Shown here piece after piece: positions 1-64,000 of a DNA stretch of 64,000 nucleotides; position 1 is the first letter of the stretch, and every line of letters begins with the position of its first letter. Made by a program: the position numbers and the translations under genes. This stretch comes from Rhodocyclales bacterium. GTDB taxonomy: Bacteria > Pseudomonadota > Gammaproteobacteria > Burkholderiales > Rhodocyclaceae. Under the pieces are notes generated by a model. It searched no databases and had not been told where the DNA came from. It saw only the letters and a list, made by a program, of their open reading frames with translations. The stretch lies in assembly GCA_028292485.1 (NCBI GenBank), contig JAQGMG010000043.1, positions 62,001 through 126,000 on the forward strand. Reading direction: 5' to 3'.

Positions 1-1265
1 GCAGTTCGGTCGTGGCCGTGCCCGACCACAACACGCCGACCAATCATTGGGATCGTGACATCGAAGATCCGATCTCGAAGACCCAGGTCGATACGCTGGA
101 CGCCAACATCAAGGAATTCGGCTCGCTGATCTATTTCCCGTTCAAGCACAAGAACCAGGGGATCATCCACGTCATCGCGCCCGAGAACGGCGCGATCCTG
201 CCCGGCATGACAGTGGTATGTGGTGACAGCCACACTGCAACGCACGGCGCGTTCGCTGCCTTGGCACATGGCATCGGCACTTCCGAAGTCGAGCACGTGC
301 TTGCCACGCAAACGCTGATCCAGAAAAAATCAAAGGCCATGTTGGTCAAGGTCGACGGCAAGCTCGGTCTCGGCGTGACTGCCAAGGACGTGGCACTCGC
401 CATCATCGGCAAGATCGGCACCGCAGGTGGTACGGGTTACTGCATCGAATTCGCAGGTTCGGTATTCCGCGACCTGTCGATGGAAGGCCGCATGACGGTC
501 TGTAACCTTGCCATCGAAGCAGGCGCACGCGCCGGCATTATCGGTGTCGATGACAAGACCATCGCTTATCTCAAGGGTCGCCCGAACGTGCCGGCCGGCG
601 CTGCATGGGATACCGCTGTTGGCTACTGGAACACCCTGCATTCCGACGCCGATGCGCAGTTCGACAAGGTCGTTGAGCTGAATGCCGCTGACATCGAGCC
701 ACAAGTCACCTGGGGCACGTCGCCGGAGCAGGTTCTTGCAGTCGGTGGTCGCGTGCCGAACCCGGCAAACGAAGCCGATGCAACCAAGCGCACCGGTATC
801 GAAAATGCATTGAAGTACATGGGTCTGCAAGCCGACATGGCTATCACCGACATCAAGATCGACAAGGTCTTCATCGGTTCCTGCACCAACTCGCGCATCG
901 AAGATCTGCGCGCAGCTTCGGTCGTCGCCAAGGGCAAGAAGATTGCCAGCAACATCACGCTCGCCATCGTTGTGCCGGGCTCGGGTATCGTCAAACGCCA
1001 GGCGGAAGAAGAAGGTCTGGACAAGATTTTCATCGATGCAGGGTTCGAATGGCGTGAGCCAGGTTGCTCGATGTGTCTGGCCATGAACGCGGATCGTCTC
1101 TCGCCAGGCGAGCGTTGCGCATCCACGTCCAACCGCAACTTCGAAGGCCGCCAAGGCCCTGGTGGTCGCACCCACCTCGTGAGTCCCGCCATGGCCGCCG
1201 CAGCTGCCATCGCTGGTCACTTCGTTGATGTACGAATCGACACAGCTGCGACCGCTGAGGCCTGA
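1..1265 (+). CDS. leuC: 3-isopropylmalate dehydratase large subunit (5' partial)
   Basis: Isomerises 2-isopropylmalate to 3-isopropylmalate in leucine synthesis, as a heterodimer with LeuD and one [4Fe-4S] cluster. The reading frame is already open at base 3, so the N-terminus lies to the left; about 420 of the usual roughly 466 residues are present. The three cluster cysteines are visible: one in GSCTNSR (codon at 882) and two in CSMC (codons at 1065 and 1074), and their spacing matches the family. The C-terminal block [17 protein letters not shown] is intact. leuD follows after 11 bases with a clear ribosome site (GAGGAG), so the two subunits are probably translated from one message. Identity is very secure; only the 5' boundary is unknown. 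Confidence 0.97.
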
Positions 1266-1276
1266 GGAGAAAACAC

Positions 1277-1915
1277 ATGAAAGCCTTTACCAAAATCAAT
1301 GGCCTCGCCGCACCGCTCGATCGCGCCAACGTCGACACCGACGCGATCATCCCGAAGCAATTCCTTAAGTCGATCAAGCGCAGCGGCTTCGGCCCTTACC
1401 TGTTCGATGAATGGCGCTATCTCGATCACGGCGAGCCGGGGATGGATTGCACGAACCGTCCGAAGAACCCGGATTTCATCCTCAACAAGCCACGCTACCA
1501 GGGCGCGCAAGTGCTGCTGGCGCGCGAGAACTTCGGCTGCGGCTCCTCGCGCGAACATGCGCCCTGGGCCATCGAGGATTTCGGCTTCAGCGTGATGATT
1601 GCGCCGTCCTTCGCCGACATTTTCTTCAGCAATAGCTACAAGAACGGCATCCTGCCGATCGTTGCTTCCGCAGAAATCGTCGACCGCCTGTTCAAGGAAT
1701 GCGAAGCGACCGAGGGCTACAAGCTCAACGTCGATCTCGAAACGCAAACCGTGACGACGCCGAGCGGCTTCAGCTTTGGTTTCGACATCACGCCGCATCG
1801 CAAACACTGCCTGCTCAATGGCCTCGATGAAATCGGCCTGACGCTCATGCATGCTGATGACATCAAGGCATTCGAAACAAAGCACAAGGCTGTCCAGCCT
1901 TGGTTGTTCGCGTAA
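1277..1915 (+). CDS. leuD: 3-isopropylmalate dehydratase small subunit
   Basis: Swivelling small subunit of isopropylmalate isomerase; it closes over the LeuC active site. At 212 residues it has the normal length. Near the N-terminus is the family sequence [15 protein letters not shown], and mid-protein the substrate-loop motif [13 protein letters not shown]. The start ATG has GAGGAG nine bases upstream. It lies between leuC and leuB; the 123 bases to leuB hold a REP-like inverted repeat rather than a gene. Confidence 0.97.
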
Positions 1916-1930
1916 AAAACAAAACTAACC

Positions 1931-2020
1931 GTCATTCCCGCGAAAGCGGGAATCCACTTCTACGCGAGGTCTGTGCCACCAAGTGGATTTCCGCTCATTT
2001 TATACACTCGCGGGAATGAC
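1931..2020. repeat. REP-like inverted repeat, family A (interrupted copy)
   Basis: The left arm begins GTCATTCCCGCGAAAGCGGG and the right arm is its inverted partner, ending CGCGGGAATGAC. Each arm is also a small hairpin (CCCGC-GAAA-GCGGG). In this copy the right arm is split by about 12 AT-rich bases (1995-2006, containing TTTTATACAC) that the other copies lack. It fills the leuD-leuB spacer. Other copies: 3166-3244, 27176-27241 (diverged), 46984-47070, 53339-53417. Confidence 0.85.
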
Positions 2021-2038
2021 TTCTTAAAAGGGAAAGTA

Positions 2039-3100
2039 ATGAAAATTTGTTATTTGCCAGGCGATGGCATCGGGCCGGAAATCATGGCGCAAGCGCTGCG
2101 CGTGCTGGACGTGTTCAAGAAGGAAGGCATGAACATCGAGCTGGAAGAAGCGCTGCTCGGTGGCGCTGCGGTTGATGCAACCGATGTGCCTTACCCCGAA
2201 GCCACGCAAAAGGCTGCACGCGCGGCTGACGCCGTGCTCCTCGCTGCCGTCGGTGGCCCGAAGTGGGATGTGCTGCCACGCCCGCAACGCCCCGAGCGTG
2301 GCCTGCTTGGCATCCGCAAGGACCTGAACCTGTTCGCGAATCTACGTCCCGCAATCCTGTACCCGGAGCTTGCCAACGCATCCTCGCTAAAGCCTGAGAT
2401 CGTCTCTGGCCTCGACATCATGATCGTGCGCGAACTCACCGGTGACATCTACTTCGGCGAACCACGCGGCATAAGCGAAGAAGGCGGCAAGCGCGTCGGT
2501 CGCAACACGATGATCTACAACGAAGACGAAATCCGCCGCATCGGCCACGTCGCCTTCAAGGCCGCGCAGAAGCGCAGCAAGAAGCTGTGTTCGGTCGACA
2601 AGATGAATGTGCTCGAAACCACGCAACTATGGCGCGACGTGATCATCGAAATCTCAGCTGAATATCCGGATGTCGAGCTGAGCCACATGCTCGTCGACAA
2701 CTGTGCGATGCAGCTGGTGCGTGCGCCGAAGCAATTTGACGTGGTCGTCACCGGCAATATGTTCGGTGACATTCTGTCCGACGAAGCTTCGATGCTGACT
2801 GGCTCCATCGGCATGCTGCCGTCCGCATCGCTCGACGAAAACAACAAGGGCATGTACGAGCCTTGCCATGGTTCCGCGCCGGACATCGCCGGCAAGAACC
2901 TGGCCAATCCGCTGGCCATGATCCTGTCGGTCGCCATGATGATGCGTTACACCTTCGAGGATGAGAAGACGGCAACGCGCATCGAAACTGCCGTCAAGAA
3001 GGTGCTCGCTTCTGGCGTGCGTACTGGCGACATCTACGAAGAAGGCACGAAGAAAGTGTCTTGCTCGGAGATGGGCGACGCGGTTGTGGCTGCTTTGTAG
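2039..3100 (+). CDS. leuB: 3-isopropylmalate dehydrogenase
   Basis: Oxidises and decarboxylates 3-isopropylmalate with NAD+, the third leucine-specific step. At 353 residues it has the usual length. It opens [15 protein letters not shown] (nucleotide-binding start of the isocitrate/isopropylmalate dehydrogenase family). Metal and substrate residues are in [10 protein letters not shown] and [12 protein letters not shown], and the NAD loop in [14 protein letters not shown] chose ATG 2039 because AAAGGGAAAG precedes it and homologues start there; the frame stays open upstream only through the inverted repeat. A strong terminator lies just downstream, closing the leu operon. Confidence 0.97.
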
Positions 3101-3118
3101 AAAAGCAGCGCCAGCAAA

Positions 3119-3148
3119 AAAACGGGGCGCTTAGCGCCCTTTTTTTTG
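3119..3148 (+). terminator. Rho-independent terminator of leuCDB
   Basis: A GGGCGC stem (3125-3130), TTA loop and GCGCCC (3134-3139) are followed by a run of eight T, 19 bases after the leuB stop. Confidence 0.9.
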
Positions 3149-3165
3149 CACACTTCATCTCTCAT

Positions 3166-3244
3166 GTCATTCTCGCGAAAGCGGGAATCCACTAAATGGC
3201 ACATGCGTCACTTGGAAGTGGATTCCCGCTTTCGCGGGAATGAC
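3166..3244. repeat. REP-like inverted repeat, family A
   Basis: Complete two-arm copy just beyond the leuB terminator and 70 bases before the convergent ppsR stop. The left arm has one change (CTCGCG for CCCGCG). The right arm is intact and ends GCGGGAATGAC. Confidence 0.85.
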
Positions 3245-3313
3245 GGTCTAAGGCGCGTTACGGCATACAGTTGGTTCGTCGTGGTTTGTCCCCATAGGCG
3301 TGGCGAATCAAAC

Positions 3314-4144
3314 TCAATACACAGGCTTTCCGAACCGGATCTCCTGCAGAATCTTCGCTGAAATTTCTTCGATCGAGCGCGTCGTTGAATCGAGGAATGG
3401 GATGCCTTCACGCTGCATCATCTTCTTCGCAGCCTCCAGTTCTGCCGCGCAATTCTCAAGCGATGCATACTTGCTGTTGGGGCGCCGCTCCTGGCGGATT
3501 TGCGCCAGGCGTTCCGGAGTGATGGTCAGGCCGAAGAGCTTGCTGCGATAGCGCTGCAATTCACCTGGCAACTTGTTGCGCTCGAAATCTTCGGGAATCA
3601 ACGGGTAGTTCGCGGCCTTCACGCCGTACTGCATGGCCAGGTACAGGCTGGTTGGCGTCTTGCCCGAGCGCGACACACCGACAAGAATGACGTTGGAGGT
3701 ATCGAGGTTCTTGTCACTGATGCCATCATCATGCGCAAGGGTGAAATTGATGGCCTCGATGCGCGTCTTGTAGTCCTGACTTTCCGCTATGCCGTGGAAA
3801 CGGCCGACAGTGTGCGTGGACCTGGCGCCTAGCTCGGTTTCGAGGGGCCCGATGAAGGTGCCGAACAGGTCAACAACGTGCGCGTCCGCCTCGTGCAGCG
3901 CAGCAATGATGTCCGCCTGAACCAGGGTGCTGAAGACCAAGGGACGCGTGCCATCACGCCTTGCCGCCTCCCGGATATTCCTTGCGCAATCCAGTGCCTT
4001 GTCGAGGGAGTCCACGAAAGGAGCCCGCACCTGGCGGAATTCGCAATCGGGGAATTGCGCCAAAAGGCTGTGCCCAAGCGTCTCTGCGGTGATGCCGGTG
4101 CCATCGGACACAAAGAAAACTGTTCTTTTCGATTTACCGCTCAT
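3314..4144 (-). CDS. ppsR: PEP synthase regulatory protein (kinase/pyrophosphorylase)
   Basis: DUF299-family bifunctional enzyme. The family inactivates PEP synthase by ADP-dependent phosphorylation of a threonine next to the catalytic histidine and reactivates it by phosphate-dependent dephosphorylation. Starting from [20 protein letters not shown] it is 276 residues, the usual size. [15 protein letters not shown] and the P-loop-like [15 protein letters not shown] are family hallmarks. I prefer ATG 4144 over the in-frame ATG at 4174 because GGTGGGG precedes it and the conserved N-terminus begins there. It is divergent from ppsA across 174 bases, so regulator and target share a promoter region. 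Confidence 0.93.
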
Positions 4145-4318
4145 TGCCGCTACCCCACCTTTCGCCTTCAGCATTCGCCGTCGTGCAGCTTTGTCATGCA
4201 GCCCGTACGTTGTTTGGGTAAGCTCTTATGCAGTGCACAAAAGTTGCTAGATAGAATGCTGCTGATTCCCGGTCAAAGCAACTGCCGATCCATGCATGCA
4301 ACCTGAGGGGCGAGCCTT

Positions 4319-6688
4319 ATGAGTGCCTACGTTATTCCTTTTGAAGCCCTGCGAATGACCGATGTAGAACAGGTCGGCGGCAAGAATGCTTCGCTTGGGG
4401 AGATGATCAGCCAGCTGGCGACCGCAGGCGTGCGCGTACCGGGCGGATTCGCCACCACGGCGCATGCTTACCGCGAGTTTCTAGCCAAAGATAATCTGGC
4501 TGGCCGCATTGACGATGCGCTGCAGCTACTGAATATCGACGACGTAGAAGCGTTGGCCCGAACGGGCGCGCAGATCCGTAAATGGATCATGGAAACGCCT
4601 CTGCCTGCCGAGCTCGAATCCGCAATCAGGACGCACTACGAAGGACTCGTGGCGGAAGGCGAAGGCACCTTTGCGGTGCGCTCATCCGCTACAGCAGAGG
4701 ACTTACCCGACGCATCCTTCGCAGGCCAGCAGGAGACTTTCCTCAATATCTCCGGTTTTGAAAACGTGCTGCATGCGATGCGCGAGGTCTTCGCATCGCT
4801 GTACAACGACCGCGCCATCTCCTACCGCGAGCACAAAGGCTTCCGTCATGCGGACGTAGCGCTGTCGGCCGGCATCCAGCGCATGGTGCGCTCCGATCTG
4901 GGCTCGTCCGGCGTGATGTTCACGCTGGATACGGAGTCCGGCTTCAAGGACGTGGTGTTCATTACTTCGTCATTCGGCCTCGGCGAGACGGTGGTGCAGG
5001 GCGCCGTCAATCCCGACGAGTTCTACGTGCATAAGCCGATGCTGGAGCGCGGCAACCCGGCCGTGATCCGTCGTAGCCTCGGTTCGAAAATGATCAAGAT
5101 GGTGTTCACCGACAAGCACGCGGCCGGCAAGTCCACCTTGATCGAAGATGTGGCCGAAGCAGACCGCAACCGCTTCTCGCTGAACGATAAAGAGGTGCTG
5201 GAACTGGCGCGCTATGCACAGATCATCGAGCGCCACTATGAGCGGCCGATGGATATCGAATGGGGCAAGGACGGCAACGACGGCAAGCTCTATATCCTGC
5301 AGGCGCGGCCTGAAACCGTGCAGTCGCAACAGTCTTCAACGGTGATGGAAAAATACCGTCTCAAACATCATAGCCGCGTGCTGGTGTCCGGCCGGGCAAT
5401 CGGCCAGAAGATCGGACAAGGGCCGGTGAGGCTGGTCAGCGATGCCTCGCAGATGAGCAGCGTGCTGGAAGGCGACGTGCTCGTCACCGACATGACCGAT
5501 CCCAACTGGGAGCCCGTCATGAAGCGCGCTTCGGCCATCGTCACCAATCGTGGCGGCCGTACCTGTCATGCCGCCATCATTGCGCGCGAGCTGGGTATTC
5601 CGGCCATCGTCGGTTGTGGCGATGCAACCGAGGTGCTAGAAGAAGGAGAGAACGTCACCGTTTCCTGCGCGGAAGGTGATACGGGCTATGTCTACCGTGG
5701 CAAGCTGGAATTCGAAGTGGTCACGACGGACATGGGCGACATGCCCGAGATCCCCGTGAAGATCATGATGAACGTCGGCAATCCCGAACTGGCTTTCGAG
5801 TTTTCACAGATTCCGAATGGTGGAGTAGGGCTGGCCAGGCTCGAGTTCGTCATCAATAACATGATCGGCATTCACCCCAAGGCGATCCTTGAAGTGAATC
5901 AGGCAACGGCGAGCCTGCGCGAGGAAATCCTGCGCCGCTCGCGTGGCTACGCGACGCCACGTCAGTTCTTCATCGAGCGCCTGTCTGAGGGGGTGGCGAC
6001 GATTGCAGCGGCGTTCTGGCCGAAGCCGGTCATCGTGCGGCTGTCCGACTTCAAGTCCAACGAATATCGCAAGCTGCTCGGCGGCGACATCTACGAGCCC
6101 GAAGAAGAGAATCCGATGCTCGGCTTCCGGGGTGCTTCACGCTACATTGCGCACAGTTTCCGCGATTGCTTCGAGCTGGAATGCCTGGCCATGAAGCAGG
6201 TGCGCAACGTCATGGGCCTGACCAACGTGCAGCTGATGGTGCCTTTCGTGCGTAATCTCGAAGAGGCGCGTGGCGTGGTTGAACTGCTGGAAGATCACGG
6301 TCTCAGGCGTGGTGAGAACGAACTCAAGCTCATCATGATGTGCGAGATACCTTCCAACGCCTTGCTCGCCGACCAGTTCCTCGAATACTTCGACGGTTTC
6401 TCGATCGGCTCCAACGACCTGACCCAGCTTACGCTCGGCCTCGATCGTGACTCGGGCCTGGTCGCTCATGCATTCGACGAACGCGATCCTGCGGTCAAGC
6501 AGCTCTTGTCGCTGGCGATCAAATCGGCCAACAAGCTGGGCAAATATGTGGGCATCTGCGGGCAGGGGCCGTCCGACCATCTGGATTTTGCGGAATGGCT
6601 GATGGACGAAGGCATCCAGACGATTTCGCTGAACCCGGATACGGTCGTCAATACCTGGGTCAAGCTGGCGGATCACGCCCGGCGCTGA
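4319..6688 (+). CDS. ppsA: Phosphoenolpyruvate synthase (pyruvate, water dikinase)
   Basis: Makes PEP from pyruvate and ATP (giving AMP and phosphate) for gluconeogenesis. At 789 residues it is full length. Order: N-terminal ATP-grasp-like nucleotide domain ([11 protein letters not shown] near residue 21), central swivelling phosphohistidine domain with [14 protein letters not shown] (catalytic His417), and C-terminal PEP/pyruvate barrel ([16 protein letters not shown], then CGQGPSDH). Thr415, two residues before the histidine, is the expected target of the neighbouring PpsR. GAGGGGCGAG provides the ribosome site just upstream of ATG 4319. Confidence 0.97.
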
Positions 6689-7049
6689 CGAACGGCAGCG
6701 CTCCGCACGTATTGGCCGCGAACGTACGGCCATCCCGTGGCTCGGCACGCGTATCGATCTGGCTGCGCGTGTCTATATCTTTTGGGATAATAGTAGGAGT
6801 GGTCCAGTATCCCGGAGCACTTTTGTACTCGTGGTAACATCCGCCCTTCGTTCTGTCACGACCGTACCGACAGCCCGGTTATTTGGGCGTATGGCGCGGC
6901 AGAAATGGCTGTTACAAATGCTGGAGAATGAGCGTCTGCAAGGCATTGCCTCTTGCGGCGCCCCGAAACGTTAATCGGCATGGCAGGTGCGGTTCCCCGG
7001 TCCATCGGGACTGAATTGCATCGCATGTCGGCTTGAGGGAGGGAGCTTC
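6689..7049. other. 361-base spacer without a recognised gene
   Basis: Lies between ppsA and the M23 peptidase gene. I find no convincing coding frame, tRNA fold or inverted repeat. A GATAAT hexamer at 6786-6791 could be a -10 box for the downstream envelope group, but no good -35 hexamer is correctly placed. A short GGCCG/CGGCC inverted repeat just after ppsA lacks a T-run and is not a convincing terminator. Confidence 0.5.
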
Positions 7050-8045
7050 GTGGCACTGCTTCTACTATCAAACCGATCCATATCCCGTGCAGGCGTTCGC
7101 GCTGTCTCCATGCGCGACGTCGTATCTGTATCACTGGTGGCATGTGCCGTTGTGAGCGCCCTGGCCTTTGCGGCAGGGCTGGCAATCGGCAAGCAAACTT
7201 CCGTTGAAGAACCCCGTCTGAGCGTCGTTCCAGTCACTGACCCGGTGCGCGACGGCTTCGCCATGCAGCGCCTTGGCGAGATGTCTGCGCGCATGCTGGC
7301 GCTGGAAAGCAATGCCACCAATCTGCTGAAGAAGCTCACGGGTATCGAGCAGATACAGGGCAGCCTCAACAAGCTCGACAAGGCCGGCATCGCCCCAAAG
7401 ATCAATCTCGCGCCACCTGTCTTGCCAGTGGTTAACGGCGCGCCGAAAGATGCCGCTGGTGGGCCCTCTTTGGCCCCCGTGTGCGACATCAGTGCAGTGA
7501 AAGCAAGTCCGGCCCCAACGCTTGAAGGTGTCAAGAAAGCAGAAGGCGCGCTGAGCTGCCTGCAATCATTGCTCGACCGCATAGAACAATCCACCGCGAC
7601 GCGCAGCGTTGCCTTCATGGCGTTGCCTAACCGTCAGCCTGTCATTGGCGCCGAACTGGGTTCGCCATTCGGCAATCGCGTCGACCCCATCAACGGCCAC
7701 ATTGCGTTTCATCCCGGGCTTGATTTCGCGGCGCCGATCGGCTCCGACATTTATGCGGCGGGCGGCGGCAGGGTTCGCTTTGCAGCCTTTCAGAGCGAGC
7801 TGGGAAACATGGTTGAAATCGACCACGGCAATGGCCTCATCAGCCGCTACGCGCACTCCTCAAAGCTGTACGTGAAGGAAGGTGACATCGTTGCGCCTGG
7901 CCAGCGTATTGCCGCCGTTGGCTCAACCGGCCGCTCCACGGGACCCCATCTTCATTTCGAAATCTTGCACGAAGGGCGCTACGTCGACCCGGCCCAGTAT
8001 CTGACGGGAGTGTCACGTGACGGCAATGTTTCGCCAAAATCGTGA
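7050..8045 (+). CDS. Membrane-anchored M23 family metallopeptidase
   Basis: Probable peptidoglycan DD-endopeptidase in the periplasm. Using GTG 7050, which follows GAGGGAGGGAG, it is 331 residues. It begins with a short tail (VALLLLSNRS), one membrane span around residues 25-48, a periplasmic linker, then the C-terminal lysostaphin-type domain. Zinc ligands are visible as His221 and Asp225 (HPGLD) and His302 (HLHFE); His269 (YAHSS) is the expected catalytic histidine. All are retained, so an active enzyme is expected. The next gene overlaps its end by 29 bases and a bactofilin follows, a combination known from cell-shape systems. The exact substrate bond is not shown by the sequence. Confidence 0.9.
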   Translation: MALLLLSNRSISRAGVRAVSMRDVVSVSLVACAVVSALAFAAGLAIGKQTSVEEPRLSVVPVTDPVRDGFAMQRLGEMSARMLALESNATNLLKKLTGIEQIQGSLNKLDKAGIAPKINLAPPVLPVVNGAPKDAAGGPSLAPVCDISAVKASPAPTLEGVKKAEGALSCLQSLLDRIEQSTATRSVAFMALPNRQPVIGAELGSPFGNRVDPINGHIAFHPGLDFAAPIGSDIYAAGGGRVRFAAFQSELGNMVEIDHGNGLISRYAHSSKLYVKEGDIVAPGQRIAAVGSTGRSTGPHLHFEILHEGRYVDPAQYLTGVSRDGNVSPKS

Positions 8046-8412
8046 GCGCCTCACCCATCGTCTGAGTAGTTCGTCCTACTCCCTGACCATTCCGGGCGGG
8101 AAGCGCGTCCTGCCGTGGATATTGTTGGCCGTTGCAGTGTGTGTTTGCGTTGCTGTCTACGTTTTGCCCGGCACGCCGTCGCCCGCCATGCAGATGCGTG
8201 CGGACGTCGGGCGATTGCAGCAAGAGGTAGACCGCTTGCAGCACGAAGTGAAGTTTGGCGAAATGCGTCTGCAGCAGGAAGTGGCGACGCGCGAGGGGCT
8301 TGCACAGCAGATGGATGTGCAGGCGCAGAAGCTACGCCAGGCCGAACAAGAGCTGGAGTTTTTTCGCGGGCAAAAGAACATGGCCGGGCGCGACAAGGTT
8401 TTACGTAAGTAG
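8017..8412 (+). CDS. Small single-span coiled-coil membrane protein (DUF6776-like)
   Basis: 131 residues: a basic N-terminus, one hydrophobic span at about residues 33-52 (VLPWILLAVAVCVCVAVYVL), then a heptad-rich coiled coil (about 65-122). No enzyme motif. GTG 8017 is preferred because GGGAG sits six bases upstream; ATG 8026 is the alternative. It overlaps the peptidase gene by 29 bases and precedes the bactofilin gene, so it may link the peptidase to the bactofilin scaffold. That role is inferred from position. The DUF assignment is from memory. Confidence 0.75.
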   Translation: MTAMFRQNRERLTHRLSSSSYSLTIPGGKRVLPWILLAVAVCVCVAVYVLPGTPSPAMQMRADVGRLQQEVDRLQHEVKFGEMRLQQEVATREGLAQQMDVQAQKLRQAEQELEFFRGQKNMAGRDKVLRK

Positions 8413-8484
8413 ACGCTCCACGTTCATCGTTTCTTGTTTTTAGTCTGTTTCTGTTTTTAGTTTCTGACCGATGAGGGCCTGCCC

Positions 8485-8904
8485 ATGTTTGGCAAGAAGA
8501 AAGATTCGTTCATCGAGCTGACCAAGCTTTCCAGCCTGGTCGCAAGCAACGTGGAAGTTACTGGCGACCTCGGTTTCGTGGACGGCCTGCGTATCGATGG
8601 ACACGTGCGTGGCAACGTCCTCAGCAAGGTCGGCGCCAAGAGCCTGCTGGTGCTCAGTGATCAGGGCTGCGTGACGGGCAACGTTCGCAGTCATGACGCC
8701 ATCATCAACGGTGTGATCATCGGCGACCTCGAAGTCGAGCACTTCCTGGAGCTGCAGGCGAATGCGCGCGTGACAGGAAATATCACCTATCGCCAGCTGC
8801 GCATGGATTGCGGCGCCTCGGTCGATGGCAAGTTGAACAAACTCACGGACGCCAGCGCCGTATCGAATGTCGTCGAGCTACCCAACAGCGCGGCAAGTGC
8901 CTGA
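8485..8904 (+). CDS. bacM: Bactofilin
   Basis: Polymer-forming cytoskeletal protein of the DUF583 family, 139 residues. After the short tail MFGKKKDSFIELTKLSSLV comes the right-handed beta-helix core, seen as repeated G-x-[VI] turns (VTGDLGFVDGLRIDGHVRG and INGVIIGDLEVEHFLEL). Bactofilins assemble nucleotide-free filaments at the membrane and often recruit M23 peptidases to chosen sites of wall remodelling; the peptidase is two genes upstream here. The symbol is the generic one; no orthology to a specific studied bactofilin is claimed. Confidence 0.9.
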   Translation: MFGKKKDSFIELTKLSSLVASNVEVTGDLGFVDGLRIDGHVRGNVLSKVGAKSLLVLSDQGCVTGNVRSHDAIINGVIIGDLEVEHFLELQANARVTGNITYRQLRMDCGASVDGKLNKLTDASAVSNVVELPNSAASA

Positions 8905-8921
8905 CCCGGGCAAGGCTGCAG

Positions 8922-9374
8922 ATGTCCACCATTGAAATATCCACTTGGTATTGGCTTGCGCTAGGCATTGCCCTGATTCTTGGCGAAGTCTTTCTGCCGG
9001 GAATGATGCTGCTGTGGCTGGGCATCGGCGCATCGCTGGTAGCAATCATCTCCGTCGCCTTCAAGTTGCTCCTGGCGACCAAGCTGTTGATCTGGGCAGG
9101 CACCTCAGGCGTCCTGCTGGTGCTGTGGTTCAAGGTCTTTCGCGACAACGACAGCACGCGTGCGGGGCGGGCCGAAGCGACGCTCGGTTACACCGGGCGC
9201 CTGATTCGCGCGGTCGGGCCGAAGGAGACCGGCAGTGTTCGTTTCGCTCGGCCTATTCTCGGTAACGACGTATGGGAATGCGAGGCCGAGAGCTCCATCA
9301 GCGCCGACATGCGCGTCAAGGTCGTTGCGGTCGTCGGCCGCGAAGGTCGCCGCGTCAAGGTAATGCCGGCGTAA
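8922..9374 (+). CDS. NfeD-like membrane protein
   Basis: 150 residues. Two or three hydrophobic segments (WYWLALGIALILGEVFLPGM, LWLGIGASLVAIISVAF, and LIWAGTSGVLLVLWF) are followed by a soluble OB-fold-like C-terminus with LGYTGRLIRAVGPKETGSVRF. NfeD proteins normally partner a stomatin-like (SPFH) protein in membrane quality control; no such gene follows here. ATG 8922 is chosen because the hydrophobic NfeD start begins there; the frame is open further upstream inside the bactofilin gene but that part is unlike the family. Confidence 0.85.
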   Translation: MSTIEISTWYWLALGIALILGEVFLPGMMLLWLGIGASLVAIISVAFKLLLATKLLIWAGTSGVLLVLWFKVFRDNDSTRAGRAEATLGYTGRLIRAVGPKETGSVRFARPILGNDVWECEAESSISADMRVKVVAVVGREGRRVKVMPA

Positions 9375-9512
9375 CGACGCAGCGGCTCGCTCTTTTCGCC
9401 ATCCTGTTTGCCTCTCTTCATGCTTCGTCAGCCGCCTTTTTTTGCGCTTTTGCGAACATTCCGAGACCGCATGTATCCAAGTGAATGCGGTCAACTCAAG
9501 GATTCTGTACTG

Positions 9513-10100
9513 ATGAAAAAGATGTTCAAGTGCTTCTTGTCCCTTGCTTGCATAGTTTGCCTGTCCAGCCTCAGCGTTACGGCTCAGGCAGCCCACAAGA
9601 AAGCACACAAACCGGTCGCACGTAGCGCGGCGACGACGCAAACGAGCAAGATCAAGCGCACACGCGCGAAGAGCGTTGTGACGGTCGACAAGACTTGCAA
9701 GACGGTTCGCGTCAAGACAGCCAAGGGCTACCGGAACCAGCGCAAATGCGCGAGCACGAGTGCTGCTGCCGGCGCGTTGCATAGCCCGATTGGCGCCGGT
9801 GAGTTGAATGCGGCGGCGGGATCGGCCAGACAACCGGAACTCAAGGCCCGTACCATTCCCGACCGCGCTTATGCAGTCGATGGCTACACGTTTTTTCACC
9901 AGGGTCGAAAATATCGCGTCGTTGGCATCAACGAAGAAGTCGTGCCGGCAGGCAGCGATCTGGCCAAGCAGCGCCTGCAACTAGCTCTCGACAGCGGCGC
10001 GATCAGCGTCGAGCCGGAGGCAGTGGACGACAGCGGAACGATGCGCGCCTTAGTACGCGTTGGCGGCAAGAACCTGGCCGATGTGCTGAACACACGCTGA
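9513..10100 (+). CDS. Exported protein with degenerate staphylococcal-nuclease-like domain
   Basis: 195 residues with a clear signal peptide (MKKMFKCFLSLACIVCLSSL, cleavage likely after AQA near residue 25). A Lys/Arg/Ala-rich stretch follows (about 26-85), then a C-terminal part resembling an SNase fold: VDGYTFFHQGRKYRVVGIN, then GTMRALVRVGGKNLADVLN. In true SNases these strands carry catalytic Asp21, Arg35, Asp40, Glu43 and Arg87. By my alignment here only the Arg35 equivalent remains, so it is probably not a nuclease. The similarity is from pattern reading and should be regarded as moderate. Convergent with the DUF2863 gene. Confidence 0.6.
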   Translation: MKKMFKCFLSLACIVCLSSLSVTAQAAHKKAHKPVARSAATTQTSKIKRTRAKSVVTVDKTCKTVRVKTAKGYRNQRKCASTSAAAGALHSPIGAGELNAAAGSARQPELKARTIPDRAYAVDGYTFFHQGRKYRVVGINEEVVPAGSDLAKQRLQLALDSGAISVEPEAVDDSGTMRALVRVGGKNLADVLNTR

Positions 10101-10133
10101 TTCTCCTTGGCTCGCTTTGCGAACCATTACCCC

Positions 10134-11300
10134 TTAGTGCAAATGCTTTGGTACCTGATCAGCCGATTCTTCAGGCAGTTCGGCATGCACCGCTTCACCA
10201 TCGGGCGATGGATACATCGGCGAGCCGCAATCGTCGCAATATTCCATCGGAAAGCGCTGTTCCAGTTGCATCACCGTCGTCACACCGCATTCGCGCAGCG
10301 TCTGCTCGATTTGCTGGGGAACGTCAGGGTTGTCGTCTTCCACACCCAGTAGCGGCCATACCACGCCGTGCACCACGGCGTTGCTGCCCAGCGTAGTGAA
10401 GCCGATTCGATACTCTTCCAGTTGCCGATCGAAGAATGGCGCGATGACTGCGCGCAAGCCATCTGGTGGCGCATCGAGTGTCGTCGAAAGAAAAGCCACA
10501 GACGCACGAATGGAGTAGGCACGCGACAGGCGATCCGCTTGCCTGCACGCGGCGAAATAGGCGTCAGGCAGCACGAGTTCCGTAGCACATCCTGCCAGCA
10601 AGGGCGCCAGACAAGCGCCGCCCTGCGTACGCCATTGCGATGCGGAGTGCTCACGTGAGCCGTCCTTTTCCTGCCAGCGAAAGATGGCTGCGCCGGGCTC
10701 GGTGACGACGGCCGCAACGAGATAACGCACGTCCGACAGGAAGCGCGCCGTTTCGGGCAGCGTCTCCGCATCGATTGTCAGGTCACGATTGCGCTCGGCC
10801 GCCGTCGCCAGTTCGGCTGCAAACCGCGCGGTTTCACAATAGCCTTGCGGCAATTGGTCGGGGCTGAAAAGTACATTGGCAAAAGCCAGCTTGACCTTGC
10901 TGGCCAGCACATGAGCCGACAGATGCACACGCAAGTTCGCCAGTGCACTTGCGGGCAGGGTATTGGCCGGGATATTGAAACGAGACCAGGCAAGAATTGG
11001 CGCAGTGATGAGCAAGGTCTGCCTGGTCGCATCAGCAGATCCGCCTTCGGCGCGGGATTCCACTGCATCGGCCAGGGCGTCGTGAGCAGCAGGGTTGGAT
11101 GTGTAGAGATGATCCAGCGCAGCGCCGAGCGCGTCCTCATTGCCTGAGTGAAGCAAACCATCGACGGCTTCGGCAAGGCGCAGATCCCAGAAAGAATCTT
11201 CCGCGCGACTGCCCGATTCGGCCAGCCCGACAGCCAGCCACAGCAGATTCTCAGCTTCGCGGGGCAGGCCGCTGCGGCGGCCCAGTCTGGATCGTTTCAT
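10134..11300 (-). CDS. DUF2863 family protein
   Basis: 388 residues from MKRSRLGRRSGLPREAENLL, which resembles the conserved opening of DUF2863 proteins I know only from Burkholderiales. No signal peptide or membrane span. Near the C-terminus a CDDCGSPMYPSPDGE segment resembles half of a zinc knuckle. Function unknown. I chose ATG 11300 rather than the frame's upstream end (11354) because the family similarity begins there. It lies just downstream of bioD on the same strand (57 bases), so it may be co-transcribed with the biotin genes, but nothing in its sequence suggests a role in that pathway. Confidence 0.75.
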   Translation of the reverse strand: MKRSRLGRRSGLPREAENLLWLAVGLAESGSRAEDSFWDLRLAEAVDGLLHSGNEDALGAALDHLYTSNPAAHDALADAVESRAEGGSADATRQTLLITAPILAWSRFNIPANTLPASALANLRVHLSAHVLASKVKLAFANVLFSPDQLPQGYCETARFAAELATAAERNRDLTIDAETLPETARFLSDVRYLVAAVVTEPGAAIFRWQEKDGSREHSASQWRTQGGACLAPLLAGCATELVLPDAYFAACRQADRLSRAYSIRASVAFLSTTLDAPPDGLRAVIAPFFDRQLEEYRIGFTTLGSNAVVHGVVWPLLGVEDDNPDVPQQIEQTLRECGVTTVMQLEQRFPMEYCDDCGSPMYPSPDGEAVHAELPEESADQVPKHLH

Positions 11301-11357
11301 TACGCGCTCGTCAATATTCAGGTCGGCGGATTCTACACCCCTCCCTGTACGCACTCC

Positions 11358-12047
11358 TCAATAGTCAAGGCTGGCCAAGGCGGGTTGCAGGTACGACACG
11401 GCGTCGGCTGATGAAGCGAGCCGCGGCACGATGCCGAGGCAAGGTGCTATCAAGCGTTGACGCAGACTGCTGACATTCTCCTCCAGGCACGGCATGTTGG
11501 CGTCGAGCACGTTGCCGATCCAGCCCGCAAAGGGCAGGCCGCAAGCGGCAATGCATTGTGCCGTCAGCAATGCGTGATTCAGACAGCCCAGGCGCAAACC
11601 CACTACGAGAATCACTGGCAGGCCGAGTTGGCGCGCCAGTGTGGACATGTCCGCATCGTCATCAAGCGGTACCAGAAAGCCGCCAGCCCCTTCGACGACG
11701 ACACGTTCAGTCTCGGCTCGCAGCGACTCAAATCCGGCAACAAGCGTATGCATATCAATCGTGATACTGGCGCGCTCAGCAGCGATATGCGGTGCGATTG
11801 CTTCGGGCAGGCAGAGCGGGTTGATGCGTGCGATGGAGAATCCGGCCGCGCTGGCAGCCTGCAGGCGCAGTGCGTCCTCATTGCAAAGTGCGCCGCCGTC
11901 GTCACCGATTGACTCAGCGCCCGCAGCGATGGGCTTGTAGCCCACGGCGCGCAGACCATTTGCACGCCATGCCTGCAACAGCGCGCAGGCCACGAATGTC
12001 TTGCCGACATCCGTGTCCGTTCCAGTCAGAAAAAATGATTTATTCAT
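11358..12047 (-). CDS. bioD: Dethiobiotin synthase
   Basis: Closes the ureido ring of 7,8-diaminopelargonate with CO2 and ATP. 229 residues from MNKSFFLTGTDTDVGKT, which contains the Walker A loop (GTDTDVGKT). GYKPIAAG carries the second substrate lysine and VEGAGGFLVPL is the family signature. It is the last gene of bioF-bioH-bioC-bioD, 16 bases after bioC. bioA and bioB are not in the window. Confidence 0.95.
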   Translation of the reverse strand: MNKSFFLTGTDTDVGKTFVACALLQAWRANGLRAVGYKPIAAGAESIGDDGGALCNEDALRLQAASAAGFSIARINPLCLPEAIAPHIAAERASITIDMHTLVAGFESLRAETERVVVEGAGGFLVPLDDDADMSTLARQLGLPVILVVGLRLGCLNHALLTAQCIAACGLPFAGWIGNVLDANMPCLEENVSSLRQRLIAPCLGIVPRLASSADAVSYLQPALASLDY

Positions 12048-12063
12048 ACAGCGTTCATGTCTT

Positions 12064-12816
12064 TCATGCGCGCCGCGCGGTGATGAATACGGCATCGTAA
12101 GTAACAGGCAGTCCCATATCGTTACTCAGCGATTGGTAGTACGACTCCGCGCGACGGAAGCGCTGCACACCGAACAGGCCTTTCGGGCGCATGCCACCAA
12201 CAACGTTCGCGCCGAGCGCCTTGATGTCATGAAGCATCGTCCGGAAGTCAGCCGCATGCGCCACAAAAGCTACGCGTTGAATTTCCACCGCTTCAAACCC
12301 CGCTGCGCTCAGTTGCGATTCGTAACTCGCGGCTGGCGCAAACTGGCGGACATGTTCGTCGCTATCGGCATGGCGAAAAGCTGCACGAAGCTCATTGAGC
12401 GTGTCAGGCCCCAGCGTTGCTACGGCCAGTGTTCCTCCAGGTTGCAGCACGCGCGCGGCTTCCCCGATGGCACGCGTGGTGTCCGTCCATTGCCAGGCAA
12501 GACTCGAATAGTAGAGCGCTAGGCACGCACTGCGCAGGGGCAGGGCTTCGATATCGGCACACACACTACACTGGCGAGATGCCATGAGCATTGGCAGCGC
12601 ATGATCGAGTGCGACGCAATCAGCACCGAGCGCTTGCAGTTTTTCAAGGGCGTAACCTGTACCGCTGCCGGCATCGAGGACGATGCCGGTGGTCACAGCG
12701 CATTTCGCGATTAGTGCATCCGCAATGCGGCGTTGCACGTGCGCAACATCATCGTAGCGAGGCGCTGCGTTGCCGAAAGCGGCCCTGATCGCGCGTTTCT
12801 CCAGGTCAGCTCGCAT
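12064..12816 (-). CDS. bioC: Malonyl-ACP O-methyltransferase
   Basis: Methylates malonyl-ACP so that the fatty acid machinery can build pimeloyl-ACP methyl ester for biotin. 250 residues with a class I SAM-binding start (VLDAGSGTGYALEKL, about residues 47-61), the family N-terminus RAAFGNAAPRYDDVAHVQ, and WTDTTRAIGEAARVLQPGG. It overlaps the end of bioH by 11 bases, and its partner esterase is thus immediately upstream. Confidence 0.93.
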   Translation of the reverse strand: MRADLEKRAIRAAFGNAAPRYDDVAHVQRRIADALIAKCAVTTGIVLDAGSGTGYALEKLQALGADCVALDHALPMLMASRQCSVCADIEALPLRSACLALYYSSLAWQWTDTTRAIGEAARVLQPGGTLAVATLGPDTLNELRAAFRHADSDEHVRQFAPAASYESQLSAAGFEAVEIQRVAFVAHAADFRTMLHDIKALGANVVGGMRPKGLFGVQRFRRAESYYQSLSNDMGLPVTYDAVFITARRA

Positions 12817-13531
12817 GGATGAATTGCTCGATGCGCGCCGCTACTTCGGCCGGTTGCGAAAGGAAAGCAGCGTGCCCCACGCCGGGCATGATGAAAGTCT
12901 CACCGCCTGACCAGCGATGGGCCAGCCATTGCGTGGCGGCGACGGGCATCAGCGCATCCTGCTCGCCGTGTATGAGCAGACAGCGCGTGGAAACTGCAGG
13001 CAATGCGCCACGCAGATCGCTCTGTTCAAGCAGCCTCAGGCCGTGCGCCAGCGCCGCGCCGTGCGTGTCGGTAGCTGCAATGTTGGCACGCAAGGCCTTG
13101 CTGACGGCAACGCGTTCGACATCGCCAAGCGCTTGCAAGGCGATGAAGCGCTCGACAGTGCGTACGGGGTCCTTGAGAAAATTCTGGCGGAATGCTGTTG
13201 TCGTTTCAGCGTCGAGACCATGCGGCCAGTCATCGCGTTTGACGAAGCTCGGCGTTGCCGCGAATAGCACCAGGCGAGAGACATGTCGTGGTGCACGCGC
13301 CGCAATGGCCATGGCCAGCATGGCGCCCAGTGACCAACCGATGAGCACAGCACCCGGCGGGATCTCGGCAAGCAGCCTGGCGGCCCAATCATCCAGCGAG
13401 CCTTCATTGGCAAACAGCGCAGGTGCGGTGACAGCGTCGCTGTCCAGACGCTGGACAAGCCGGGATTGCAGTGGGGCCCACACCTCAGGCGTAAGTCCCC
13501 AGCCATGCAGCAAGACAATAGGCGCTGTCAT
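12806..13531 (-). CDS. bioH: Pimeloyl-ACP methyl ester carboxylesterase
   Basis: Removes the methyl group added by BioC, ending pimelate elongation. Alpha/beta hydrolase of 241 residues: oxyanion loop in LLHGWGL, nucleophile Ser67 in GWSLGAM, acid Asp192 in HGEQDALMPV, and His220 in PGVGHAAF. The start codon overlaps the bioF stop in an ATGA arrangement, implying translational coupling. The bioC/bioH pair here is the same route as in E. coli, although there bioH is unlinked. Confidence 0.93.
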   Translation of the reverse strand: MTAPIVLLHGWGLTPEVWAPLQSRLVQRLDSDAVTAPALFANEGSLDDWAARLLAEIPPGAVLIGWSLGAMLAMAIAARAPRHVSRLVLFAATPSFVKRDDWPHGLDAETTTAFRQNFLKDPVRTVERFIALQALGDVERVAVSKALRANIAATDTHGAALAHGLRLLEQSDLRGALPAVSTRCLLIHGEQDALMPVAATQWLAHRWSGGETFIMPGVGHAAFLSQPAEVAARIEQFIHAS

Positions 13532-14721
13532 CCCTGCGTTGTGCTCAAGCTGGCTAATTGTTCGCCGAGTGCGGCAGTCAGCTGCTCGACCTGCGCCAGG
13601 CTGTGGGCGGCCGACAAGGAAATGCGCAGACGGGCGCTGCCCTTCGGCACGGTGGGCGGTCGGATCGCGGGTGTCCAGATATCACGTTCCAGCAGCGCTG
13701 CTGCGATATCCACCGTTGCGGCGTTGTCACCAATGACAACGGGCTGGATCGGTGTGTTCGAAGGCATCAGACGTTGTGCGTGCGAAGCCATGCCATCGCG
13801 AAAGCATGCAATCAACGTGCGCAGATGCTGACGCCGGTCATCGGCGTTTTCAATCAGAGCCAGCGCATTCAGGAGGACGTGAGCCATCATTGGCGGCATG
13901 GCAGTCGTAAAGATGTACGAGCGTGATCGCTGCAGCAGCCATTCGATTAGCGTACGGCTACCGGCAACGAACGCCCCGGCAACGCCTGCGGCTTTGCCGA
14001 GGGTGCCCATCAGGATTATCCGTTCCGCGCGCAGGCCGGCCGCTGCGAGGCTGCCACGCCCTTGCGGGCCCAGTACGCCAAAGCCGTGTGCATCGTCAAC
14101 CAAGAGCCAGGCATCATGCTGCTCGGCAAGTTCAAGCAGGCGGGGCAGGGGTGCGATGTCGCCATCCATGCTGAAAACGGCATCGGTCACGATCAGCTTG
14201 TTTTGCGCTGAAGATGCATCAAGCATATCGGCCAGGGCTTCCATGTCGTTGTGGGCATAGCGGCTCAGTGCGGCGCGCGAGAGCAGGGCTCCGTCGATCA
14301 ACGAAGCGTGATTGAGACGGTCGGCAAACACCTCGTCATTGCGGCCGAGCAATGCAGGCATTACAGCGATGTTGGCCATATAGCCGGTCGAGAAAACCAG
14401 CGCCGCCTCGCAGCCGACAAAGCGCGCCAGTTCGTCTTCGAGCGCCTCATGCACGGCCGAATGACCACTGACGAGATGAGAAGCACCGGCGCCTACGCCC
14501 CAGCGACGCGCACCATCGGCAGCCGCTTCGACGAGCTGGGGATGATTGGCCAGACCAAGATAATCATTGCTGGCGAACGCCAGCACGCGCCTGCCCGCAG
14601 TCTCTACTTGCGGGGCACAAGGCGATTGCGTGAGTTTGCGATGCCGTCGCATGGAGCTTGCATCAGCCTCCGCAAGCGCTTCGCGCAACTTGTCGAGCAA
14701 TTTGAATTCGGTGTTTGGCAC
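13528..14721 (-). CDS. bioF: 8-amino-7-oxononanoate synthase
   Basis: PLP enzyme condensing pimeloyl-ACP with alanine. About 397 residues. ASNDYLGL is the family N-terminal signature, LVDDAHGFGVLG holds the PLP-contacting aspartate, and LMGTLGKAAGVAG holds the Schiff-base lysine (about residue 243). The start is uncertain. GTG 14721 gives the usual N-terminus (VPNTEFKLLDKLREAL) but lacks a clear ribosome site; the frame extends to a TTG at 14784 preceded by GGGG, which would add an unlikely hydrophobic leader. First gene of the biotin operon. Confidence 0.92.
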   Translation of the reverse strand: MPNTEFKLLDKLREALAEADASSMRRHRKLTQSPCAPQVETAGRRVLAFASNDYLGLANHPQLVEAAADGARRWGVGAGASHLVSGHSAVHEALEDELARFVGCEAALVFSTGYMANIAVMPALLGRNDEVFADRLNHASLIDGALLSRAALSRYAHNDMEALADMLDASSAQNKLIVTDAVFSMDGDIAPLPRLLELAEQHDAWLLVDDAHGFGVLGPQGRGSLAAAGLRAERIILMGTLGKAAGVAGAFVAGSRTLIEWLLQRSRSYIFTTAMPPMMAHVLLNALALIENADDRRQHLRTLIACFRDGMASHAQRLMPSNTPIQPVVIGDNAATVDIAAALLERDIWTPAIRPPTVPKGSARLRISLSAAHSLAQVEQLTAALGEQLASLSTTQG

Positions 14722-14954
14722 TGTGCAAAACTGAAGGACGGTAAGGACAAGACAGACAAGATAGGGCAAGATGCCCGACGTCAATTTTAACCCCGGATAC
14801 GGGTAATCACCGGTATTGCCGTGTAATAGCGCGCCGTGTACCCGATAAACAGTGATGTTCCAACGATCAAGCTGCCATGGCCGTGCTAAGGTCGGGCGAC
14901 ATTGTCATAAACCGCAGCGCATTTTTTGCGCAAATGCAAAAACAGGAGGGACGT

Positions 14955-15965
14955 ATGACAGGTTTTGCCCGTAGCAGATTCGTTGCAACTTTTCCGGCAG
15001 GACTCATGTTTCTTGTATGTCTGACGCTGTCGGTCTGGAGCAGCGCCTTTGCTGCCACTACTTTTGTTTCTGCCGATGTGCAGAATCGAGATCAGCCTGC
15101 TGTCAAAGCCGTAGAGCACATGTCGCAGCTGCTATCGACGCGTTCAAACGGAGAGCTCACCGTCCAGGTTAAAACCAATGGCGAGCTCGGCACGGAAGCG
15201 GAGGTTCTGGACAAGTTGCGCAAGGGAACGCTCGACATGGGCCGACTGAGTCTGGCTGCATTTGCCGATTCGGTGCCAGCGGCGAAGTTGATGAGCCTGC
15301 CCTATCTTTTCCGCTCCCGCGACCACTTATGGACCGTATTGCACGGTGATTTCGGCACGAGACTCGAGGGCGAAATCCAGAAGAGCGGGGTAGTCGTGAT
15401 CATGTATCTGGACGGCGGTGCGCGTAACTTCTATGCGAAGAAACCGATTCGCAATCGCGATGACTTCAAGGGACTGAAGTTTCGTGTGGAGTCCTCTGCG
15501 ATTTATAAGGATCTGATCACGGCACTTGGTGGCACACCGGTTGCCGTCCCTTACGACAAGGTCAGTGATGCGCTGCGTGAGGGCGATATCGATGGGGCGG
15601 AAAGCAACGTCATCTCATATGTCAGCGGAGACCACTACAAACAGGCGCGATATCTGAGCCTTGATGAACATTCGATGGTGCCGGACGTGTTGGTCATGTC
15701 GAAGAAAGCCTGGGCAAAACTGACGCCTGCGCAGCAAGAGCTGCTCAAGATGGCGGGCCTTGAAAGCGAGGACTTCATGGCCAAACTTTGGCAGGACAAA
15801 GAGCGCGACGCTCTGGCATTCGCCAGGAAAAACGGCGTGACGGTCCTTAATAAATCGCAGCTTTCGATGACCGGGATCGAGTCGTTTGCGGTCAGGCAGT
15901 ATTCGCGCTACGTGCAGGATCCCAAGGATCTGGAAACCGTACTGCAGATTGTCAGCACCAAGTAA
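14955..15965 (+). CDS. Orphan TRAP-type solute-binding protein (DctP family)
   Basis: 336 residues: a signal peptide (residues 1-31, ending SSAFAATT) and a complete DctP-type ligand-binding domain. Arg177 in GLKFRVESS corresponds to the arginine that holds the ligand carboxylate in the family. HSMVPDVLVMSKKAW is a typical C-lobe segment. ATG 14955 has an excellent AGGAGGG site; the frame's upstream extension is not needed. No DctQ or DctM membrane subunits are near: the neighbours are divergent bioF and a convergent VC0807-type gene. The same domain, equally complete, is fused to a chemoreceptor at 32209-34335. The ligand cannot be read from sequence; a dicarboxylate or other carboxylated solute is typical. 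Confidence 0.88.
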   Translation: MTGFARSRFVATFPAGLMFLVCLTLSVWSSAFAATTFVSADVQNRDQPAVKAVEHMSQLLSTRSNGELTVQVKTNGELGTEAEVLDKLRKGTLDMGRLSLAAFADSVPAAKLMSLPYLFRSRDHLWTVLHGDFGTRLEGEIQKSGVVVIMYLDGGARNFYAKKPIRNRDDFKGLKFRVESSAIYKDLITALGGTPVAVPYDKVSDALREGDIDGAESNVISYVSGDHYKQARYLSLDEHSMVPDVLVMSKKAWAKLTPAQQELLKMAGLESEDFMAKLWQDKERDALAFARKNGVTVLNKSQLSMTGIESFAVRQYSRYVQDPKDLETVLQIVSTK

Positions 15966-15982
15966 TCAGATCAGGTCTTGAA

Positions 15983-16618
15983 TCAGGGCTTGCTTGCCGC
16001 TTCGGTATCGCAAACGTCAAAACGTTTGCGATACCAGAGCGTCCACAGCAGCAACAAACCGATCAGGCCGTAGCTCACAAACGGCGAGAGCATGAGAAAG
16101 CGCTCCGAGCTCCAGTGCCAGGCCAGCCAGCCGCGCAGCAGCGCTTCGGCAGTGAGCCCGAAGCCCCAACCCCAGGTGATTCCACGCAGCATGCGCTGAG
16201 AGACCTGCAACTGCCACCATTCATCAAAGTCGCTGCCTGCTTCGTCTGTGCTCTGCCGCTTTGCCATGGCACGTGCCAAGTGAAAGACAAGGGGCCGGGA
16301 AAACGGCGCAGAAACGAGGAAGGCGATGCCGATGAGCCCCGAAATCAATGATTCGCGCACCAGCAATAATCTGGGGTTTCCGCCTAAAGACAACGCAAAC
16401 AGCGACAGGCCGATGCCGGCGAGAATCATCATGCTCAACGCATCAAGGCGCCTGTGGCGAATCAGCTCGGCGCAACTCCACAGCAATGGCGGCAGGGCAG
16501 AGCACAGTAATCCTCCAAACTCTCCCCAATGCGGCTCTGCCAGTTTGTAGGCAAGCCATGGCAGTACGAGGTTGAATGTCAGGTCCAGCGCAAGATGAAG
16601 ATTTTTTTTGCTCAGCAT
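15983..16618 (-). CDS. VC0807-family multi-span membrane protein
   Basis: 211 residues with about five to six hydrophobic segments, including LTFNLVLPWLAYKLA, LLCSALPPLLWSCAEL, MMILAGIGLSLFALSL, LISGLIGIAFLVSAP and YGLIGLLLLWTLWY. The pattern of an RRLDALS loop after the second span recalls the VC0807 family, whose function is unknown. ATG 16618 is chosen; a TTG at 16672 would put the start against the terminator hairpin. Convergent with the TRAP binding-protein gene (17 bases apart). Confidence 0.7.
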   Translation of the reverse strand: MLSKKNLHLALDLTFNLVLPWLAYKLAEPHWGEFGGLLCSALPPLLWSCAELIRHRRLDALSMMILAGIGLSLFALSLGGNPRLLLVRESLISGLIGIAFLVSAPFSRPLVFHLARAMAKRQSTDEAGSDFDEWWQLQVSQRMLRGITWGWGFGLTAEALLRGWLAWHWSSERFLMLSPFVSYGLIGLLLLWTLWYRKRFDVCDTEAASKP

Positions 16619-16673
16619 TGCGCGTCTGGAATAGGGGGTTGAAAGGGCGGCGGGGAAGCGGAGTTCGGACAAG

Positions 16674-16702
16674 AAAAAAGCCGGTTTTCAAACCGGCTTT
16701 TT
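16674..16702 (-). terminator. Terminator after the cupin gene
   Basis: AAAGCCGGTTT and AAACCGGCTTT form an 11-bp stem around a two-base centre, flanked by A-runs and T-runs on both sides, so it can act in either direction. It sits 17 bases beyond the cupin stop and upstream of the VC0807-type gene. Confidence 0.85.
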
Positions 16703-16718
16703 ACGTTTCAGGAGTATC

Positions 16719-17045
16719 TTATTTCTCCAGAAAGTCTTGGCGCTGCGGCGTGAAAGTGTCCAGCAGGATGCCCTTCTTGGTGCACAGACAACCGTGCATG
16801 ACACCGGATTTCTTGTAAAGCGTGTCACCGGCTTTGACCATCTTGGTTTCGTCGCCAATCGTAAACTTGAACTCACCGGAGAGCACATAGGTAAGCTGCT
16901 CGTGCGGATGGTTATGTAGCGGGCCGATCGCACCTTCTTCGAAATGGACTTCCACCTGCATCAGGCTACCGTCATGTGCCAGGATTTTACGGCTGACACC
17001 ATCGCCCAGATCTTCGAGTGGACGTTCTTCGCTATACACAAACAT
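16719..17045 (-). CDS. Single-domain cupin, KdgF-like
   Basis: 108 residues forming one cupin barrel. Metal-binding residues are visible as His44, His46 and Gln50 (HNHPHEQ) and His84 (GVMHGC). The opening EDLGDGVSRKILA and overall size resemble KdgF, which linearises unsaturated uronates from pectin or alginate breakdown. No other uronate genes are nearby, so the substrate is uncertain. AAGAGGTAC upstream serves as ribosome site. It has its own terminator, so it is probably a single-gene unit. Confidence 0.75.
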   Translation of the reverse strand: MFVYSEERPLEDLGDGVSRKILAHDGSLMQVEVHFEEGAIGPLHNHPHEQLTYVLSGEFKFTIGDETKMVKAGDTLYKKSGVMHGCLCTKKGILLDTFTPQRQDFLEK

Positions 17046-17175
17046 GGTTAAAGTACCTCTTACTAATAGTTTTTGTATTTTACACTATCAGCCGCATGGC
17101 GCGCGAGCCCGCCATGTGTGCTGAATGAACCCTATTCGCCGTGAATATGTGTTTCTTCGCGCTCCTGACCTGGCA

Positions 17176-18543
17176 CTACATCAACAGCCACGCGGCAGCG
17201 GACAGCAACAGCACGAACACAAGTGCGATGACCAACAAGACGGGGCCACCCAGACCAACTCCCGCAATCTCCTTTTTGGGTTCGAGCGCCGGAGCTTCCT
17301 CATACAGAACCGTTTCGTCGTTTGCGCCATGGTGAGGAATGGTGGCAGGTCGGGAAACTGGTGCCTCTGATACGGTGGATTTCGGTGGCAAGCTGAGGGC
17401 ATGACCGCAGCGTCGGCAGTAGACACGCTTGGGCTGTTTGTCGCCGCAGGTCGGGCATTGCACTTCCGGTAATGCCGCGGCCTGTGGGGCTGCCGCAGGA
17501 GGTTCGGGCGGTGCCGGCCTGTCGTGCGACTCATCGGGCGCGGCAGACAAGTAGTCATCGATGATCTCCGAATTCGCGATCAACGTTCTTTCAGGATCGA
17601 AGCCGCTTTCTGACGTGCCGGCAGCAGGTGGCAATTTCTGATTGGAGCGAACAATGATGGTTGCTTGCGCAGCCGGAGCGTGACGTGGTGCCACGATCAT
17701 GGTCGCGTCAGACGAAGCCGATTGCCGTGGCGGAACGATCATCGTCGGCTCGGATGAGGCGGAGTGACGTGGCGGCACAATCATGGTGGGTTCCGCCGCA
17801 GCACTACGACGGGGTGGCACGATCAAGGTCGGATCTGAACTGCTGCCGTGCCTCGGTGGCACGATCATGGTGGGTTCGGAGGCTGCGCTGTGACGCGGTG
17901 GCACAACGATGGTTTGATCGGATGAAGCGCTGGTCTGTCTTGGCGGCACGATCATGGTCGGCTGGGAAGCAGCAGAACCGCGCGATACAACGATAGTGGG
18001 TTCCGAGGAGCCGCGGCTGCGCGGCGGAACAATCATTGTTGGCTCCATGCTGCTATTGGCATGATGAGCCGCCACAGGAGCATGCTGCATTTCATTCAGA
18101 TGCCGCTGCGATATTGCAATCGTGGGTTGCGACCATCTGGTAGGTGATGGCGAATCGCCTTGCATCGATGCGATCTGCGTTTTTGCCGGATCGAAAGCGG
18201 GTTGATCACGCGATGTGACTCTTTGCGGCTCGGTTCTTGGAGCGGCCTGGGGCGCGGCGGCGCTTGCGGGAGAGTCCGCAGCAGATTCAGTGACAACAGC
18301 AGGAGCCTTGATCGTTTCGGCTTCAATTGCCACACGCATGCCGATTCGCTGCAGTTCCGTCAGATAACGCTGAGCGAGTTCATCCGTGAGGCCTTTTTTC
18401 AAAATGGCGCGTGTACCTGAAAACACACGATCAATCTGTTCTGGCGCCGCCTTCAGGCGCCGGGCGGCACTGGCCTTGACCGTGACGAGATCGAAGCCGT
18501 CGAGTAATTCTCCCTTGAACACGATTTGAAACTGCGACGACAT
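17176..18543 (-). CDS. Zinc-ribbon membrane protein with threonine-centred tandem repeats
   Basis: 455 residues. The order is: an N-terminal globular domain (1-80; FKGELLDGFDLVTV, then VFSGTRAILKKGLTDELAQRYL); a low-complexity region with about ten repeats of the pattern [ED]PTMIVPPR plus a Ser/Ala-rich linker; a C4 zinc ribbon (CPTCG then CRRCG); and a C-terminal membrane span (VLLVIALVFVLLLSAAAWLL) ending the protein. It is therefore a predicted tail-anchored protein with its bulk in the cytoplasm. Further T-x-x-[IV]-like sites lie outside the array (QPTIAIS, ERTLIAN, DETVLYE). This resembles substrates of Ser/Thr kinases read by FHA domains, but no kinase or FHA gene is in the window. ATG 18543 has CTGGGGGA upstream. 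I do not recognise a named family for the whole protein. Confidence 0.72.
   Translation of the reverse strand: MSSQFQIVFKGELLDGFDLVTVKASAARRLKAAPEQIDRVFSGTRAILKKGLTDELAQRYLTELQRIGMRVAIEAETIKAPAVVTESAADSPASAAAPQAAPRTEPQRVTSRDQPAFDPAKTQIASMQGDSPSPTRWSQPTIAISQRHLNEMQHAPVAAHHANSSMEPTMIVPPRSRGSSEPTIVVSRGSAASQPTMIVPPRQTSASSDQTIVVPPRHSAASEPTMIVPPRHGSSSDPTLIVPPRRSAAAEPTMIVPPRHSASSEPTMIVPPRQSASSDATMIVAPRHAPAAQATIIVRSNQKLPPAAGTSESGFDPERTLIANSEIIDDYLSAAPDESHDRPAPPEPPAAAPQAAALPEVQCPTCGDKQPKRVYCRRCGHALSLPPKSTVSEAPVSRPATIPHHGANDETVLYEEAPALEPKKEIAGVGLGGPVLLVIALVFVLLLSAAAWLLM
17645..18045 (-). repeat. Coding tandem repeat (about ten units of 14-15 codons)
   Basis: Each unit encodes a variant of EPTMIVPPR followed by a short HSASS-like linker. 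Variants include EPTIVVSR, DQTIVVPPR, DPTLIVPPR, DATMIVAPR and QATIIVRSN. Threonine and the following hydrophobic triplet are kept in every unit while linkers drift. The DNA units are similar but not identical, so the array is probably maintained by selection on the peptide as well as by duplication. Confidence 0.85.
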
Positions 18544-18784
18544 TTTTCCCCCAGACGTCTTTATGTATTTCTCTGAATTGGACAGTGCTCCGCGATAATC
18601 AGATGCGGCGCCTTGATTGTCAAATTTGACGGTTTGTCGCATGTTGGCGACATACGAGGAGAGCTGACTTGGGATCAGTGACAATCACCATGGTTAATGG
18701 TGAGTAGCGATAATCTTTATTATGTAAAGTTAAGTAGATCCAGACGGGTTCGCTCCAAAGGTATGCTCGCCTTCGAGAACGTCA

Positions 18785-20950
<2,166 letters not shown>

Positions 20951-22084
20951 CTAACGGAATAAGCGCAACGCCACTTCGCTGCCCGCAGGAATCCCCTGCC
21001 GTTCCATCTGCTGGTCGAACTGTGCGATCTGGCCGCGGATCAGGCTGATCGAGCGCTCCGACAACAATACGCGGTTGTCATCGACCAGCACGCCATTGAG
21101 GGCGCCGGCAAGTTTCTGCGCGAAGGCGACCATCTTGTCGAACGAAGCCACCGGGTCCGGCGCGCGCGGTACATCCAGCGCGACGGTAATGCCAGTCGTA
21201 TAGAGATTGCGCAATTGCTCGGCCGAGAAAGTTGCGGCTTCCTGATTGGAGAGGGTGTAGAGCGTGCGACTGTCATCGTCCTGCGCGTGATAGGCGCCGT
21301 CTGCATGCAGGGTCAGACCGGCTGCTTCAGCGAGGCCGCGGATCTTGGTGCCTGGGAAACTGCCGTCTTTGGCCGCGACATTGACGGCGATCTGAATGTC
21401 CACGTCGGCGCAGAAGCGATCAAGCTCATTGGCGCGCTCCAGCACTTCGTTGCGGGCCGGCAGGCGCGGCACGGCCAGGAACTGGTCGCACAGGCGCTGC
21501 ACCTGATCGTAGAAACGCACGAGGTCGGCATCACTCACGGCGCCGCGACGATCAGCCAGTTGCAGCGCTGCAGTGGCGCGGTTGAGATTGCCCGGGCTGC
21601 GCGCATCGAGTTCGATCCACTGATTTGCGCCATCGTCCCAGCCGAACCAGCGCAATGGTTTGGAGAAACCGGCGAGCAAGGCCTGCTGCGCGGTAAACAG
21701 CGATGCAGCCGCGATACCGGCGGGCGCTTCAACCGTTACGACGCAATCGATTGCCTGGGAGTCCACCGGCAGCGTCGGCTGCGTACGTGGAGCCTGGGGC
21801 TTGGTGCGCACGACGGGCTGTGCCTGCATGACGTTTTCATTGGTGCCTCTGTCAAAGCTGCCACTGCTGTCACCAGACAGCGTGGGCTCCATGCGCCCGC
21901 CGGGTGCTGGTGGAATGGCGTCCACCGACTCGGCATCGAGGAGCGCATCGCGCTCGGCCGGCCGGAAAAGTTGCTCGGCATGCTTGCGCGCGCGGCGCTC
22001 CTGCCAAAGGTTGTAGCCAATGACGGCGACAACGACGGCGCCGCCTGCACAGACCAAACCTAGTTGTAGATCACTGAATGCCAT
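20951..22084 (-). CDS. zipA: ZipA-like cell division protein
   Basis: 377 residues. One N-terminal span (LGLVCAGGAVVVAVIGYNLW, about 8-27), a positively charged then Pro/Gln-rich linker (about 28-150), and a C-terminal domain of about 220 residues resembling the ZipA FtsZ-binding domain (ADVDIQIAVNVAAKDGSFPG, then FDKMVAFAQKLAGALNGVLVDDN). ZipA tethers FtsZ filaments to the inner membrane. It sits between smc and ligA, the usual place for this divergent ZipA in betaproteobacteria. ATG 22084 is chosen because the membrane span follows directly. Confidence 0.85.
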   Translation of the reverse strand: MAFSDLQLGLVCAGGAVVVAVIGYNLWQERRARKHAEQLFRPAERDALLDAESVDAIPPAPGGRMEPTLSGDSSGSFDRGTNENVMQAQPVVRTKPQAPRTQPTLPVDSQAIDCVVTVEAPAGIAAASLFTAQQALLAGFSKPLRWFGWDDGANQWIELDARSPGNLNRATAALQLADRRGAVSDADLVRFYDQVQRLCDQFLAVPRLPARNEVLERANELDRFCADVDIQIAVNVAAKDGSFPGTKIRGLAEAAGLTLHADGAYHAQDDDSRTLYTLSNQEAATFSAEQLRNLYTTGITVALDVPRAPDPVASFDKMVAFAQKLAGALNGVLVDDNRVLLSERSISLIRGQIAQFDQQMERQGIPAGSEVALRLFR

Positions 22085-22163
22085 GATTGCGACTGCTCTC
22101 TCATTTTCTGAATTCTTCGGGCCGACTTTGTGCCGGCTCCTGTGTTCTGTATGTTCTTGCCCG

Positions 22164-25100
22164 TCATGCAGCGGACTCTGTCGCCGGTACAAGTGCTGCG
22201 CCAGGTTCAGCCATCTTCAATGCTGCATCGATATCGACCTCGACTACACGCGATACGCCCTGCTCCTGCATGGTCACACCGACAAGCTGTTCCGCGCGCT
22301 CCATCGTGATCTTGCTGTGACTGATGAAAACGAACTGCGTCACGGATGACATGCGCTTGACCATCTCACAATAGCGCTCGGTGTTCGTATCATCCAGCGG
22401 CGCATCCACCTCGTCGAGCATGCAGAACGGCGCCGGGTTGAGCTGGAACATCGCGAAGACGAGCGCGATGGCTGTCAGCGCTTTCTCGCCACCCGACAAC
22501 AAGTGGATCGAGGTGTTCTTCTTGCCCGGTGGCCGCGCCACGATCTGCACACCGGCGTCGAGCACATCGTCGCCAATCAGCACCAGCTCTGCTTCGCCGC
22601 CCCCAAACAATTGTGGGAACAGCTCGCCGAAGTGGCGATTGACCGTATTGTACGTCGCCAACATCGACTCGCGCGTATCCCGGTCGATGCGCCGAATCGC
22701 GTCTTCGAGCGTCCCGATGGCCTGCATCAGGTCTTCGTATTGCGCATCGAGATAACGTTTTCGTTCGGCGATACTGCCCAGCTCATCCAGCGCTGCAAGA
22801 TTCACCGGCCCGAGTTCGGCGATCTCGCGTGTCAGGCGAGAGACTTCGCGGCCCAGGCTGGTTTCCTTGAGCCCTTCCAGTTGTTCGTCCGCAATGCTTC
22901 TGGCATCGACATTGAGCTCGGCCAGACGTTCATTGGCTTGCACAATCGCAATCTCGGCAGCCTGGCGAGCCAGTCGCCCCGCCGCCTGCGCCTCGCGCAG
23001 CGGCTCCAAGCCTTGCTCGCAGCGCAGTCGTGATTCGTCCTGGGTGCGCAACGTGGTAGCAATTTCCTCTTGCACCTGGCGTCGTTTGAGCAACTCGGCT
23101 TCGCGCGCCTCGCGCAATTGCAGCGCAGTTTGCAGCGAAGTGTTCAGGCCCGTTTCATCAAGGCTCTCGCGCTCGGCGATCTGATGCGCCAGCTCGATTT
23201 CGCCGCGCGAGATTTCTTCGCGCACCAGCGCTTCGTTTCGGGCAATGTCGTCAAGCTTGCTCTGGCATTCGCGCAGGGCAAACTCGGCTTCCTGCAGGCT
23301 GCGCAATTGACGAGCAGACATTTCACGCGTCTGTGTCTGGCCCTGCTCGGCTTGCGTTAGCGTCTGTTCGGCGCCCGATAGCTGCACACGCAAACCGTTG
23401 GCAGCGAGTTGATGCCTGTCGAGCGCCTGTGCGGATGCCGTTTTCTGAGCGAGTTCGTTCTGCGTACCAAGCTCTACTTCAGCGAGCTCATTGCGCAACT
23501 GCACCGAGCGCTCTTCGTAGCGCGCCTGGGTTTGCTGCAGGTGAACCAGAGCAATCTGCGCCGCGTGCTGAGCCTGCTGCAATTGCGTGGCCTGTGCCCG
23601 GCCATTTGCCAGATCGGCCTGGACTACACGCAATGCTGTATCGACTTCGTTGAGTCCGGATTGCCGTTCGAGGTGTGCCTGTTCAGCTGTGATCAGAGAT
23701 GCCGCGAGCACTTCCATTTCACGTTGCCGCTCCAGCGCGCCATGGGTGCGGGCGTCTGGCGCGAAAAGAATCAGCTCGCCCGCGCTCAGTAATTGCCCGG
23801 CCTTGCTCACCAGGGTGACGTTGGGCGCAAGCGCAGCATCGAGCCACTCAGACAAGTCATCGACCACGAAAACGTTGGCGAGCCAGGCGTCGAGCACTGG
23901 AGCCAGGCTCGACTGACGCACGCTCACCAGCTCACGCAAGGCACGCGTACCGGTGGGTACAATTGCCGTTGCAGGCTGATCTGCCAAGCCTTCGCGCAGC
24001 AGAACCGTCGTCGCAGGCGCGGCTCGTGATAGCGCTGCTGCGGCGAACTCTGGCGATAGCGGCCCGCGGGCACCAAGGCGTTCGCGCAATGTTGCTTCGA
24101 GGGCAAGCTCCCAGCCGCTTTCCACTGACAGGTGTTGCCATGCCGGATCAAGCGAGGCCAGGCCGGAGGCGCGTAGCCAGTCGGCCATATCGCCCTGATC
24201 GCGCAAGCGACTTTGCAATGCGCGCAGTGCCTCGAGGCGTGCGCGAATGCCGGTAGCATGACTGCCTGCCTGCTTCTCGGCTTCTTGTGCAGCAAGCAGG
24301 CGGGTTTGCAGTTCTTGCTGCGCAGCGCCTTGTTGTGCCAGCAGGGTTTCAGCGGTGGCAATTTCCGTGGCCAGCGCCTGTGTCTTCGTCTGGGCCGCAT
24401 CGAGCTCTGTGGCAGGCGGCGCGACGAGGCGGGTCAGCTCTTCCTGTATGCGCTTGCGGCGCTCTTCAAGGGCCAGCAATGCGCGCTCGCTGGCGCTGCG
24501 TCGTGTTTCTTCAATACGTGTCTGCTGATCGGCGAGTGCCAGTTCGCGGCGTATTGCATCCAGCGCCACCCTCGCCTGCGCCAGCTCCTGCTCGGCATTC
24601 GGTTGCAACGCCTGCGTGCCGGCATGCGCCTGCCGCGCTTCGCCGAGGCCCTTTTCGGCAAGTACCGCCTGTTCGGTCCAGCGCGTGCGATCGGCTGCCA
24701 GTGCTGTTGCGCGCCCCTGCCATTGCGCTGCGGCGGCGGTGAGTTGTTCGATTCTTTGCGCGAGGCGGCTGCGTTGCTCGCGCAGGACACGCAGCTCATT
24801 CTCTATGCGTGAAACCTCGGCCGCGATGGCATATACATCGCCCTGCGCCGCACCGACGGCCTCGGACATGCGCGTGTGCTGCTCGCGCGCAGCGGCGAGA
24901 CGCTGTTCAATCTGGCGCAGGTTTTCCTGCGCGGCTTCCAGACTGCGGCCACTGTCGGCAACCGCAGCATCGGCGCGCTGCAGTTCGCGTTCGCCCTCGC
25001 GCAGCTTGAGTACCCACAGCAGGCTTTGACGCTCAAGCAGCGAATCGCTGAGGCCGCGCCACTTCTGGGCAACTTCGGCCTGCACTGACAACCGCGTGAT

Positions 25101-25712
25101 CTGCTGGCCCAGCTCGGCACGCAAGTCTTCAAGCCGGGCAAGATTGTCACGGGCATCGGCGAGCCGACCTTCCGTCTCGCGGCGTCGTTCCTTGTACTTG
25201 GTGATGCCGGCGGCTTCTTCGAGAAACGCCCGTACTTCTTCCGGCCTCGCATCGATCACCCGCGAAATCATGCCCTGCTCGATGATGGCGTAGGCGCGCG
25301 GCCCAAGGCCGGTGCCGAGGAACAGGTCGATGACGTCCTTGCGACGCACGCGGACATTGTTGATCAGGTAGTCCGATTCGCCCGAGCGGTCGAGCACGCG
25401 CTTGACGGCAATCTCGGCGTATTGGGACCACTGCCCTGCCGCGCGGCCGTCGGCGTTGTCGAAAATCAGCTCGACGCTGGCGCGTGACACCGGTTTGCGC
25501 GTGTTGGACCCATTGAAAATCACGTCCTGCATCGAATCGCCGCGCAGCGCCGAGGCGCGCGATTCGCCGAGCACCCAGCGCACGGCGTCGATGATGTTGG
25601 ATTTGCCGCAGCCGTTGGGGCCAACGATGCCGACGAGCTGGCCCGGCGTGAGCACCGTCGTGGGGTCAACGAAAGACTTGAAACCGGCGAGTTTGAGCTT
25701 CGAAAGGCGCAC
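22164..25712 (-). CDS. smc: Chromosome segregation protein SMC
   Basis: Condensin ATPase that organises the chromosome. About 1182 residues. Walker A is at residues 31-38 (GPNGCGKS). Two long coiled-coil arms rich in Glu/Gln/Arg/Ala flank a hinge (about 510-660). The C-terminal head has the signature LLSGGEKALTAIALVFAM followed by Walker B MLDEVDAPLDD. GTG 25712 gives the canonical start VRLSKLKLAGFKSFVDPT; the open frame further upstream is unlike SMC. The ribosome site is weak. The gene heads the smc-zipA-ligA series and is divergent from dapC. No scpA or scpB partner is in the window. Confidence 0.96.
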   Translation of the reverse strand: MRLSKLKLAGFKSFVDPTTVLTPGQLVGIVGPNGCGKSNIIDAVRWVLGESRASALRGDSMQDVIFNGSNTRKPVSRASVELIFDNADGRAAGQWSQYAEIAVKRVLDRSGESDYLINNVRVRRKDVIDLFLGTGLGPRAYAIIEQGMISRVIDARPEEVRAFLEEAAGITKYKERRRETEGRLADARDNLARLEDLRAELGQQITRLSVQAEVAQKWRGLSDSLLERQSLLWVLKLREGERELQRADAAVADSGRSLEAAQENLRQIEQRLAAAREQHTRMSEAVGAAQGDVYAIAAEVSRIENELRVLREQRSRLAQRIEQLTAAAAQWQGRATALAADRTRWTEQAVLAEKGLGEARQAHAGTQALQPNAEQELAQARVALDAIRRELALADQQTRIEETRRSASERALLALEERRKRIQEELTRLVAPPATELDAAQTKTQALATEIATAETLLAQQGAAQQELQTRLLAAQEAEKQAGSHATGIRARLEALRALQSRLRDQGDMADWLRASGLASLDPAWQHLSVESGWELALEATLRERLGARGPLSPEFAAAALSRAAPATTVLLREGLADQPATAIVPTGTRALRELVSVRQSSLAPVLDAWLANVFVVDDLSEWLDAALAPNVTLVSKAGQLLSAGELILFAPDARTHGALERQREMEVLAASLITAEQAHLERQSGLNEVDTALRVVQADLANGRAQATQLQQAQHAAQIALVHLQQTQARYEERSVQLRNELAEVELGTQNELAQKTASAQALDRHQLAANGLRVQLSGAEQTLTQAEQGQTQTREMSARQLRSLQEAEFALRECQSKLDDIARNEALVREEISRGEIELAHQIAERESLDETGLNTSLQTALQLREAREAELLKRRQVQEEIATTLRTQDESRLRCEQGLEPLREAQAAGRLARQAAEIAIVQANERLAELNVDARSIADEQLEGLKETSLGREVSRLTREIAELGPVNLAALDELGSIAERKRYLDAQYEDLMQAIGTLEDAIRRIDRDTRESMLATYNTVNRHFGELFPQLFGGGEAELVLIGDDVLDAGVQIVARPPGKKNTSIHLLSGGEKALTAIALVFAMFQLNPAPFCMLDEVDAPLDDTNTERYCEMVKRMSSVTQFVFISHSKITMERAEQLVGVTMQEQGVSRVVEVDIDAALKMAEPGAALVPATESAA

Positions 25713-25850
25713 TTGTGAATTGGGTGTGTGGGTGTGTTTGCGCGTCGGGCCGGAGAAAGTCGGGTGGAGTCCTGGATTTTGCCTTGATGCTGGATCGAGC
25801 CAGCTCGGATCGTAACTTCGCAAGCGCAAGGAGCGCGCCACTTGGCGGGC

Positions 25851-25856
25851 TATAAT
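25851..25856 (+). promoter_or_regulatory. Possible -10 box for dapC
   Basis: A perfect TATAAT 92 bases upstream of the preferred dapC start, in the smc-dapC divergent spacer. No good -35 hexamer is 16-18 bases upstream, so this is only a candidate. Confidence 0.3.
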
Positions 25857-25942
25857 ATCACCCGAACGAACGCTGACTGAGCGCCCGAATGACCGGGCCG
25901 GCGTTGCCAAACCGAATTGAGTCCGAATTGAGTCACCGTCAA

Positions 25943-27145
25943 GTGAACCCCCTCCTCGACAAGCTGCACCCCTACCCTTTTGAAAAGCTGCGCGCGCTGT
26001 TCGCAGGTATCACTCCGCCAGCCCTGCCGCCAATCCGTCTCTCCATCGGCGAGCCGCAGCACGAGACGCCGCCACTGGTAAAGCAGGCTCTGGTCGATGC
26101 GCTAGGGGGACTGTCGGTGTATCCGACCACGCTCGGCGTCGATGCGCTGCGCGACTCGATTGCGCAATGGTTGCAGCGGCGCTACGCATTGCCTTCCATC
26201 AATCCGGTAACGCAGGTGTTGCCGGTCAATGGCACGCGGGAGGCGCTGTTTGCGTTTGCACAATGCGTTGTCGATGCTTCGCGACCCGGCGCCCTGGTCG
26301 CCAGCCCGAATCCGTTCTACCAAATCTACGAAGGCGCTGCGCTGCTGGCTGGCGCCGAGCCGGTGTTCCTCAACCAGACGCCAGAGAACAATTTCGGTCT
26401 GGATCTCGATAGTCTCGACAATGCGCAATGGTCGCGAGTGCAGTTGTTGTATGTATGCTCGCCGGGCAACCCCACCGGGCGCGTACTGGATCTGGACGAG
26501 TGGCGCCAGCTGTTTGCCCTCTCCGACAAGTATGGTTTCGTGATTGCGGCGGACGAATGCTACTCAGAAATCTATTTCGATGAGGCCAGGCCACCGCTGG
26601 GCGCGCTGCAGGCAGCGCAAGCACTCGGGCGCGAAGGTTTTCCACGCCTTGTTGTATTTCACAGTCTTTCCAAGCGATCGAACGTACCGGGGCTGCGCTC
26701 CGGTTTCGTGGCGGGCGACGCGGCCGTTCTCAAGAAATTCCTGCTTTATCGCACCTACCACGGCTGCGCCATGAGCCAGTCGGTGCAACTGGCCAGCATT
26801 GCCGCCTGGAATGACGAAAGCCATGTGCGCGACAACCGCGCCCTGTATCGCGAAAAATTCGACACCCTGGTGCCAATGCTCAAGCCCGTGCTCGACGTGA
26901 ACATGCCGGACGCCGCTTTCTACCTTTGGGCACGCGTACCGGGTGGCAACGACGAGGAATTCGCGCGTGCCCTGTTCGCGCAGACGCATGTCACAGTACT
27001 GCCAGGCCAATATCTGGCACGCGATGTTGTGACCAATGAAGGCCGCAGCGTCAATCCTGGCAAGGGATTTGTGCGCATTGCGCTGGTTGCGGAGCGCGGC
27101 GAATGCGTGGCAGCGGCCGAGCGCATCATCGGATTCTGCAAGTAA
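25943..27145 (+). CDS. dapC: Succinyldiaminopimelate transaminase
   Basis: Transfers an amino group from glutamate to N-succinyl-2-amino-6-oxopimelate in the succinylase branch of lysine/diaminopimelate synthesis. 400 residues from GTG 25943 (VNPLLDKLHPYPFEKLRALF, the usual N-terminus); an in-frame ATG at 25889 is possible. Class I aminotransferase motifs: SPGNPTGRVL, AADECYSEIYFD, and the PLP lysine in HSLSKRSNVPGLRSGF. dapD lies 125 bases downstream; the spacer has a REP-like repeat. Confidence 0.93.
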   Translation: MNPLLDKLHPYPFEKLRALFAGITPPALPPIRLSIGEPQHETPPLVKQALVDALGGLSVYPTTLGVDALRDSIAQWLQRRYALPSINPVTQVLPVNGTREALFAFAQCVVDASRPGALVASPNPFYQIYEGAALLAGAEPVFLNQTPENNFGLDLDSLDNAQWSRVQLLYVCSPGNPTGRVLDLDEWRQLFALSDKYGFVIAADECYSEIYFDEARPPLGALQAAQALGREGFPRLVVFHSLSKRSNVPGLRSGFVAGDAAVLKKFLLYRTYHGCAMSQSVQLASIAAWNDESHVRDNRALYREKFDTLVPMLKPVLDVNMPDAAFYLWARVPGGNDEEFARALFAQTHVTVLPGQYLARDVVTNEGRSVNPGKGFVRIALVAERGECVAAAERIIGFCK

Positions 27146-27175
27146 TTTTCAGGAAAACCTGAACGGATATTTATC

Positions 27176-27241
27176 GTCATTCCGGCGAAGGCCGACATCC
27201 AGTTTGAAAGTTCTCCTGGACCCGGCCTTCGCCGGGATGAC
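27176..27241. repeat. REP-like inverted repeat, family A (diverged copy)
   Basis: Arms GTCATTCCGGCGAAGGCC and GGCCTTCGCCGGGATGAC. It has the same layout as the other copies, but the core is CCGGCGAAGGCC instead of CCCGCGAAAGCGGG. It lies in the dapC-dapD spacer. Confidence 0.8.
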
Positions 27242-27270
27242 GCTCTCAACCAAAAACACGAGGAGCAAGA

Positions 27271-28092
27271 ATGTCACATCCACTGCAAGGCCTTATCGAT
27301 GAAGCTTTCGAGCGCCGTGCCGAAATTACGCACGGCTGCGCAGACCGCGAGCTTGCCGCCGCTATTGCGCAAGTCATTGCCGACCTGGATACCGGGCGCC
27401 TGCGCGTCGCAGAGAAGATCAATGGCGAATGGGTCACGCACCAGTGGATCAAGAAAGCGGTGCTGCTGTACTTCCGCACGCATGACAACAACGTCGTCAA
27501 CAGCGGCGATCTGCGTTACTTCGACAAGGTGCCAACCAAGTTCAGCGATTATTCGGAAGAGGATTTCCGCAACGGTGGCTTCCGCGTCGTGCCTTCAGCG
27601 GTCGCGCGCAAAGGCACTTTCATCGGCCGCAACGTGGTGCTCATGCCCTCCTACGTCAACATCGGCGCGTACGTCGATGAAGGCACGATGGTGGATACCT
27701 GGGCAACCGTGGGTTCGTGCGCGCAGATCGGCAAGAACGTTCACCTGTCTGGCGGCGTAGGTATCGGCGGCGTGCTGGAGCCGCTGCAGGCCAACCCGAC
27801 GATCATTGAGGACAACTGCTTCATCGGTGCCCGCTCCGAAGTGGTCGAAGGCGTGATCGTCGAGGAAAACTCGGTCATCTCGATGGGCGTTTATCTCGGC
27901 AAGAGCACCAAGATCTATGACCGCGCGACGGGCGAAGTCACTTATGGACGCATTCCGTCTGGATCGGTCGTCGTCTCTGGTAATCTGCCATCGGCTGACG
28001 GCAAGTATTCGCTGTATTGCGCCGTCATCGTCAAACGTGTCGATGCGCAGACCCGGGCCAAGACGTCGATTAACGAACTACTGCGGGATTGA
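27271..28092 (+). CDS. dapD: Tetrahydrodipicolinate N-succinyltransferase
   Basis: Succinylates tetrahydrodipicolinate, the step before DapC. 273 residues, the standard length. The N-terminal helical domain is followed by a left-handed beta helix of hexapeptide repeats ([40 protein letters not shown]) and the family block [29 protein letters not shown] before ATG 27271 is a strong ribosome site. Confidence 0.96.
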
Positions 28093-28116
28093 AACGGAGG
28101 GGGGACGGTAGCTCGC

Positions 28117-28155
28117 TCCCTCTCCCCCAACCCCTCTCCCGCCAGGGGAGAGGGT
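28117..28155. repeat. Inverted repeat, family C (short copy)
   Basis: CCCTCTCCCCCAACCCCTCT is followed by CCCGCCAGGGGAGAGGG; the ends CCCTCTCCC and GGGGAGAGGG pair. It lies 24 bases after dapD. A longer, two-armed relative is at 43301-43444. Confidence 0.65.
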
Positions 28156-28213
28156 AGCTGCAAGTACCACGACGGCGCTGCCGTCCTGGTAGTCCTAAAT
28201 CCGGGGAGTTGCC

Positions 28214-29392
28214 ATGATTTTTGATCGTCTGTTTCAGCTTATGGCGGAGCGTCAGGCTTCGGACATATTCGTGACCGCTGGTGCGCCGATCCATATCAAG
28301 ATCAATGGCGCCATCGTGCCGATCAACCAGCAGATCATGGAACCTTCCGTGATCCAGAAGATGGCCTACGAGATGCTCAGCGCCGAGCAGGTCGGACGCT
28401 TCGAAAAGGACCGCGAACTCAATATCTCGTTTGGCCGCAAGGACGTCGGCAATTTCCGTATCAACCTGTTCTGGCAGCGTTCGAGCATTGGCATTGTCGT
28501 GCGTTTCATTCAGAGCCAGATACCGGCCCTGCATTCGCTTGGACTGCCGCCGGTGCTCGAAGAAGTGATCATGGACAAGCGCGGCTTGATGCTGGTGGTC
28601 GGCGCCACCGGCTCGGGCAAGTCGACGACGATTGCCTCCATGCTCGATTACCGCAACATCCATCAGACCGGCCACATCCTGACCGTCGAAGACCCCATCG
28701 AATACCTGTTCCAGCACAAGCGCTCCATCGTCAATCAGCGTGAAGTGGGTTTCGACAGCCACAGCTGGGGCGATGCGCTCAAGAATGCCTTGCGTCAGGC
28801 GCCGGACGTCATCCTCATCGGTGAAATCCGCGATCTGGAGACGATGAAGCTGGCCATCTCGTATGCTCAATCCGGCCACCTCGTCGTGGCAACGCTGCAC
28901 GCCAACAATTCGCACCACGCGCTCAATCGTATATCGAGCTTCTTCCCGCTCGAGAACCGGCCTTTGCTCTATCTCGACCTTGCCGTCGCCTTGCGCTCCA
29001 TCGTTTCGCAACGTCTGGTTCGCCTGCCCGATGGCAGTCGCGTGCCGGCAGTTGAAATCCTCATGAATACGCGTCACGTGGCCGATCTGATCGAACGCGG
29101 CGAGTTCGGTGCCGTGAAAGAAGCCATGGAGCAGTCGCTGGCGCCGGGCTCGCAGACTTTTGAGCAGGATCTGTATCGTCTGTACCGCGAAAACGTCATC
29201 ACGCTTGACGAGGCCCTGCTCAATTCTGATTCGCCGACGAATTTCTCGTGGCTGGTGAACAACTCGCAGGCCAAGGACGATCACGCGCCGCCGACGTCCG
29301 GCGAGTCAGCCTCACTTGTCGAATTCGATGCCGCCGAAGATGACGGCGCATCGTTCAGCTCATTCACGCTGCACATGGAAGAGCCGAGCTGA
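28214..29392 (+). CDS. pilU: Type IV pilus retraction ATPase PilU
   Basis: Hexameric secretion-superfamily ATPase that assists PilT in pulling back type IV pili. 392 residues. N-terminal PAS-like region, then Walker A (GATGSGKST, about residue 134), Asp box, Walker B (ILIGEIRDLETM) and the His box (ATLHANNSHHALNRI). The C-terminal acidic tail (about 355-392) and the opening MIFDRLFQLMAERQASDIF favour PilU over PilT. No other pilus assembly genes are in the window. Confidence 0.88.
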   Translation: MIFDRLFQLMAERQASDIFVTAGAPIHIKINGAIVPINQQIMEPSVIQKMAYEMLSAEQVGRFEKDRELNISFGRKDVGNFRINLFWQRSSIGIVVRFIQSQIPALHSLGLPPVLEEVIMDKRGLMLVVGATGSGKSTTIASMLDYRNIHQTGHILTVEDPIEYLFQHKRSIVNQREVGFDSHSWGDALKNALRQAPDVILIGEIRDLETMKLAISYAQSGHLVVATLHANNSHHALNRISSFFPLENRPLLYLDLAVALRSIVSQRLVRLPDGSRVPAVEILMNTRHVADLIERGEFGAVKEAMEQSLAPGSQTFEQDLYRLYRENVITLDEALLNSDSPTNFSWLVNNSQAKDDHAPPTSGESASLVEFDAAEDDGASFSSFTLHMEEPS

Positions 29393-29441
29393 ACAGTCAC
29401 GCCTGCCCGGCTTTTTCCTGCGCTCCCAACAGAAAACCAAT

Positions 29442-30416
29442 ATGCATAACCAAGACGAGCGCGAACACGAGTGCGATAACAGTTGTGATCACGACCACGA
29501 CGGTCATTCACATGAGCATTCGCCCGCCGATGAGCTGATTACCGTACGCGATCTGGTGCGCTATGCAACCAGCCGCTTCAACCGCAAGAAGATATTCTTC
29601 GGCCATGGCCTGCAGGACGCCTACGACGAGGCTGTCTATCTCGTGCTGCACACGCTGCATCTGCCGCTCGACCGTCTCGACCCGTTCTTCGACGCCTGTA
29701 TTCCGGCCGATGAGCGCCAGCAGGTCATCGACATCATTCATCGCCGCAGTGACGAGCGCATTCCGGCTGCGTACCTGACGCGCGAAGCCTGGCTTGGCGA
29801 CTTCCGCTTCTATGTGGATGAACGCGTCATTGTGCCCCGCTCGTTCTGCGCCGAGCTGCTGCGCGAAGGCCTGTCGCCGTGGATTCCCGATGATGAGTCG
29901 GTGGCGCGCGGGCTGGATCTGTGCACCGGCAGTGGTTGCCTGGCGATCCTCATGGCGCATCGCTATCCGGACGCGCTGATCGATGCCGCCGATCTCTCGG
30001 CCGAAGCACTGGAAGTGGCGCGTATCAACGTCGAAGATTATGACTTGCAGGACCGCATCCGCCTGATCCAGTCCGACGTGTTCGATGCCCTTGGCGATGC
30101 GCTGAGCGAAGATGCGCGTTATGACCTGATCCTGTCGAACCCGCCCTATGTCACCCAGCAGGCCGTCGATGCGCTGCCCGACGAGTATCGGCATGAGCCT
30201 GCGATGGCCCTTGGGGCAGGTGCGGACGGAATGGATATCGTGCGGCGTATCATCGCTGAAGCGGCAACATACCTCAAACCGGATGGCATACTGATTATTG
30301 AAGTCGGCCACAATCGCGCCCAGTTCGAAGAGGCGTTTCCGGGGCTTGAGGCAGTGTGGCTGAGCCAGGCCAGTGAAGAGGAAATGGTTTTGTTGCTGAG
30401 GGCAGACCAGCTTTAA
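29442..30416 (+). CDS. prmB: Ribosomal protein uL3 glutamine methyltransferase
   Basis: SAM-dependent N5-methylation of a glutamine in ribosomal protein L3. 324 residues. SAM site in LDLCTGSGCLAILMA and catalytic NPPY in LILSNPPYVTQQAVDALP. The N-terminus from ATG 29442 carries an unusual His/Asp-rich stretch (residues 9-27, with HECDNSCDHDHDGHSHEH) ahead of the conserved DLVRYATSRF. The next in-frame conserved block begins only after this stretch, so the tail is probably translated. pilU ends 49 bases upstream. Confidence 0.92.
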   Translation: MHNQDEREHECDNSCDHDHDGHSHEHSPADELITVRDLVRYATSRFNRKKIFFGHGLQDAYDEAVYLVLHTLHLPLDRLDPFFDACIPADERQQVIDIIHRRSDERIPAAYLTREAWLGDFRFYVDERVIVPRSFCAELLREGLSPWIPDDESVARGLDLCTGSGCLAILMAHRYPDALIDAADLSAEALEVARINVEDYDLQDRIRLIQSDVFDALGDALSEDARYDLILSNPPYVTQQAVDALPDEYRHEPAMALGAGADGMDIVRRIIAEAATYLKPDGILIIEVGHNRAQFEEAFPGLEAVWLSQASEEEMVLLLRADQL

Positions 30417-30477
30417 TCTGCCAGAACGAAGCGTTTGCGCCTCTCGGGGGAGAGAGCGACGATCAGGGGAAAAAATC

Positions 30478-31026
30478 GTGAGTATTTTCAAGACTTTCAA
30501 GACCATCTTTGCCAAGGCGGGGGAACCGCGCATTGATCAGCTCGATGAATCTCTCGAGCCGATGGACCGGCGTGGCCGCACGCGCCGCGACGCACGCGAA
30601 GGTACACGCGCATTGATCATCGACGACTCTCCCACGATTGTCGCGGCGCTCAAGAAATTCCTGCGATCGGCTGGCTACGTCACGCTCGAGGCAGGCGATG
30701 CAGAACGCGGTATCGAGATCGCGCGCGCCGAGCGGCCCGAGTTGATTTTTCTCGATATCGTTCTGCCCGGCATGAACGGCTTCGCCGCGCTGCGCGTCCT
30801 GCGACGCGACCCGGCTACCCGCGATGTTCCCATCATCATGATCAGCGGCAACGAACAGGCTACGGAGCAGTTCTTCGGCACACGTATTGGTGCCGATGAT
30901 TTCATGAAGAAGCCCTTCTCCCGCTTTGAAGTGTTTGCCCGTATCGAGCGTCTGCTCGATGGCGATTGCGTTCCCCACCGCATCATCGCGCCGCCAGCCC
31001 CATCGAACGAACCCAACCCGGCCTGA
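30478..31026 (+). CDS. Response regulator with single receiver domain
   Basis: 182 residues: a 43-residue charged N-terminal extension, then a receiver domain (about 44-165) with acidic pocket Asp49-Asp50, phospho-acceptor Asp93 (FLDIVLPGMNG), the Ser in MISGNE and the Lys in KKPFSRF. No output domain. Resembles PilH/PilG-type CheY proteins; proximity to pilU is suggestive only. The cognate kinase is not adjacent. Confidence 0.8.
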   Translation: MSIFKTFKTIFAKAGEPRIDQLDESLEPMDRRGRTRRDAREGTRALIIDDSPTIVAALKKFLRSAGYVTLEAGDAERGIEIARAERPELIFLDIVLPGMNGFAALRVLRRDPATRDVPIIMISGNEQATEQFFGTRIGADDFMKKPFSRFEVFARIERLLDGDCVPHRIIAPPAPSNEPNPA

Positions 31027-31091
31027 CAGCAGTCGGGCTTTGTGGCGCGATCCAGCCGCGTCCTATGCGCGCCCTTGCGCATCATCACGTC

Positions 31092-31112
31092 AAATTCATG
31101 TCAAATGAATTT
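31092..31112. promoter_or_regulatory. Dyad and direct repeat upstream of sigma-54 site
   Basis: AAATTCAT (31092-31099) and ATGAATTT (31105-31112) form a perfect 8-bp inverted repeat with a five-base centre. The same stretch also reads as two GTCAAAT copies (31089-31095 and 31100-31106) spaced 11 bases apart, one helical turn. It ends two bases before the sigma-54 candidate and is probably a regulator site. Confidence 0.45.
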
Positions 31113-31113
31113 C

Positions 31114-31129
31114 AGGCACATTATCTGCT
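31114..31129 (+). promoter_or_regulatory. Sigma-54 promoter candidate for the PEP-CTERM gene
   Basis: AGGCACATTATCTGCT matches the -24/-12 consensus TGGCACG-N4-TTGCT at GG (31115), CAC, and TGCT, with GG-to-GC spacing of exactly 12. The expected transcription start is near 31140, leaving a leader of about 60 bases. PEP-CTERM genes in some betaproteobacteria are controlled by the PrsK/PrsR pair with RpoN, which fits. Confidence 0.5.
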
Positions 31130-31203
31130 GGTGGCGTGATGCTGCACTCTCGCGTCCAACGCAGCGAGCACGAATAGACGCGTTCCGCTGCAAGGAGCGA
31201 GCA

Positions 31204-31938
31204 ATGAAATCCTTTTCTCCTGTCTGGTCCCTGGGTTCCATCGTCACACGCGCCACTGCCGCAATTGCCCGCATCAAGTCCGCATCGGGAACCATGAGCG
31301 CAAAGCTTCCAGGCAGCATCGTGCTCCTGGCAACGATGTGGCATGCCGGCCTTGCCAACGCCGTCGTGCTTTCAGGCAGCTTCACCGGCGTCGCCGCCAA
31401 CTCGACATGGGGCACCATTGCCGACGGGACGCCCGTCAATGGCACGTTCCGTTTTGACAGCAGCTTCCCGTTTACCCTGATCGAAACCGATGGCGTTTCG
31501 CATGCGCACTACGAGACGTTCAACGGTGGCGTCCCGCCTGACCCGATACACTTCAGCTTCTTTGTGCCATCTGTCGGGCTGAGCTTCGACGTCAACAGCT
31601 TTGGCGTTCTCGGGGTCGATCTCGAGGACACTGCCGCAGGTCAGACAATCCGCTTCAGTTCGTATTTCATTCATGGCGCGGGCGCTGCATTCACGCTGGC
31701 AGGTCTGGACGGTGCGTTCTTCGACGGCCTGGACCTGTCTTCACTGCACAGCGGGGCCGCCGATCTTTCCGGCTCGCTGGCGCATCTGGCGGCGCATGGC
31801 GGCATCGAGAGCGATGTTTATCTTGCAAGCCTGGTCTTTGATCCTGCAGACGTACCCGAGCCCCCTGCCCCGCTGCTGCTCGGCACCGGCTTCATCATCC
31901 TGCTGGCCGGCAAGCGCGCGCGAAAGCGTAAATATTGA
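31204..31938 (+). CDS. PEP-CTERM sorting-signal exported protein
   Basis: 244 residues. A rather long N-terminal hydrophobic segment (LPGSIVLLATMWHAGLANA, about residues 37-55) acts as export signal. The body is Gly/Ser/Phe-rich, beta-type with no enzyme motif. The C-terminus is VPEPPAPLLLGTGFIILLAG then KRARKRKY: a Pro-Glu-Pro motif, membrane span and basic tail, the exosortase recognition signal. Such proteins are cleaved and anchored by exosortase, often with exopolysaccharide; no exosortase gene is in the window. ATG 31204 has AAGGAG upstream. Confidence 0.82.
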   Translation: MKSFSPVWSLGSIVTRATAAIARIKSASGTMSAKLPGSIVLLATMWHAGLANAVVLSGSFTGVAANSTWGTIADGTPVNGTFRFDSSFPFTLIETDGVSHAHYETFNGGVPPDPIHFSFFVPSVGLSFDVNSFGVLGVDLEDTAAGQTIRFSSYFIHGAGAAFTLAGLDGAFFDGLDLSSLHSGAADLSGSLAHLAAHGGIESDVYLASLVFDPADVPEPPAPLLLGTGFIILLAGKRARKRKY

Positions 31939-32208
31939 TGGCAGGCGCGGCACGCAGCTCGCTTTTCAGGATTGTATGGCCTTCCCCCAGGGCCGGTACG
32001 AGACCACGCCGCCTCGCCCGGCAGCTGTCTCGATGCTGATCCATCGCACTGCGGATGCCGTAGCGAGGGACTCCTGGTCGGCTATCTGCCGCTAAAGGTT
32101 TCGGTATCTCCAGCCGTTGAAGATCACAACCCGAGGTGGTGCCGCAACGCTCAGGCGATTCGTCACGAAGTCCGGAGAGAGCGTCCTTCAAGCAGCTGGA
32201 GAAATGGG

Positions 32209-34335
32209 ATGACCATTACCCGCAAGATATTTGTGTTGATCTGTATTGCCTTGCTGACAACTGCCGCCGTATTGGGAGTTGCCGTATGGGGAGTGTCGAG
32301 TGCCCTGAGTGTCGCCACGCAGACTGTGCACGACGACCTGGTTGGAACGCGGACGCTGACACTGGTGGTCGGCGTGATAGGTCTTGGCGTCATGGCTGTC
32401 GTGGGCTGGCTGATGGCACGCGCCATCGTCAAGCCGCTGGAGGATGTGCAGAACGCCATTACCCGCACCGCAGACAAACTCGACTTTACCGATCTGATTG
32501 AAGTGACCTCCAGTGATGAGCTGGGCCGGATCGTCGAAGCGTACAACCGCCTGATCGGCAAATTGCGCAGCAGTTTCACGGAAATCCAGACCTCGACGGC
32601 GCAGATGCTCGACGTCACCGAAGAGGTCGATCGCTCCTCACGCAAGATCGCACGCAATTCGCAGATGCAGAGCGATGCCTCCACCAATATGGCAGCCTCG
32701 GTCGAGGAAATGACCGTCAGCATCTCGATGGTCGCGCAGCAAGCCAAGGATGCCAGTTCGCACACCCAGGAGTCGCGCAATATCGCCGAGCACAGCGCCG
32801 AGGTCATCGTCACCACGCTGACTGGCATCCAGACCATTTCCGATTCGGTACGCGAGGCCGCCGGCCGCATCAAGGCGCTGCGCACCGACTGCGACAGCAT
32901 CTCGACTGTCGCCAAGATGATTCGCGAAATCGCCGAACAAACCAATTTGCTGGCACTCAATGCCGCCATCGAAGCAGCGCGTGCAGGAGAACAGGGGCGC
33001 GGCTTCGCCGTGGTTGCGGATGAAGTGCGCAAACTCGCCGAACGCACTGCCAAATCGACACAGGAAATCAGCAGCCTGCTCTCGCGCATGCAGGACAGCG
33101 CCAAGGCGGCTGTCAACAGCATGGTCAGCACGGAAGAAGCGGTCGGCCAGGGCGTGGTCAATGCCCGCGCAGCCGGCGAATCGATCGACCGCATCAAGGA
33201 TGGCTCCAGCGCTGCTGCCAGCGTGGTGGAAGATATCTCCGGTGCGATCCGCGAGCAGCAGGCCGGCAGTACCGCGATTGCCCAGAACATCGAGCAGATG
33301 GCGCAGATGAGCGAACAGAATTCCGCAGCCGCGGCCGCATCGGCCGAGGCCATCGGACGCATGTCGAGCATGAGCCGCGAAATCGCACGCGCGCTTTCTG
33401 CCTACAGGGTCGATGCCAATGCGCAACAGAAGATCCAGCTGCGCGTGGCCGACATCCAGAGTGACGACTTCCCGACCGTTCGCGCCCTCAAGACGATGAG
33501 CGAGATGCTGAGCCAGCGCACCAACGGGCGCATCAGCCTGAAGGTCTATTCAGGTGGCTCGTTCGGTTCCGAAAAGGAAGCGCTCGAACAGATGAAGAGC
33601 GGCGGCCTGGACATGGCGCGTATCAACATCTCGCCGCTCAACAAGAGCTGCCCGGAAACGATCATCCCTACCCTGCCCTTTCTGTTCCGCTCCATCGAGC
33701 ACAGGCAGAAAGCGCTCGACGGCGCACAGGGCGACGCGATCCTCGCATCCTGTGCCAATGAAGGCTACGTGGGCCTTGCCTTCTATGACGCTGGCGTGCG
33801 CTGCGTTTATACGAACAAGCCGATCAGATCGATGTCCGACATGCGTGGCATGAAGCTGCGCGTGCCGCAGTCCGACCTGTGGATCGCCGTGGCTGCCGCA
33901 ATGGGCGCAACCCCTACGCCGATGTCGATTGACGAGATCGTTGCCGGCGCACAGATGGGCCTGATCGATGGCGCAGAAAACAACCTGCTGGCCTACGAAA
34001 GCTTCAAGCACAACCAGGTGTTCAAGTACTTCTCGCATACCGACCACTCCATGGCACCGGACCTGATCGTGTTCTCGAAGAAGAGCTGGGATGCGCTCCC
34101 CGAAGAAGACCGGAAGATCATCAGGGATGTCGCCAAAGAATCAGTAACGCACATGCGCCGCTTCTGGGCTGAGCGCGAAGTCGCAACGAAGAAGGCATTG
34201 ATGGCGGCCGGATCGAACTTCGTGACAGGCGTCGACAAAGGACCGTTCCAGATGGCCATGCGGCCGGTATACGACAAGTTCGTCACCACCGACAAGCAAC
34301 GCGCACTGCTCAAGGCCATTCAGGATATCAACTGA
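32209..34335 (+). CDS. Chemoreceptor fused to a C-terminal TRAP solute-binding (DctP) domain
   Basis: 708 residues in one uninterrupted frame. TM1 is about 6-30, a periplasmic loop of only about 19 residues follows (31-49), TM2 is about 50-70, HAMP about 71-123, and then the methyl-accepting helical bundle to about 400. Its tip ([38 protein letters not shown]) starts near residue 240. From about 405 to the end is a complete DctP-type domain: [20 protein letters not shown], then PFLFRS, then MRGMKLRVP with the ligand-binding arginine (Arg551), then [15 protein letters not shown]. It has no signal peptide before it and no membrane span after TM2, so topology places it in the cytoplasm. It is about 304 residues long and colinear with the free-standing binding protein at 14955-15965. 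ATG 32209 has GCTGGAG upstream. The receptor and binding parts are each certain; the function of the fusion is inference. Confidence 0.92.
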
Positions 34336-34360
34336 CAAGAACATCTTCGTATCACCTGAA

Positions 34361-34387
34361 AAGAGCTGCCTGCGGGCAGCTCTTTTT
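34361..34387 (+). terminator. Terminator after the chemoreceptor gene
   Basis: AAGAGCTGCC and GGCAGCTCTT form a 10-bp stem around a TGCG loop, followed by three more T, 25 bases after the stop. Confidence 0.9.
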
Positions 34388-34509
34388 ACGTCGTCCCGTG
34401 GGTACGCTCGAATGCTGGCGCCATTGCACACGCTCTTTCGGCGGCATGCCGATTGCTGGATCAAGGCATGAGCCGACATTTCCTCGGTACACATGACAGG
34501 AGAACGCGC

Positions 34510-34770
34510 ATGTCTTCATCACTCGACCCCGATGCAGTTGAAGTCCTTCCACGCCGTCACGGTGAATATGGTCCGAGCGATACATCGGATTCCGCCAGCG
34601 ACGTAATCGGTACGCAGTCAGAAGAGACCGATAGCGATTCGGCCGGTACCGGCGAGCGCTCGTCGGTGGAATCGATTGCGCCAAGCGAGACCGAGCGGGA
34701 TATCGCGCCGGACAAGGTGATATCGCCATTGGCGCCAGATGAGAAATCGGAGCGTACGCCCGGTCGTTAA
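34510..34770 (+). CDS. Small acidic, probably disordered protein
   Basis: 86 residues from ATG 34510, which follows GACAGGAGAA. Rich in Ser, Asp, Glu and Pro (YGPSDTSDSASDVIG, then EETDSDSAGTGE), with no hydrophobic core, signal or motif I recognise. It lies between two clear terminators and so is its own transcription unit, directly downstream of the chemoreceptor. Good ribosome site and unit structure argue that it is a real gene. Function unknown. Confidence 0.6.
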   Translation: MSSSLDPDAVEVLPRRHGEYGPSDTSDSASDVIGTQSEETDSDSAGTGERSSVESIAPSETERDIAPDKVISPLAPDEKSERTPGR

Positions 34771-34801
34771 CGGCGTGCCTTCTTGTAGCAAGAGTGACGC
34801 A

Positions 34802-34829
34802 AAAATGGCTCGCCGCGGCGAGCCATTTT
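34802..34829. terminator. Bidirectional terminator
   Basis: ATGGCTCGCC and GGCGAGCCAT form a 10-bp stem with a GC centre. T-runs follow on both strands. It lies between the acidic-protein gene and the convergent glycine-zipper gene. Confidence 0.9.
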
Positions 34830-34850
34830 CATGTCTGAAGCGTGCTCATA

Positions 34851-35429
34851 TCATGCCTGGCTAGGCGTGACCTTGTCGCTCAGTACCGGAGGCACGACTG
34901 GATCGAAATCGCTCCACTTGCCATCGCGCCAGCGTCCGCTGGCGCGCTCTACGTCCTTGCCGCCATGGTTCTTCAGCAGATTCGATGCGAAGGTCTCCGT
35001 GCCGAGTTCGACATGAACGGCGAGCAGCACACCGCTGGGACGCGTATCCATTGCTGCGCCGCGGTCGCGTGTTTGCGGCGTTGACCGCATGCCATTCAGG
35101 GCGCCGATAAGGGAGCCGCCGTATGCGCCGATACCACCGGCAATGGCCGCTACGACCGGTTGCAGTTCCAGCACTGCGACGAGCCCTGCGCCGATGGCGA
35201 TACCGATGGCTGCACCAATCCCTGCCCCCATGATGACAGTCGCGTGCGCGGACTGGGCGGAGCGATCCGCGTACTGATCGCCGCCCGCAGGCAATGCATT
35301 ATGCATACCGGGAGGGTTTACGAAGAAAATTGAAACATTGGCTTCATCAAAACCATTGTCGAATAACGCCTGCGCTGCATTTTCTGCTTCGGCAAACGTC
35401 GTGAACCGTGCAGCAACAATCAAGGACAT
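34851..35429 (-). CDS. Stress-type protein with glycine-zipper hydrophobic segment
   Basis: 192 residues from ATG 35429 (GGAGAG upstream). N-terminal part MSLIVAARFTTFAEAENAAQ resembles the general-stress 17M/SRPBCC-unrelated 'Yfl' type fold, in which a short alpha/beta domain handles 'FDEANVSIF'. The centre is a glycine-rich double hydrophobic stretch (VIMGAGIGAAIGIAIGAGLV, then AAIAGGIGAYGGSLIGAL). The C-terminus is hydrophilic with WRDGKWSDFDPVVPP. Likely membrane-associated; function unknown. The frame's 102 extra upstream codons are discarded as they have no ribosome site or similarity. Divergent from the haem-oxygenase-like gene. Confidence 0.65.
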   Translation of the reverse strand: MSLIVAARFTTFAEAENAAQALFDNGFDEANVSIFFVNPPGMHNALPAGGDQYADRSAQSAHATVIMGAGIGAAIGIAIGAGLVAVLELQPVVAAIAGGIGAYGGSLIGALNGMRSTPQTRDRGAAMDTRPSGVLLAVHVELGTETFASNLLKNHGGKDVERASGRWRDGKWSDFDPVVPPVLSDKVTPSQA

Positions 35430-35647
35430 GAGTTCTCTCCGTTGTCTTGCATACCTCACTGCGCAGCAGAAAGCATTCCCGACCATCGGCTTCCCCTGTC
35501 GGCAATGCCGAGACGCGCCAGTGCTTGCTTTGCGGCATGCTTGTATGAACTTCCTGCTGGCGTAAAACTTACGTACGGCATACGTACTGGCCGGGATTTG
35601 CACGAAGCGGCCTGCATGCAGGCATGCCGATTGCGGAATCGCGGAGG

Positions 35648-36601
35648 ATGCTAAATTCTCTGGAGACCAAAGTGCAGCCCTACATTGAACCGAATTTTTC
35701 CGGTCGTACACCGTCAAGAAGCCGAACCACCCCACAGCATGAACTCCATGCCCGACTCGCGAGATTCAACGCGCGTCGCCTGTGTCCCGAATTCATCCGC
35801 GATGACTGGCAGACGGCGCTGCGCGACGAATATGAAGCTCGCATCGAAGAAGGCAAGTTCATCGAAACGGAACGCGCAGAAATACAGACCATGGCGGCCG
35901 AGGCGCCGATGGAAGCGCACGCTTTCGTGGCCTGGTTCGAGACCTTGAAACAATGCGGACCGGGTCAGGGTGATGCACTGTTCCCCTGGCTTGCGGAGCA
36001 CGCCACGCATGCCGATATGTGCTGGTTTCTCACGCAGGAAGCTGCAGGCGAAGCAGGTTTCGAAGATCTTGTGGCGATGTCACAGGTCAAGCTGCCGGTG
36101 CAGGCCAAGCTGGAGATGGCGCGCAACTATTGGGACGAAATGGGGCGCGGTCATGAACGCGGCATGCATGGTCCGATGCTTGCCAACGCGGTCACCGAGC
36201 TTGAGCTGGAACCAACGATTGAAAGCACGGTATGGGAATCGCTGGCGCTCGCCAATCTGATGGTGGCATTGGCGACAAACAGGCGTTATGCATATCAATC
36301 CATTGGCGCACTTGGCGCCATCGAAATGACGGCACCTGGCCGCGTTTCGCTTGTCAACGAAGGGCTCATTCGCCTCAAGGCCCCTACCAGCGCCCGCCTG
36401 TATTTTCAATTGCACGCCGGCCTCGATATCGAGCACTCGAAGGCCTGGAATGCCGAGGTGCTGTACAGCCTGGTCGAGGTGGATCCGCGTGCCGCAAAAC
36501 CATTGGCCGAAGGCGCGTTGATGCGTCTGGCAAGCGGTGCGCGCTGCTTCAGGCGATATCGAGAGCACTTCGGTCTCGCCGCCTCGCCGGGCCTTGACTG
36601 A
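35648..36601 (+). CDS. Haem-oxygenase-like diiron protein (iron-containing redox enzyme family)
   Basis: 317 residues from ATG 35648; GTG 35672 is an alternative with better ribosome-site spacing (CTGGAG). All-helical. Family hallmarks are RNYWDEMGRGHERGMHG in the middle and HxxxDxxH near the C-terminus (His256, Asp260, His263, in LHAGLDIEH), with earlier glutamates in LTQEAAGE and LGAIEM as further possible iron ligands. The superfamily includes oxygenases that cleave or oxidise amino acids and fatty acids in natural-product pathways, so the substrate here is unknown. It converges on a coupled ATP-grasp/methyltransferase pair. Confidence 0.78.
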   Translation: MLNSLETKVQPYIEPNFSGRTPSRSRTTPQHELHARLARFNARRLCPEFIRDDWQTALRDEYEARIEEGKFIETERAEIQTMAAEAPMEAHAFVAWFETLKQCGPGQGDALFPWLAEHATHADMCWFLTQEAAGEAGFEDLVAMSQVKLPVQAKLEMARNYWDEMGRGHERGMHGPMLANAVTELELEPTIESTVWESLALANLMVALATNRRYAYQSIGALGAIEMTAPGRVSLVNEGLIRLKAPTSARLYFQLHAGLDIEHSKAWNAEVLYSLVEVDPRAAKPLAEGALMRLASGARCFRRYREHFGLAASPGLD

Positions 36602-36641
36602 GCGCACCCGCTTGCCAGCGCTGCATCGACCAAGGCGTGGC

Positions 36642-36677
36642 GGTTACTACGTCGTGTCATTACACGGCGTAGTAACC
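36642..36677. other. 36-base near-perfect hairpin spanning an ATP-grasp stop codon
   Basis: GGTTACTACGTCGTGT (36642-36657) pairs with ACACGGCGTAGTAACC (36662-36677) in a 16-bp stem with one T-G wobble and a CATT loop. The stop codon of the minus-strand gene (36660-36662) lies in the loop. No T-run follows on either strand, so it is not a standard terminator. It lies between two convergent genes and may protect 3' ends. Confidence 0.75.
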
Positions 36678-37967
36678 CAACGCTTGCAGGCGCGCAAGAT
36701 CGTGTTTGATCACACGCTCGCCGATATCGGTGCGGTAGCGGAGATTCGGCACGACTACCTTGCGTGCCAGTTCGTAAGCACAGGCGCTTGCATCGGCAAG
36801 CGACTCACCGACGCCGGTTGCCACACCCACGTAACCGGTCATTCCGCTCGTCACGAGCCGGGACTCACGCATGGCGACTTCGGCGAAATGCAGGGCAGCG
36901 CGATCTGCCTCTGTCATGCCCGCACGGAACATGATCGGCGAGCCTTTCGATAGTTCTTCATAACCGTAGCGATAGGGAAAGGGCGGGACCGTCAGCACTA
37001 CTCCGGTTGCAAAACCGGTGCGTGTGGCCACTTGCCGCATTTCGGATTGCCGCAGCATTTTGCGGAAGATCGCGTCCCACGGCTCGGTGTGCAGCGCCTC
37101 GCAGATCGCGAAACCCGGATAGCCAAAGCGGCTCGTAAACTCCAGCGGCCACAGGCCATGCTCATTGGCAATGAGATTAAGGTTGATGTAACCGCAATAG
37201 CCGCTGGCCCCCAGCTGGCTGACCATCCGCGCCAGCGTAGCGTCGAAGATGCGTTCGGCACCGCGATACGTAACCACGGTCCCCATCTCACCTGTCAGCT
37301 CGCCAAGATTGCCATTGAACAGGCGCTTGTGTTCGAAGTCGAGACACGCCGGTTGCAAGAATTCGCGGCCGTTGAAATAGGCACCCACGCCTACTTCAAC
37401 GCCCTCGATATGCTCCATCAATACGAAGTCGGGCTGTGCCGACTCATGCCAGTGATCGCGATGCTCGATCAGCAGCGCAATCATGTCACGCCCGTCTTCG
37501 AGCTCGCCGATGTAGTTGCGGGTACGTGCACTGTCGGCACCATTGCTCTTGAATACGTAGCGGCGTCGTGTATCGCGTACGAAATCCATGGCCGCGTCGA
37601 AGTCCGTAAAGCCATGGCTCGCTGCTATGGGCAGCCCGAGCCGGTGCAGAACCTGTTGGCCAAATTCGCGGTCACCTTCGATTCGATCCCCGAACGCGCT
37701 GCCGCCGATCACCTGGTAGCCCTCGCGGCGAAGATCGTCCTGGCACGTACCTTTGAGTGAAGACTCGAAAAGCACGATGCCGTCCTGACCGGCTTCACGG
37801 ATCCAGTCCAGTTCATTGCGCCAATCGTGCGTAAACTGGAGCATGCCGCCGAAAATATCCTGTGCGTCCGGGTGCTCGACGAATACGCGAACCTCATGCC
37901 CTGCAGCGGCCAGGCGGTAATACATATCGCCGAGATCGCAATACTCGCCGATGCCGAGACACCTCAT
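36660..37967 (-). CDS. ATP-grasp ligase, PurD-like
   Basis: 435 residues resembling phosphoribosylamine-glycine ligase in fold: N-terminal Rossmann-like MRCLGIGEYCDLGDMYYRLA, then ATP-grasp with RRRYVFKSNGADSART, LMEHIEGVEVGVGAYFNG, LGELTGEMGTVVTY and INLNLIANEHGLWPLEFTSR. The last holds the metal/ATP residues. It is unlikely to be the housekeeping PurD, given weak similarity in the N-domain and its neighbours. Its start overlaps the stop of the methyltransferase gene upstream (ATGA), so the two are translationally coupled. It probably joins a carboxylate and an amine; the substrates are unknown. Confidence 0.75.
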   Translation of the reverse strand: MRCLGIGEYCDLGDMYYRLAAAGHEVRVFVEHPDAQDIFGGMLQFTHDWRNELDWIREAGQDGIVLFESSLKGTCQDDLRREGYQVIGGSAFGDRIEGDREFGQQVLHRLGLPIAASHGFTDFDAAMDFVRDTRRRYVFKSNGADSARTRNYIGELEDGRDMIALLIEHRDHWHESAQPDFVLMEHIEGVEVGVGAYFNGREFLQPACLDFEHKRLFNGNLGELTGEMGTVVTYRGAERIFDATLARMVSQLGASGYCGYINLNLIANEHGLWPLEFTSRFGYPGFAICEALHTEPWDAIFRKMLRQSEMRQVATRTGFATGVVLTVPPFPYRYGYEELSKGSPIMFRAGMTEADRAALHFAEVAMRESRLVTSGMTGYVGVATGVGESLADASACAYELARKVVVPNLRYRTDIGERVIKHDLARLQALGYYAV

Positions 37968-39037
37968 TGCGCTGCACGTTCTTGCGTGGCTTGCCCTTGA
38001 GTCGCGCGTCGTATCACCAGGGCGATTGCGGCAATGCGTTCGACATTTTCATAGCCTGGACTCTCCAGTTCTTCGCCGAACACATCCGGATCGAGCTCGG
38101 TATAGGTGTAGTCCACGCCTGCCTCGCGCAGCGTCGATTCGACCGAAGCCCGGAAGACGTCCTTGCCATCGACAATGGGAACGCCTGAGTAAAGGATCAG
38201 CGTGCCATCGGGTGACAGGCGTGGAAGACCTTCGAGCACGATGCGTGTGGCCAGGCCCGAGCCATATGCGCCACCGCCATGTCGATAGACGCGCGCATCG
38301 GCGTCCAGCAGATAGGGTGGGTTGGAGACAATCAGGTCGAATTGCCCGTCAAGTTGAGCGAAGAGGTCGCTCTGTACCATCGTGACGCTGGCGATGCCGG
38401 CCAGGTGCGCATTGACACTGGCATACTGCAGCGCAGTCGGATTGATGTCAGCCAGGAAAAGCGCGGCACCCGGGTGTTTCAAGGCCGCAGCAATGCCGCC
38501 CGGCCCTGCCCCGCAGCCTATATCGACAATGCGTTTCAGTGCGTTGCGCTGGCTAGCTCTAGCCCCGCGTTGAAGCTCGTGTTCAACCAGCGCAACGAAT
38601 CGATAAGTATCGGGGCCGAAGAATACGGCGTCCGACCGGGTAGTCGGATATGACGAATGCACGTAGATGGTCTTGCGCGAGTCTTGCGCATGGCGGATCG
38701 TCGAGAAGCGCACATTGCAACGCAGCTTCGCCGTTTGCCCGACAGCACACTCGACTGCATGTTCGATGACATTGGCTGCTTCGAGCAGCGAAATCATTTT
38801 CGGCGGCAAGGCTGCGCGCTCGAACGGTTTGCTCCAGCCAAAAATGTCGCGCAATGTCCTGCCCTCATCTGTGCAGTAACTGCTATCCGTGACGCAGCGG
38901 CTCAGAACACGGGCGTGGCTTAGCGGTGTAATGGTGGTGAAATCGTAGTTGCTGTCCAGCAGCAATCTACCAAGCTCGTACAGTGCGTCCTGGTGCTTGT
39001 CGGGGGACTGGTGGTCCATGATGTCGTCGGCGTTCAT
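37964..39037 (-). CDS. Class I SAM-dependent methyltransferase (NPPY type)
   Basis: 357 residues from ATG 39037 (MNADDIMDHQSPDKHQ); ATG 39019 is an alternative. SAM site RIVDIGCGAGPGGIAAA and catalytic-type NPPY in DLIVSNPPYLLDADARVY, as in N-methyltransferases of the PrmC/RsmC group. The N-terminal 150 residues are unfamiliar and may bind the substrate. The downstream ATP-grasp gene overlaps it by four bases. Divergent from the phospholipase D-family gene across 99 bases. Confidence 0.75.
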   Translation of the reverse strand: MNADDIMDHQSPDKHQDALYELGRLLLDSNYDFTTITPLSHARVLSRCVTDSSYCTDEGRTLRDIFGWSKPFERAALPPKMISLLEAANVIEHAVECAVGQTAKLRCNVRFSTIRHAQDSRKTIYVHSSYPTTRSDAVFFGPDTYRFVALVEHELQRGARASQRNALKRIVDIGCGAGPGGIAAALKHPGAALFLADINPTALQYASVNAHLAGIASVTMVQSDLFAQLDGQFDLIVSNPPYLLDADARVYRHGGGAYGSGLATRIVLEGLPRLSPDGTLILYSGVPIVDGKDVFRASVESTLREAGVDYTYTELDPDVFGEELESPGYENVERIAAIALVIRRATQGQATQERAAQ

Positions 39038-39136
39038 GACGGCGTTCCACGCAAGCAGCATTCCCGCGACATCAACCGGGCACGCGCATTGCGCAGGAGG
39101 CTTGTTCCCCTTTTGGAGACCGTCGGACCTGTCAGC

Positions 39137-40417
39137 ATGCCAAGAACAAGACTGCGTGTCGCAGTAGCGCTTACCTTTGTTGTGACAGTCGTATTGATAT
39201 TGATCGCCGCAAACTTTTCCAGCGGCGAGAAGAAGATTTCACGCGACATCGCGCACCTGTACGCAGTCAATGACCCGCAATTCATGCAATCGATGGGCGT
39301 GCTGCTTGGCCCGGCGATTCTTGCCGGCAATCACGCCGTGCAGCTCGAAGACGGTGACCAGATATTCCCTGCGATGCTCGGCGCCATTCACGGCGCGCAC
39401 AAGACGATTACCTTCGAGACCTACATCTATTGGTCCGGCGACGTCGGCCGGAAATTCCGCGACGCACTTGCGGAGCGCTCACGCGCCGGGGTGAAAGTAC
39501 ATGTGCTGCTGGATTGGGTTGGCAGCGCGAAGATGGATGGCAGCATGATCGACGCCATGCGCAATGCTGGCGTCGAGGTTGAGCGTTATCACAAGCCACA
39601 CTGGTACAACCTCACCCGCATGAACAATCGCACGCACCGCAAGTTGCTGGTAGTCGACGGGCAGATTGCTTTTACCGGTGGTGTCGGTATCGCCGATGAA
39701 TGGACCGGGCATGCGCAGGATCCCGAGCATTGGCGCGATTCCCACTTCCAGATCGAGGGGCCGGTTGCCGCACAATTCCAGGCGGTTTTTGCAGACAACT
39801 GGTCGAAAGCCACAGGTCGCATCCTGCATGGCGCCGACTACTTCCCGAAGGTCGCGAGCCGTGGCTCGACACCTGCGCAGATGTTCAGCAGCTCACCCAG
39901 CGGTGGCAGCGAAAGCATGCAGTTGATGTATCTGCTGTCGATTGCCGCGGCAGCGCGGAGCATACGGTTGTCCAGTGCCTACTTCGTACCCGATGATCTG
40001 GCGATACGCGCCCTGGTTGCAGCCAGGCAGCGCGGCGTCAAAGTCCAGATCATCGTTCCGGGCAAGCATACCGATACGCATATCGTACGTGGCGCTTCGC
40101 GAGCACGCTGGGGCGATCTGTTGCAGGCAGGCGTTGAAATCCATGAATACGCGCCCACCATGTATCACTGCAAGGTGATGATCGTGGACGACCTCCTGGT
40201 CTCGGTTGGCTCGACCAATTTCGACAATCGTTCGTTCCGTCTCAACGATGAGGCCAATCTGAATATCTACGATCATGCATTCGCACTGACTGCGACGAAG
40301 CTGTTCGAAAAGGATCTGGCGCGAGCGAATCGCATCACGTTTGCGCAATGGAAGTCGCGACCACTGCGGCAGAAGCTGTTCGAACATTTCACATCATTGT
40401 TCGGCAGTCAGCTCTAG
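39137..40417 (+). CDS. Phospholipase D-family protein, cardiolipin synthase-like
   Basis: 426 residues. One N-terminal span (VAVALTFVVTVVLILIAANF) anchors two PLD domains. Both HKD motifs are present: HRKLLVVDGQIAFTGG and HCKVMIVDDLLVSVGS, each followed by the usual N/F-D-N-R-S region. Cardiolipin synthases of the Cls group exchange phosphatidyl groups; a nuclease-like role is less likely with the membrane anchor. ATG 39137 lacks a clear ribosome site. A second HKD protein (ClsB) is at 50464-51795. Confidence 0.82.
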   Translation: MPRTRLRVAVALTFVVTVVLILIAANFSSGEKKISRDIAHLYAVNDPQFMQSMGVLLGPAILAGNHAVQLEDGDQIFPAMLGAIHGAHKTITFETYIYWSGDVGRKFRDALAERSRAGVKVHVLLDWVGSAKMDGSMIDAMRNAGVEVERYHKPHWYNLTRMNNRTHRKLLVVDGQIAFTGGVGIADEWTGHAQDPEHWRDSHFQIEGPVAAQFQAVFADNWSKATGRILHGADYFPKVASRGSTPAQMFSSSPSGGSESMQLMYLLSIAAAARSIRLSSAYFVPDDLAIRALVAARQRGVKVQIIVPGKHTDTHIVRGASRARWGDLLQAGVEIHEYAPTMYHCKVMIVDDLLVSVGSTNFDNRSFRLNDEANLNIYDHAFALTATKLFEKDLARANRITFAQWKSRPLRQKLFEHFTSLFGSQL

Positions 40418-40439
40418 TTCATTTTCGACTGACGTATAC

Positions 40440-41579
40440 ATGCCCAACGATAGACCCGCTCCGCTCATCGAACTCAAAGCCGCCGGCCTTTATTGTGCTG
40501 CGGGTGACTTCTATGTCGACCCGTGGAAGCCTGTCGATCGTGCAGTGATCACGCACGCCCACAGTGACCACTCGCGCTGGGGCAACAAGCACTACCTCGC
40601 TTCGCGCCAATCGGAAGGCGTCATGCGTTCGCGGCTTGGTGACATCTCTCTGCAGACGCTCGACTACAGCGAGCGCTTGCGTATCGGCGAGGCCACGGTA
40701 TCGCTGCACCCCGCCGGTCACGTGCTCGGCTCGGCGCAGGTGCGCATCGAAGTCGACGGGCAAGTGTGTGTGCTGTCGGGCGACTACAAGGTGCAGCCTG
40801 ATCCAACCTGTGCGGCCTTCGAGGTCGTGCCGTGCCACACCTTTGTGACCGAATCGACATTTGGCTTGCCGATCTATCGCTGGCGCGAAGAGTCCGCCTT
40901 GATGGCCGAGATCAATGCCTGGTGGGCGATGAATGCCGAGGCGGGTCGCGTCTCGGTGATTTACGCGTATGCATTTGGCAAGGCGCAACGACTGCTCGCA
41001 GGTTTGAATCCGTCGATAGGCCCCATCGTCTGCCACGGCGCCGTGGAGACGCTCAACGATGCCTATCGCGCCTGCGGCGTAGCGTTGCCCGAGACCCGCA
41101 TGGTCACGGATGTGACCGACAAGAGCGCCCTGCGCCGCGCAATGGTCATCGCGCCGCCATCGACGCAGGGCAGCCGCTGGCTCAACCGCTTCGGCGAATA
41201 CTCCGACGCCTTTGCATCGGGCTGGATGCAGATTCGCGGGGCACGTCGCCGGCGGGCGCTGGATCGCGGCTTCGTGCTGTCGGATCACGCGGACTGGCCT
41301 GGCCTGCTGTCTGCCATCGAATCCACCGGTGCCTCGCAGGTTTACGTCACCCATGGCTATGTCGAGCCGCTGGTACGCTGGCTCAACGAACATGGCATCG
41401 ATGGCCGCAGCTTCAAGACAGAGTTCGGTGATGAGAATGATGAGGCAGCCGACGGCGAACTGGCGCCCTCATCGGCAGCCGGCGACCCGGATGGCGCGCC
41501 TGTCGCTGCAGACGACGTTATCGGCAAGGTGGTCAGCGGAGACAGCATCGACGATTCCACAGAGGAGCGCGGCGCATGA
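40440..41579 (+). CDS. Ligase-associated DNA exonuclease (metallo-beta-lactamase/beta-CASP)
   Basis: 379 residues. Metal-binding HAHSDH (His39, His41, Asp43, His44) begins the metallo-beta-lactamase fold, PAGHVLGSAQV is motif III, and SGDYKVQPDP and VLSDHADWPGLLS follow. The Pso2/SNM1-type family is described as a DNA-processing exonuclease encoded with ATP-dependent ligase, Lhr-like helicase and PdeM; all three follow here. The C-terminal 50 residues are acidic and probably disordered. It overlaps the ligase start by four bases (ATGA). Confidence 0.9.
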   Translation: MPNDRPAPLIELKAAGLYCAAGDFYVDPWKPVDRAVITHAHSDHSRWGNKHYLASRQSEGVMRSRLGDISLQTLDYSERLRIGEATVSLHPAGHVLGSAQVRIEVDGQVCVLSGDYKVQPDPTCAAFEVVPCHTFVTESTFGLPIYRWREESALMAEINAWWAMNAEAGRVSVIYAYAFGKAQRLLAGLNPSIGPIVCHGAVETLNDAYRACGVALPETRMVTDVTDKSALRRAMVIAPPSTQGSRWLNRFGEYSDAFASGWMQIRGARRRRALDRGFVLSDHADWPGLLSAIESTGASQVYVTHGYVEPLVRWLNEHGIDGRSFKTEFGDENDEAADGELAPSSAAGDPDGAPVAADDVIGKVVSGDSIDDSTEERGA

Positions 41580-43219
41580 AAGCCTTTGCCGCGCTCTATA
41601 CGGAGCTCGACAGCGCGACCTCGACGCAGCGCAAGCTTGCCGCGCTCGGGCGCTACTTCGCCCAAGCCGCACCGGCGAATGCGGCGTGGGCCACCTACTT
41701 TCTCGCGGGTGGCAAGCCACGCCAGTCGGTCAAGTCCTCGGCGCTGCGTTTTGCTGCTGCCGAGGCTGCCGCCATTCCGGAATGGCTGTTCGAGGAATGC
41801 TACGACGCGGTGGGCGACATGGCCGAAACCATTGCGCTGCTGCTACCCGATGCCAGCGAGACCTCCGACATCCCGCTTGCCGAATGCATAACGACGCTGA
41901 TCCTGCCGTTGCGCTTGTTGCCGCTCGAAGCACAGATGGCAGGTTTGCGCACGGCCTGGAGCCGCCTCGACAGCGCCAGTCGCTTCGTTTTCAACAAGCT
42001 CATTACCGGCAGTTTTCGCGTCGGTGTGTCGCGCCTCCTCGTCACCCAGGCGTTAGCCAAACTCAGCGAAGTGGATGCCAATATCATCGCGCAGCGCATG
42101 ATGGGCTATCTCGCCAGCAACGCCCAACCGACTGCTGACGACTATCTGAAGTTGACGGCGTCGCACAATGCGCATGAGCCAGATGCCCAGCCCTTCCCCT
42201 TCTTCCTTGCGCAATCGCTGCAAAGCCCGCCTGAAAACTCGCTCGGCGAAGCGACGGAATGGCTGGTCGAGTGGAAGTGGGACGGCATGCGCGGCCAGCT
42301 CGTCAAACGCGGTGGCTCGGCGCAGTTGTGGTCGCGTGGCGACGAGCTGATCAGCGAGCGCTTTCCCGAGCTCATGGAAATGGCAGCGGCGCTGCCGGAT
42401 GGTTGCGTGCTGGATGGTGAAGTCATCGGTTGGGATTCTCAAAGTGATGCGCCCCTGCCCTTCGCCAAACTGCAGACGCGCATGGCGCGCAAGAAGGTCG
42501 GTGCCAAGCTGATGGCCGACGTACCCATCGTATTCATCGCCTACGACCTGCTCGAATATCAGGGTGTAGACATCCGCAGCGAGACCATGGCGACGCGTCG
42601 CGCGCTGCTGGTTGGCTTGGTGGATGCCGTCAACGAGCCACGTCTCAAGCTGTCTGCGGCGATCCAGGTGACGAGCTGGGCGCAGCTTGCCGAAGTGCGC
42701 CGCGAAGCGCGTGAGCGCGGCGCTGAGGGGCTCATGCTCAAGCGGCTGGACAGCGCTTATGGTGTTGGCCGCACGAAGCGCCAGACGCGCGGTGAGTGGT
42801 GGAAGTGGAAGCTCGATCCGATGAGCGTAGATGCCGTGCTCATCTATGCGCAGCGTGGCCATGGGCGGCGCGCAAGCCTTTACACCGACTACAGCTTCGC
42901 CGTGTGGGACGACAATAATCCGGATAGCGACGAGCGCAAGCTCGTGCCTTTTGCGAAAGCGTATTCAGGTCTTACCGACGCGGAGATCCGTGAGGTGGAT
43001 GCTTTCGTTCGCCGCAACACGCTGGAAAAGTTCGGCCCGGTGCGCACGGTAAAACCCGAGCTAGTGATGGAGATCGGCTTTGAAGGCATCCAGGTCAGCA
43101 AACGTCATAAGAGCGGCGTTGCCGTGCGCTTCCCGCGCATTTTGCGAGTGAGGAATGACAAGCCGATGGAAGAGGCAGATACGCTGGAGAGTCTGAAGGC
43201 GTTGGCGGGGGTGGGGTAG
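41576..43219 (+). CDS. ATP-dependent DNA ligase (repair type)
   Basis: 547 residues. N-terminal helical DNA-binding domain (1-200), adenylation domain with the active lysine in VEWKWDGMRGQLV (Lys234), motif III in VFIAYDLLEYQG, motif IV EGLMLKRLDSAYGVGR, motif V WWKWKLDPMSVD, and a C-terminal OB fold. Distinct from the NAD+ enzyme LigA in this window. Its four-base overlap with the exonuclease gene suggests co-translation. Confidence 0.93.
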   Translation: MKAFAALYTELDSATSTQRKLAALGRYFAQAAPANAAWATYFLAGGKPRQSVKSSALRFAAAEAAAIPEWLFEECYDAVGDMAETIALLLPDASETSDIPLAECITTLILPLRLLPLEAQMAGLRTAWSRLDSASRFVFNKLITGSFRVGVSRLLVTQALAKLSEVDANIIAQRMMGYLASNAQPTADDYLKLTASHNAHEPDAQPFPFFLAQSLQSPPENSLGEATEWLVEWKWDGMRGQLVKRGGSAQLWSRGDELISERFPELMEMAAALPDGCVLDGEVIGWDSQSDAPLPFAKLQTRMARKKVGAKLMADVPIVFIAYDLLEYQGVDIRSETMATRRALLVGLVDAVNEPRLKLSAAIQVTSWAQLAEVRREARERGAEGLMLKRLDSAYGVGRTKRQTRGEWWKWKLDPMSVDAVLIYAQRGHGRRASLYTDYSFAVWDDNNPDSDERKLVPFAKAYSGLTDAEIREVDAFVRRNTLEKFGPVRTVKPELVMEIGFEGIQVSKRHKSGVAVRFPRILRVRNDKPMEEADTLESLKALAGVG

Positions 43220-43300
43220 TGATGCCAATGCCGAACTTGATACGCAGTTCTTCTCTGCCGTGCGATGTGGGGAAAGAATATGCGTCTGCGTCCGGTCGTT

Positions 43301-43444
43301 GCCGTTCCCTCACCCTGAGGGAGAGGGTGCTGCGTCAGCAGCGGGAGAGGGGGAAATCGTGGCCCCAGATAAATTTTCATTGAGCACCACCCTTCCCCCT
43401 CTCCCGGCCTCCGGCCACCCTCTCCCTCAGGGAGAGGGAACGGC
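43301..43444. repeat. Inverted repeat, family C (long two-armed copy)
   Basis: GCCGTTCCCT at the left end pairs with AGGGAACGGC at the right. Inside, GAGGGAGAGGGTG and CACCCTCTCCCTC, then GGGAGAGGGGG and CCCCCTCTCCC, can also pair across a spacer of about 40 bases. It lies between the ligase and helicase genes and interrupts an otherwise tightly packed operon. A short relative is at 28117-28155. Confidence 0.75.
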
Positions 43445-43483
43445 TGAGCGTACGCCTCCCGTAGACGGTTGGGGCCTTGCATC

Positions 43484-46207
43484 GTGAGGTCAAAAAAGCC
43501 ACCGGCCGATGCCACTCTCGACCCCGACGGCGAAAATGCCACCGACATGCTCTCTGATACCACGTTGAGCGAGCGCTATCACGTCTGGAATGCGCCCGAG
43601 CAACCTTCGCAACAGAGCTCGCTGGCGCGACAACTCAAGCGCGCCCGTACACGCAACCGCACTGCGACGGCACTGACTGATATAACCGGCGAGCCCATCA
43701 AACCCCGCCGCCCACGAGTGCGCTCCAGCGGTCGCATGCCAAGCGCGGGCATGATGCAAGCGCAGCTCGATCATTGGTTCTCCTCACGCGGCTGGCATAT
43801 CTTCTCTTTCCAGCGCGAAGTGTGGGACCACGCCGCCAACGGTCGCAGCGGCCTGTTGCACGCCACCACCGGCGCGGGCAAGACCTGGGCGGCGTGGGGC
43901 GCTGCGCTGATCGCAGCTTCACGCCAGCCGAAGGATGGATTGCGCGTCTTGTGGATCACGCCGATGCGCGCACTGGCACAGGACACGCAGCGTGCCCTCG
44001 CCGACCCGCTGCCTGCGCTTGATGTGGAGTGGGAAGTCGGCATGCGCACTGGCGATACCTCATCAGCGGAGCGCACACGTCAGCGCGAGAGGCTGCCGGA
44101 TGCGCTGGTGACGACGCCGGAAAGTCTGTCGTTGATGCTCTCGCACGAAGACGCGCACGAACGGCTTGGCAATGTTGCTGCCATCGTCGTCGACGAATGG
44201 CACGAACTGCTTGGCAACAAGCGCGGTGTGCAGGTACAGCTAGCGCTGGCGCGGCTGCGCAAGTGGAATCCCGATCTGCTGGTGTGGGGCCTGTCCGCCA
44301 CGCTGGGCGATCTCGATCACGCACGGCAAGTTCTCGCACATGACAATAGCGTACTGGTACGTGGCGCAGTACCGAAGACCTTGCGCATCGATTCGCTGCT
44401 GCCGCACTCGGTCGAGCGTTTTCCATGGGGCGGGCATCTCGGCATGAACATGCTCGAGCAGGTCGTCGAAGAGCTGGACATCAGCGGCACCAGCCTGCTG
44501 TTCACCAACACACGCTCGCAGGCCGAGCTCTGGTACCAGGCGATTCTCAGCGTGCGGCCAGACTGGGCCGGACTCATCGCCCTGCATCACGGCTCGCTCG
44601 ATGCCGAGGTGCGCATCTGGGTCGAGAATGGCTTGAAGGCCGGCACTTTGCGCGCAGTGGTGTGTACCTCCAGCCTCGACCTGGGCGTCGACTTTCTACC
44701 GGTCGAGCGTGTGCTACAGCTCGGTTCGCCGAAAGGCGTCGCGCGCCTCATGCAGCGCGCCGGCCGCAGCGGTCATGCACCGGGCCGCATCTCGCGTGTG
44801 ACCTGCGTACCGGCGCAAGGCATGGAGTTGCTCGAAGCCGCAGCTGCGCGACGCTCGGCTGAAGCAGGCTTGATCGAACCACGCTTCTCACCCGCAGCGC
44901 CCCTGGACGTACTCATCCAGCATCTCGTGACCATCGCTGTCGGTGGCGGCTTCACGCCTGACGAGCTGCTCGCCGAAATGCGCAGCACCTGGGCATATCG
45001 CGAGCTTGGCGACGACGACTGGCAGTGGGCACTGAAATTCATCGTACACGGCGGCGAAGCGCTGGATGCCTACCCGGAGTATCAGCGTGTCGCGGTGGAC
45101 GACCAGGGCGTTTATCGCGTGCCGTCGGCAGCGATCGCCAAACGGCATCGCATGTCGATCGGCACCATTACCTCCGACTCTGCGATGACGGTCAGCTTTC
45201 TAGGCGGCACCAAGCTCGGCACGGTCGAAGAGTCCTTCATTGCGCGCCTTACACCTGGCGACTGCTTCATGTTTGGCGGGCGACTGCTGGAGCTGATACG
45301 CACCCGCGAGATGACGGCCTACGTGAAAGCCGTGCGCGTCAACCGGCCGGCCGTGCCGCGCTGGCAAGGCGGGCGAATGCCTTTGTCATCGGAGCTGGCG
45401 GGCGCCGTGCTCGATTTGATGGACGAGGTGCGCGATGGCAACGACCAGGAACCCGAAACACGGTTCTTGCGCCCGCTGCTCGATCTACAGGCACGCTGGT
45501 CTGCCCTGCCCGGCCGCGACGTGTTGCTGGTAGAGACGACACGCTCGCGCGAAGGTCACCACGCTTTCTTTTTCCCCTTTGCGGGCAGACAGGTGCATAG
45601 CGGCCTGGCGGCACTGTTCGCCTGGCGCGTGGCGCGGCATACGCCGATCACCTTCTCCATGTCATTCAACGACTATGGCTTCGAGCTGCTGTCAGCCGAT
45701 CCGGTCGATTGGCAAGCCGAGTTCGATGCCGATTTGCTATCCACGCGCAATCTGCACGAACACATCGGCGCCAGCCTGAATGCAGGGCAGCTTGCGCGTC
45801 GCAAATTCCGCGAGATTGCGCGTGTCGCCGGTCTCGTCTTCCAGGGCTTCCCCGGGCAGATGAAATTCGCGCGACAGCTGCAAGCGAGTAGCGAACTGCT
45901 GTTCGATGTATTCGAGCGCTACGATCCACAAAACAGATTGTTGCGTCAGGCGTATGACGAAGCGCTGGCGCAGGAGCTCGAACTGGCGCGACTCGAGCGC
46001 AGCATGAAGAGCATGCAGAAGCGCCGGCTCGATCTGCGCGTGACGAGGAACCCGACACCCTTTGCTTTCCCGTTGATGGTCGAGCGCTTCCGCGAAAGGC
46101 TGAGCAGCGAGAAGCTTTCCGACCGCGTTGCACGCATGGTTCAGACGCTTGAGAAGGCTGCAGACGATGCCGTCAAGCCAAAACGCAAGAACAACGCCGA
46201 ATCGTGA
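43484..46207 (+). CDS. Ligase-associated DEXH-box helicase (Lhr-like)
   Basis: About 907 residues. Superfamily 2 helicase with Walker A TTGAGKTWAAWG, DEWHELLGNKRG (motif II), SATLGDLDHAR (motif III), motif V STS-like CTSSLDLGVDFLPV and motif VI QRAGRSGHAPG. The C-terminal half is the Lhr-type winged-helix and accessory domain. GTG 43484 is chosen for its GGGG at the right distance; ATG 43547 is an alternative. The preceding 60 residues are not conserved-looking. Expected to open DNA for the partner exonuclease and ligase. Confidence 0.9.
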   Translation: MRSKKPPADATLDPDGENATDMLSDTTLSERYHVWNAPEQPSQQSSLARQLKRARTRNRTATALTDITGEPIKPRRPRVRSSGRMPSAGMMQAQLDHWFSSRGWHIFSFQREVWDHAANGRSGLLHATTGAGKTWAAWGAALIAASRQPKDGLRVLWITPMRALAQDTQRALADPLPALDVEWEVGMRTGDTSSAERTRQRERLPDALVTTPESLSLMLSHEDAHERLGNVAAIVVDEWHELLGNKRGVQVQLALARLRKWNPDLLVWGLSATLGDLDHARQVLAHDNSVLVRGAVPKTLRIDSLLPHSVERFPWGGHLGMNMLEQVVEELDISGTSLLFTNTRSQAELWYQAILSVRPDWAGLIALHHGSLDAEVRIWVENGLKAGTLRAVVCTSSLDLGVDFLPVERVLQLGSPKGVARLMQRAGRSGHAPGRISRVTCVPAQGMELLEAAAARRSAEAGLIEPRFSPAAPLDVLIQHLVTIAVGGGFTPDELLAEMRSTWAYRELGDDDWQWALKFIVHGGEALDAYPEYQRVAVDDQGVYRVPSAAIAKRHRMSIGTITSDSAMTVSFLGGTKLGTVEESFIARLTPGDCFMFGGRLLELIRTREMTAYVKAVRVNRPAVPRWQGGRMPLSSELAGAVLDLMDEVRDGNDQEPETRFLRPLLDLQARWSALPGRDVLLVETTRSREGHHAFFFPFAGRQVHSGLAALFAWRVARHTPITFSMSFNDYGFELLSADPVDWQAEFDADLLSTRNLHEHIGASLNAGQLARRKFREIARVAGLVFQGFPGQMKFARQLQASSELLFDVFERYDPQNRLLRQAYDEALAQELELARLERSMKSMQKRRLDLRVTRNPTPFAFPLMVERFRERLSSEKLSDRVARMVQTLEKAADDAVKPKRKNNAES

Positions 46208-46935
46208 TGACCCGACAGATGAATACAGCAGGTAGTCCGGCAGACATGGCCATCGAAGTGGCGGGCGAAACGCTCGTACTCCTGCCGGAACGTGCCCTGT
46301 GGTGGCCCGGACGGCACACACTCATCGTTGCCGATGTGCATTTCGGCAAGTCATCAGTATTCCGTACTCACGGCGTGCCGGTGCCTGCCGGTAGCACGGA
46401 TGACAATCTTGCACGCCTGAATGCCTGTATCGCACGCTATCCGGCACAGCGGCTGCTTTGTCTCGGCGATCTCACACATGCCCGCAGTGGCCATACGCCA
46501 CAGCTTGTCGCCAGGCTTGGCGACTTTCGCGAGCAGCATCCTGATATGCACATCGAATTGGTTCGCGGCAACCATGACCGCCATGCGGGCGTGCCGGAAG
46601 TCTTGCGAGTGACAGTACATGAGGACCCGCATCTGGACGGACCATTCAGCTTGCGGCACGAACCACCAAGAAATGAAGAAGGCATTGATAGTGGTTACGT
46701 TCTAGCGGGGCACGTGCATCCAGCAATCGTTCTGAGCACGCAGCACGACCGGATTCGCGTGCCGTGCTTCGCCGTCAGTGAGCGCATGACGATTCTTCCA
46801 GCCTTTGGTGCTTTTACAGGCATGCATGCACTGGAGATGACAGCTGGAACAAGCTATTACGCGGCGCTCGAGGAGCGTGTGCTCGGCCCCATTCGAAACC
46901 AGGCCATTCCCGAGAAGTCGCACGACCGTTCGTAA
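46207..46935 (+). CDS. pdeM: Ligase-associated DNA damage endonuclease PdeM
   Basis: 242 residues. Metallophosphoesterase with the five expected metal motifs: VADVHFGKSS, GDLTHAR, RGNHDRH, and AGHVHPAI. The ATG overlaps the helicase stop (TGATG), so it is the last gene of the four-gene set. PdeM-type proteins are known from this cluster; their in vivo substrate is not settled. A family A repeat and a convergent small membrane-protein gene follow. Confidence 0.9.
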   Translation: MTRQMNTAGSPADMAIEVAGETLVLLPERALWWPGRHTLIVADVHFGKSSVFRTHGVPVPAGSTDDNLARLNACIARYPAQRLLCLGDLTHARSGHTPQLVARLGDFREQHPDMHIELVRGNHDRHAGVPEVLRVTVHEDPHLDGPFSLRHEPPRNEEGIDSGYVLAGHVHPAIVLSTQHDRIRVPCFAVSERMTILPAFGAFTGMHALEMTAGTSYYAALEERVLGPIRNQAIPEKSHDRS

Positions 46936-46983
46936 TAATGCGGCAATCACGGAAGTTGCATGGGACAGATCAACTCTCGTCCC

Positions 46984-47070
46984 GTCATTCCCGCGAAAGC
47001 GGGAATCCACTTATTGGCACGAAGAATGGAGTATCACGTAGAAGTGGATTCCCGCTTTCGCGGGAATGAC
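46984..47070. repeat. REP-like inverted repeat, family A
   Basis: Complete copy with perfectly matched arms of 29 bases around a 29-base spacer. It lies 48 bases after pdeM and just before the convergent small membrane-protein stop. Confidence 0.9.
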
Positions 47071-47094
47071 GGCTTTGGGGACGTTGCGCGTCAT

Positions 47095-47349
47095 CTACGC
47101 TTCTTGCGATGCAGCCTGAGCACTCTCGTTCTTGCACACACCACGAATATTCATCGCCGCCAGTGCTACCTGCAGCGCGACCAGGGCGTAGGCGTGGTCA
47201 TGCAGTCCCCATGCAATCCACAACACATTACTCACGAGGAATACCCAGAATCCGGCCTCACGTCGGCGCTTGCCTTGAGAGGCAACCAGATATGCGGCGT
47301 AGACGGTGACCAGCATGGCTGGCCATTGAATCAGGTCAAGGTATTCCAT
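47095..47349 (-). CDS. Small three-span membrane protein
   Basis: 84 residues from ATG 47349 (CAGGAT upstream). Hydrophobic segments WPAMLVTVYAAYLVAS, GFWVFLVSNVLWIAWGL and YALVALQVALAAMNI, separated by GKRRRE, suggest three spans with the basic loop inside. No signature I can name; the general design recalls a half-size PnuC/SemiSWEET type. The longer open frame upstream to 47532 is not supported by a ribosome site. Function unknown. Confidence 0.6.
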   Translation of the reverse strand: MEYLDLIQWPAMLVTVYAAYLVASQGKRRREAGFWVFLVSNVLWIAWGLHDHAYALVALQVALAAMNIRGVCKNESAQAASQEA

Positions 47350-47570
47350 GTTGTAGATCCTGTCTCGGTAGCGCATGCCCACGCGCCACTTCTTCTTCCG
47401 GACGCCGAAGTCCCCATCAGGATACTGCGCCTTACGGTGTGAGCACGACCTGGCAATACGCTCTTGCAAACGTCGTGCCGCATGACGGGAAGTCACCGAG
47501 AAATGAGCGGGAATGATTGCTGCGGGGACCACCGCAACTGGCGTCCGTAGCGCCTGCTCCCGGCAAAGTC

Positions 47571-49361
47571 ATGACCATGAAAAGAATCAACGAACTGGAT
47601 CTGAACGACGCGCTGGCGCCCAATCTGCGCCGCATGCGTGCAATGCTCGATCGCACCTTTGGCCTGACAGAGTTTCGCGAAGGCCAGGAGCGTGTCATCG
47701 AAAGCGTGCTGGCCGGCCATAACACGCTGGCGGTGATGCCGACCGGGGCGGGCAAATCGCTTTGCTATCAGCTCACCGGCCTGCTGATTCCAGGCTTGAC
47801 CGTGGTGGTGTCACCGCTGATTTCACTCATGAAAGACCAGACGGAAAAACTCGTCGAGGTCGGACTTGCGGCCGCACAGCTGAACAGCGCCATCAGCGAG
47901 CGCGAGCAGATATCTGCCTTGCGCGACATCGCCGAAGAACGCGGCGAGTTCATTTTCACGACGCCTGAGCGACTGGCCGATCCCGAATTTCTGGCCGTAC
48001 TCAAACAGCGCTCGGTCAGCATGCTGGTGGTTGATGAAGCGCACTGCATCTCGCAATGGGGCCACGATTTCCGCCCGGCCTTCCTGCAGATAGGCCGGGC
48101 TGTCGAAGCGCTCGGCAATCCGCGTGTGCTGGCCCTTACCGCCACAGCGACTGATCGTGTCATCGACGACATTCGCAAGCAACTATCGCCGCGCGGCATG
48201 AACCTGGTGCGCACCGATCTCTACCGTGAAAACCTGCATTACGATGTCATCCCCGTCACCAATGAACAGGATCGTCTCGAAGCAGCCCGAGGCGTGATCG
48301 ATGAGACGCAAGGCGCCGGTATCCTCTACACCGCCACGGTAAAAGCGGCCACCGATCTGCATCAGGCCTTGCTCGCAAGCGGACTGGATGTGGCGCTGTA
48401 TCACGGTCGCCTGTCAGCTGCCGAGCGCAGCGCGAGCCAGGAGCGCTTCATGAGCGGAGATTGCCGGCTGATGGTTGCCACCAATGCCTTTGGCATGGGC
48501 ATAGACAAACCCGACATTCGCCTCGTCGTGCATTACCAGATGCCCGGCAGCCTCGAGTCCTACTACCAGGAATCGGGGCGGGCCGGCCGCGATGGCGAGC
48601 CGGCGCGCTGCGTACTTCTCTACTGCCTGAGCGACGCACGCATTCATCGCTTCTTCATGGGCGGCCGCTACCCCGATCTGCCAGACCTCGTTCAGGTCTA
48701 TGCCGCCCTGCTCGCGCTCGGCACGCAGGAGGGCGTGAATCAGAAACGCATCGAGCAACAGCTCGAAGGCCGCCTGCGCGTGAGCAAACTGCAGGTGGCA
48801 TTGCGGCTGCTCACCACGCACAAGCTTGTCAGCCATGACGCCAGGGGGCGCTACAAATTGCTGAAAGCGCAGCTCACGCCCGACGATCTGGAGAACCTGC
48901 TCGTCACTTATCGTGAGCGTGCCGAACATGATCAACGCGTGCTGTTGCAGATGGAAGCCTATGCGCAAAGCACTGCATGCCGCTGGCTACCGCTGCTGGC
49001 CTACTTTCATGCCACACCGGACCGCGAGCGTTGCGGTAATTGCGATAACTGCCTGCGTGCCCCTGCGATGGAGCCTGAAGCTTTGCAGACGCCTGTCGTG
49101 GCAACGCCCATCGCAAGCCTGCCTTATGGCCCGGGTGATGCCGTGCGTGTCGCAAAGTACGGCAAGGGCGAAGTCAGTGCCATCGCGGCAGGCATCGTGA
49201 CCGTGAAGTTTGCAGATGGCATGTCGCGCGATTTTCGCAGTGACTATGTGAAGACGGCACGAGCGCGGAAACCTGTTGCGGATACGGGCGAAGGGTCTCC
49301 GGAAAAGGATGTGTCTGGCGGGACCGAACCTGATGATCTGCTCGCCGAGTCGGCGGCCTGA
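47571..49361 (+). CDS. recQ: RecQ-family ATP-dependent DNA helicase
   Basis: 596 residues. Walker A (MPTGAGKSLCYQ), DEAH in VVDEAHCISQWGHDFRP, ATNAFGMGIDKPD (motif V), and QESGRAGRDGEPA (motif VI). A RecQ zinc-binding region follows (CRWLPLLAYF, then CGNCDNC). The C-terminus has no HRDC domain; instead YGPGDAVRVAKYGKGEVSAI and VKFADGMSRDFRSDYV resemble a Tudor-like beta barrel. ATG 47571 or ATG 47577 could be used; both have weak ribosome sites. Adjacent to, but not overlapping, the ligase-associated set. Confidence 0.92.
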   Translation: MTMKRINELDLNDALAPNLRRMRAMLDRTFGLTEFREGQERVIESVLAGHNTLAVMPTGAGKSLCYQLTGLLIPGLTVVVSPLISLMKDQTEKLVEVGLAAAQLNSAISEREQISALRDIAEERGEFIFTTPERLADPEFLAVLKQRSVSMLVVDEAHCISQWGHDFRPAFLQIGRAVEALGNPRVLALTATATDRVIDDIRKQLSPRGMNLVRTDLYRENLHYDVIPVTNEQDRLEAARGVIDETQGAGILYTATVKAATDLHQALLASGLDVALYHGRLSAAERSASQERFMSGDCRLMVATNAFGMGIDKPDIRLVVHYQMPGSLESYYQESGRAGRDGEPARCVLLYCLSDARIHRFFMGGRYPDLPDLVQVYAALLALGTQEGVNQKRIEQQLEGRLRVSKLQVALRLLTTHKLVSHDARGRYKLLKAQLTPDDLENLLVTYRERAEHDQRVLLQMEAYAQSTACRWLPLLAYFHATPDRERCGNCDNCLRAPAMEPEALQTPVVATPIASLPYGPGDAVRVAKYGKGEVSAIAAGIVTVKFADGMSRDFRSDYVKTARARKPVADTGEGSPEKDVSGGTEPDDLLAESAA

Positions 49362-49366
49362 ACACG

Positions 49367-49468
49367 AAGGTTGGGGTGAGCGAAGCGATGCCCAACGCGA
49401 AACGTTGATCCAGCACCGTACGATTTCCGCGACCGATGTTGGGCATCGCTTCGCTCACCCCAACCTAC
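49367..49468. repeat. Intergenic inverted repeat, family B
   Basis: GGTTGGGGTGAGCGAAGCGA and its right-hand inverted copy TCGCTTCGCTCACCCCAACC, joined by the inner GCCCAAC/GTTGGGC pair. It occupies the gap between the convergent recQ and YbhN-type genes, starting five bases after the recQ stop. Long enough to act as a terminator-like structure for both. Confidence 0.85.
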
Positions 49469-49477
49469 CCTCAAAAT

Positions 49478-50467
49478 TTACAGGATGCTTCGTGCCTGTC
49501 TGCGGTCCAGCGCTTCGAGTGTGAAGAATCCCAGCGTGGCGAGCAGTAGCGGTGAAAAGTAGTAGATCGCGCGATATGCGAGGACGCCGGCAAGCACTTT
49601 TGTCTCGGTAAGTTGTGGCGCAAGTATGGCGATCGACACCGCCTCGAGCACGCCGATGCCTCCGGGAATACGCGAGATGATGCCCGCCACGCTCGAGACC
49701 ATGACAACGGCAAGTGTCAATGGATAGCTGATGCACTGTTGCAGCAGGCAGTAGAACACCGCGCCCATCAGCATCCAGTTGCAGCTGGCCAGCACAAGCT
49801 GCAACAGGGCGGTGGAGGTCTTGGGCAGGCACATGCGGCGACCGCGCAGGGTGAAGTTCCTGTCACCGAAAACGAGGGTTGCAGTGAGATAGGCAGCCAC
49901 GGTAGAGATCAACGCCCAGCCAATGAGCGGCAGGGTCGTCGGGCTCACATCCCATGCGGCAGGCAGGCGCACCATGTCGGCTGCGAAAAGCACGCCGGCC
50001 ACGATGGCATAGCCCAGCCAGTTGATGCCTACGCTGATACCGATGATGCGCGCCACGTCGGCCGCCTTGACGCCCTGTTGCTGATACAGGCGCAGGCGCA
50101 TGCCCGCTGCGCCGACGATGGAGCCGAGCGTCAGGTTGAATGCATAGCTGATGGCGGTGATGAGCATGACGCGCCAGGTCGGTAATGCATAGCCCGTGTA
50201 GTGACGACCGAACAGATCGAAACAGCTGTACAGCAGGAAGCTGCCCAGAGTGAGCGTGGCGGCAACGGCAATCTGGGGAGCTGCATAGCTGCGCAATGCG
50301 TTGAGCACGGCGTGCCAGTCCACGTGGCGTGCATAGGAAACCACCATGACGGCGGCCGCAGCGAGCAGGACAACGGTGAGCCATTTTCCGAGCTGGACCC
50401 AGTTGATGCGATTCTTCATGTCGGATGGAAGCACGGTAGGCAAGGTCAGTTCTCGCAGGTTCATCAC
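49478..50467 (-). CDS. ybhN: YbhN/UPF0104-family integral membrane protein
   Basis: 329 residues with about eight spans, for example WLTVVLLAAAAVMVVSYA, IAVAATLTLGSFLLYSCF, INWLGYAIVAGVLFAADM and LAVVMVSSVAGIISRIPGGI. The last is the family signature (SRIPGGIGVLEA). Related to the flippase-like domain of lysylphosphatidylglycerol synthases, but without the synthase domain. It overlaps the clsB gene by four bases. The gene order (YbhP, YbhO, YbhN) is as in E. coli, so a phospholipid role is likely; the substrate is not known. Confidence 0.85.
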   Translation of the reverse strand: MMNLRELTLPTVLPSDMKNRINWVQLGKWLTVVLLAAAAVMVVSYARHVDWHAVLNALRSYAAPQIAVAATLTLGSFLLYSCFDLFGRHYTGYALPTWRVMLITAISYAFNLTLGSIVGAAGMRLRLYQQQGVKAADVARIIGISVGINWLGYAIVAGVLFAADMVRLPAAWDVSPTTLPLIGWALISTVAAYLTATLVFGDRNFTLRGRRMCLPKTSTALLQLVLASCNWMLMGAVFYCLLQQCISYPLTLAVVMVSSVAGIISRIPGGIGVLEAVSIAILAPQLTETKVLAGVLAYRAIYYFSPLLLATLGFFTLEALDRRQARSIL

Positions 50468-51795
50468 GCGTGCAACTCCTGAGCACGTCCTTCGTTGATC
50501 GGCGTCGCCGGCATGCGTTCGGCATGGCCGTCGCCATCCGTGTCGTGCTTTTCTGGCGCCTTGTCGCCCTGCTCCGCTTGCGTATCGGTCCTGGAGCCGA
50601 CTGTTTTCATGTGCGGGACGTGAAATGGTATCCAGCCCAGCAGCATCGGATAACGGCGCATGAAGTGAAACGCCAGAAAGCTCATGAAGGCCTGCCAGTT
50701 CGTGCGTGTAATGTGTTCAGGCTTGAATTGCTTGCAATGGTTTTGCAACAGCACATCGAGACGCTCGCGCAGGTAACGGTTGAATGGCCGGTCGAGAATG
50801 AAGACGTTCGATTCGAGATTGAAGGAAAGACTCAGCGGATCCAGATTGCTGGAACCCACCGTCGACCATTTCGAGTCGACGATTGCCACCTTGCCGTGCA
50901 AAGGACGCTCGCAGTACTCATGAATCTCGACGCCGGCTTTGAGCAGGTAGGAGAACAACATGCGCGGTGCCCATTTGGCCATCGCCATGTCGGGCTGGCC
51001 TTGCAGGATCAGCACGACACGCACACCACGGCGCGCAGCAAGGCGCAGCTCGCGCAACAGGCGAAAGCCCGGAAAGAAATAGGCATTGGCAATCACCACT
51101 TCGTGGCGGGCAGTGCGAATCGCTTCACGATAGTGCTGCTCGATGTCGGTCGGATGCCGGTCGTTGTCGCGTGTCACGAACAGGACCGAGCAACTGCTGT
51201 CCTGCGGCATCGGTTGTTTGCGCAGCCAGCGGCGCTGACGCCTGACTGGCTTGCCACCCAGCGCTGACTCCATGAACAGGCGGATATCCTCGACGACCGG
51301 GCCCTGTATCTCGACGGCATAATCCTGCTTCGCTTCCGGGCCGAATTCGGCCACATGGTCGTGCGAGAAATTGATGCCGCCGACAAACGCACGCTCACGA
51401 TCCACCACAACCAGTTTGCGATGCAGGCGGCGGAACAGGTTGGTGCGCATGCCGAGCAGCCGGGGCTGAGGGTCGAAGATGTGCACCGTGACGCCGGCGT
51501 CGGTCATGGCGCCGATGAATTCGCTGGTGAGATCCGGCGAGCCGTAACCATCGACGGTCAGCTCGACACGCACGCCACGTTTGGCCGCATCGATTACCGC
51601 GGCGTGGAGCTCGTTGCCGATCTTGTCCTGGAACAGGATGAAGGTTTCGATCAGTACCTCGCGCTTCGCGCCGCGAATGGCTTCGAAGACACGCGGGAAA
51701 TACTCCTCGCCATTTTCCAGCAGGCGAAGATCGTGGCCGGGCTTCCAGCCCCTCGCCTGCTCGCCCTGCCATGCTTCCTGAGCCGGAGGACTCAT
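50464..51795 (-). CDS. clsB: Cardiolipin synthase B-type protein
   Basis: 443 residues from ATG 51795. Two HKD motifs: HRKLVVVDRERAFVGGINF and HGKVAIVDSKWSTVGSSNLD. No N-terminal membrane span, as in ClsB (YbhO), unlike the protein at 39137-40417. A C-terminal hydrophobic-plus-basic region (FLAFHFMRRYPMLLGWIPF) may associate with the membrane. ATGA overlaps connect it to the upstream YbhP-type gene and the downstream YbhN-type gene. Confidence 0.88.
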   Translation of the reverse strand: MSPPAQEAWQGEQARGWKPGHDLRLLENGEEYFPRVFEAIRGAKREVLIETFILFQDKIGNELHAAVIDAAKRGVRVELTVDGYGSPDLTSEFIGAMTDAGVTVHIFDPQPRLLGMRTNLFRRLHRKLVVVDRERAFVGGINFSHDHVAEFGPEAKQDYAVEIQGPVVEDIRLFMESALGGKPVRRQRRWLRKQPMPQDSSCSVLFVTRDNDRHPTDIEQHYREAIRTARHEVVIANAYFFPGFRLLRELRLAARRGVRVVLILQGQPDMAMAKWAPRMLFSYLLKAGVEIHEYCERPLHGKVAIVDSKWSTVGSSNLDPLSLSFNLESNVFILDRPFNRYLRERLDVLLQNHCKQFKPEHITRTNWQAFMSFLAFHFMRRYPMLLGWIPFHVPHMKTVGSRTDTQAEQGDKAPEKHDTDGDGHAERMPATPINEGRAQELHA

Positions 51796-52607
51796 ATCGC
51801 CACCTCGGTCATCAGCGCTGCGTGATCTGACAGGTGTGACCATGGCCGGCGCGCCAATACCTTGGCATTGGTGACGGTGACGTTGCGCGTATATATCCGG
51901 TCAAGGCGCAGCCGTGGCCAGCGTGCCGGAAACGTCCGCGCCGGTTTGCCATGCAGACCGGCAAAAACCTCCTGCAGCTTGAAGCGATGGGTGATGAGTT
52001 CGTGACCGCTCATGCGCCAATCGTTGAAATCGCCGGCAATGATCAGCGGTGCCGTAGCGGGCACTTTCAGTTCGATCAGGCGCTCGAGCAGCAGCAATTG
52101 CTGGTGGCGATGATTTTCGCGCAAGCCCAGGTGAGCACATATGACATGCAGATGTTCTATCTTGCCCGGCACTTCCACCACGCAGTGCAGCAATCCGCGT
52201 TTCTCGTGCGTGTTCATCGACACATCGCGATTTTCAAAATGCAGGATCGGGAATTTCGACAGCACGGCGTTGCCATGGTGACCATGTGGATACACCGCGT
52301 TCTTGCCATAGGCAAAATCCGTCCAGATCGAATCGGCAAGAAATTCGTATTGCGGCCGCTCCGGCCAGTTGGCAAAACGCACGGAATGCTTTTCGTGACT
52401 GCCCAGCACCTCCTGCAGAAACACGACGTCGACGTGTTCGGCACGTACCGCGTCGCGCAGCTCCGGCAGGATGAATTTGCGATTGAACACCGTGAAGCCC
52501 TTGTGGACGTTTACGGTCAGTATCTTGAGTGACAAGGATGTCACTGCTGCGATGTTTGGCTTCCCGCTTCGAGAGCCGATTTTTTCTAGTGTTGCTTGCA
52601 TCGTCAT
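51792..52607 (-). CDS. ybhP: Endonuclease/exonuclease/phosphatase-family protein (YbhP-like)
   Basis: 271 residues. EEP-fold landmarks: LTVNVHKGF (metal Asn), VVFLQEVLG (metal Glu), GDFNDWRMS (catalytic Asp/Asn), and SDHAALMTE (Asp-His at the C-terminus). Encoded first in the YbhP-ClsB-YbhN unit, overlapping clsB by four bases. The phospholipid context suggests a phosphodiesterase acting on lipid-related compounds, but a nuclease activity cannot be excluded. Confidence 0.85.
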   Translation of the reverse strand: MTMQATLEKIGSRSGKPNIAAVTSLSLKILTVNVHKGFTVFNRKFILPELRDAVRAEHVDVVFLQEVLGSHEKHSVRFANWPERPQYEFLADSIWTDFAYGKNAVYPHGHHGNAVLSKFPILHFENRDVSMNTHEKRGLLHCVVEVPGKIEHLHVICAHLGLRENHRHQQLLLLERLIELKVPATAPLIIAGDFNDWRMSGHELITHRFKLQEVFAGLHGKPARTFPARWPRLRLDRIYTRNVTVTNAKVLARRPWSHLSDHAALMTEVAI

Positions 52608-52832
52608 TCCGTTGTGTCAGGGCAAAACAAAGGCTACGCAAGAAGTAATGGCATTCATCAAGTCGATTCGAGCAATAAGCGCTCCCGCTGTCGTGTTGCG
52701 CGTCGAATGGCCTTCCTGGCTCGCCAGGCATGAATCGGGCATGGGTCGGGCATGACCATTGCGGGATGCCACGGGCACGCTACCCGGCGGCTTCAATTTG
52801 AAACCATCTTGAAAACCTGGCAGGAGAAAATC

Positions 52833-53303
52833 ATGGATAAGGCAAAAATTCCCGTAGCCCAACGCGCCGCATTGGCCTTGTTGCTGGACGACCATCGCGA
52901 AGTGAAGAAACTGTTCGGCGAATTCGAGAAGAGCAAGGACGACGCTGCCAAATTTTCAATCTCGGAAAAGACATGTCAGATGCTCAGCGTGCACGCACAG
53001 ATCGAGGAAGAAATCTTTTACCCCGCCCTGCGCGGCGTAAGCGACAAGATCGATGACATGCTCAACGAAGCGGCCGTCGAGCATCAGGTTGCCAAAGACC
53101 TGATTGCAAAACTGGAAGCAGTCGATGAAGGCGACGCGATGCTCGAAGCCGAATACAAGGTGCTGACCGAGTATGTCGGTCACCACGTGGAAGAGGAAGA
53201 AACCGAGTTGTTCGTTCAGGTCATCAAGGCCGGCATCGATCTCAAGGATGTGGCCGAACAGCTCAAGGAAAGAAAGTCGGAACTGCTGATGGCCGAGGCC
53301 TGA
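52833..53303 (+). CDS. Hemerythrin-like HHE-domain protein
   Basis: 156 residues from ATG 52833 (CAGGAGAAAA upstream). Four-helix diiron protein; the likely ligands are His21, His54 and Glu58 (HAQIE), His84, and His118 with Glu122 (HVEEE). Such proteins bind O2 or NO or store iron. Soluble, without signal peptide. Stand-alone gene, preceded by a divergent gene and followed by a family A repeat. Confidence 0.88.
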   Translation: MDKAKIPVAQRAALALLLDDHREVKKLFGEFEKSKDDAAKFSISEKTCQMLSVHAQIEEEIFYPALRGVSDKIDDMLNEAAVEHQVAKDLIAKLEAVDEGDAMLEAEYKVLTEYVGHHVEEEETELFVQVIKAGIDLKDVAEQLKERKSELLMAEA

Positions 53304-53338
53304 GCGCGTTAGCGTTGGTTGCTAGTGGCTTCTATTTC

Positions 53339-53417
53339 GTCATTCCCGCGAAAGCGGGAATCCACTTCTACGTCAGACTTGTGCCACCAAGTGGATTCCC
53401 GCTTTCGCGGGAATGAC
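53339..53417. repeat. REP-like inverted repeat, family A
   Basis: Intact copy with 29-base arms around a 21-base spacer whose sequence (CTTGTGCCACC end) resembles that of the leuD-leuB copy, suggesting common descent. It lies between the convergent hemerythrin and CheY-type genes. Confidence 0.9.
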
Positions 53418-53465
53418 GATTACGAGTTGGAGAGCAGTAAGTGAATATGCATCCGGCTTCTGCCG

Positions 53466-53819
53466 CTAGGCCAGCTCGCAAACCGCCTGCAACGTAGCGA
53501 ATTCGATTGGCTTGCCCAGCAGATCGTCGAACCCTGCCTCGAGCGCGGCCCGCTTGTCCTCGGGACGACTGCGGCCCGATACGGCCAGCAGTCTTATGTC
53601 CTTGAGTGCCGCATCGCGCTTGCAGGCGCGCGCAAATTCCAGGCCATCACCCGGCAAACCGAGATCGCATAGCACCAGCTGTGGCTTCCACGAACTTGCC
53701 AGACTCAATCCCTGCGAAACGTCATGGGCGATCGCTGATTCGTATCCGAGGATTTCGATGAGCTGCGCGAAGATCTCGGCCACGTCCTGGTTATCTTCAA
53801 CGATCAGTATGCGTTTCAT
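53466..53819 (-). CDS. CheY-like response regulator
   Basis: 117 residues, a lone receiver domain from ATG 53819. Acidic pocket Glu8-Asp9, phospho-acceptor Asp52 (LVLCDLGLPGDG), and Lys in LLGKPIEF. Forty-eight bases downstream of the hybrid kinase gene on the same strand, so probably the third gene of the KaiC-like/kinase operon and a possible phosphate acceptor for that kinase. Confidence 0.88.
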   Translation of the reverse strand: MKRILIVEDNQDVAEIFAQLIEILGYESAIAHDVSQGLSLASSWKPQLVLCDLGLPGDGLEFARACKRDAALKDIRLLAVSGRSRPEDKRAALEAGFDDLLGKPIEFATLQAVCELA

Positions 53820-53867
53820 GCGTTTTGCGTATTCGTAGAATTGCAAATAAGTGACAGATCGAGCAGC

Positions 53868-56291
53868 TCAGTGTGCTCGACCGGCTGTCGTGGTTGTACT
53901 CAAGATGCCTGACAGCGCTTCGAGCCGATAGGGTTTGCGTAGCAGCGGCAGGTTCTGCGCCCTGGCAGCAGCAACTGCATCACCGTCGTAGCCGGTGGTC
54001 AGGATGATGGGGATATCGGGCCTGCGTCGGCGGATCTCACATGCGAGCTCCGCCCCGTTCATGCCGCCAGGCATCATCACATCGGTAAATACGACATCGA
54101 TATGGCGGTCATTGGCTAGCGCACCGAGCGCTGCCGCTGCGTTGGAAACGCGTGTTGCTTCATAGCCAAGCTGGGCGAGCATTTCTGCCGTCAATGCTGC
54201 TACTTCGTCATCGTCTTCAACCAGCAATACGGACCAGCGTGCCTGCACCAGCTCCTGCATGAGATTTTCCGTAATATCGGGAATCGCTTCGATACCTTGC
54301 TGGTAAGGCCTGGTCGAACGCGGCAGAAGCAGGCTCACCGTGGTGCCCTGCTGCGGGTGACTTTCCACGCGCACATCACCGCCCGATTGCTGTGCGAAGC
54401 CGTAGACCTGCGGCAGCCCCAGGCCCGAGCCCTTGCCAACTTCCTTGGTCGTGTAAAAAGGCTCGAAGATACGTTGCAGGGTCGACGTGTCCATGCCGAC
54501 GCCCGTGTCGGTAAACGACAAACACACAAAGCCCGGCTCGATACTGCCACTCTCACCACCCGCCTCGTTGCTCGCCCTGATGGTCAACGTGCCTCCACGC
54601 GGCATGGCGTCGCGCGCGTTGACTGCAATGTTGATAATGGCCAGTTCCAGTTGCGTCGGGTCCACTTCCACGGTCCATAGCGCCTCGTCGAAGTACGCCT
54701 CGACACGGATGTCGCCACGCAGCGACCGGTCGAGCAGTTCTCGCATCGCGGCGAGTTGCGCCTCGATCCTGATCTGTTCCGGTTTGAGCGTCTGTTTGCG
54801 CGAAAAAGCGAGGAGCTGTCGCGTCAATTCGCTGGCACGGTCTGCCGCGCGACGCATGCCTTCGAGAATCCGCGTGCGCGCAGGCTGGCCATCGCCGAGG
54901 CGGATGATTTCCAGACCACCACTGATGACCTGGATGAGATTGTTGAAGTCGTGCGCAAGGCCGCCGGTGAGCTGGCCGACCGCCTCCATTTTCTGGCTCT
55001 GGCGCAGGGCCTCTTCGACGCGTTGACGCTCGGCCATGGAGGCCTCCAGCGCCAGTGTGCGATGCGCAACGAGTTGTGAAAGCGCTTCGCTGTCGCGCGT
55101 AAGAATTTCCCGCGCTTCGACGATGTCCTGGATATCGGTGCAGGTCCCGAACCACGAAATGATCGTGCCGCGATCGTCGCGGATTGGAATGCCGCGTACC
55201 TTGAACCAGTGATAGACGCCGTCGCGGCGGCGGACGCGAAACTCTATGTCATACGGATGCAACTGCGCCAGAGCGCCCATCCAGTGCTGCAAGGTTCGCT
55301 CACGGTCGTCGGCATGGACGGCTACGTCCAGCCAGTTCAGGTCAAGCTGTTCCTCGCGCCCCCTCCCCGTGAAATCCGTCCACTGCCCGCTCAGATAATT
55401 GCAGCGCCCGTCGGGCAGACAGGTCCATACGAGTTGCGGCAGTGTCTCCGTGAGCGTCCGGTAGCGCTCTTCACTGGCTTGCAAGGCACTTTCGGAAAGC
55501 CTGCGCTCTGTCGTATCGAGTGCCACGCCAAGCAATGTGACGTCGCCATTCGGTGCGACCAGGGTACGCCCGCGCACCTCGACATGATGCAGGGAGCTGT
55601 CGGGCCATATCACGCGGTATTCCGTGCGGTAATCGCCGTGTCCCGCGACTGCCGCGCTCGTTGCCGCGACGACGTGTTCCACGTCTTCCGGGTGTATCGA
55701 GGCCAGCAATTGCGCACGGCTCAATGGCTCATCTGCAGTGCGTCCGAAAGCAGCCTTGAAGGTCGGCGAGCAATGCAGGACATCGTTTGCAACGTCGAGT
55801 TGCCAGGAACCGAGTTGCCCGGCTTCGAGCGCAAAACGCAGGCGTGTTTCGCTTTCGCGAATGGCCAGCTGGTCGTCGCGCGCCTTGTACTGGCGCAAGC
55901 GGCTGCGCACCGCACTACGCGCAACGGAAATGAAGGTTGTCGGATGAAACGGCCGCTCAAGAAAGGTTGCATTGCCAAGTGTCTCGGTCAGGCGCTGCGC
56001 AACCGGATTGCGCTCAACGCCGCCGCCGCGTGTAGTCAGCACCAGAAACGGCAAGTCCGACCAGAACGGCTGCCGACCGATCCATTCGTACAGCGGCTTG
56101 AGATTGATATTGGCAAGCGCATCTTCCGTCACGACCGCGAACGCCACGCCGCGATCCAGCTCTTCGACCAGACACAGAACGTCGTGACAGATCATCGAGG
56201 CAATATTTGCTTCTTTCAGTATCTGCGCAGCAATCGGCGCATCGCGCCCCATCGAGGCAAATACCAGTGCCCGTTCCGAATCGGTGTTCAT
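53868..56291 (-). CDS. Hybrid sensor histidine kinase (pseudo-receiver, two PAS, HisKA, HATPase, receiver)
   Basis: 807 residues, cytoplasmic. Residues 1-125 look like a receiver that has lost its acidic phospho-acceptor. PAS domains are about 148-265 and 275-395 (QWTDFTGRGREEQLDLNWLD). HisKA follows with the phospho-histidine in GGLAHDFNNLIQVI (His447), then the ATPase domain (INIAVNARDAM, DTGVGM, GKGSGLGLPQV). The C-terminal receiver has Asp737 (VVFTDVMMPGGMNG). This architecture with a KaiC-like ATPase in front is a signalling unit. Its start overlaps the KaiC-like gene stop by four bases (ATGA), so the two are made together. Confidence 0.9.
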   Translation of the reverse strand: MNTDSERALVFASMGRDAPIAAQILKEANIASMICHDVLCLVEELDRGVAFAVVTEDALANINLKPLYEWIGRQPFWSDLPFLVLTTRGGGVERNPVAQRLTETLGNATFLERPFHPTTFISVARSAVRSRLRQYKARDDQLAIRESETRLRFALEAGQLGSWQLDVANDVLHCSPTFKAAFGRTADEPLSRAQLLASIHPEDVEHVVAATSAAVAGHGDYRTEYRVIWPDSSLHHVEVRGRTLVAPNGDVTLLGVALDTTERRLSESALQASEERYRTLTETLPQLVWTCLPDGRCNYLSGQWTDFTGRGREEQLDLNWLDVAVHADDRERTLQHWMGALAQLHPYDIEFRVRRRDGVYHWFKVRGIPIRDDRGTIISWFGTCTDIQDIVEAREILTRDSEALSQLVAHRTLALEASMAERQRVEEALRQSQKMEAVGQLTGGLAHDFNNLIQVISGGLEIIRLGDGQPARTRILEGMRRAADRASELTRQLLAFSRKQTLKPEQIRIEAQLAAMRELLDRSLRGDIRVEAYFDEALWTVEVDPTQLELAIINIAVNARDAMPRGGTLTIRASNEAGGESGSIEPGFVCLSFTDTGVGMDTSTLQRIFEPFYTTKEVGKGSGLGLPQVYGFAQQSGGDVRVESHPQQGTTVSLLLPRSTRPYQQGIEAIPDITENLMQELVQARWSVLLVEDDDEVAALTAEMLAQLGYEATRVSNAAAALGALANDRHIDVVFTDVMMPGGMNGAELACEIRRRRPDIPIILTTGYDGDAVAAARAQNLPLLRKPYRLEALSGILSTTTTAGRAH

Positions 56292-57784
56292 TTCGCTCCG
56301 TCGGTATCCAGCAACGCATTGTCGCGACCGATATATTCCGGTATGCCGCGCAGGACCCCCTGAAACGCTTCGAGTGCGGCGCCGACCTGGACACCCTTGC
56401 TGGAAATCAGCAACTCCCGTATCGCATTTTCATGAAAGCCATCGCGCTTCTTGATGACCGAGATGGCACGCCGCACGCGTCCCATCGCTTCGAAGTAGCG
56501 CAGCAGGATCACGGTGTCGGAAAGATAGGTCAGGTCGACCGGCGACTGCATATCGCTGCCGACAAGACCATGCTGTGCAACCGTCAGGAAGGTCACGATG
56601 CCGCTGCGGTTGAGGTAGGTCAGCAACTCGTGCATATGCAGGATGAGATAGCGCTCCTCCGGCATTGCGAGCTGGTAGCCGTTCAGGCTGTCGATCAGCA
56701 CGGTGGTGACATTGTGCTTTTCCACGCAGTCGCGTACGCGATGCGCAAACTCGCCGGGAGAGTGCTCCGCCGCGTCTACCTGCTCCAGGATGAGCTGGCC
56801 GCTTTCGGTGTACTGCACCAGGTCCATGCCCATGTTAAAAGCGCGCGCCGCAAGCAGGCCGATGTCTTCGTCAAAGGCAAAAATCGCGGCCCGTTCGCCA
56901 CGCCGGATGGCGGCGACAACGAAAGACAGCGTCAACAAGGTCTTGCCCGCGCCTGCGGGGCCGAGCACGAGTGCACTGGTGCCACGCTCCAGCCCTCCGC
57001 CGAGCAATTCGTCGAAGGTCTCGATGCCGCTACCGACCTTGTCGCGGCCGAAACGCATGCGATGCTCTCCCGCAACCAGTGCCGGGAACACCACGATGCC
57101 GCCCACAGCGATATTGAAGTCATGATAGCCACCACGATAGCGCTGGCCGCGATACTTGACGATGCGCAGACGTCGCCGTTCGGCACCGTAATCGGGCGCC
57201 AGCTCCTCGAGTTTGATGACGCCGTGCGCCACGCTGTGCACGGTCTTGTCGAGCGCTTCGCTGGTCATGTCATCGAGCAGCAGAACCGTGGCGCCCTGCT
57301 GCGAAAAGCGATGCTTCATCGCCAGCACCTGGCGCCGATAGCGCAGCGAGCTCTGTGCCAGCAAGCGGATCTCCGACAGGCTGTCCAACACCACGCGCGC
57401 AGGCTTGAATTCATCGACCTTCTCGAAGATGGTCTTGGTCGTTTCACCGAGCTCGAGATCGGACGAATACAGCAGGCTTTGTCGCTGACTCTCGTCGAGC
57501 AGCGCATCGGCAGGAATGACCTCGAATATCTCGATCCCGTCGAGCGACCAGCCGTGCGATTCTGCGCAGTGGCGCAGCTCTTCGGCCGTCTCGGCAAGAG
57601 TGAAATAAAGAACCCGCTCGCCGCGGTCCCTGCCCTCCAGCAGGAACTTCAATGCCAGCGTCGTTTTTCCCGTACCGGGATTGCCTTCGAGCAGATAGAG
57701 CCGGTTGCGGTGCAAACCGCCCGCCAGCACGTCGTCGAGCCCTTCGATCCCCGTGCATGCCTTGTCGTCGTTTGAAAACATCAT
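56288..57784 (-). CDS. KaiC-like double-domain ATPase
   Basis: 498 residues, two RecA-like domains. P-loops at 34-42 (GNPGTGKTT) and 275-283 (GPAGAGKTL). The C-terminal part aligns well with KaiC CII (LSDTVILLRYFEAMGRVRRA, then HENAIRELLISSKG). In cyanobacterial KaiC the phosphorylated pair is Ser431-Thr432; at those positions I read Thr419-Tyr420 here. The first domain has only one glutamate (Glu65) at the usual Glu-Glu pair. No kaiA or kaiB is in the window. It is first in a probable operon with the hybrid kinase and CheY. Role unproven; a timing role is not implied. Confidence 0.87.
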   Translation of the reverse strand: MMFSNDDKACTGIEGLDDVLAGGLHRNRLYLLEGNPGTGKTTLALKFLLEGRDRGERVLYFTLAETAEELRHCAESHGWSLDGIEIFEVIPADALLDESQRQSLLYSSDLELGETTKTIFEKVDEFKPARVVLDSLSEIRLLAQSSLRYRRQVLAMKHRFSQQGATVLLLDDMTSEALDKTVHSVAHGVIKLEELAPDYGAERRRLRIVKYRGQRYRGGYHDFNIAVGGIVVFPALVAGEHRMRFGRDKVGSGIETFDELLGGGLERGTSALVLGPAGAGKTLLTLSFVVAAIRRGERAAIFAFDEDIGLLAARAFNMGMDLVQYTESGQLILEQVDAAEHSPGEFAHRVRDCVEKHNVTTVLIDSLNGYQLAMPEERYLILHMHELLTYLNRSGIVTFLTVAQHGLVGSDMQSPVDLTYLSDTVILLRYFEAMGRVRRAISVIKKRDGFHENAIRELLISSKGVQVGAALEAFQGVLRGIPEYIGRDNALLDTDGAK

Positions 57785-57858
57785 CAGAAATCCTTAGTTT
57801 CTTGATCTTGTCGTTGGTTATATGCAATACAAATTTTTACTATCCGTCTGCAAACCTG

Positions 57859-59655
57859 CTACGTAGCCGCCTTGCCGTGCTCCAGCGCGTCGCTGACGAT
57901 TGCCTGCGCCTCTGCGATGACCAGCCGGAGGTGATCTGCGCCGAGAAAACTTTCTGCGTAAATCTTGTAAATATCCTCGGTGCCTGAAGGGCGCGCAGCG
58001 AACCAGCCGTTCTTCGTGACAACCTTCAAGCCTCCAATACCTGCGCCATTGCCTGGTGCACGCGTCAGGATGCTCTCGATGGCTTCGCCGGCCAGCTGCG
58101 TTGAATGCACCTGTTCCGGCGAGAGCGCGGCAAGCAGTTTTTTCTGTTGCGGTGTGGCGACCGCGTCGATGCGTTCGAAGACCGGATCTCCAAATTCCTG
58201 ACCCAGCTGGCGATACAGCTCGCCCGGGTCGCGGCCGGTGCTGGCGGTGATTTCCGCTGCGAGCAAGGCGGCTGTGATGCCATCCTTGTCGGTGGTCCAC
58301 ACGGAGCCATCGCGGCGCAGGAAGGAAGCACCCGCGCTTTCCTCGCCAACGAAGCCGAGCGAACCGTCGGTGAGCCCCTGCACGAACCATTTGAAGCCCA
58401 CTGGTACCTCATACACCTGGCGGCCGAGCCGAGCGCCCACACGGTCGATCATCTGGCTGCTGACCAGCGTCTTGCCTATTGCTGCGTTGGCACTCCAGTG
58501 CGGGCGGTGCTGAAAGAGGTAGTCGATACATACGGCAAGGTAGTGATTGGGCGGCAGCAGGCCGACGCTCGGCGCCACAATGCCGTGACGGTCATGATCC
58601 GTGTCGCAGGCGAAGGCGATGTCGAAACCATCCTTCAGTCCGATCAGGCTCTGCATGGCAGACGGCGAAGATGGATCCATGCGGATGCGTCCGTCCCAAT
58701 CAAGCGTCATGAAGCGGAACGTGGGGTCCACGTCTTCATTGATCACTTTCAGGTTGAGCTGGTAGCGCTCCGCAATCTCGCCCCAGTAACGCACGCCGGC
58801 GCCCCCTAGCGGATCGACGCCCATGCGGATGTCGGCGCCTCGAATCGCATCCATATCGATGACCTGACCAAGATCGCCGACATAGTGGTCCAGGTAGTCA
58901 TGGCGATGGGTGGTGGCGGCCTTCAATGCACGCTCGAAGGTGACACGCTTGACCCCCTGCAGACTGTTGCGCAAGAACTCGTTGGCGCGCGCCTGCATCC
59001 AGCCGGTGATGTCGGTATCGGCCGGGCCGCCATTGGGCGGGTTGTATTTCATGCCGCCGTTATCGGGCGGGTTGTGCGAAGGCGAAATGATGATGCCATC
59101 GGCGAGTCCGCTCTTGCGCCCGCGGTTGTAAGTCAGGATTGCATGCGACACCACAGGGGTCGGCGTGTACTCGTCGTTCTGCGCAATCATTACTTCCACG
59201 CCATTGGCCGCAAGCACTTCCAGCGTGCTGGCATAGGCCGGCTCGGACAATGCATGCGTGTCGATGCCAAGGAACAAGGGGCCATCAATACCCTGCTGCG
59301 CGCGGTAGTCGCACACTGCCTGGGCGATGGCCAGGACGTGCCACTCGTTGAAGCTCTGCAGGAGCGATGAACCGCGGTGGCCGGAGGTGCCGAATGCGAC
59401 CTGTTGCGCCGCCACCGATACGTCCGGCAAGCCCGTGTAATAGGCACTGATGAGCCGGGGAATATTTGTCAGCAAGGCATGCGGCGGCAGCTTGCCTGGC
59501 CGCGCCTCAGGCATCGCGCGGCGCGCCGTCTCGCGTTTCGGAACGGCAACCGAAGCCGTATTGGTCGATCCCGTCGTCATTGCCCCGGCAACGCCCTTCT
59601 CTGCACCTCTTTCTGCGCCTCTTTTTTCACCATTCCCCGCAACATTCATTTCCAT
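57859..59655 (-). CDS. pgm: Alpha-D-phosphoglucomutase
   Basis: Interconverts glucose-1-phosphate and glucose-6-phosphate, feeding glycogen and sugar-nucleotide synthesis. 598 residues. [13 protein letters not shown], the phosphoserine loop [11 protein letters not shown] (Ser193), the metal loop CDTDHDRHG and the phosphate-binding [12 protein letters not shown] are all present. ATG 59655 follows GGAAGAGAG. This start adds about 47 Ala/Arg-rich residues to the E. coli-type N-terminus; ATG 59514 would give the standard length but lacks a ribosome site. The gene's context with glgP 3 kb away suggests glycogen metabolism. Confidence 0.93.
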
Positions 59656-59896
59656 GCTTTTGCACTCTCTTCCCAATAGTTGTTCACCGCCCCACAGAGC
59701 AAGCGAACACGGCTGTTACACAAGAATCGTTCCCGGCAATTCTGCCCCCTGCGCCATGCGTGCGCTAGCCCCACGCGCTACATGCGGCGGTCCATACACC
59801 ACCGGGCACGTCGTTTGCTGAGACACCCTCACCTCCACCCCGGCCGTCACGGGGGTGTAACGGAAAAGACTCTAACTACTCGCGGAGCAATAACTC

Positions 59897-60703
59897 ATGA
59901 CAATGGTCGCTGCCATCCCAAGCATGTACAGAACGCAACATGCTTTCATGCCTGCTCCGCAGCTGCCTGCGTTTCAGGAACGCCTGCCGCGACACAATGG
60001 CCTGCTCGATCTCGTTCCCGACGACGTGTGGGATCGCCTCGCACCGCATCTGCAATTGATGAGCTTTGGCCTCGGCACGGTGCTGTATGAGCCGGGCACG
60101 GCTTTGAAAAACGTCTACTTCCCCACCACTGCCGTTATCTCGGTGATGTACGAAACCCACGATGGCGCGTCGGCAGAAGTAGCGCGTGTCGGTGATGAAG
60201 GTGTCGCAGGCGTCTCGCTATTGATGGGTGGTGAGAGCAACTGCCGCTCGGTCGTACAGCGCGCCGGTCAGGCCTATCGCCTGCGGGGGCACATCCTCAA
60301 ACAGGAATTCGATCACGGCGGTCCGGTCGCCCAGATGCTGCTGCGGTACAGCCTCTCGCTGATCACGCAGATGGCCCAGACCGCCGTCTGCAATCGCCAT
60401 CACTCGCTCGAGCAACAGCTTTGCCGCTGGCTGCTGCTGAGCCTCGATCGCCTGCCTGGCAACAATGTGCACACCACCCACGAACTCATTGCCAACACGA
60501 TAGGCGTGCGCCGTGTCGGCGTGACGCAGGCCGTCGGCAAGCTGCAAAAACTGGGTGTCATATGTTGCAGTCGCGGCCGTATCACGGTGCTCGATCGGTC
60601 TGCTCTCGAATCCCATGTCTGCGAATGCTACGCGGTGGTCAAGCGCGAAACGCAACGCCTGATGCCTTCGCATCATGGCGATTGCCACCATCACCACATT
60701 TGA
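59897..60703 (+). CDS. Crp/Fnr-family transcriptional regulator
   Basis: 268 residues. Cyclic-nucleotide-type beta roll (about 30-150) without the Cys cluster of Fnr, dimerisation helix, then a helix-turn-helix (HELIANTIGVRRVGVTQAVG, about 195-214). The C-terminus is rich in histidine (HHGDCHHHHI). Divergent from pgm across 241 bases and upstream of a catalase gene, it may regulate stress or storage genes. No conserved ligand motif is certain, so the effector is unknown. Confidence 0.85.
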   Translation: MTMVAAIPSMYRTQHAFMPAPQLPAFQERLPRHNGLLDLVPDDVWDRLAPHLQLMSFGLGTVLYEPGTALKNVYFPTTAVISVMYETHDGASAEVARVGDEGVAGVSLLMGGESNCRSVVQRAGQAYRLRGHILKQEFDHGGPVAQMLLRYSLSLITQMAQTAVCNRHHSLEQQLCRWLLLSLDRLPGNNVHTTHELIANTIGVRRVGVTQAVGKLQKLGVICCSRGRITVLDRSALESHVCECYAVVKRETQRLMPSHHGDCHHHHI

Positions 60704-60855
60704 ATTGCTGGTCTGGCAAACGCGCGGCGGACTGCCTTTGCAAGCTTCCGCCGTGTTGCCACGTCTGACCGTTCTTCCAGCTTATTCCTCCCACCTTATT
60801 CACCCACCCCGTTCTACCCCACCTCTTTCCATCCCATTCATGCAAGGAGCATCGG

Positions 60856-62967
60856 ATGTGCGCTACACGTTCAGTCCCCGCTAATCCAACGGGCAAGAAA
60901 TCCCGTTCCTCCCCGTCTGTCTCAAGCTCCGGTTCAACCGCCGAGCTTCACCAACAGGCCGGGGCCGGGCAGCCGGTATTGACGACCAATCAGGGCATTC
61001 CCGTTTCCGACAATCAGAACTCGCTGCGTGTCGGCGCGCGTGGCCCGACGCTGCTCGAAGATTTCGTGTTGCGCGAGAAGATCACGCACTTCGACCATGA
61101 GCGTATTCCGGAGCGCATCGTGCATGCGCGCGGCTCGGCTGCCCATGGCTACTTCCAGCCCTATAAGTCGCTGGCCAAATGGACCAGGGCTGCTTTCCTG
61201 CAGGACCCGAAGAAACAGACGCCGGTTTTCGTGCGCTTCTCGACGGTGGCGGGCGAACGCGGTTCTTTCGACCTGGCGCGCGATGTGCGCGGCTTTGCGG
61301 TGAAGTTTTACACCGAAGAAGGTAACTTTGACCTGGTCGGCAACAACATCCCGGTGTTCTTCATCCAGGACGCAATCAAGTTTCCGGACCTCATCCATGC
61401 CGTCAAGCCGGAGCCCGATCGCGGCTTTCCGCAGGCAGCATCGGCGCACGACACCTTCTGGGATTTCGTGTCGCTGATGCCCGAGAGCATCCACATGGTC
61501 ACCTGGGCCATGTCGGATCGTGCCATACCAAGGTCATATCGCATGATGGAAGGTTTTGGCGTGCACACCTTCCGCCTCGTCAATGCGGCCAACGAAAGCT
61601 TCTTCGTCAAGTTCCACTGGCGGCCCACCATCGGCAGCGCTTCGGTCGTGTGGGACGAAGCGGTCAAGATCAATGGCGCCGATCCCGACTTTCATCGCCG
61701 CGATCTGTGGGAAGCCATCGACAAGGGCAGCTTCCCGGAATACGAGCTGGCGCTGCAGGTCTTCGATCAGGCTACGGCCGACAAGCTGCAGTTCGACGTG
61801 CTCGATCCGACCAAGATCATCCCTGAAGAAATCATCCCGCTCGAAGTCGTCGGCAAGCTGGTGCTCAATCGCAACCCCGACAACTTCTTCGCCGAGACCG
61901 AGCAGGTGGCCTTCTGCCCCGCCAACATCGTACCGGGCCTGGACTTCAGCAACGACCCGCTCCTCCAGGGCCGCCTTTTCTCTTATCTGGATACACAGCT
62001 GAGCCGTCTCGGCGGCCCGAACTTCAACCAGATCCCGATCAATCAGCCTAAATGCCCCATGCATAACCTCCAGCGTGACGGCATCATGCAGATGGGCGTG
62101 CCGAAAGGCCGCGTCGCCTACGAGCCAAATTCGCTGGATCCGCAAGGGCCGCGCGAATCTGCCGGGGGCTTTGCAAGTTTTGGCGCAAAAGAAAGTGGCG
62201 AGCGCGTGCGCCTGAGGCCTGAATCGTTTTCCGATCACTATTCACAAGCGCGGCAGTTTTTCAATTCCATGACGCCGCCGGAACAGAACCACATCGTCAG
62301 TGCCTACGCTTTCGAGCTGGGCAAGGTGGAGAGCGTGCAGATCCGTCGTCGCGTGCTTGGACACCTCGACAACATCTCTGCCGACCTCGGTGCCAAAGTC
62401 GCGGACCTGCTGGGCATGCAGGGCCAGGCTGACGCCATTGCACCCAGGGTGACGCCGGTGGACCTGCCGCCCTCGCCAGCCCTCAGCATCCTTGCCAAGG
62501 CGCCTGCCACCTTGAAGGGCCGTAAAGTCGGCATCCTGCTCGGTGAGGGTTACGACCCGGCCGACCTTGCTGCAATCAGGGCAGCTATCGTCAAGGAGCA
62601 GGCAGACGTTGCCACGATCGCAGCCAAAGTCGGCGGTGTGCCTGACGTCAATGATGAAGTGCTTGCGGTGGATATGGCCTTGAAGGCTGCGCCATCGGTC
62701 TTGTTCGACGCGGTTGTCATACTTGCCGGCCCCGCCGGTGATGTCGTCCTGTCCGGACAAGCGCCAGCGGTGGAATGGCTGAAGAACGCCTTCGTGCATC
62801 TGAAGTGCATTGCGCTCCTGGGTGTCGAGACGCTTGTCACCAAGGCCAATATCAAGCCGGATGCGGGTGTCATCCTATTGAAAAAATCGGGCAAGACGAT
62901 ATCGTTGAAAGACTTCATCGAAGCTGCAAAGAAAGGACGAGTCTGGAACCGCGAAGACAATGTCTGA
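60856..62967 (+). CDS. katE: Large-subunit (clade II) catalase
   Basis: 703 residues. N-terminal extension (1-60), catalase core with distal His90 ([13 protein letters not shown]), Asn163 ([12 protein letters not shown]), proximal Tyr377 ([10 protein letters not shown]), then a C-terminal flavodoxin-like domain ([15 protein letters not shown], about 555-700) that distinguishes HPII-type enzymes. Position 354, equivalent to the His that is covalently linked to the haem-ligand Tyr in E. coli HPII, is Cys (VAFCPAN). ATG 60856 has AAGGAGCATCGG. 152 bases after the Crp-family gene. Confidence 0.95.
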
Positions 62968-62986
62968 AGGTCTATGAACAAGAACG

Positions 62987-63020
62987 AGGGTGGGTTGGCG
63001 CTGTGCGTCGAACCCACCCT
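62987..63020. repeat. Inverted repeat after katE
   Basis: AGGGTGGGTT (62987-62996) and AACCCACCCT (63011-63020) form a perfect 10-bp stem around a 14-base loop. It lies 19 bases after the katE stop; no T-run follows. Resembles the stems of family B but is shorter. Confidence 0.7.
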
Positions 63021-63115
63021 GCGCCACATGAATAATCACAAGACTCAAAGGCCATTCAAGGTCTGACATCTCGACACACGTCCATTCCGGTTCGAAAACC
63101 CAGCCAGGGAAAGTC

Positions 63116-64000
63116 ATGCAAAAAGACGTTCATATTTTCCAGCTAGAAGTCCGCCCCACCATTCCATCGAAACTGAGCCGTCTCGAAGAGCTCGCCGGCA
63201 ACCTCTGGTACGGCTGGGACCGGCCGACCCGCACACTCTTCGCCCGCCTGCACCCTGCCTTGTGGAACGCCGTCGGCCATAGTCCGAAGGCCATGCTCAA
63301 GCGCATCGACGAGCAGCGCCTGCTGGAAGCGGCGGCCGATCCGGTTTACCTCAACAGCCTCAACCGTGTATTGTCGGCCTTCGACAGCTACCAGAACGAT
63401 CCCCAGCCGCGCGGCGCAGGTGCGGCGTTGGGCGAAGACGAACTGATTGCCTATTTCTGCGCCGAGTTCGGCTTTCACGCCAGCCTGCCGATCTATTCCG
63501 GCGGCCTGGGCATTCTCGCTGGCGATCACTGCAAGGCGGCCAGCGACAACCGCCTGCCCTTCGTGGCTGTCGGCCTGCTATATCGGCAAGGCTACTTCAG
63601 CCAGATGATCGACAAGGACGGAACGCAGCAAGCAGCCTATGCCGACTCCGATTTCGAAGACCTGCCGATCAACCCGGTGCTCAATGTCGATGCCAGCGAA
63701 TTGCTGGTGCAGGTCCCGCTGGTCGATCATGACGTCATCGTAAAGGTATGGGAAGCGCGCATCGGGCACATACGCCTGTTCCTGCTCGACACGGACCTGC
63801 CGATCAATTCCGACCACGACCGCGACATCGCCCACCAGCTTTATGGCGGCGACCGCACGACACGCATCGAGCAGGAAATCATTCTCGGCATCGGCGGCGT
63901 GCGTGCCCTGACTGCGGTCGGGCTCAAGCCGACGGTATGGCATATCAACGAAGGCCACGCAGCCTTTCTGTTGCTGGAGCGGATACGTGCGCTCGTTTCA
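63116..64000 (+). CDS. glgP: Alpha-glucan phosphorylase (3' partial)
   Basis: The frame is open from ATG 63116 (AGGGAAAG upstream) to the window's end, 295 codons. N-terminal region LEELAGNLWYGWDRPTRTLF and then the phosphorylase core with FGFHASLPIYSGGLGILAGD, KAASDNRLPFVAVGLLY, RTTRIEQEIILGIGGVRAL and VWHINEGHAAF. It matches the GlgP type with the N-terminal domain of DUF3417. It releases glucose-1-phosphate from glycogen or maltodextrins, and pgm at 57859 would process that product. The C-terminal PLP site lies beyond the window. Confidence 0.92.
   Translation, partial: MQKDVHIFQLEVRPTIPSKLSRLEELAGNLWYGWDRPTRTLFARLHPALWNAVGHSPKAMLKRIDEQRLLEAAADPVYLNSLNRVLSAFDSYQNDPQPRGAGAALGEDELIAYFCAEFGFHASLPIYSGGLGILAGDHCKAASDNRLPFVAVGLLYRQGYFSQMIDKDGTQQAAYADSDFEDLPINPVLNVDASELLVQVPLVDHDVIVKVWEARIGHIRLFLLDTDLPINSDHDRDIAHQLYGGDRTTRIEQEIILGIGGVRALTAVGLKPTVWHINEGHAAFLLLERIRALVS

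Follow-up and report, generated by a model that had tools for sequence, protein, structure and literature searches.

The 64,000-nucleotide stretch of Rhodocyclales DNA analysed here, referred to as the window, encodes on its forward strand a chemoreceptor that carries a complete TRAP-type solute-binding (DctP) domain at its C-terminus (Table 1). Pfam searches and hydropathy profiles agree with the domain order read by an earlier note on this DNA, namely a first membrane helix, a loop, a second membrane helix, a HAMP domain, the tip of a methyl-accepting chemotaxis protein (MCP) and a full DctP domain in one frame. The two membrane helices are the only hydrophobic segments of the protein, and 26 residues separate their cores rather than the 19 counted previously. 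Pfam matches span residues 186–367 for MCPsignal (E 1.8e-40) and residues 415–692 for DctP (E 2.7e-73; profile positions 3–283 of 286), and the C-terminal part was identified by NCBIfam as the TRAP substrate-binding protein TRAP_S1 (226 bits against a cut-off of 50). Residues 242–280, around the hairpin tip, are presumably the kinase-contact region of chemoreceptors. The gene directly upstream (31042–31938, +) has zero Pfam matches at E 0.0001 and ends in a tail that we take to be PEP-CTERM-like.

Table 1 Features of the fusion gene, in window coordinates.
Feature	Position	Strand	Basis or conservation
MCP-DctP fusion gene	32209..34335	+	Single open frame, ATG 32209, stop 34335, 708 aa
TM1, aa 7-25	32227..32283	+	Hydropathy
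Periplasmic loop, aa 26-51, too short for a sensor	32284..32361	+	4HB here in the closest unfused receptors tested
TM2, aa 52-70	32362..32418	+	Hydropathy
HAMP, aa 68-120	32410..32568	+	Pfam PF00672, E 6.7e-9
Signalling coiled-coil hairpin, aa 121-397	32569..33399	+	Pfam PF00015; modelled helices 104-258 and 265-397
Hairpin tip region, aa 242-280	32932..33048	+	Near-invariant across aligned fused proteins
Short linker, aa 398-407	33400..33429	+	Closest unfused receptors end at aa 401
DctP (TRAP solute-binding) domain, aa 408-708	33430..34332	+	Pfam, PDB sequence matches, model, fold match
Arg531, predicted ligand contact	33799..33801	+	19/19 fused genes, 41/41 standalone relatives
Arg551, predicted carboxylate-binding arginine	33859..33861	+	19/19 fused genes, 41/41 standalone relatives
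Segment aa 574-584 around the HiSiaP Glu172 position (TRAP docking)	33928..33960	+	
Asn591, predicted ligand contact	33979..33981	+	17/19 fused genes, 41/41 standalone relatives

An AlphaFold monomer model, built from an alignment of 45 sequences, reached a mean pLDDT of 82.5 and a pTM of 0.62, with block pLDDT values of 86–97 over the DctP part (approximately residues 408–708) and of 55–85 over the hairpin; the orientation of the domains is not fixed by this model. The nearest fold to the DctP part is Bpro_3107 of Polaromonas (4MIJ; Z 44.3, rmsd 1.3 Å over 299 residues, 48% identity), and the six best PDB sequences matched with E values from 9e-95 to 5e-78. A viral fold library returned 7 matches at E ≤0.001, which were at most partial and led to DctP or a TctC-like protein.

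The fused genes form a small family

A paralogous fused gene in the same genome is 56% identical to the one in the window, and a related genome holds a fused frame (L072) that is 95% identical and begins at residue 272, where its contig starts. In total, at least 19 distinct fused genes were recovered from at most 14 genomes, mostly of Betaproteobacteria and two of Gammaproteobacteria; 16 are whole, two (L072 and L075) are cut by contig ends, and one is broken. These comprise 16 genes from a named scan, the window gene, its paralogue, and L032. The named scan applied two short peptide patterns to 84,980 species, each represented by one genome, and the best 80 of its 501 confirmed stretches comprised 16 fused and 64 unfused genes. 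Betaproteobacterial fusions among these 80 come from the Rhodocyclales MAG RYN_554 (two), Uliginosibacterium sp. 31-16 (two), U. aquaticum, Candidatus Dactylopiibacterium carminicum, the MAGs CTSoil_126 (two) and CTSoil_114, a Formivibrio MAG (two), UBA1310, Propionivibrio limicola and P. dicarboxylicus, while the gammaproteobacterial ones come from a Thalassocella MAG and Alteromonadaceae bacterium Bs31.

Of 395 genomes surveyed from the same bacterial family, 10 (in 3 of 68 genera) have a fused match with E ≤1e-100; one of the ten (G179) has two in-frame stops, and some of the matches halt at contig ends. Samples of the order (399 genomes), class (369) and phylum (398) gave no further fusion at 1e-100, 1e-80 and 1e-80, respectively, and four rows that were inspected, including a long open frame from the phylum sample (G1189), proved to be unfused. 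These samples do not bound the spread of the fusion, since the named scan found two gammaproteobacterial cases, and neither does the named scan, since it used two short patterns and the best 80 of 501 stretches. Spread on plasmids was rejected: tblastn matched 3,958 of 72,556 plasmid records, and 0 had one place covering 80% of the query.

Several members show features of their own. In-frame stops break the fusion gene of Candidatus Dactylopiibacterium carminicum (L074), one of them at the joint of the two halves, and the same is seen in G179. The C-terminal residues of one CTSoil_126 protein (L078 7000–7119) no longer match the rest of the family beyond residue 694 or so, which looks like a frame change near the end. 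Among the fused loci compared, an exported-type DctP gene with a signal-peptide-like start comes next only in the three Uliginosibacterium fusions seen (L073 7234–8241, L009 347–1384, and L081 approximately 7659–8651), identified by Pfam for L073 and L081 and by eye for L009.

No description of an MCP hairpin followed by DctP was found in open-licence papers, and the order was not met in excerpts of three of them (PMC3180692, PMC8547431, PMC10942642). This is consistent with the earlier statement that the architecture is not a described family. The architecture belongs to a small conserved family and is not a single case.

Origin of the fusion

In the phylogeny of the DctP part, all 19 fused sequences group in one clade (support 100/100), and the closest sequences outside it (joined at 96/91) comprise three DctP proteins from the same bacterial family, including one from the window genome (L003) that stands with a DctM. 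Four distant DctP rows (L005, L006, L152 and L153) were left out of this final tree and of the position counts given below. The fused sequences also form one clade in a tree of the receptor part (SH-aLRT 98). Because each half forms one clade, a single fusion followed by duplication and spread would be the simplest history, and the nesting of the two gammaproteobacterial genes within the fused clade suggests that these were acquired by transfer.

Among unfused receptors with an intact frame, the 13 closest are 55–64% identical to the fusion protein, and all of them end at query residue 401 (four of the 13 were aligned end to end). Where the fused proteins have the short loop, a 4HB_MCP_1 sensor of approximately 150 residues is present in 6 of 6 of these receptors that were tested. 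At about 26 residues, the loop of the fusion protein is too short for a sensor, in line with the earlier judgement. The DctP part starts at approximately residue 408, which by eye corresponds to the start of the mature transport proteins after their signal-peptide-like starts. Therefore, an outside sensor appears to have been lost and an inside one gained.

Predicted location of the DctP domain and the joint

In all 16 fused rows that cross the joint, hydropathy analysis found the stretch after the hairpin free of membrane segments; of the 15 rows that include the N-terminus, 14 have two such segments, and L081 shows one at the cut-off used. The hairpin has to face CheA, and the chain does not re-enter the membrane after it; the DctP domain is therefore predicted to be cytoplasmic, as had been proposed. 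Gln366 and Arg412 lie 46 or 47 residues apart in all 16 rows spanning the joint, whereas the periplasmic loop ranges from 10 to 41 residues among fused rows. As estimated from the model and the sequence, the hairpin turns at approximately residues 257–266, and its returning helix ends at residue 397, about level with the end of HAMP. A short linker of near-fixed length fits mechanical coupling better than a loose tether.

Ligand contacts, selection and divergence

Excerpts of PMC7660916 name two arginines and an asparagine (Arg150, Arg170 and Asn210 in STM3169) as common to uronate-binding TRAP proteins. With one offset of 381, these residues correspond to Arg531, Arg551 and Asn591, and the window protein holds the complete uronate-group set of contacts. 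Arg551 had been singled out before as the ligand arginine, and its equivalence to Arg170 supports the choice. Contact positions 455 and 618 are variable in the fused set. Nei–Gojobori estimates, rough at a dS of 0.7–0.9, gave dN/dS ratios between the window gene and L072 of 0.038 for DctP and 0.015 for hairpin residues 272–401, and between the paralogue and L079 of 0.093 for DctP and 0.099 for the receptor half. The ratios for DctP are thus of similar magnitude to those for the receptor half. By these estimates the DctP domain is under strong purifying selection and has been kept by selection.

The position counts used 41 standalone DctP relatives (27 were used in an earlier comparison). Among 76 positions conserved in at least 95% of them, 43 persist in 85% or more of the fused proteins, and eight persist in at most 30% (421, 423, 546, 553, 568, 577, 578 and 581). 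For example, Tyr421 is replaced by His in 16 of 19 fused genes and by Phe in the window gene, and Gln553 is replaced by Met, Pro or Ile in 18 of 19, with Pro in the window gene. Both positions lie near ligand contacts in the chain and are taken as belonging to the pocket side.

Three of the eight lost positions fall in segment 574–584 (Fisher p 0.007, for a region picked after a first look). Excerpts of PMC9352664 report that HiSiaP docks on its transporter through Asp58, Ser60 and Glu172, which map to positions 464, 466 and 576 through an alignment of Aggregatibacter SiaP. In the fused set, the usual residues are gone at 464 and mostly gone at 466, Glu576 is kept in 13 of 19, and Tyr578, present in 41/41 transport relatives, is found in 0/19 fused genes. 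Within the window genome, all three DctP proteins encoded beside a DctM keep a Glu-Val/Leu-Tyr/Phe docking motif, whereas five of the six encoded elsewhere (the two fusions, L005, L006, L158 and L160) are without the aromatic residue, which L160 keeps; this contrast involves small numbers and was noticed after the fact. A loss of the TRAP docking surface in the fused proteins is suggestive only. A changed ligand explains the data as well, because the changes at 421, 423, 546, 553 and 568 are equally clear, and either a changed ligand or release from transporter docking could explain the diverged positions.

Genome context and likely ligand

Within 8 kb of L003, the DctP gene of the window genome nearest to the fused clade, are a DctM, an SMP-30-type lactonase, an NAD-epimerase-family gene and, on the other strand, an L-arabinonate dehydratase (983 bits against a cut-off of 882), and the locus looks like a sugar-acid degradation cluster. 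No neighbour gene is common to all 14 fused loci compared, and no TRAP subunit is present among the fusion-gene neighbours searched in Pfam. No DctM stands beside the fusions, as the four DctM genes of the genome are on contigs C49, C7, C28 and C14 and the fusions are on C31 and, for the paralogue, C1. The sugar-acid cluster at the nearest relative in the genome and the uronate-binding nearest structures point to a hexuronate or aldonate, which may be the ligand; the diverged positions and the absence of a neighbour common to the 14 loci make this assignment tentative.

The host genome has five matches to the kinase-coupling CheW family and one to the FlhA family (FHIPEP) of flagellar export. 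Of its six MCPsignal matches, two are the fusions, so that a third of the detected chemoreceptors are of the fusion type.

Two other DctP genes of this genome were noted. A free-standing gene of 312 codons (G000:C50, approximately 37109–38046; L161 6109–7047, − strand) has a GTG start directly after an in-frame TGA, with AAGGA upstream and no signal peptide in frame. It lies 2.4 kb from the first of three Alginate_lyase2 genes, is without the aromatic docking residue, and possibly encodes a second cytoplasmic DctP. The other, in the window at 14877–15965 (+), encodes a DctP protein that is 35% identical to the fused domain over the match and has a signal-peptide-like stretch after a further start; no DctM is on its contig, and the neighbouring genes that were searched encode an aminotransferase, a hydrolase and an AAA_26 protein, the last read here as biotin-type.

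Comparison with known systems

The fusion protein shows every chemoreceptor sequence feature tested, including a hairpin with a conserved tip and a HAMP domain after a membrane helix. The whole fold and the carboxylate arginine of TRAP solute-binding proteins are present, and signal-peptide export and a neighbouring DctM are absent. The protein thus has a DctP domain by fold and ligand residues, yet on these features is not a TRAP binding protein, since it is predicted not to be exported and no DctM is found on either fusion contig.

Bpro_3107 (4MHF/4MIJ) and Bamb_6123 (4N15) share the whole DctP fold with the fusion over approximately 300 residues, at 48% and 40% identity, and together with STM3169 they have two arginines and an asparagine in common with it. 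However, proteins of this uronate group are periplasmic parts of transporters, whereas the DctP of the fusion is predicted to be cytoplasmic, is fused, has no signal peptide and differs at some of the positions conserved in at least 95% of the 41 standalone relatives. The 4HB-type chemoreceptors of the same family (for example L045, L046 and L052) resemble the fusion in both membrane helices, HAMP and hairpin, but such receptors have a periplasmic 4HB domain in 6/6 tested and a C-terminal domain in 0/13, and the fusion is the reverse.

In TlpD of Helicobacter pylori and other CZB receptors, the sensor is likewise C-terminal to the hairpin and inside the cell, which offers a working analogue for coupling in the fusion; excerpts of a preprint on TlpD structures suggest how the C-terminal CZB domain can move the hairpin (PMC12871147). 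CZB is a zinc-binding four-helix bundle and TlpD is soluble with an N-terminal PAS domain, whereas the fusion is membrane-anchored and ends in a two-lobed DctP domain. Pfam detected DctP and no CZB at the C-terminus of the fusion up to E 0.1. By position, the fusion would work like receptors with a C-terminal internal sensor, its DctP domain being located directly in the chain and its topology predicted. Binding proteins can also feed chemoreceptors from outside, as MBP does with Tar. Excerpts on Sphingomonas A1 describe how the pectin-binding SPH1118 feeds chemotaxis (PMC9314435, PMC9602780). In both systems the solute-binding protein is separate and extracytoplasmic, unlike the fusion.

Discussion

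On the evidence of sequence and modelled structure, we think it rather probable that the fusion is a membrane-anchored chemoreceptor that senses an internal, probably imported, sugar acid through a sensor moved from outside to inside. In this reading, a 4HB-type receptor would have lost its periplasmic sensor while keeping the two membrane helices to anchor it, and a sugar-acid TRAP binding protein, in its mature form and without its signal peptide, would have been joined to the natural C-terminus of the receptor. Held by a near-constant linker at the membrane end of the hairpin, next to HAMP, the clam-like DctP domain would bind a small carboxylate, most likely an imported hexuronate or aldonate, in the cytoplasm. 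Closure of this domain would move the hairpin, and thereby the CheA kinase, much as proposed for the C-terminal CZB domain of TlpD, and the cell would probably be steered by what has already been taken up. The sequence itself establishes the architecture, the lineage, the lack of further membrane helices, the retention of ligand contacts and the purifying selection; the cytoplasmic ligand and its identity, the coupling and the sign of the response are what we infer here. The earlier suggestion of internal carboxylate sensing stands as the likeliest role, with a sugar acid (uronate or aldonate) more likely than the generic carboxylate it had named.

An internal DctP domain might instead sense a ligand other than a sugar acid, such as a C4-dicarboxylate, another metabolite or an aromatic acid. 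The changes at 421 and 553 in most fused proteins would fit such a ligand, as would the absence of a shared operon among the fused loci and the presence among the hosts of Propionivibrio species, which are fermenters of dicarboxylates and hydroaromatic compounds. We nevertheless regard it as unlikely, as the closest relatives by sequence and by fold are uronate binders, the nearest relative in the genome lies in a sugar-acid cluster, and the three contacts are kept in the window protein. It is more doubtful still that the domain has ceased to sense and serves as a structural or protein–protein module, be it a tether for adaptation enzymes, a spacer, or a partner for an enzyme or transporter: the C-terminal ends of receptors often serve as tethers, and a surface conserved in transport relatives is partly changed, but the ligand arginines persist in all 19 fused genes, purifying selection extends across the whole domain, and the linker is short and near-fixed in length, unlike a flexible tether.

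The atypical topology that the earlier note had entertained, with the DctP end in the periplasm as a normal TRAP-type sensor, would return the fold to where it is at home, and most of the standalone relatives listed do start with a signal-peptide-like stretch (by eye); the chain would, however, have to cross the membrane after the hairpin, and with no third membrane segment in 16 of 16 joint-crossing rows this arrangement is very improbable. A frameshift near 33420 or an assembly error joining two genes, for which nothing but the novelty of the domain order speaks, is refuted by at least 19 distinct fused genes from independent genomes (among them the L072 frame, the paralogue and 16 more), by two fused genes per genome in five genomes, and by dN/dS far below 1 on either side of the joint.

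Returning to an internal sugar-acid sensor, we consider that the fused genes make up a small, conserved family of receptors in which the sensor has been relocated, and that this family probably arose once. Solute-binding proteins usually count as extracytoplasmic components, and receptors built in this way as sensors of the outside; the fusion family would show a sensor that moved across the membrane within one receptor lineage. It is conceivable, although we hold this with some doubt, that TRAP binding proteins have more broadly been turned into intracellular metabolite sensors, fused to a chemoreceptor in one lineage and possibly free in another, since a DctP without a signal peptide occurs near alginate lyase genes in the same genome, and that cells are thereby steered by the internal pool of an imported sugar acid and not by the level of that acid outside. 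A transport-type binding domain on the inside in place of an outside sensor would allow metabolism-dependent chemotaxis, the tracking of compounds that cells have already taken up, to be tested cleanly and with ligand specificity, with the unfused 4HB sister receptors of the same family and the related transport DctP of the same genome as ready controls.
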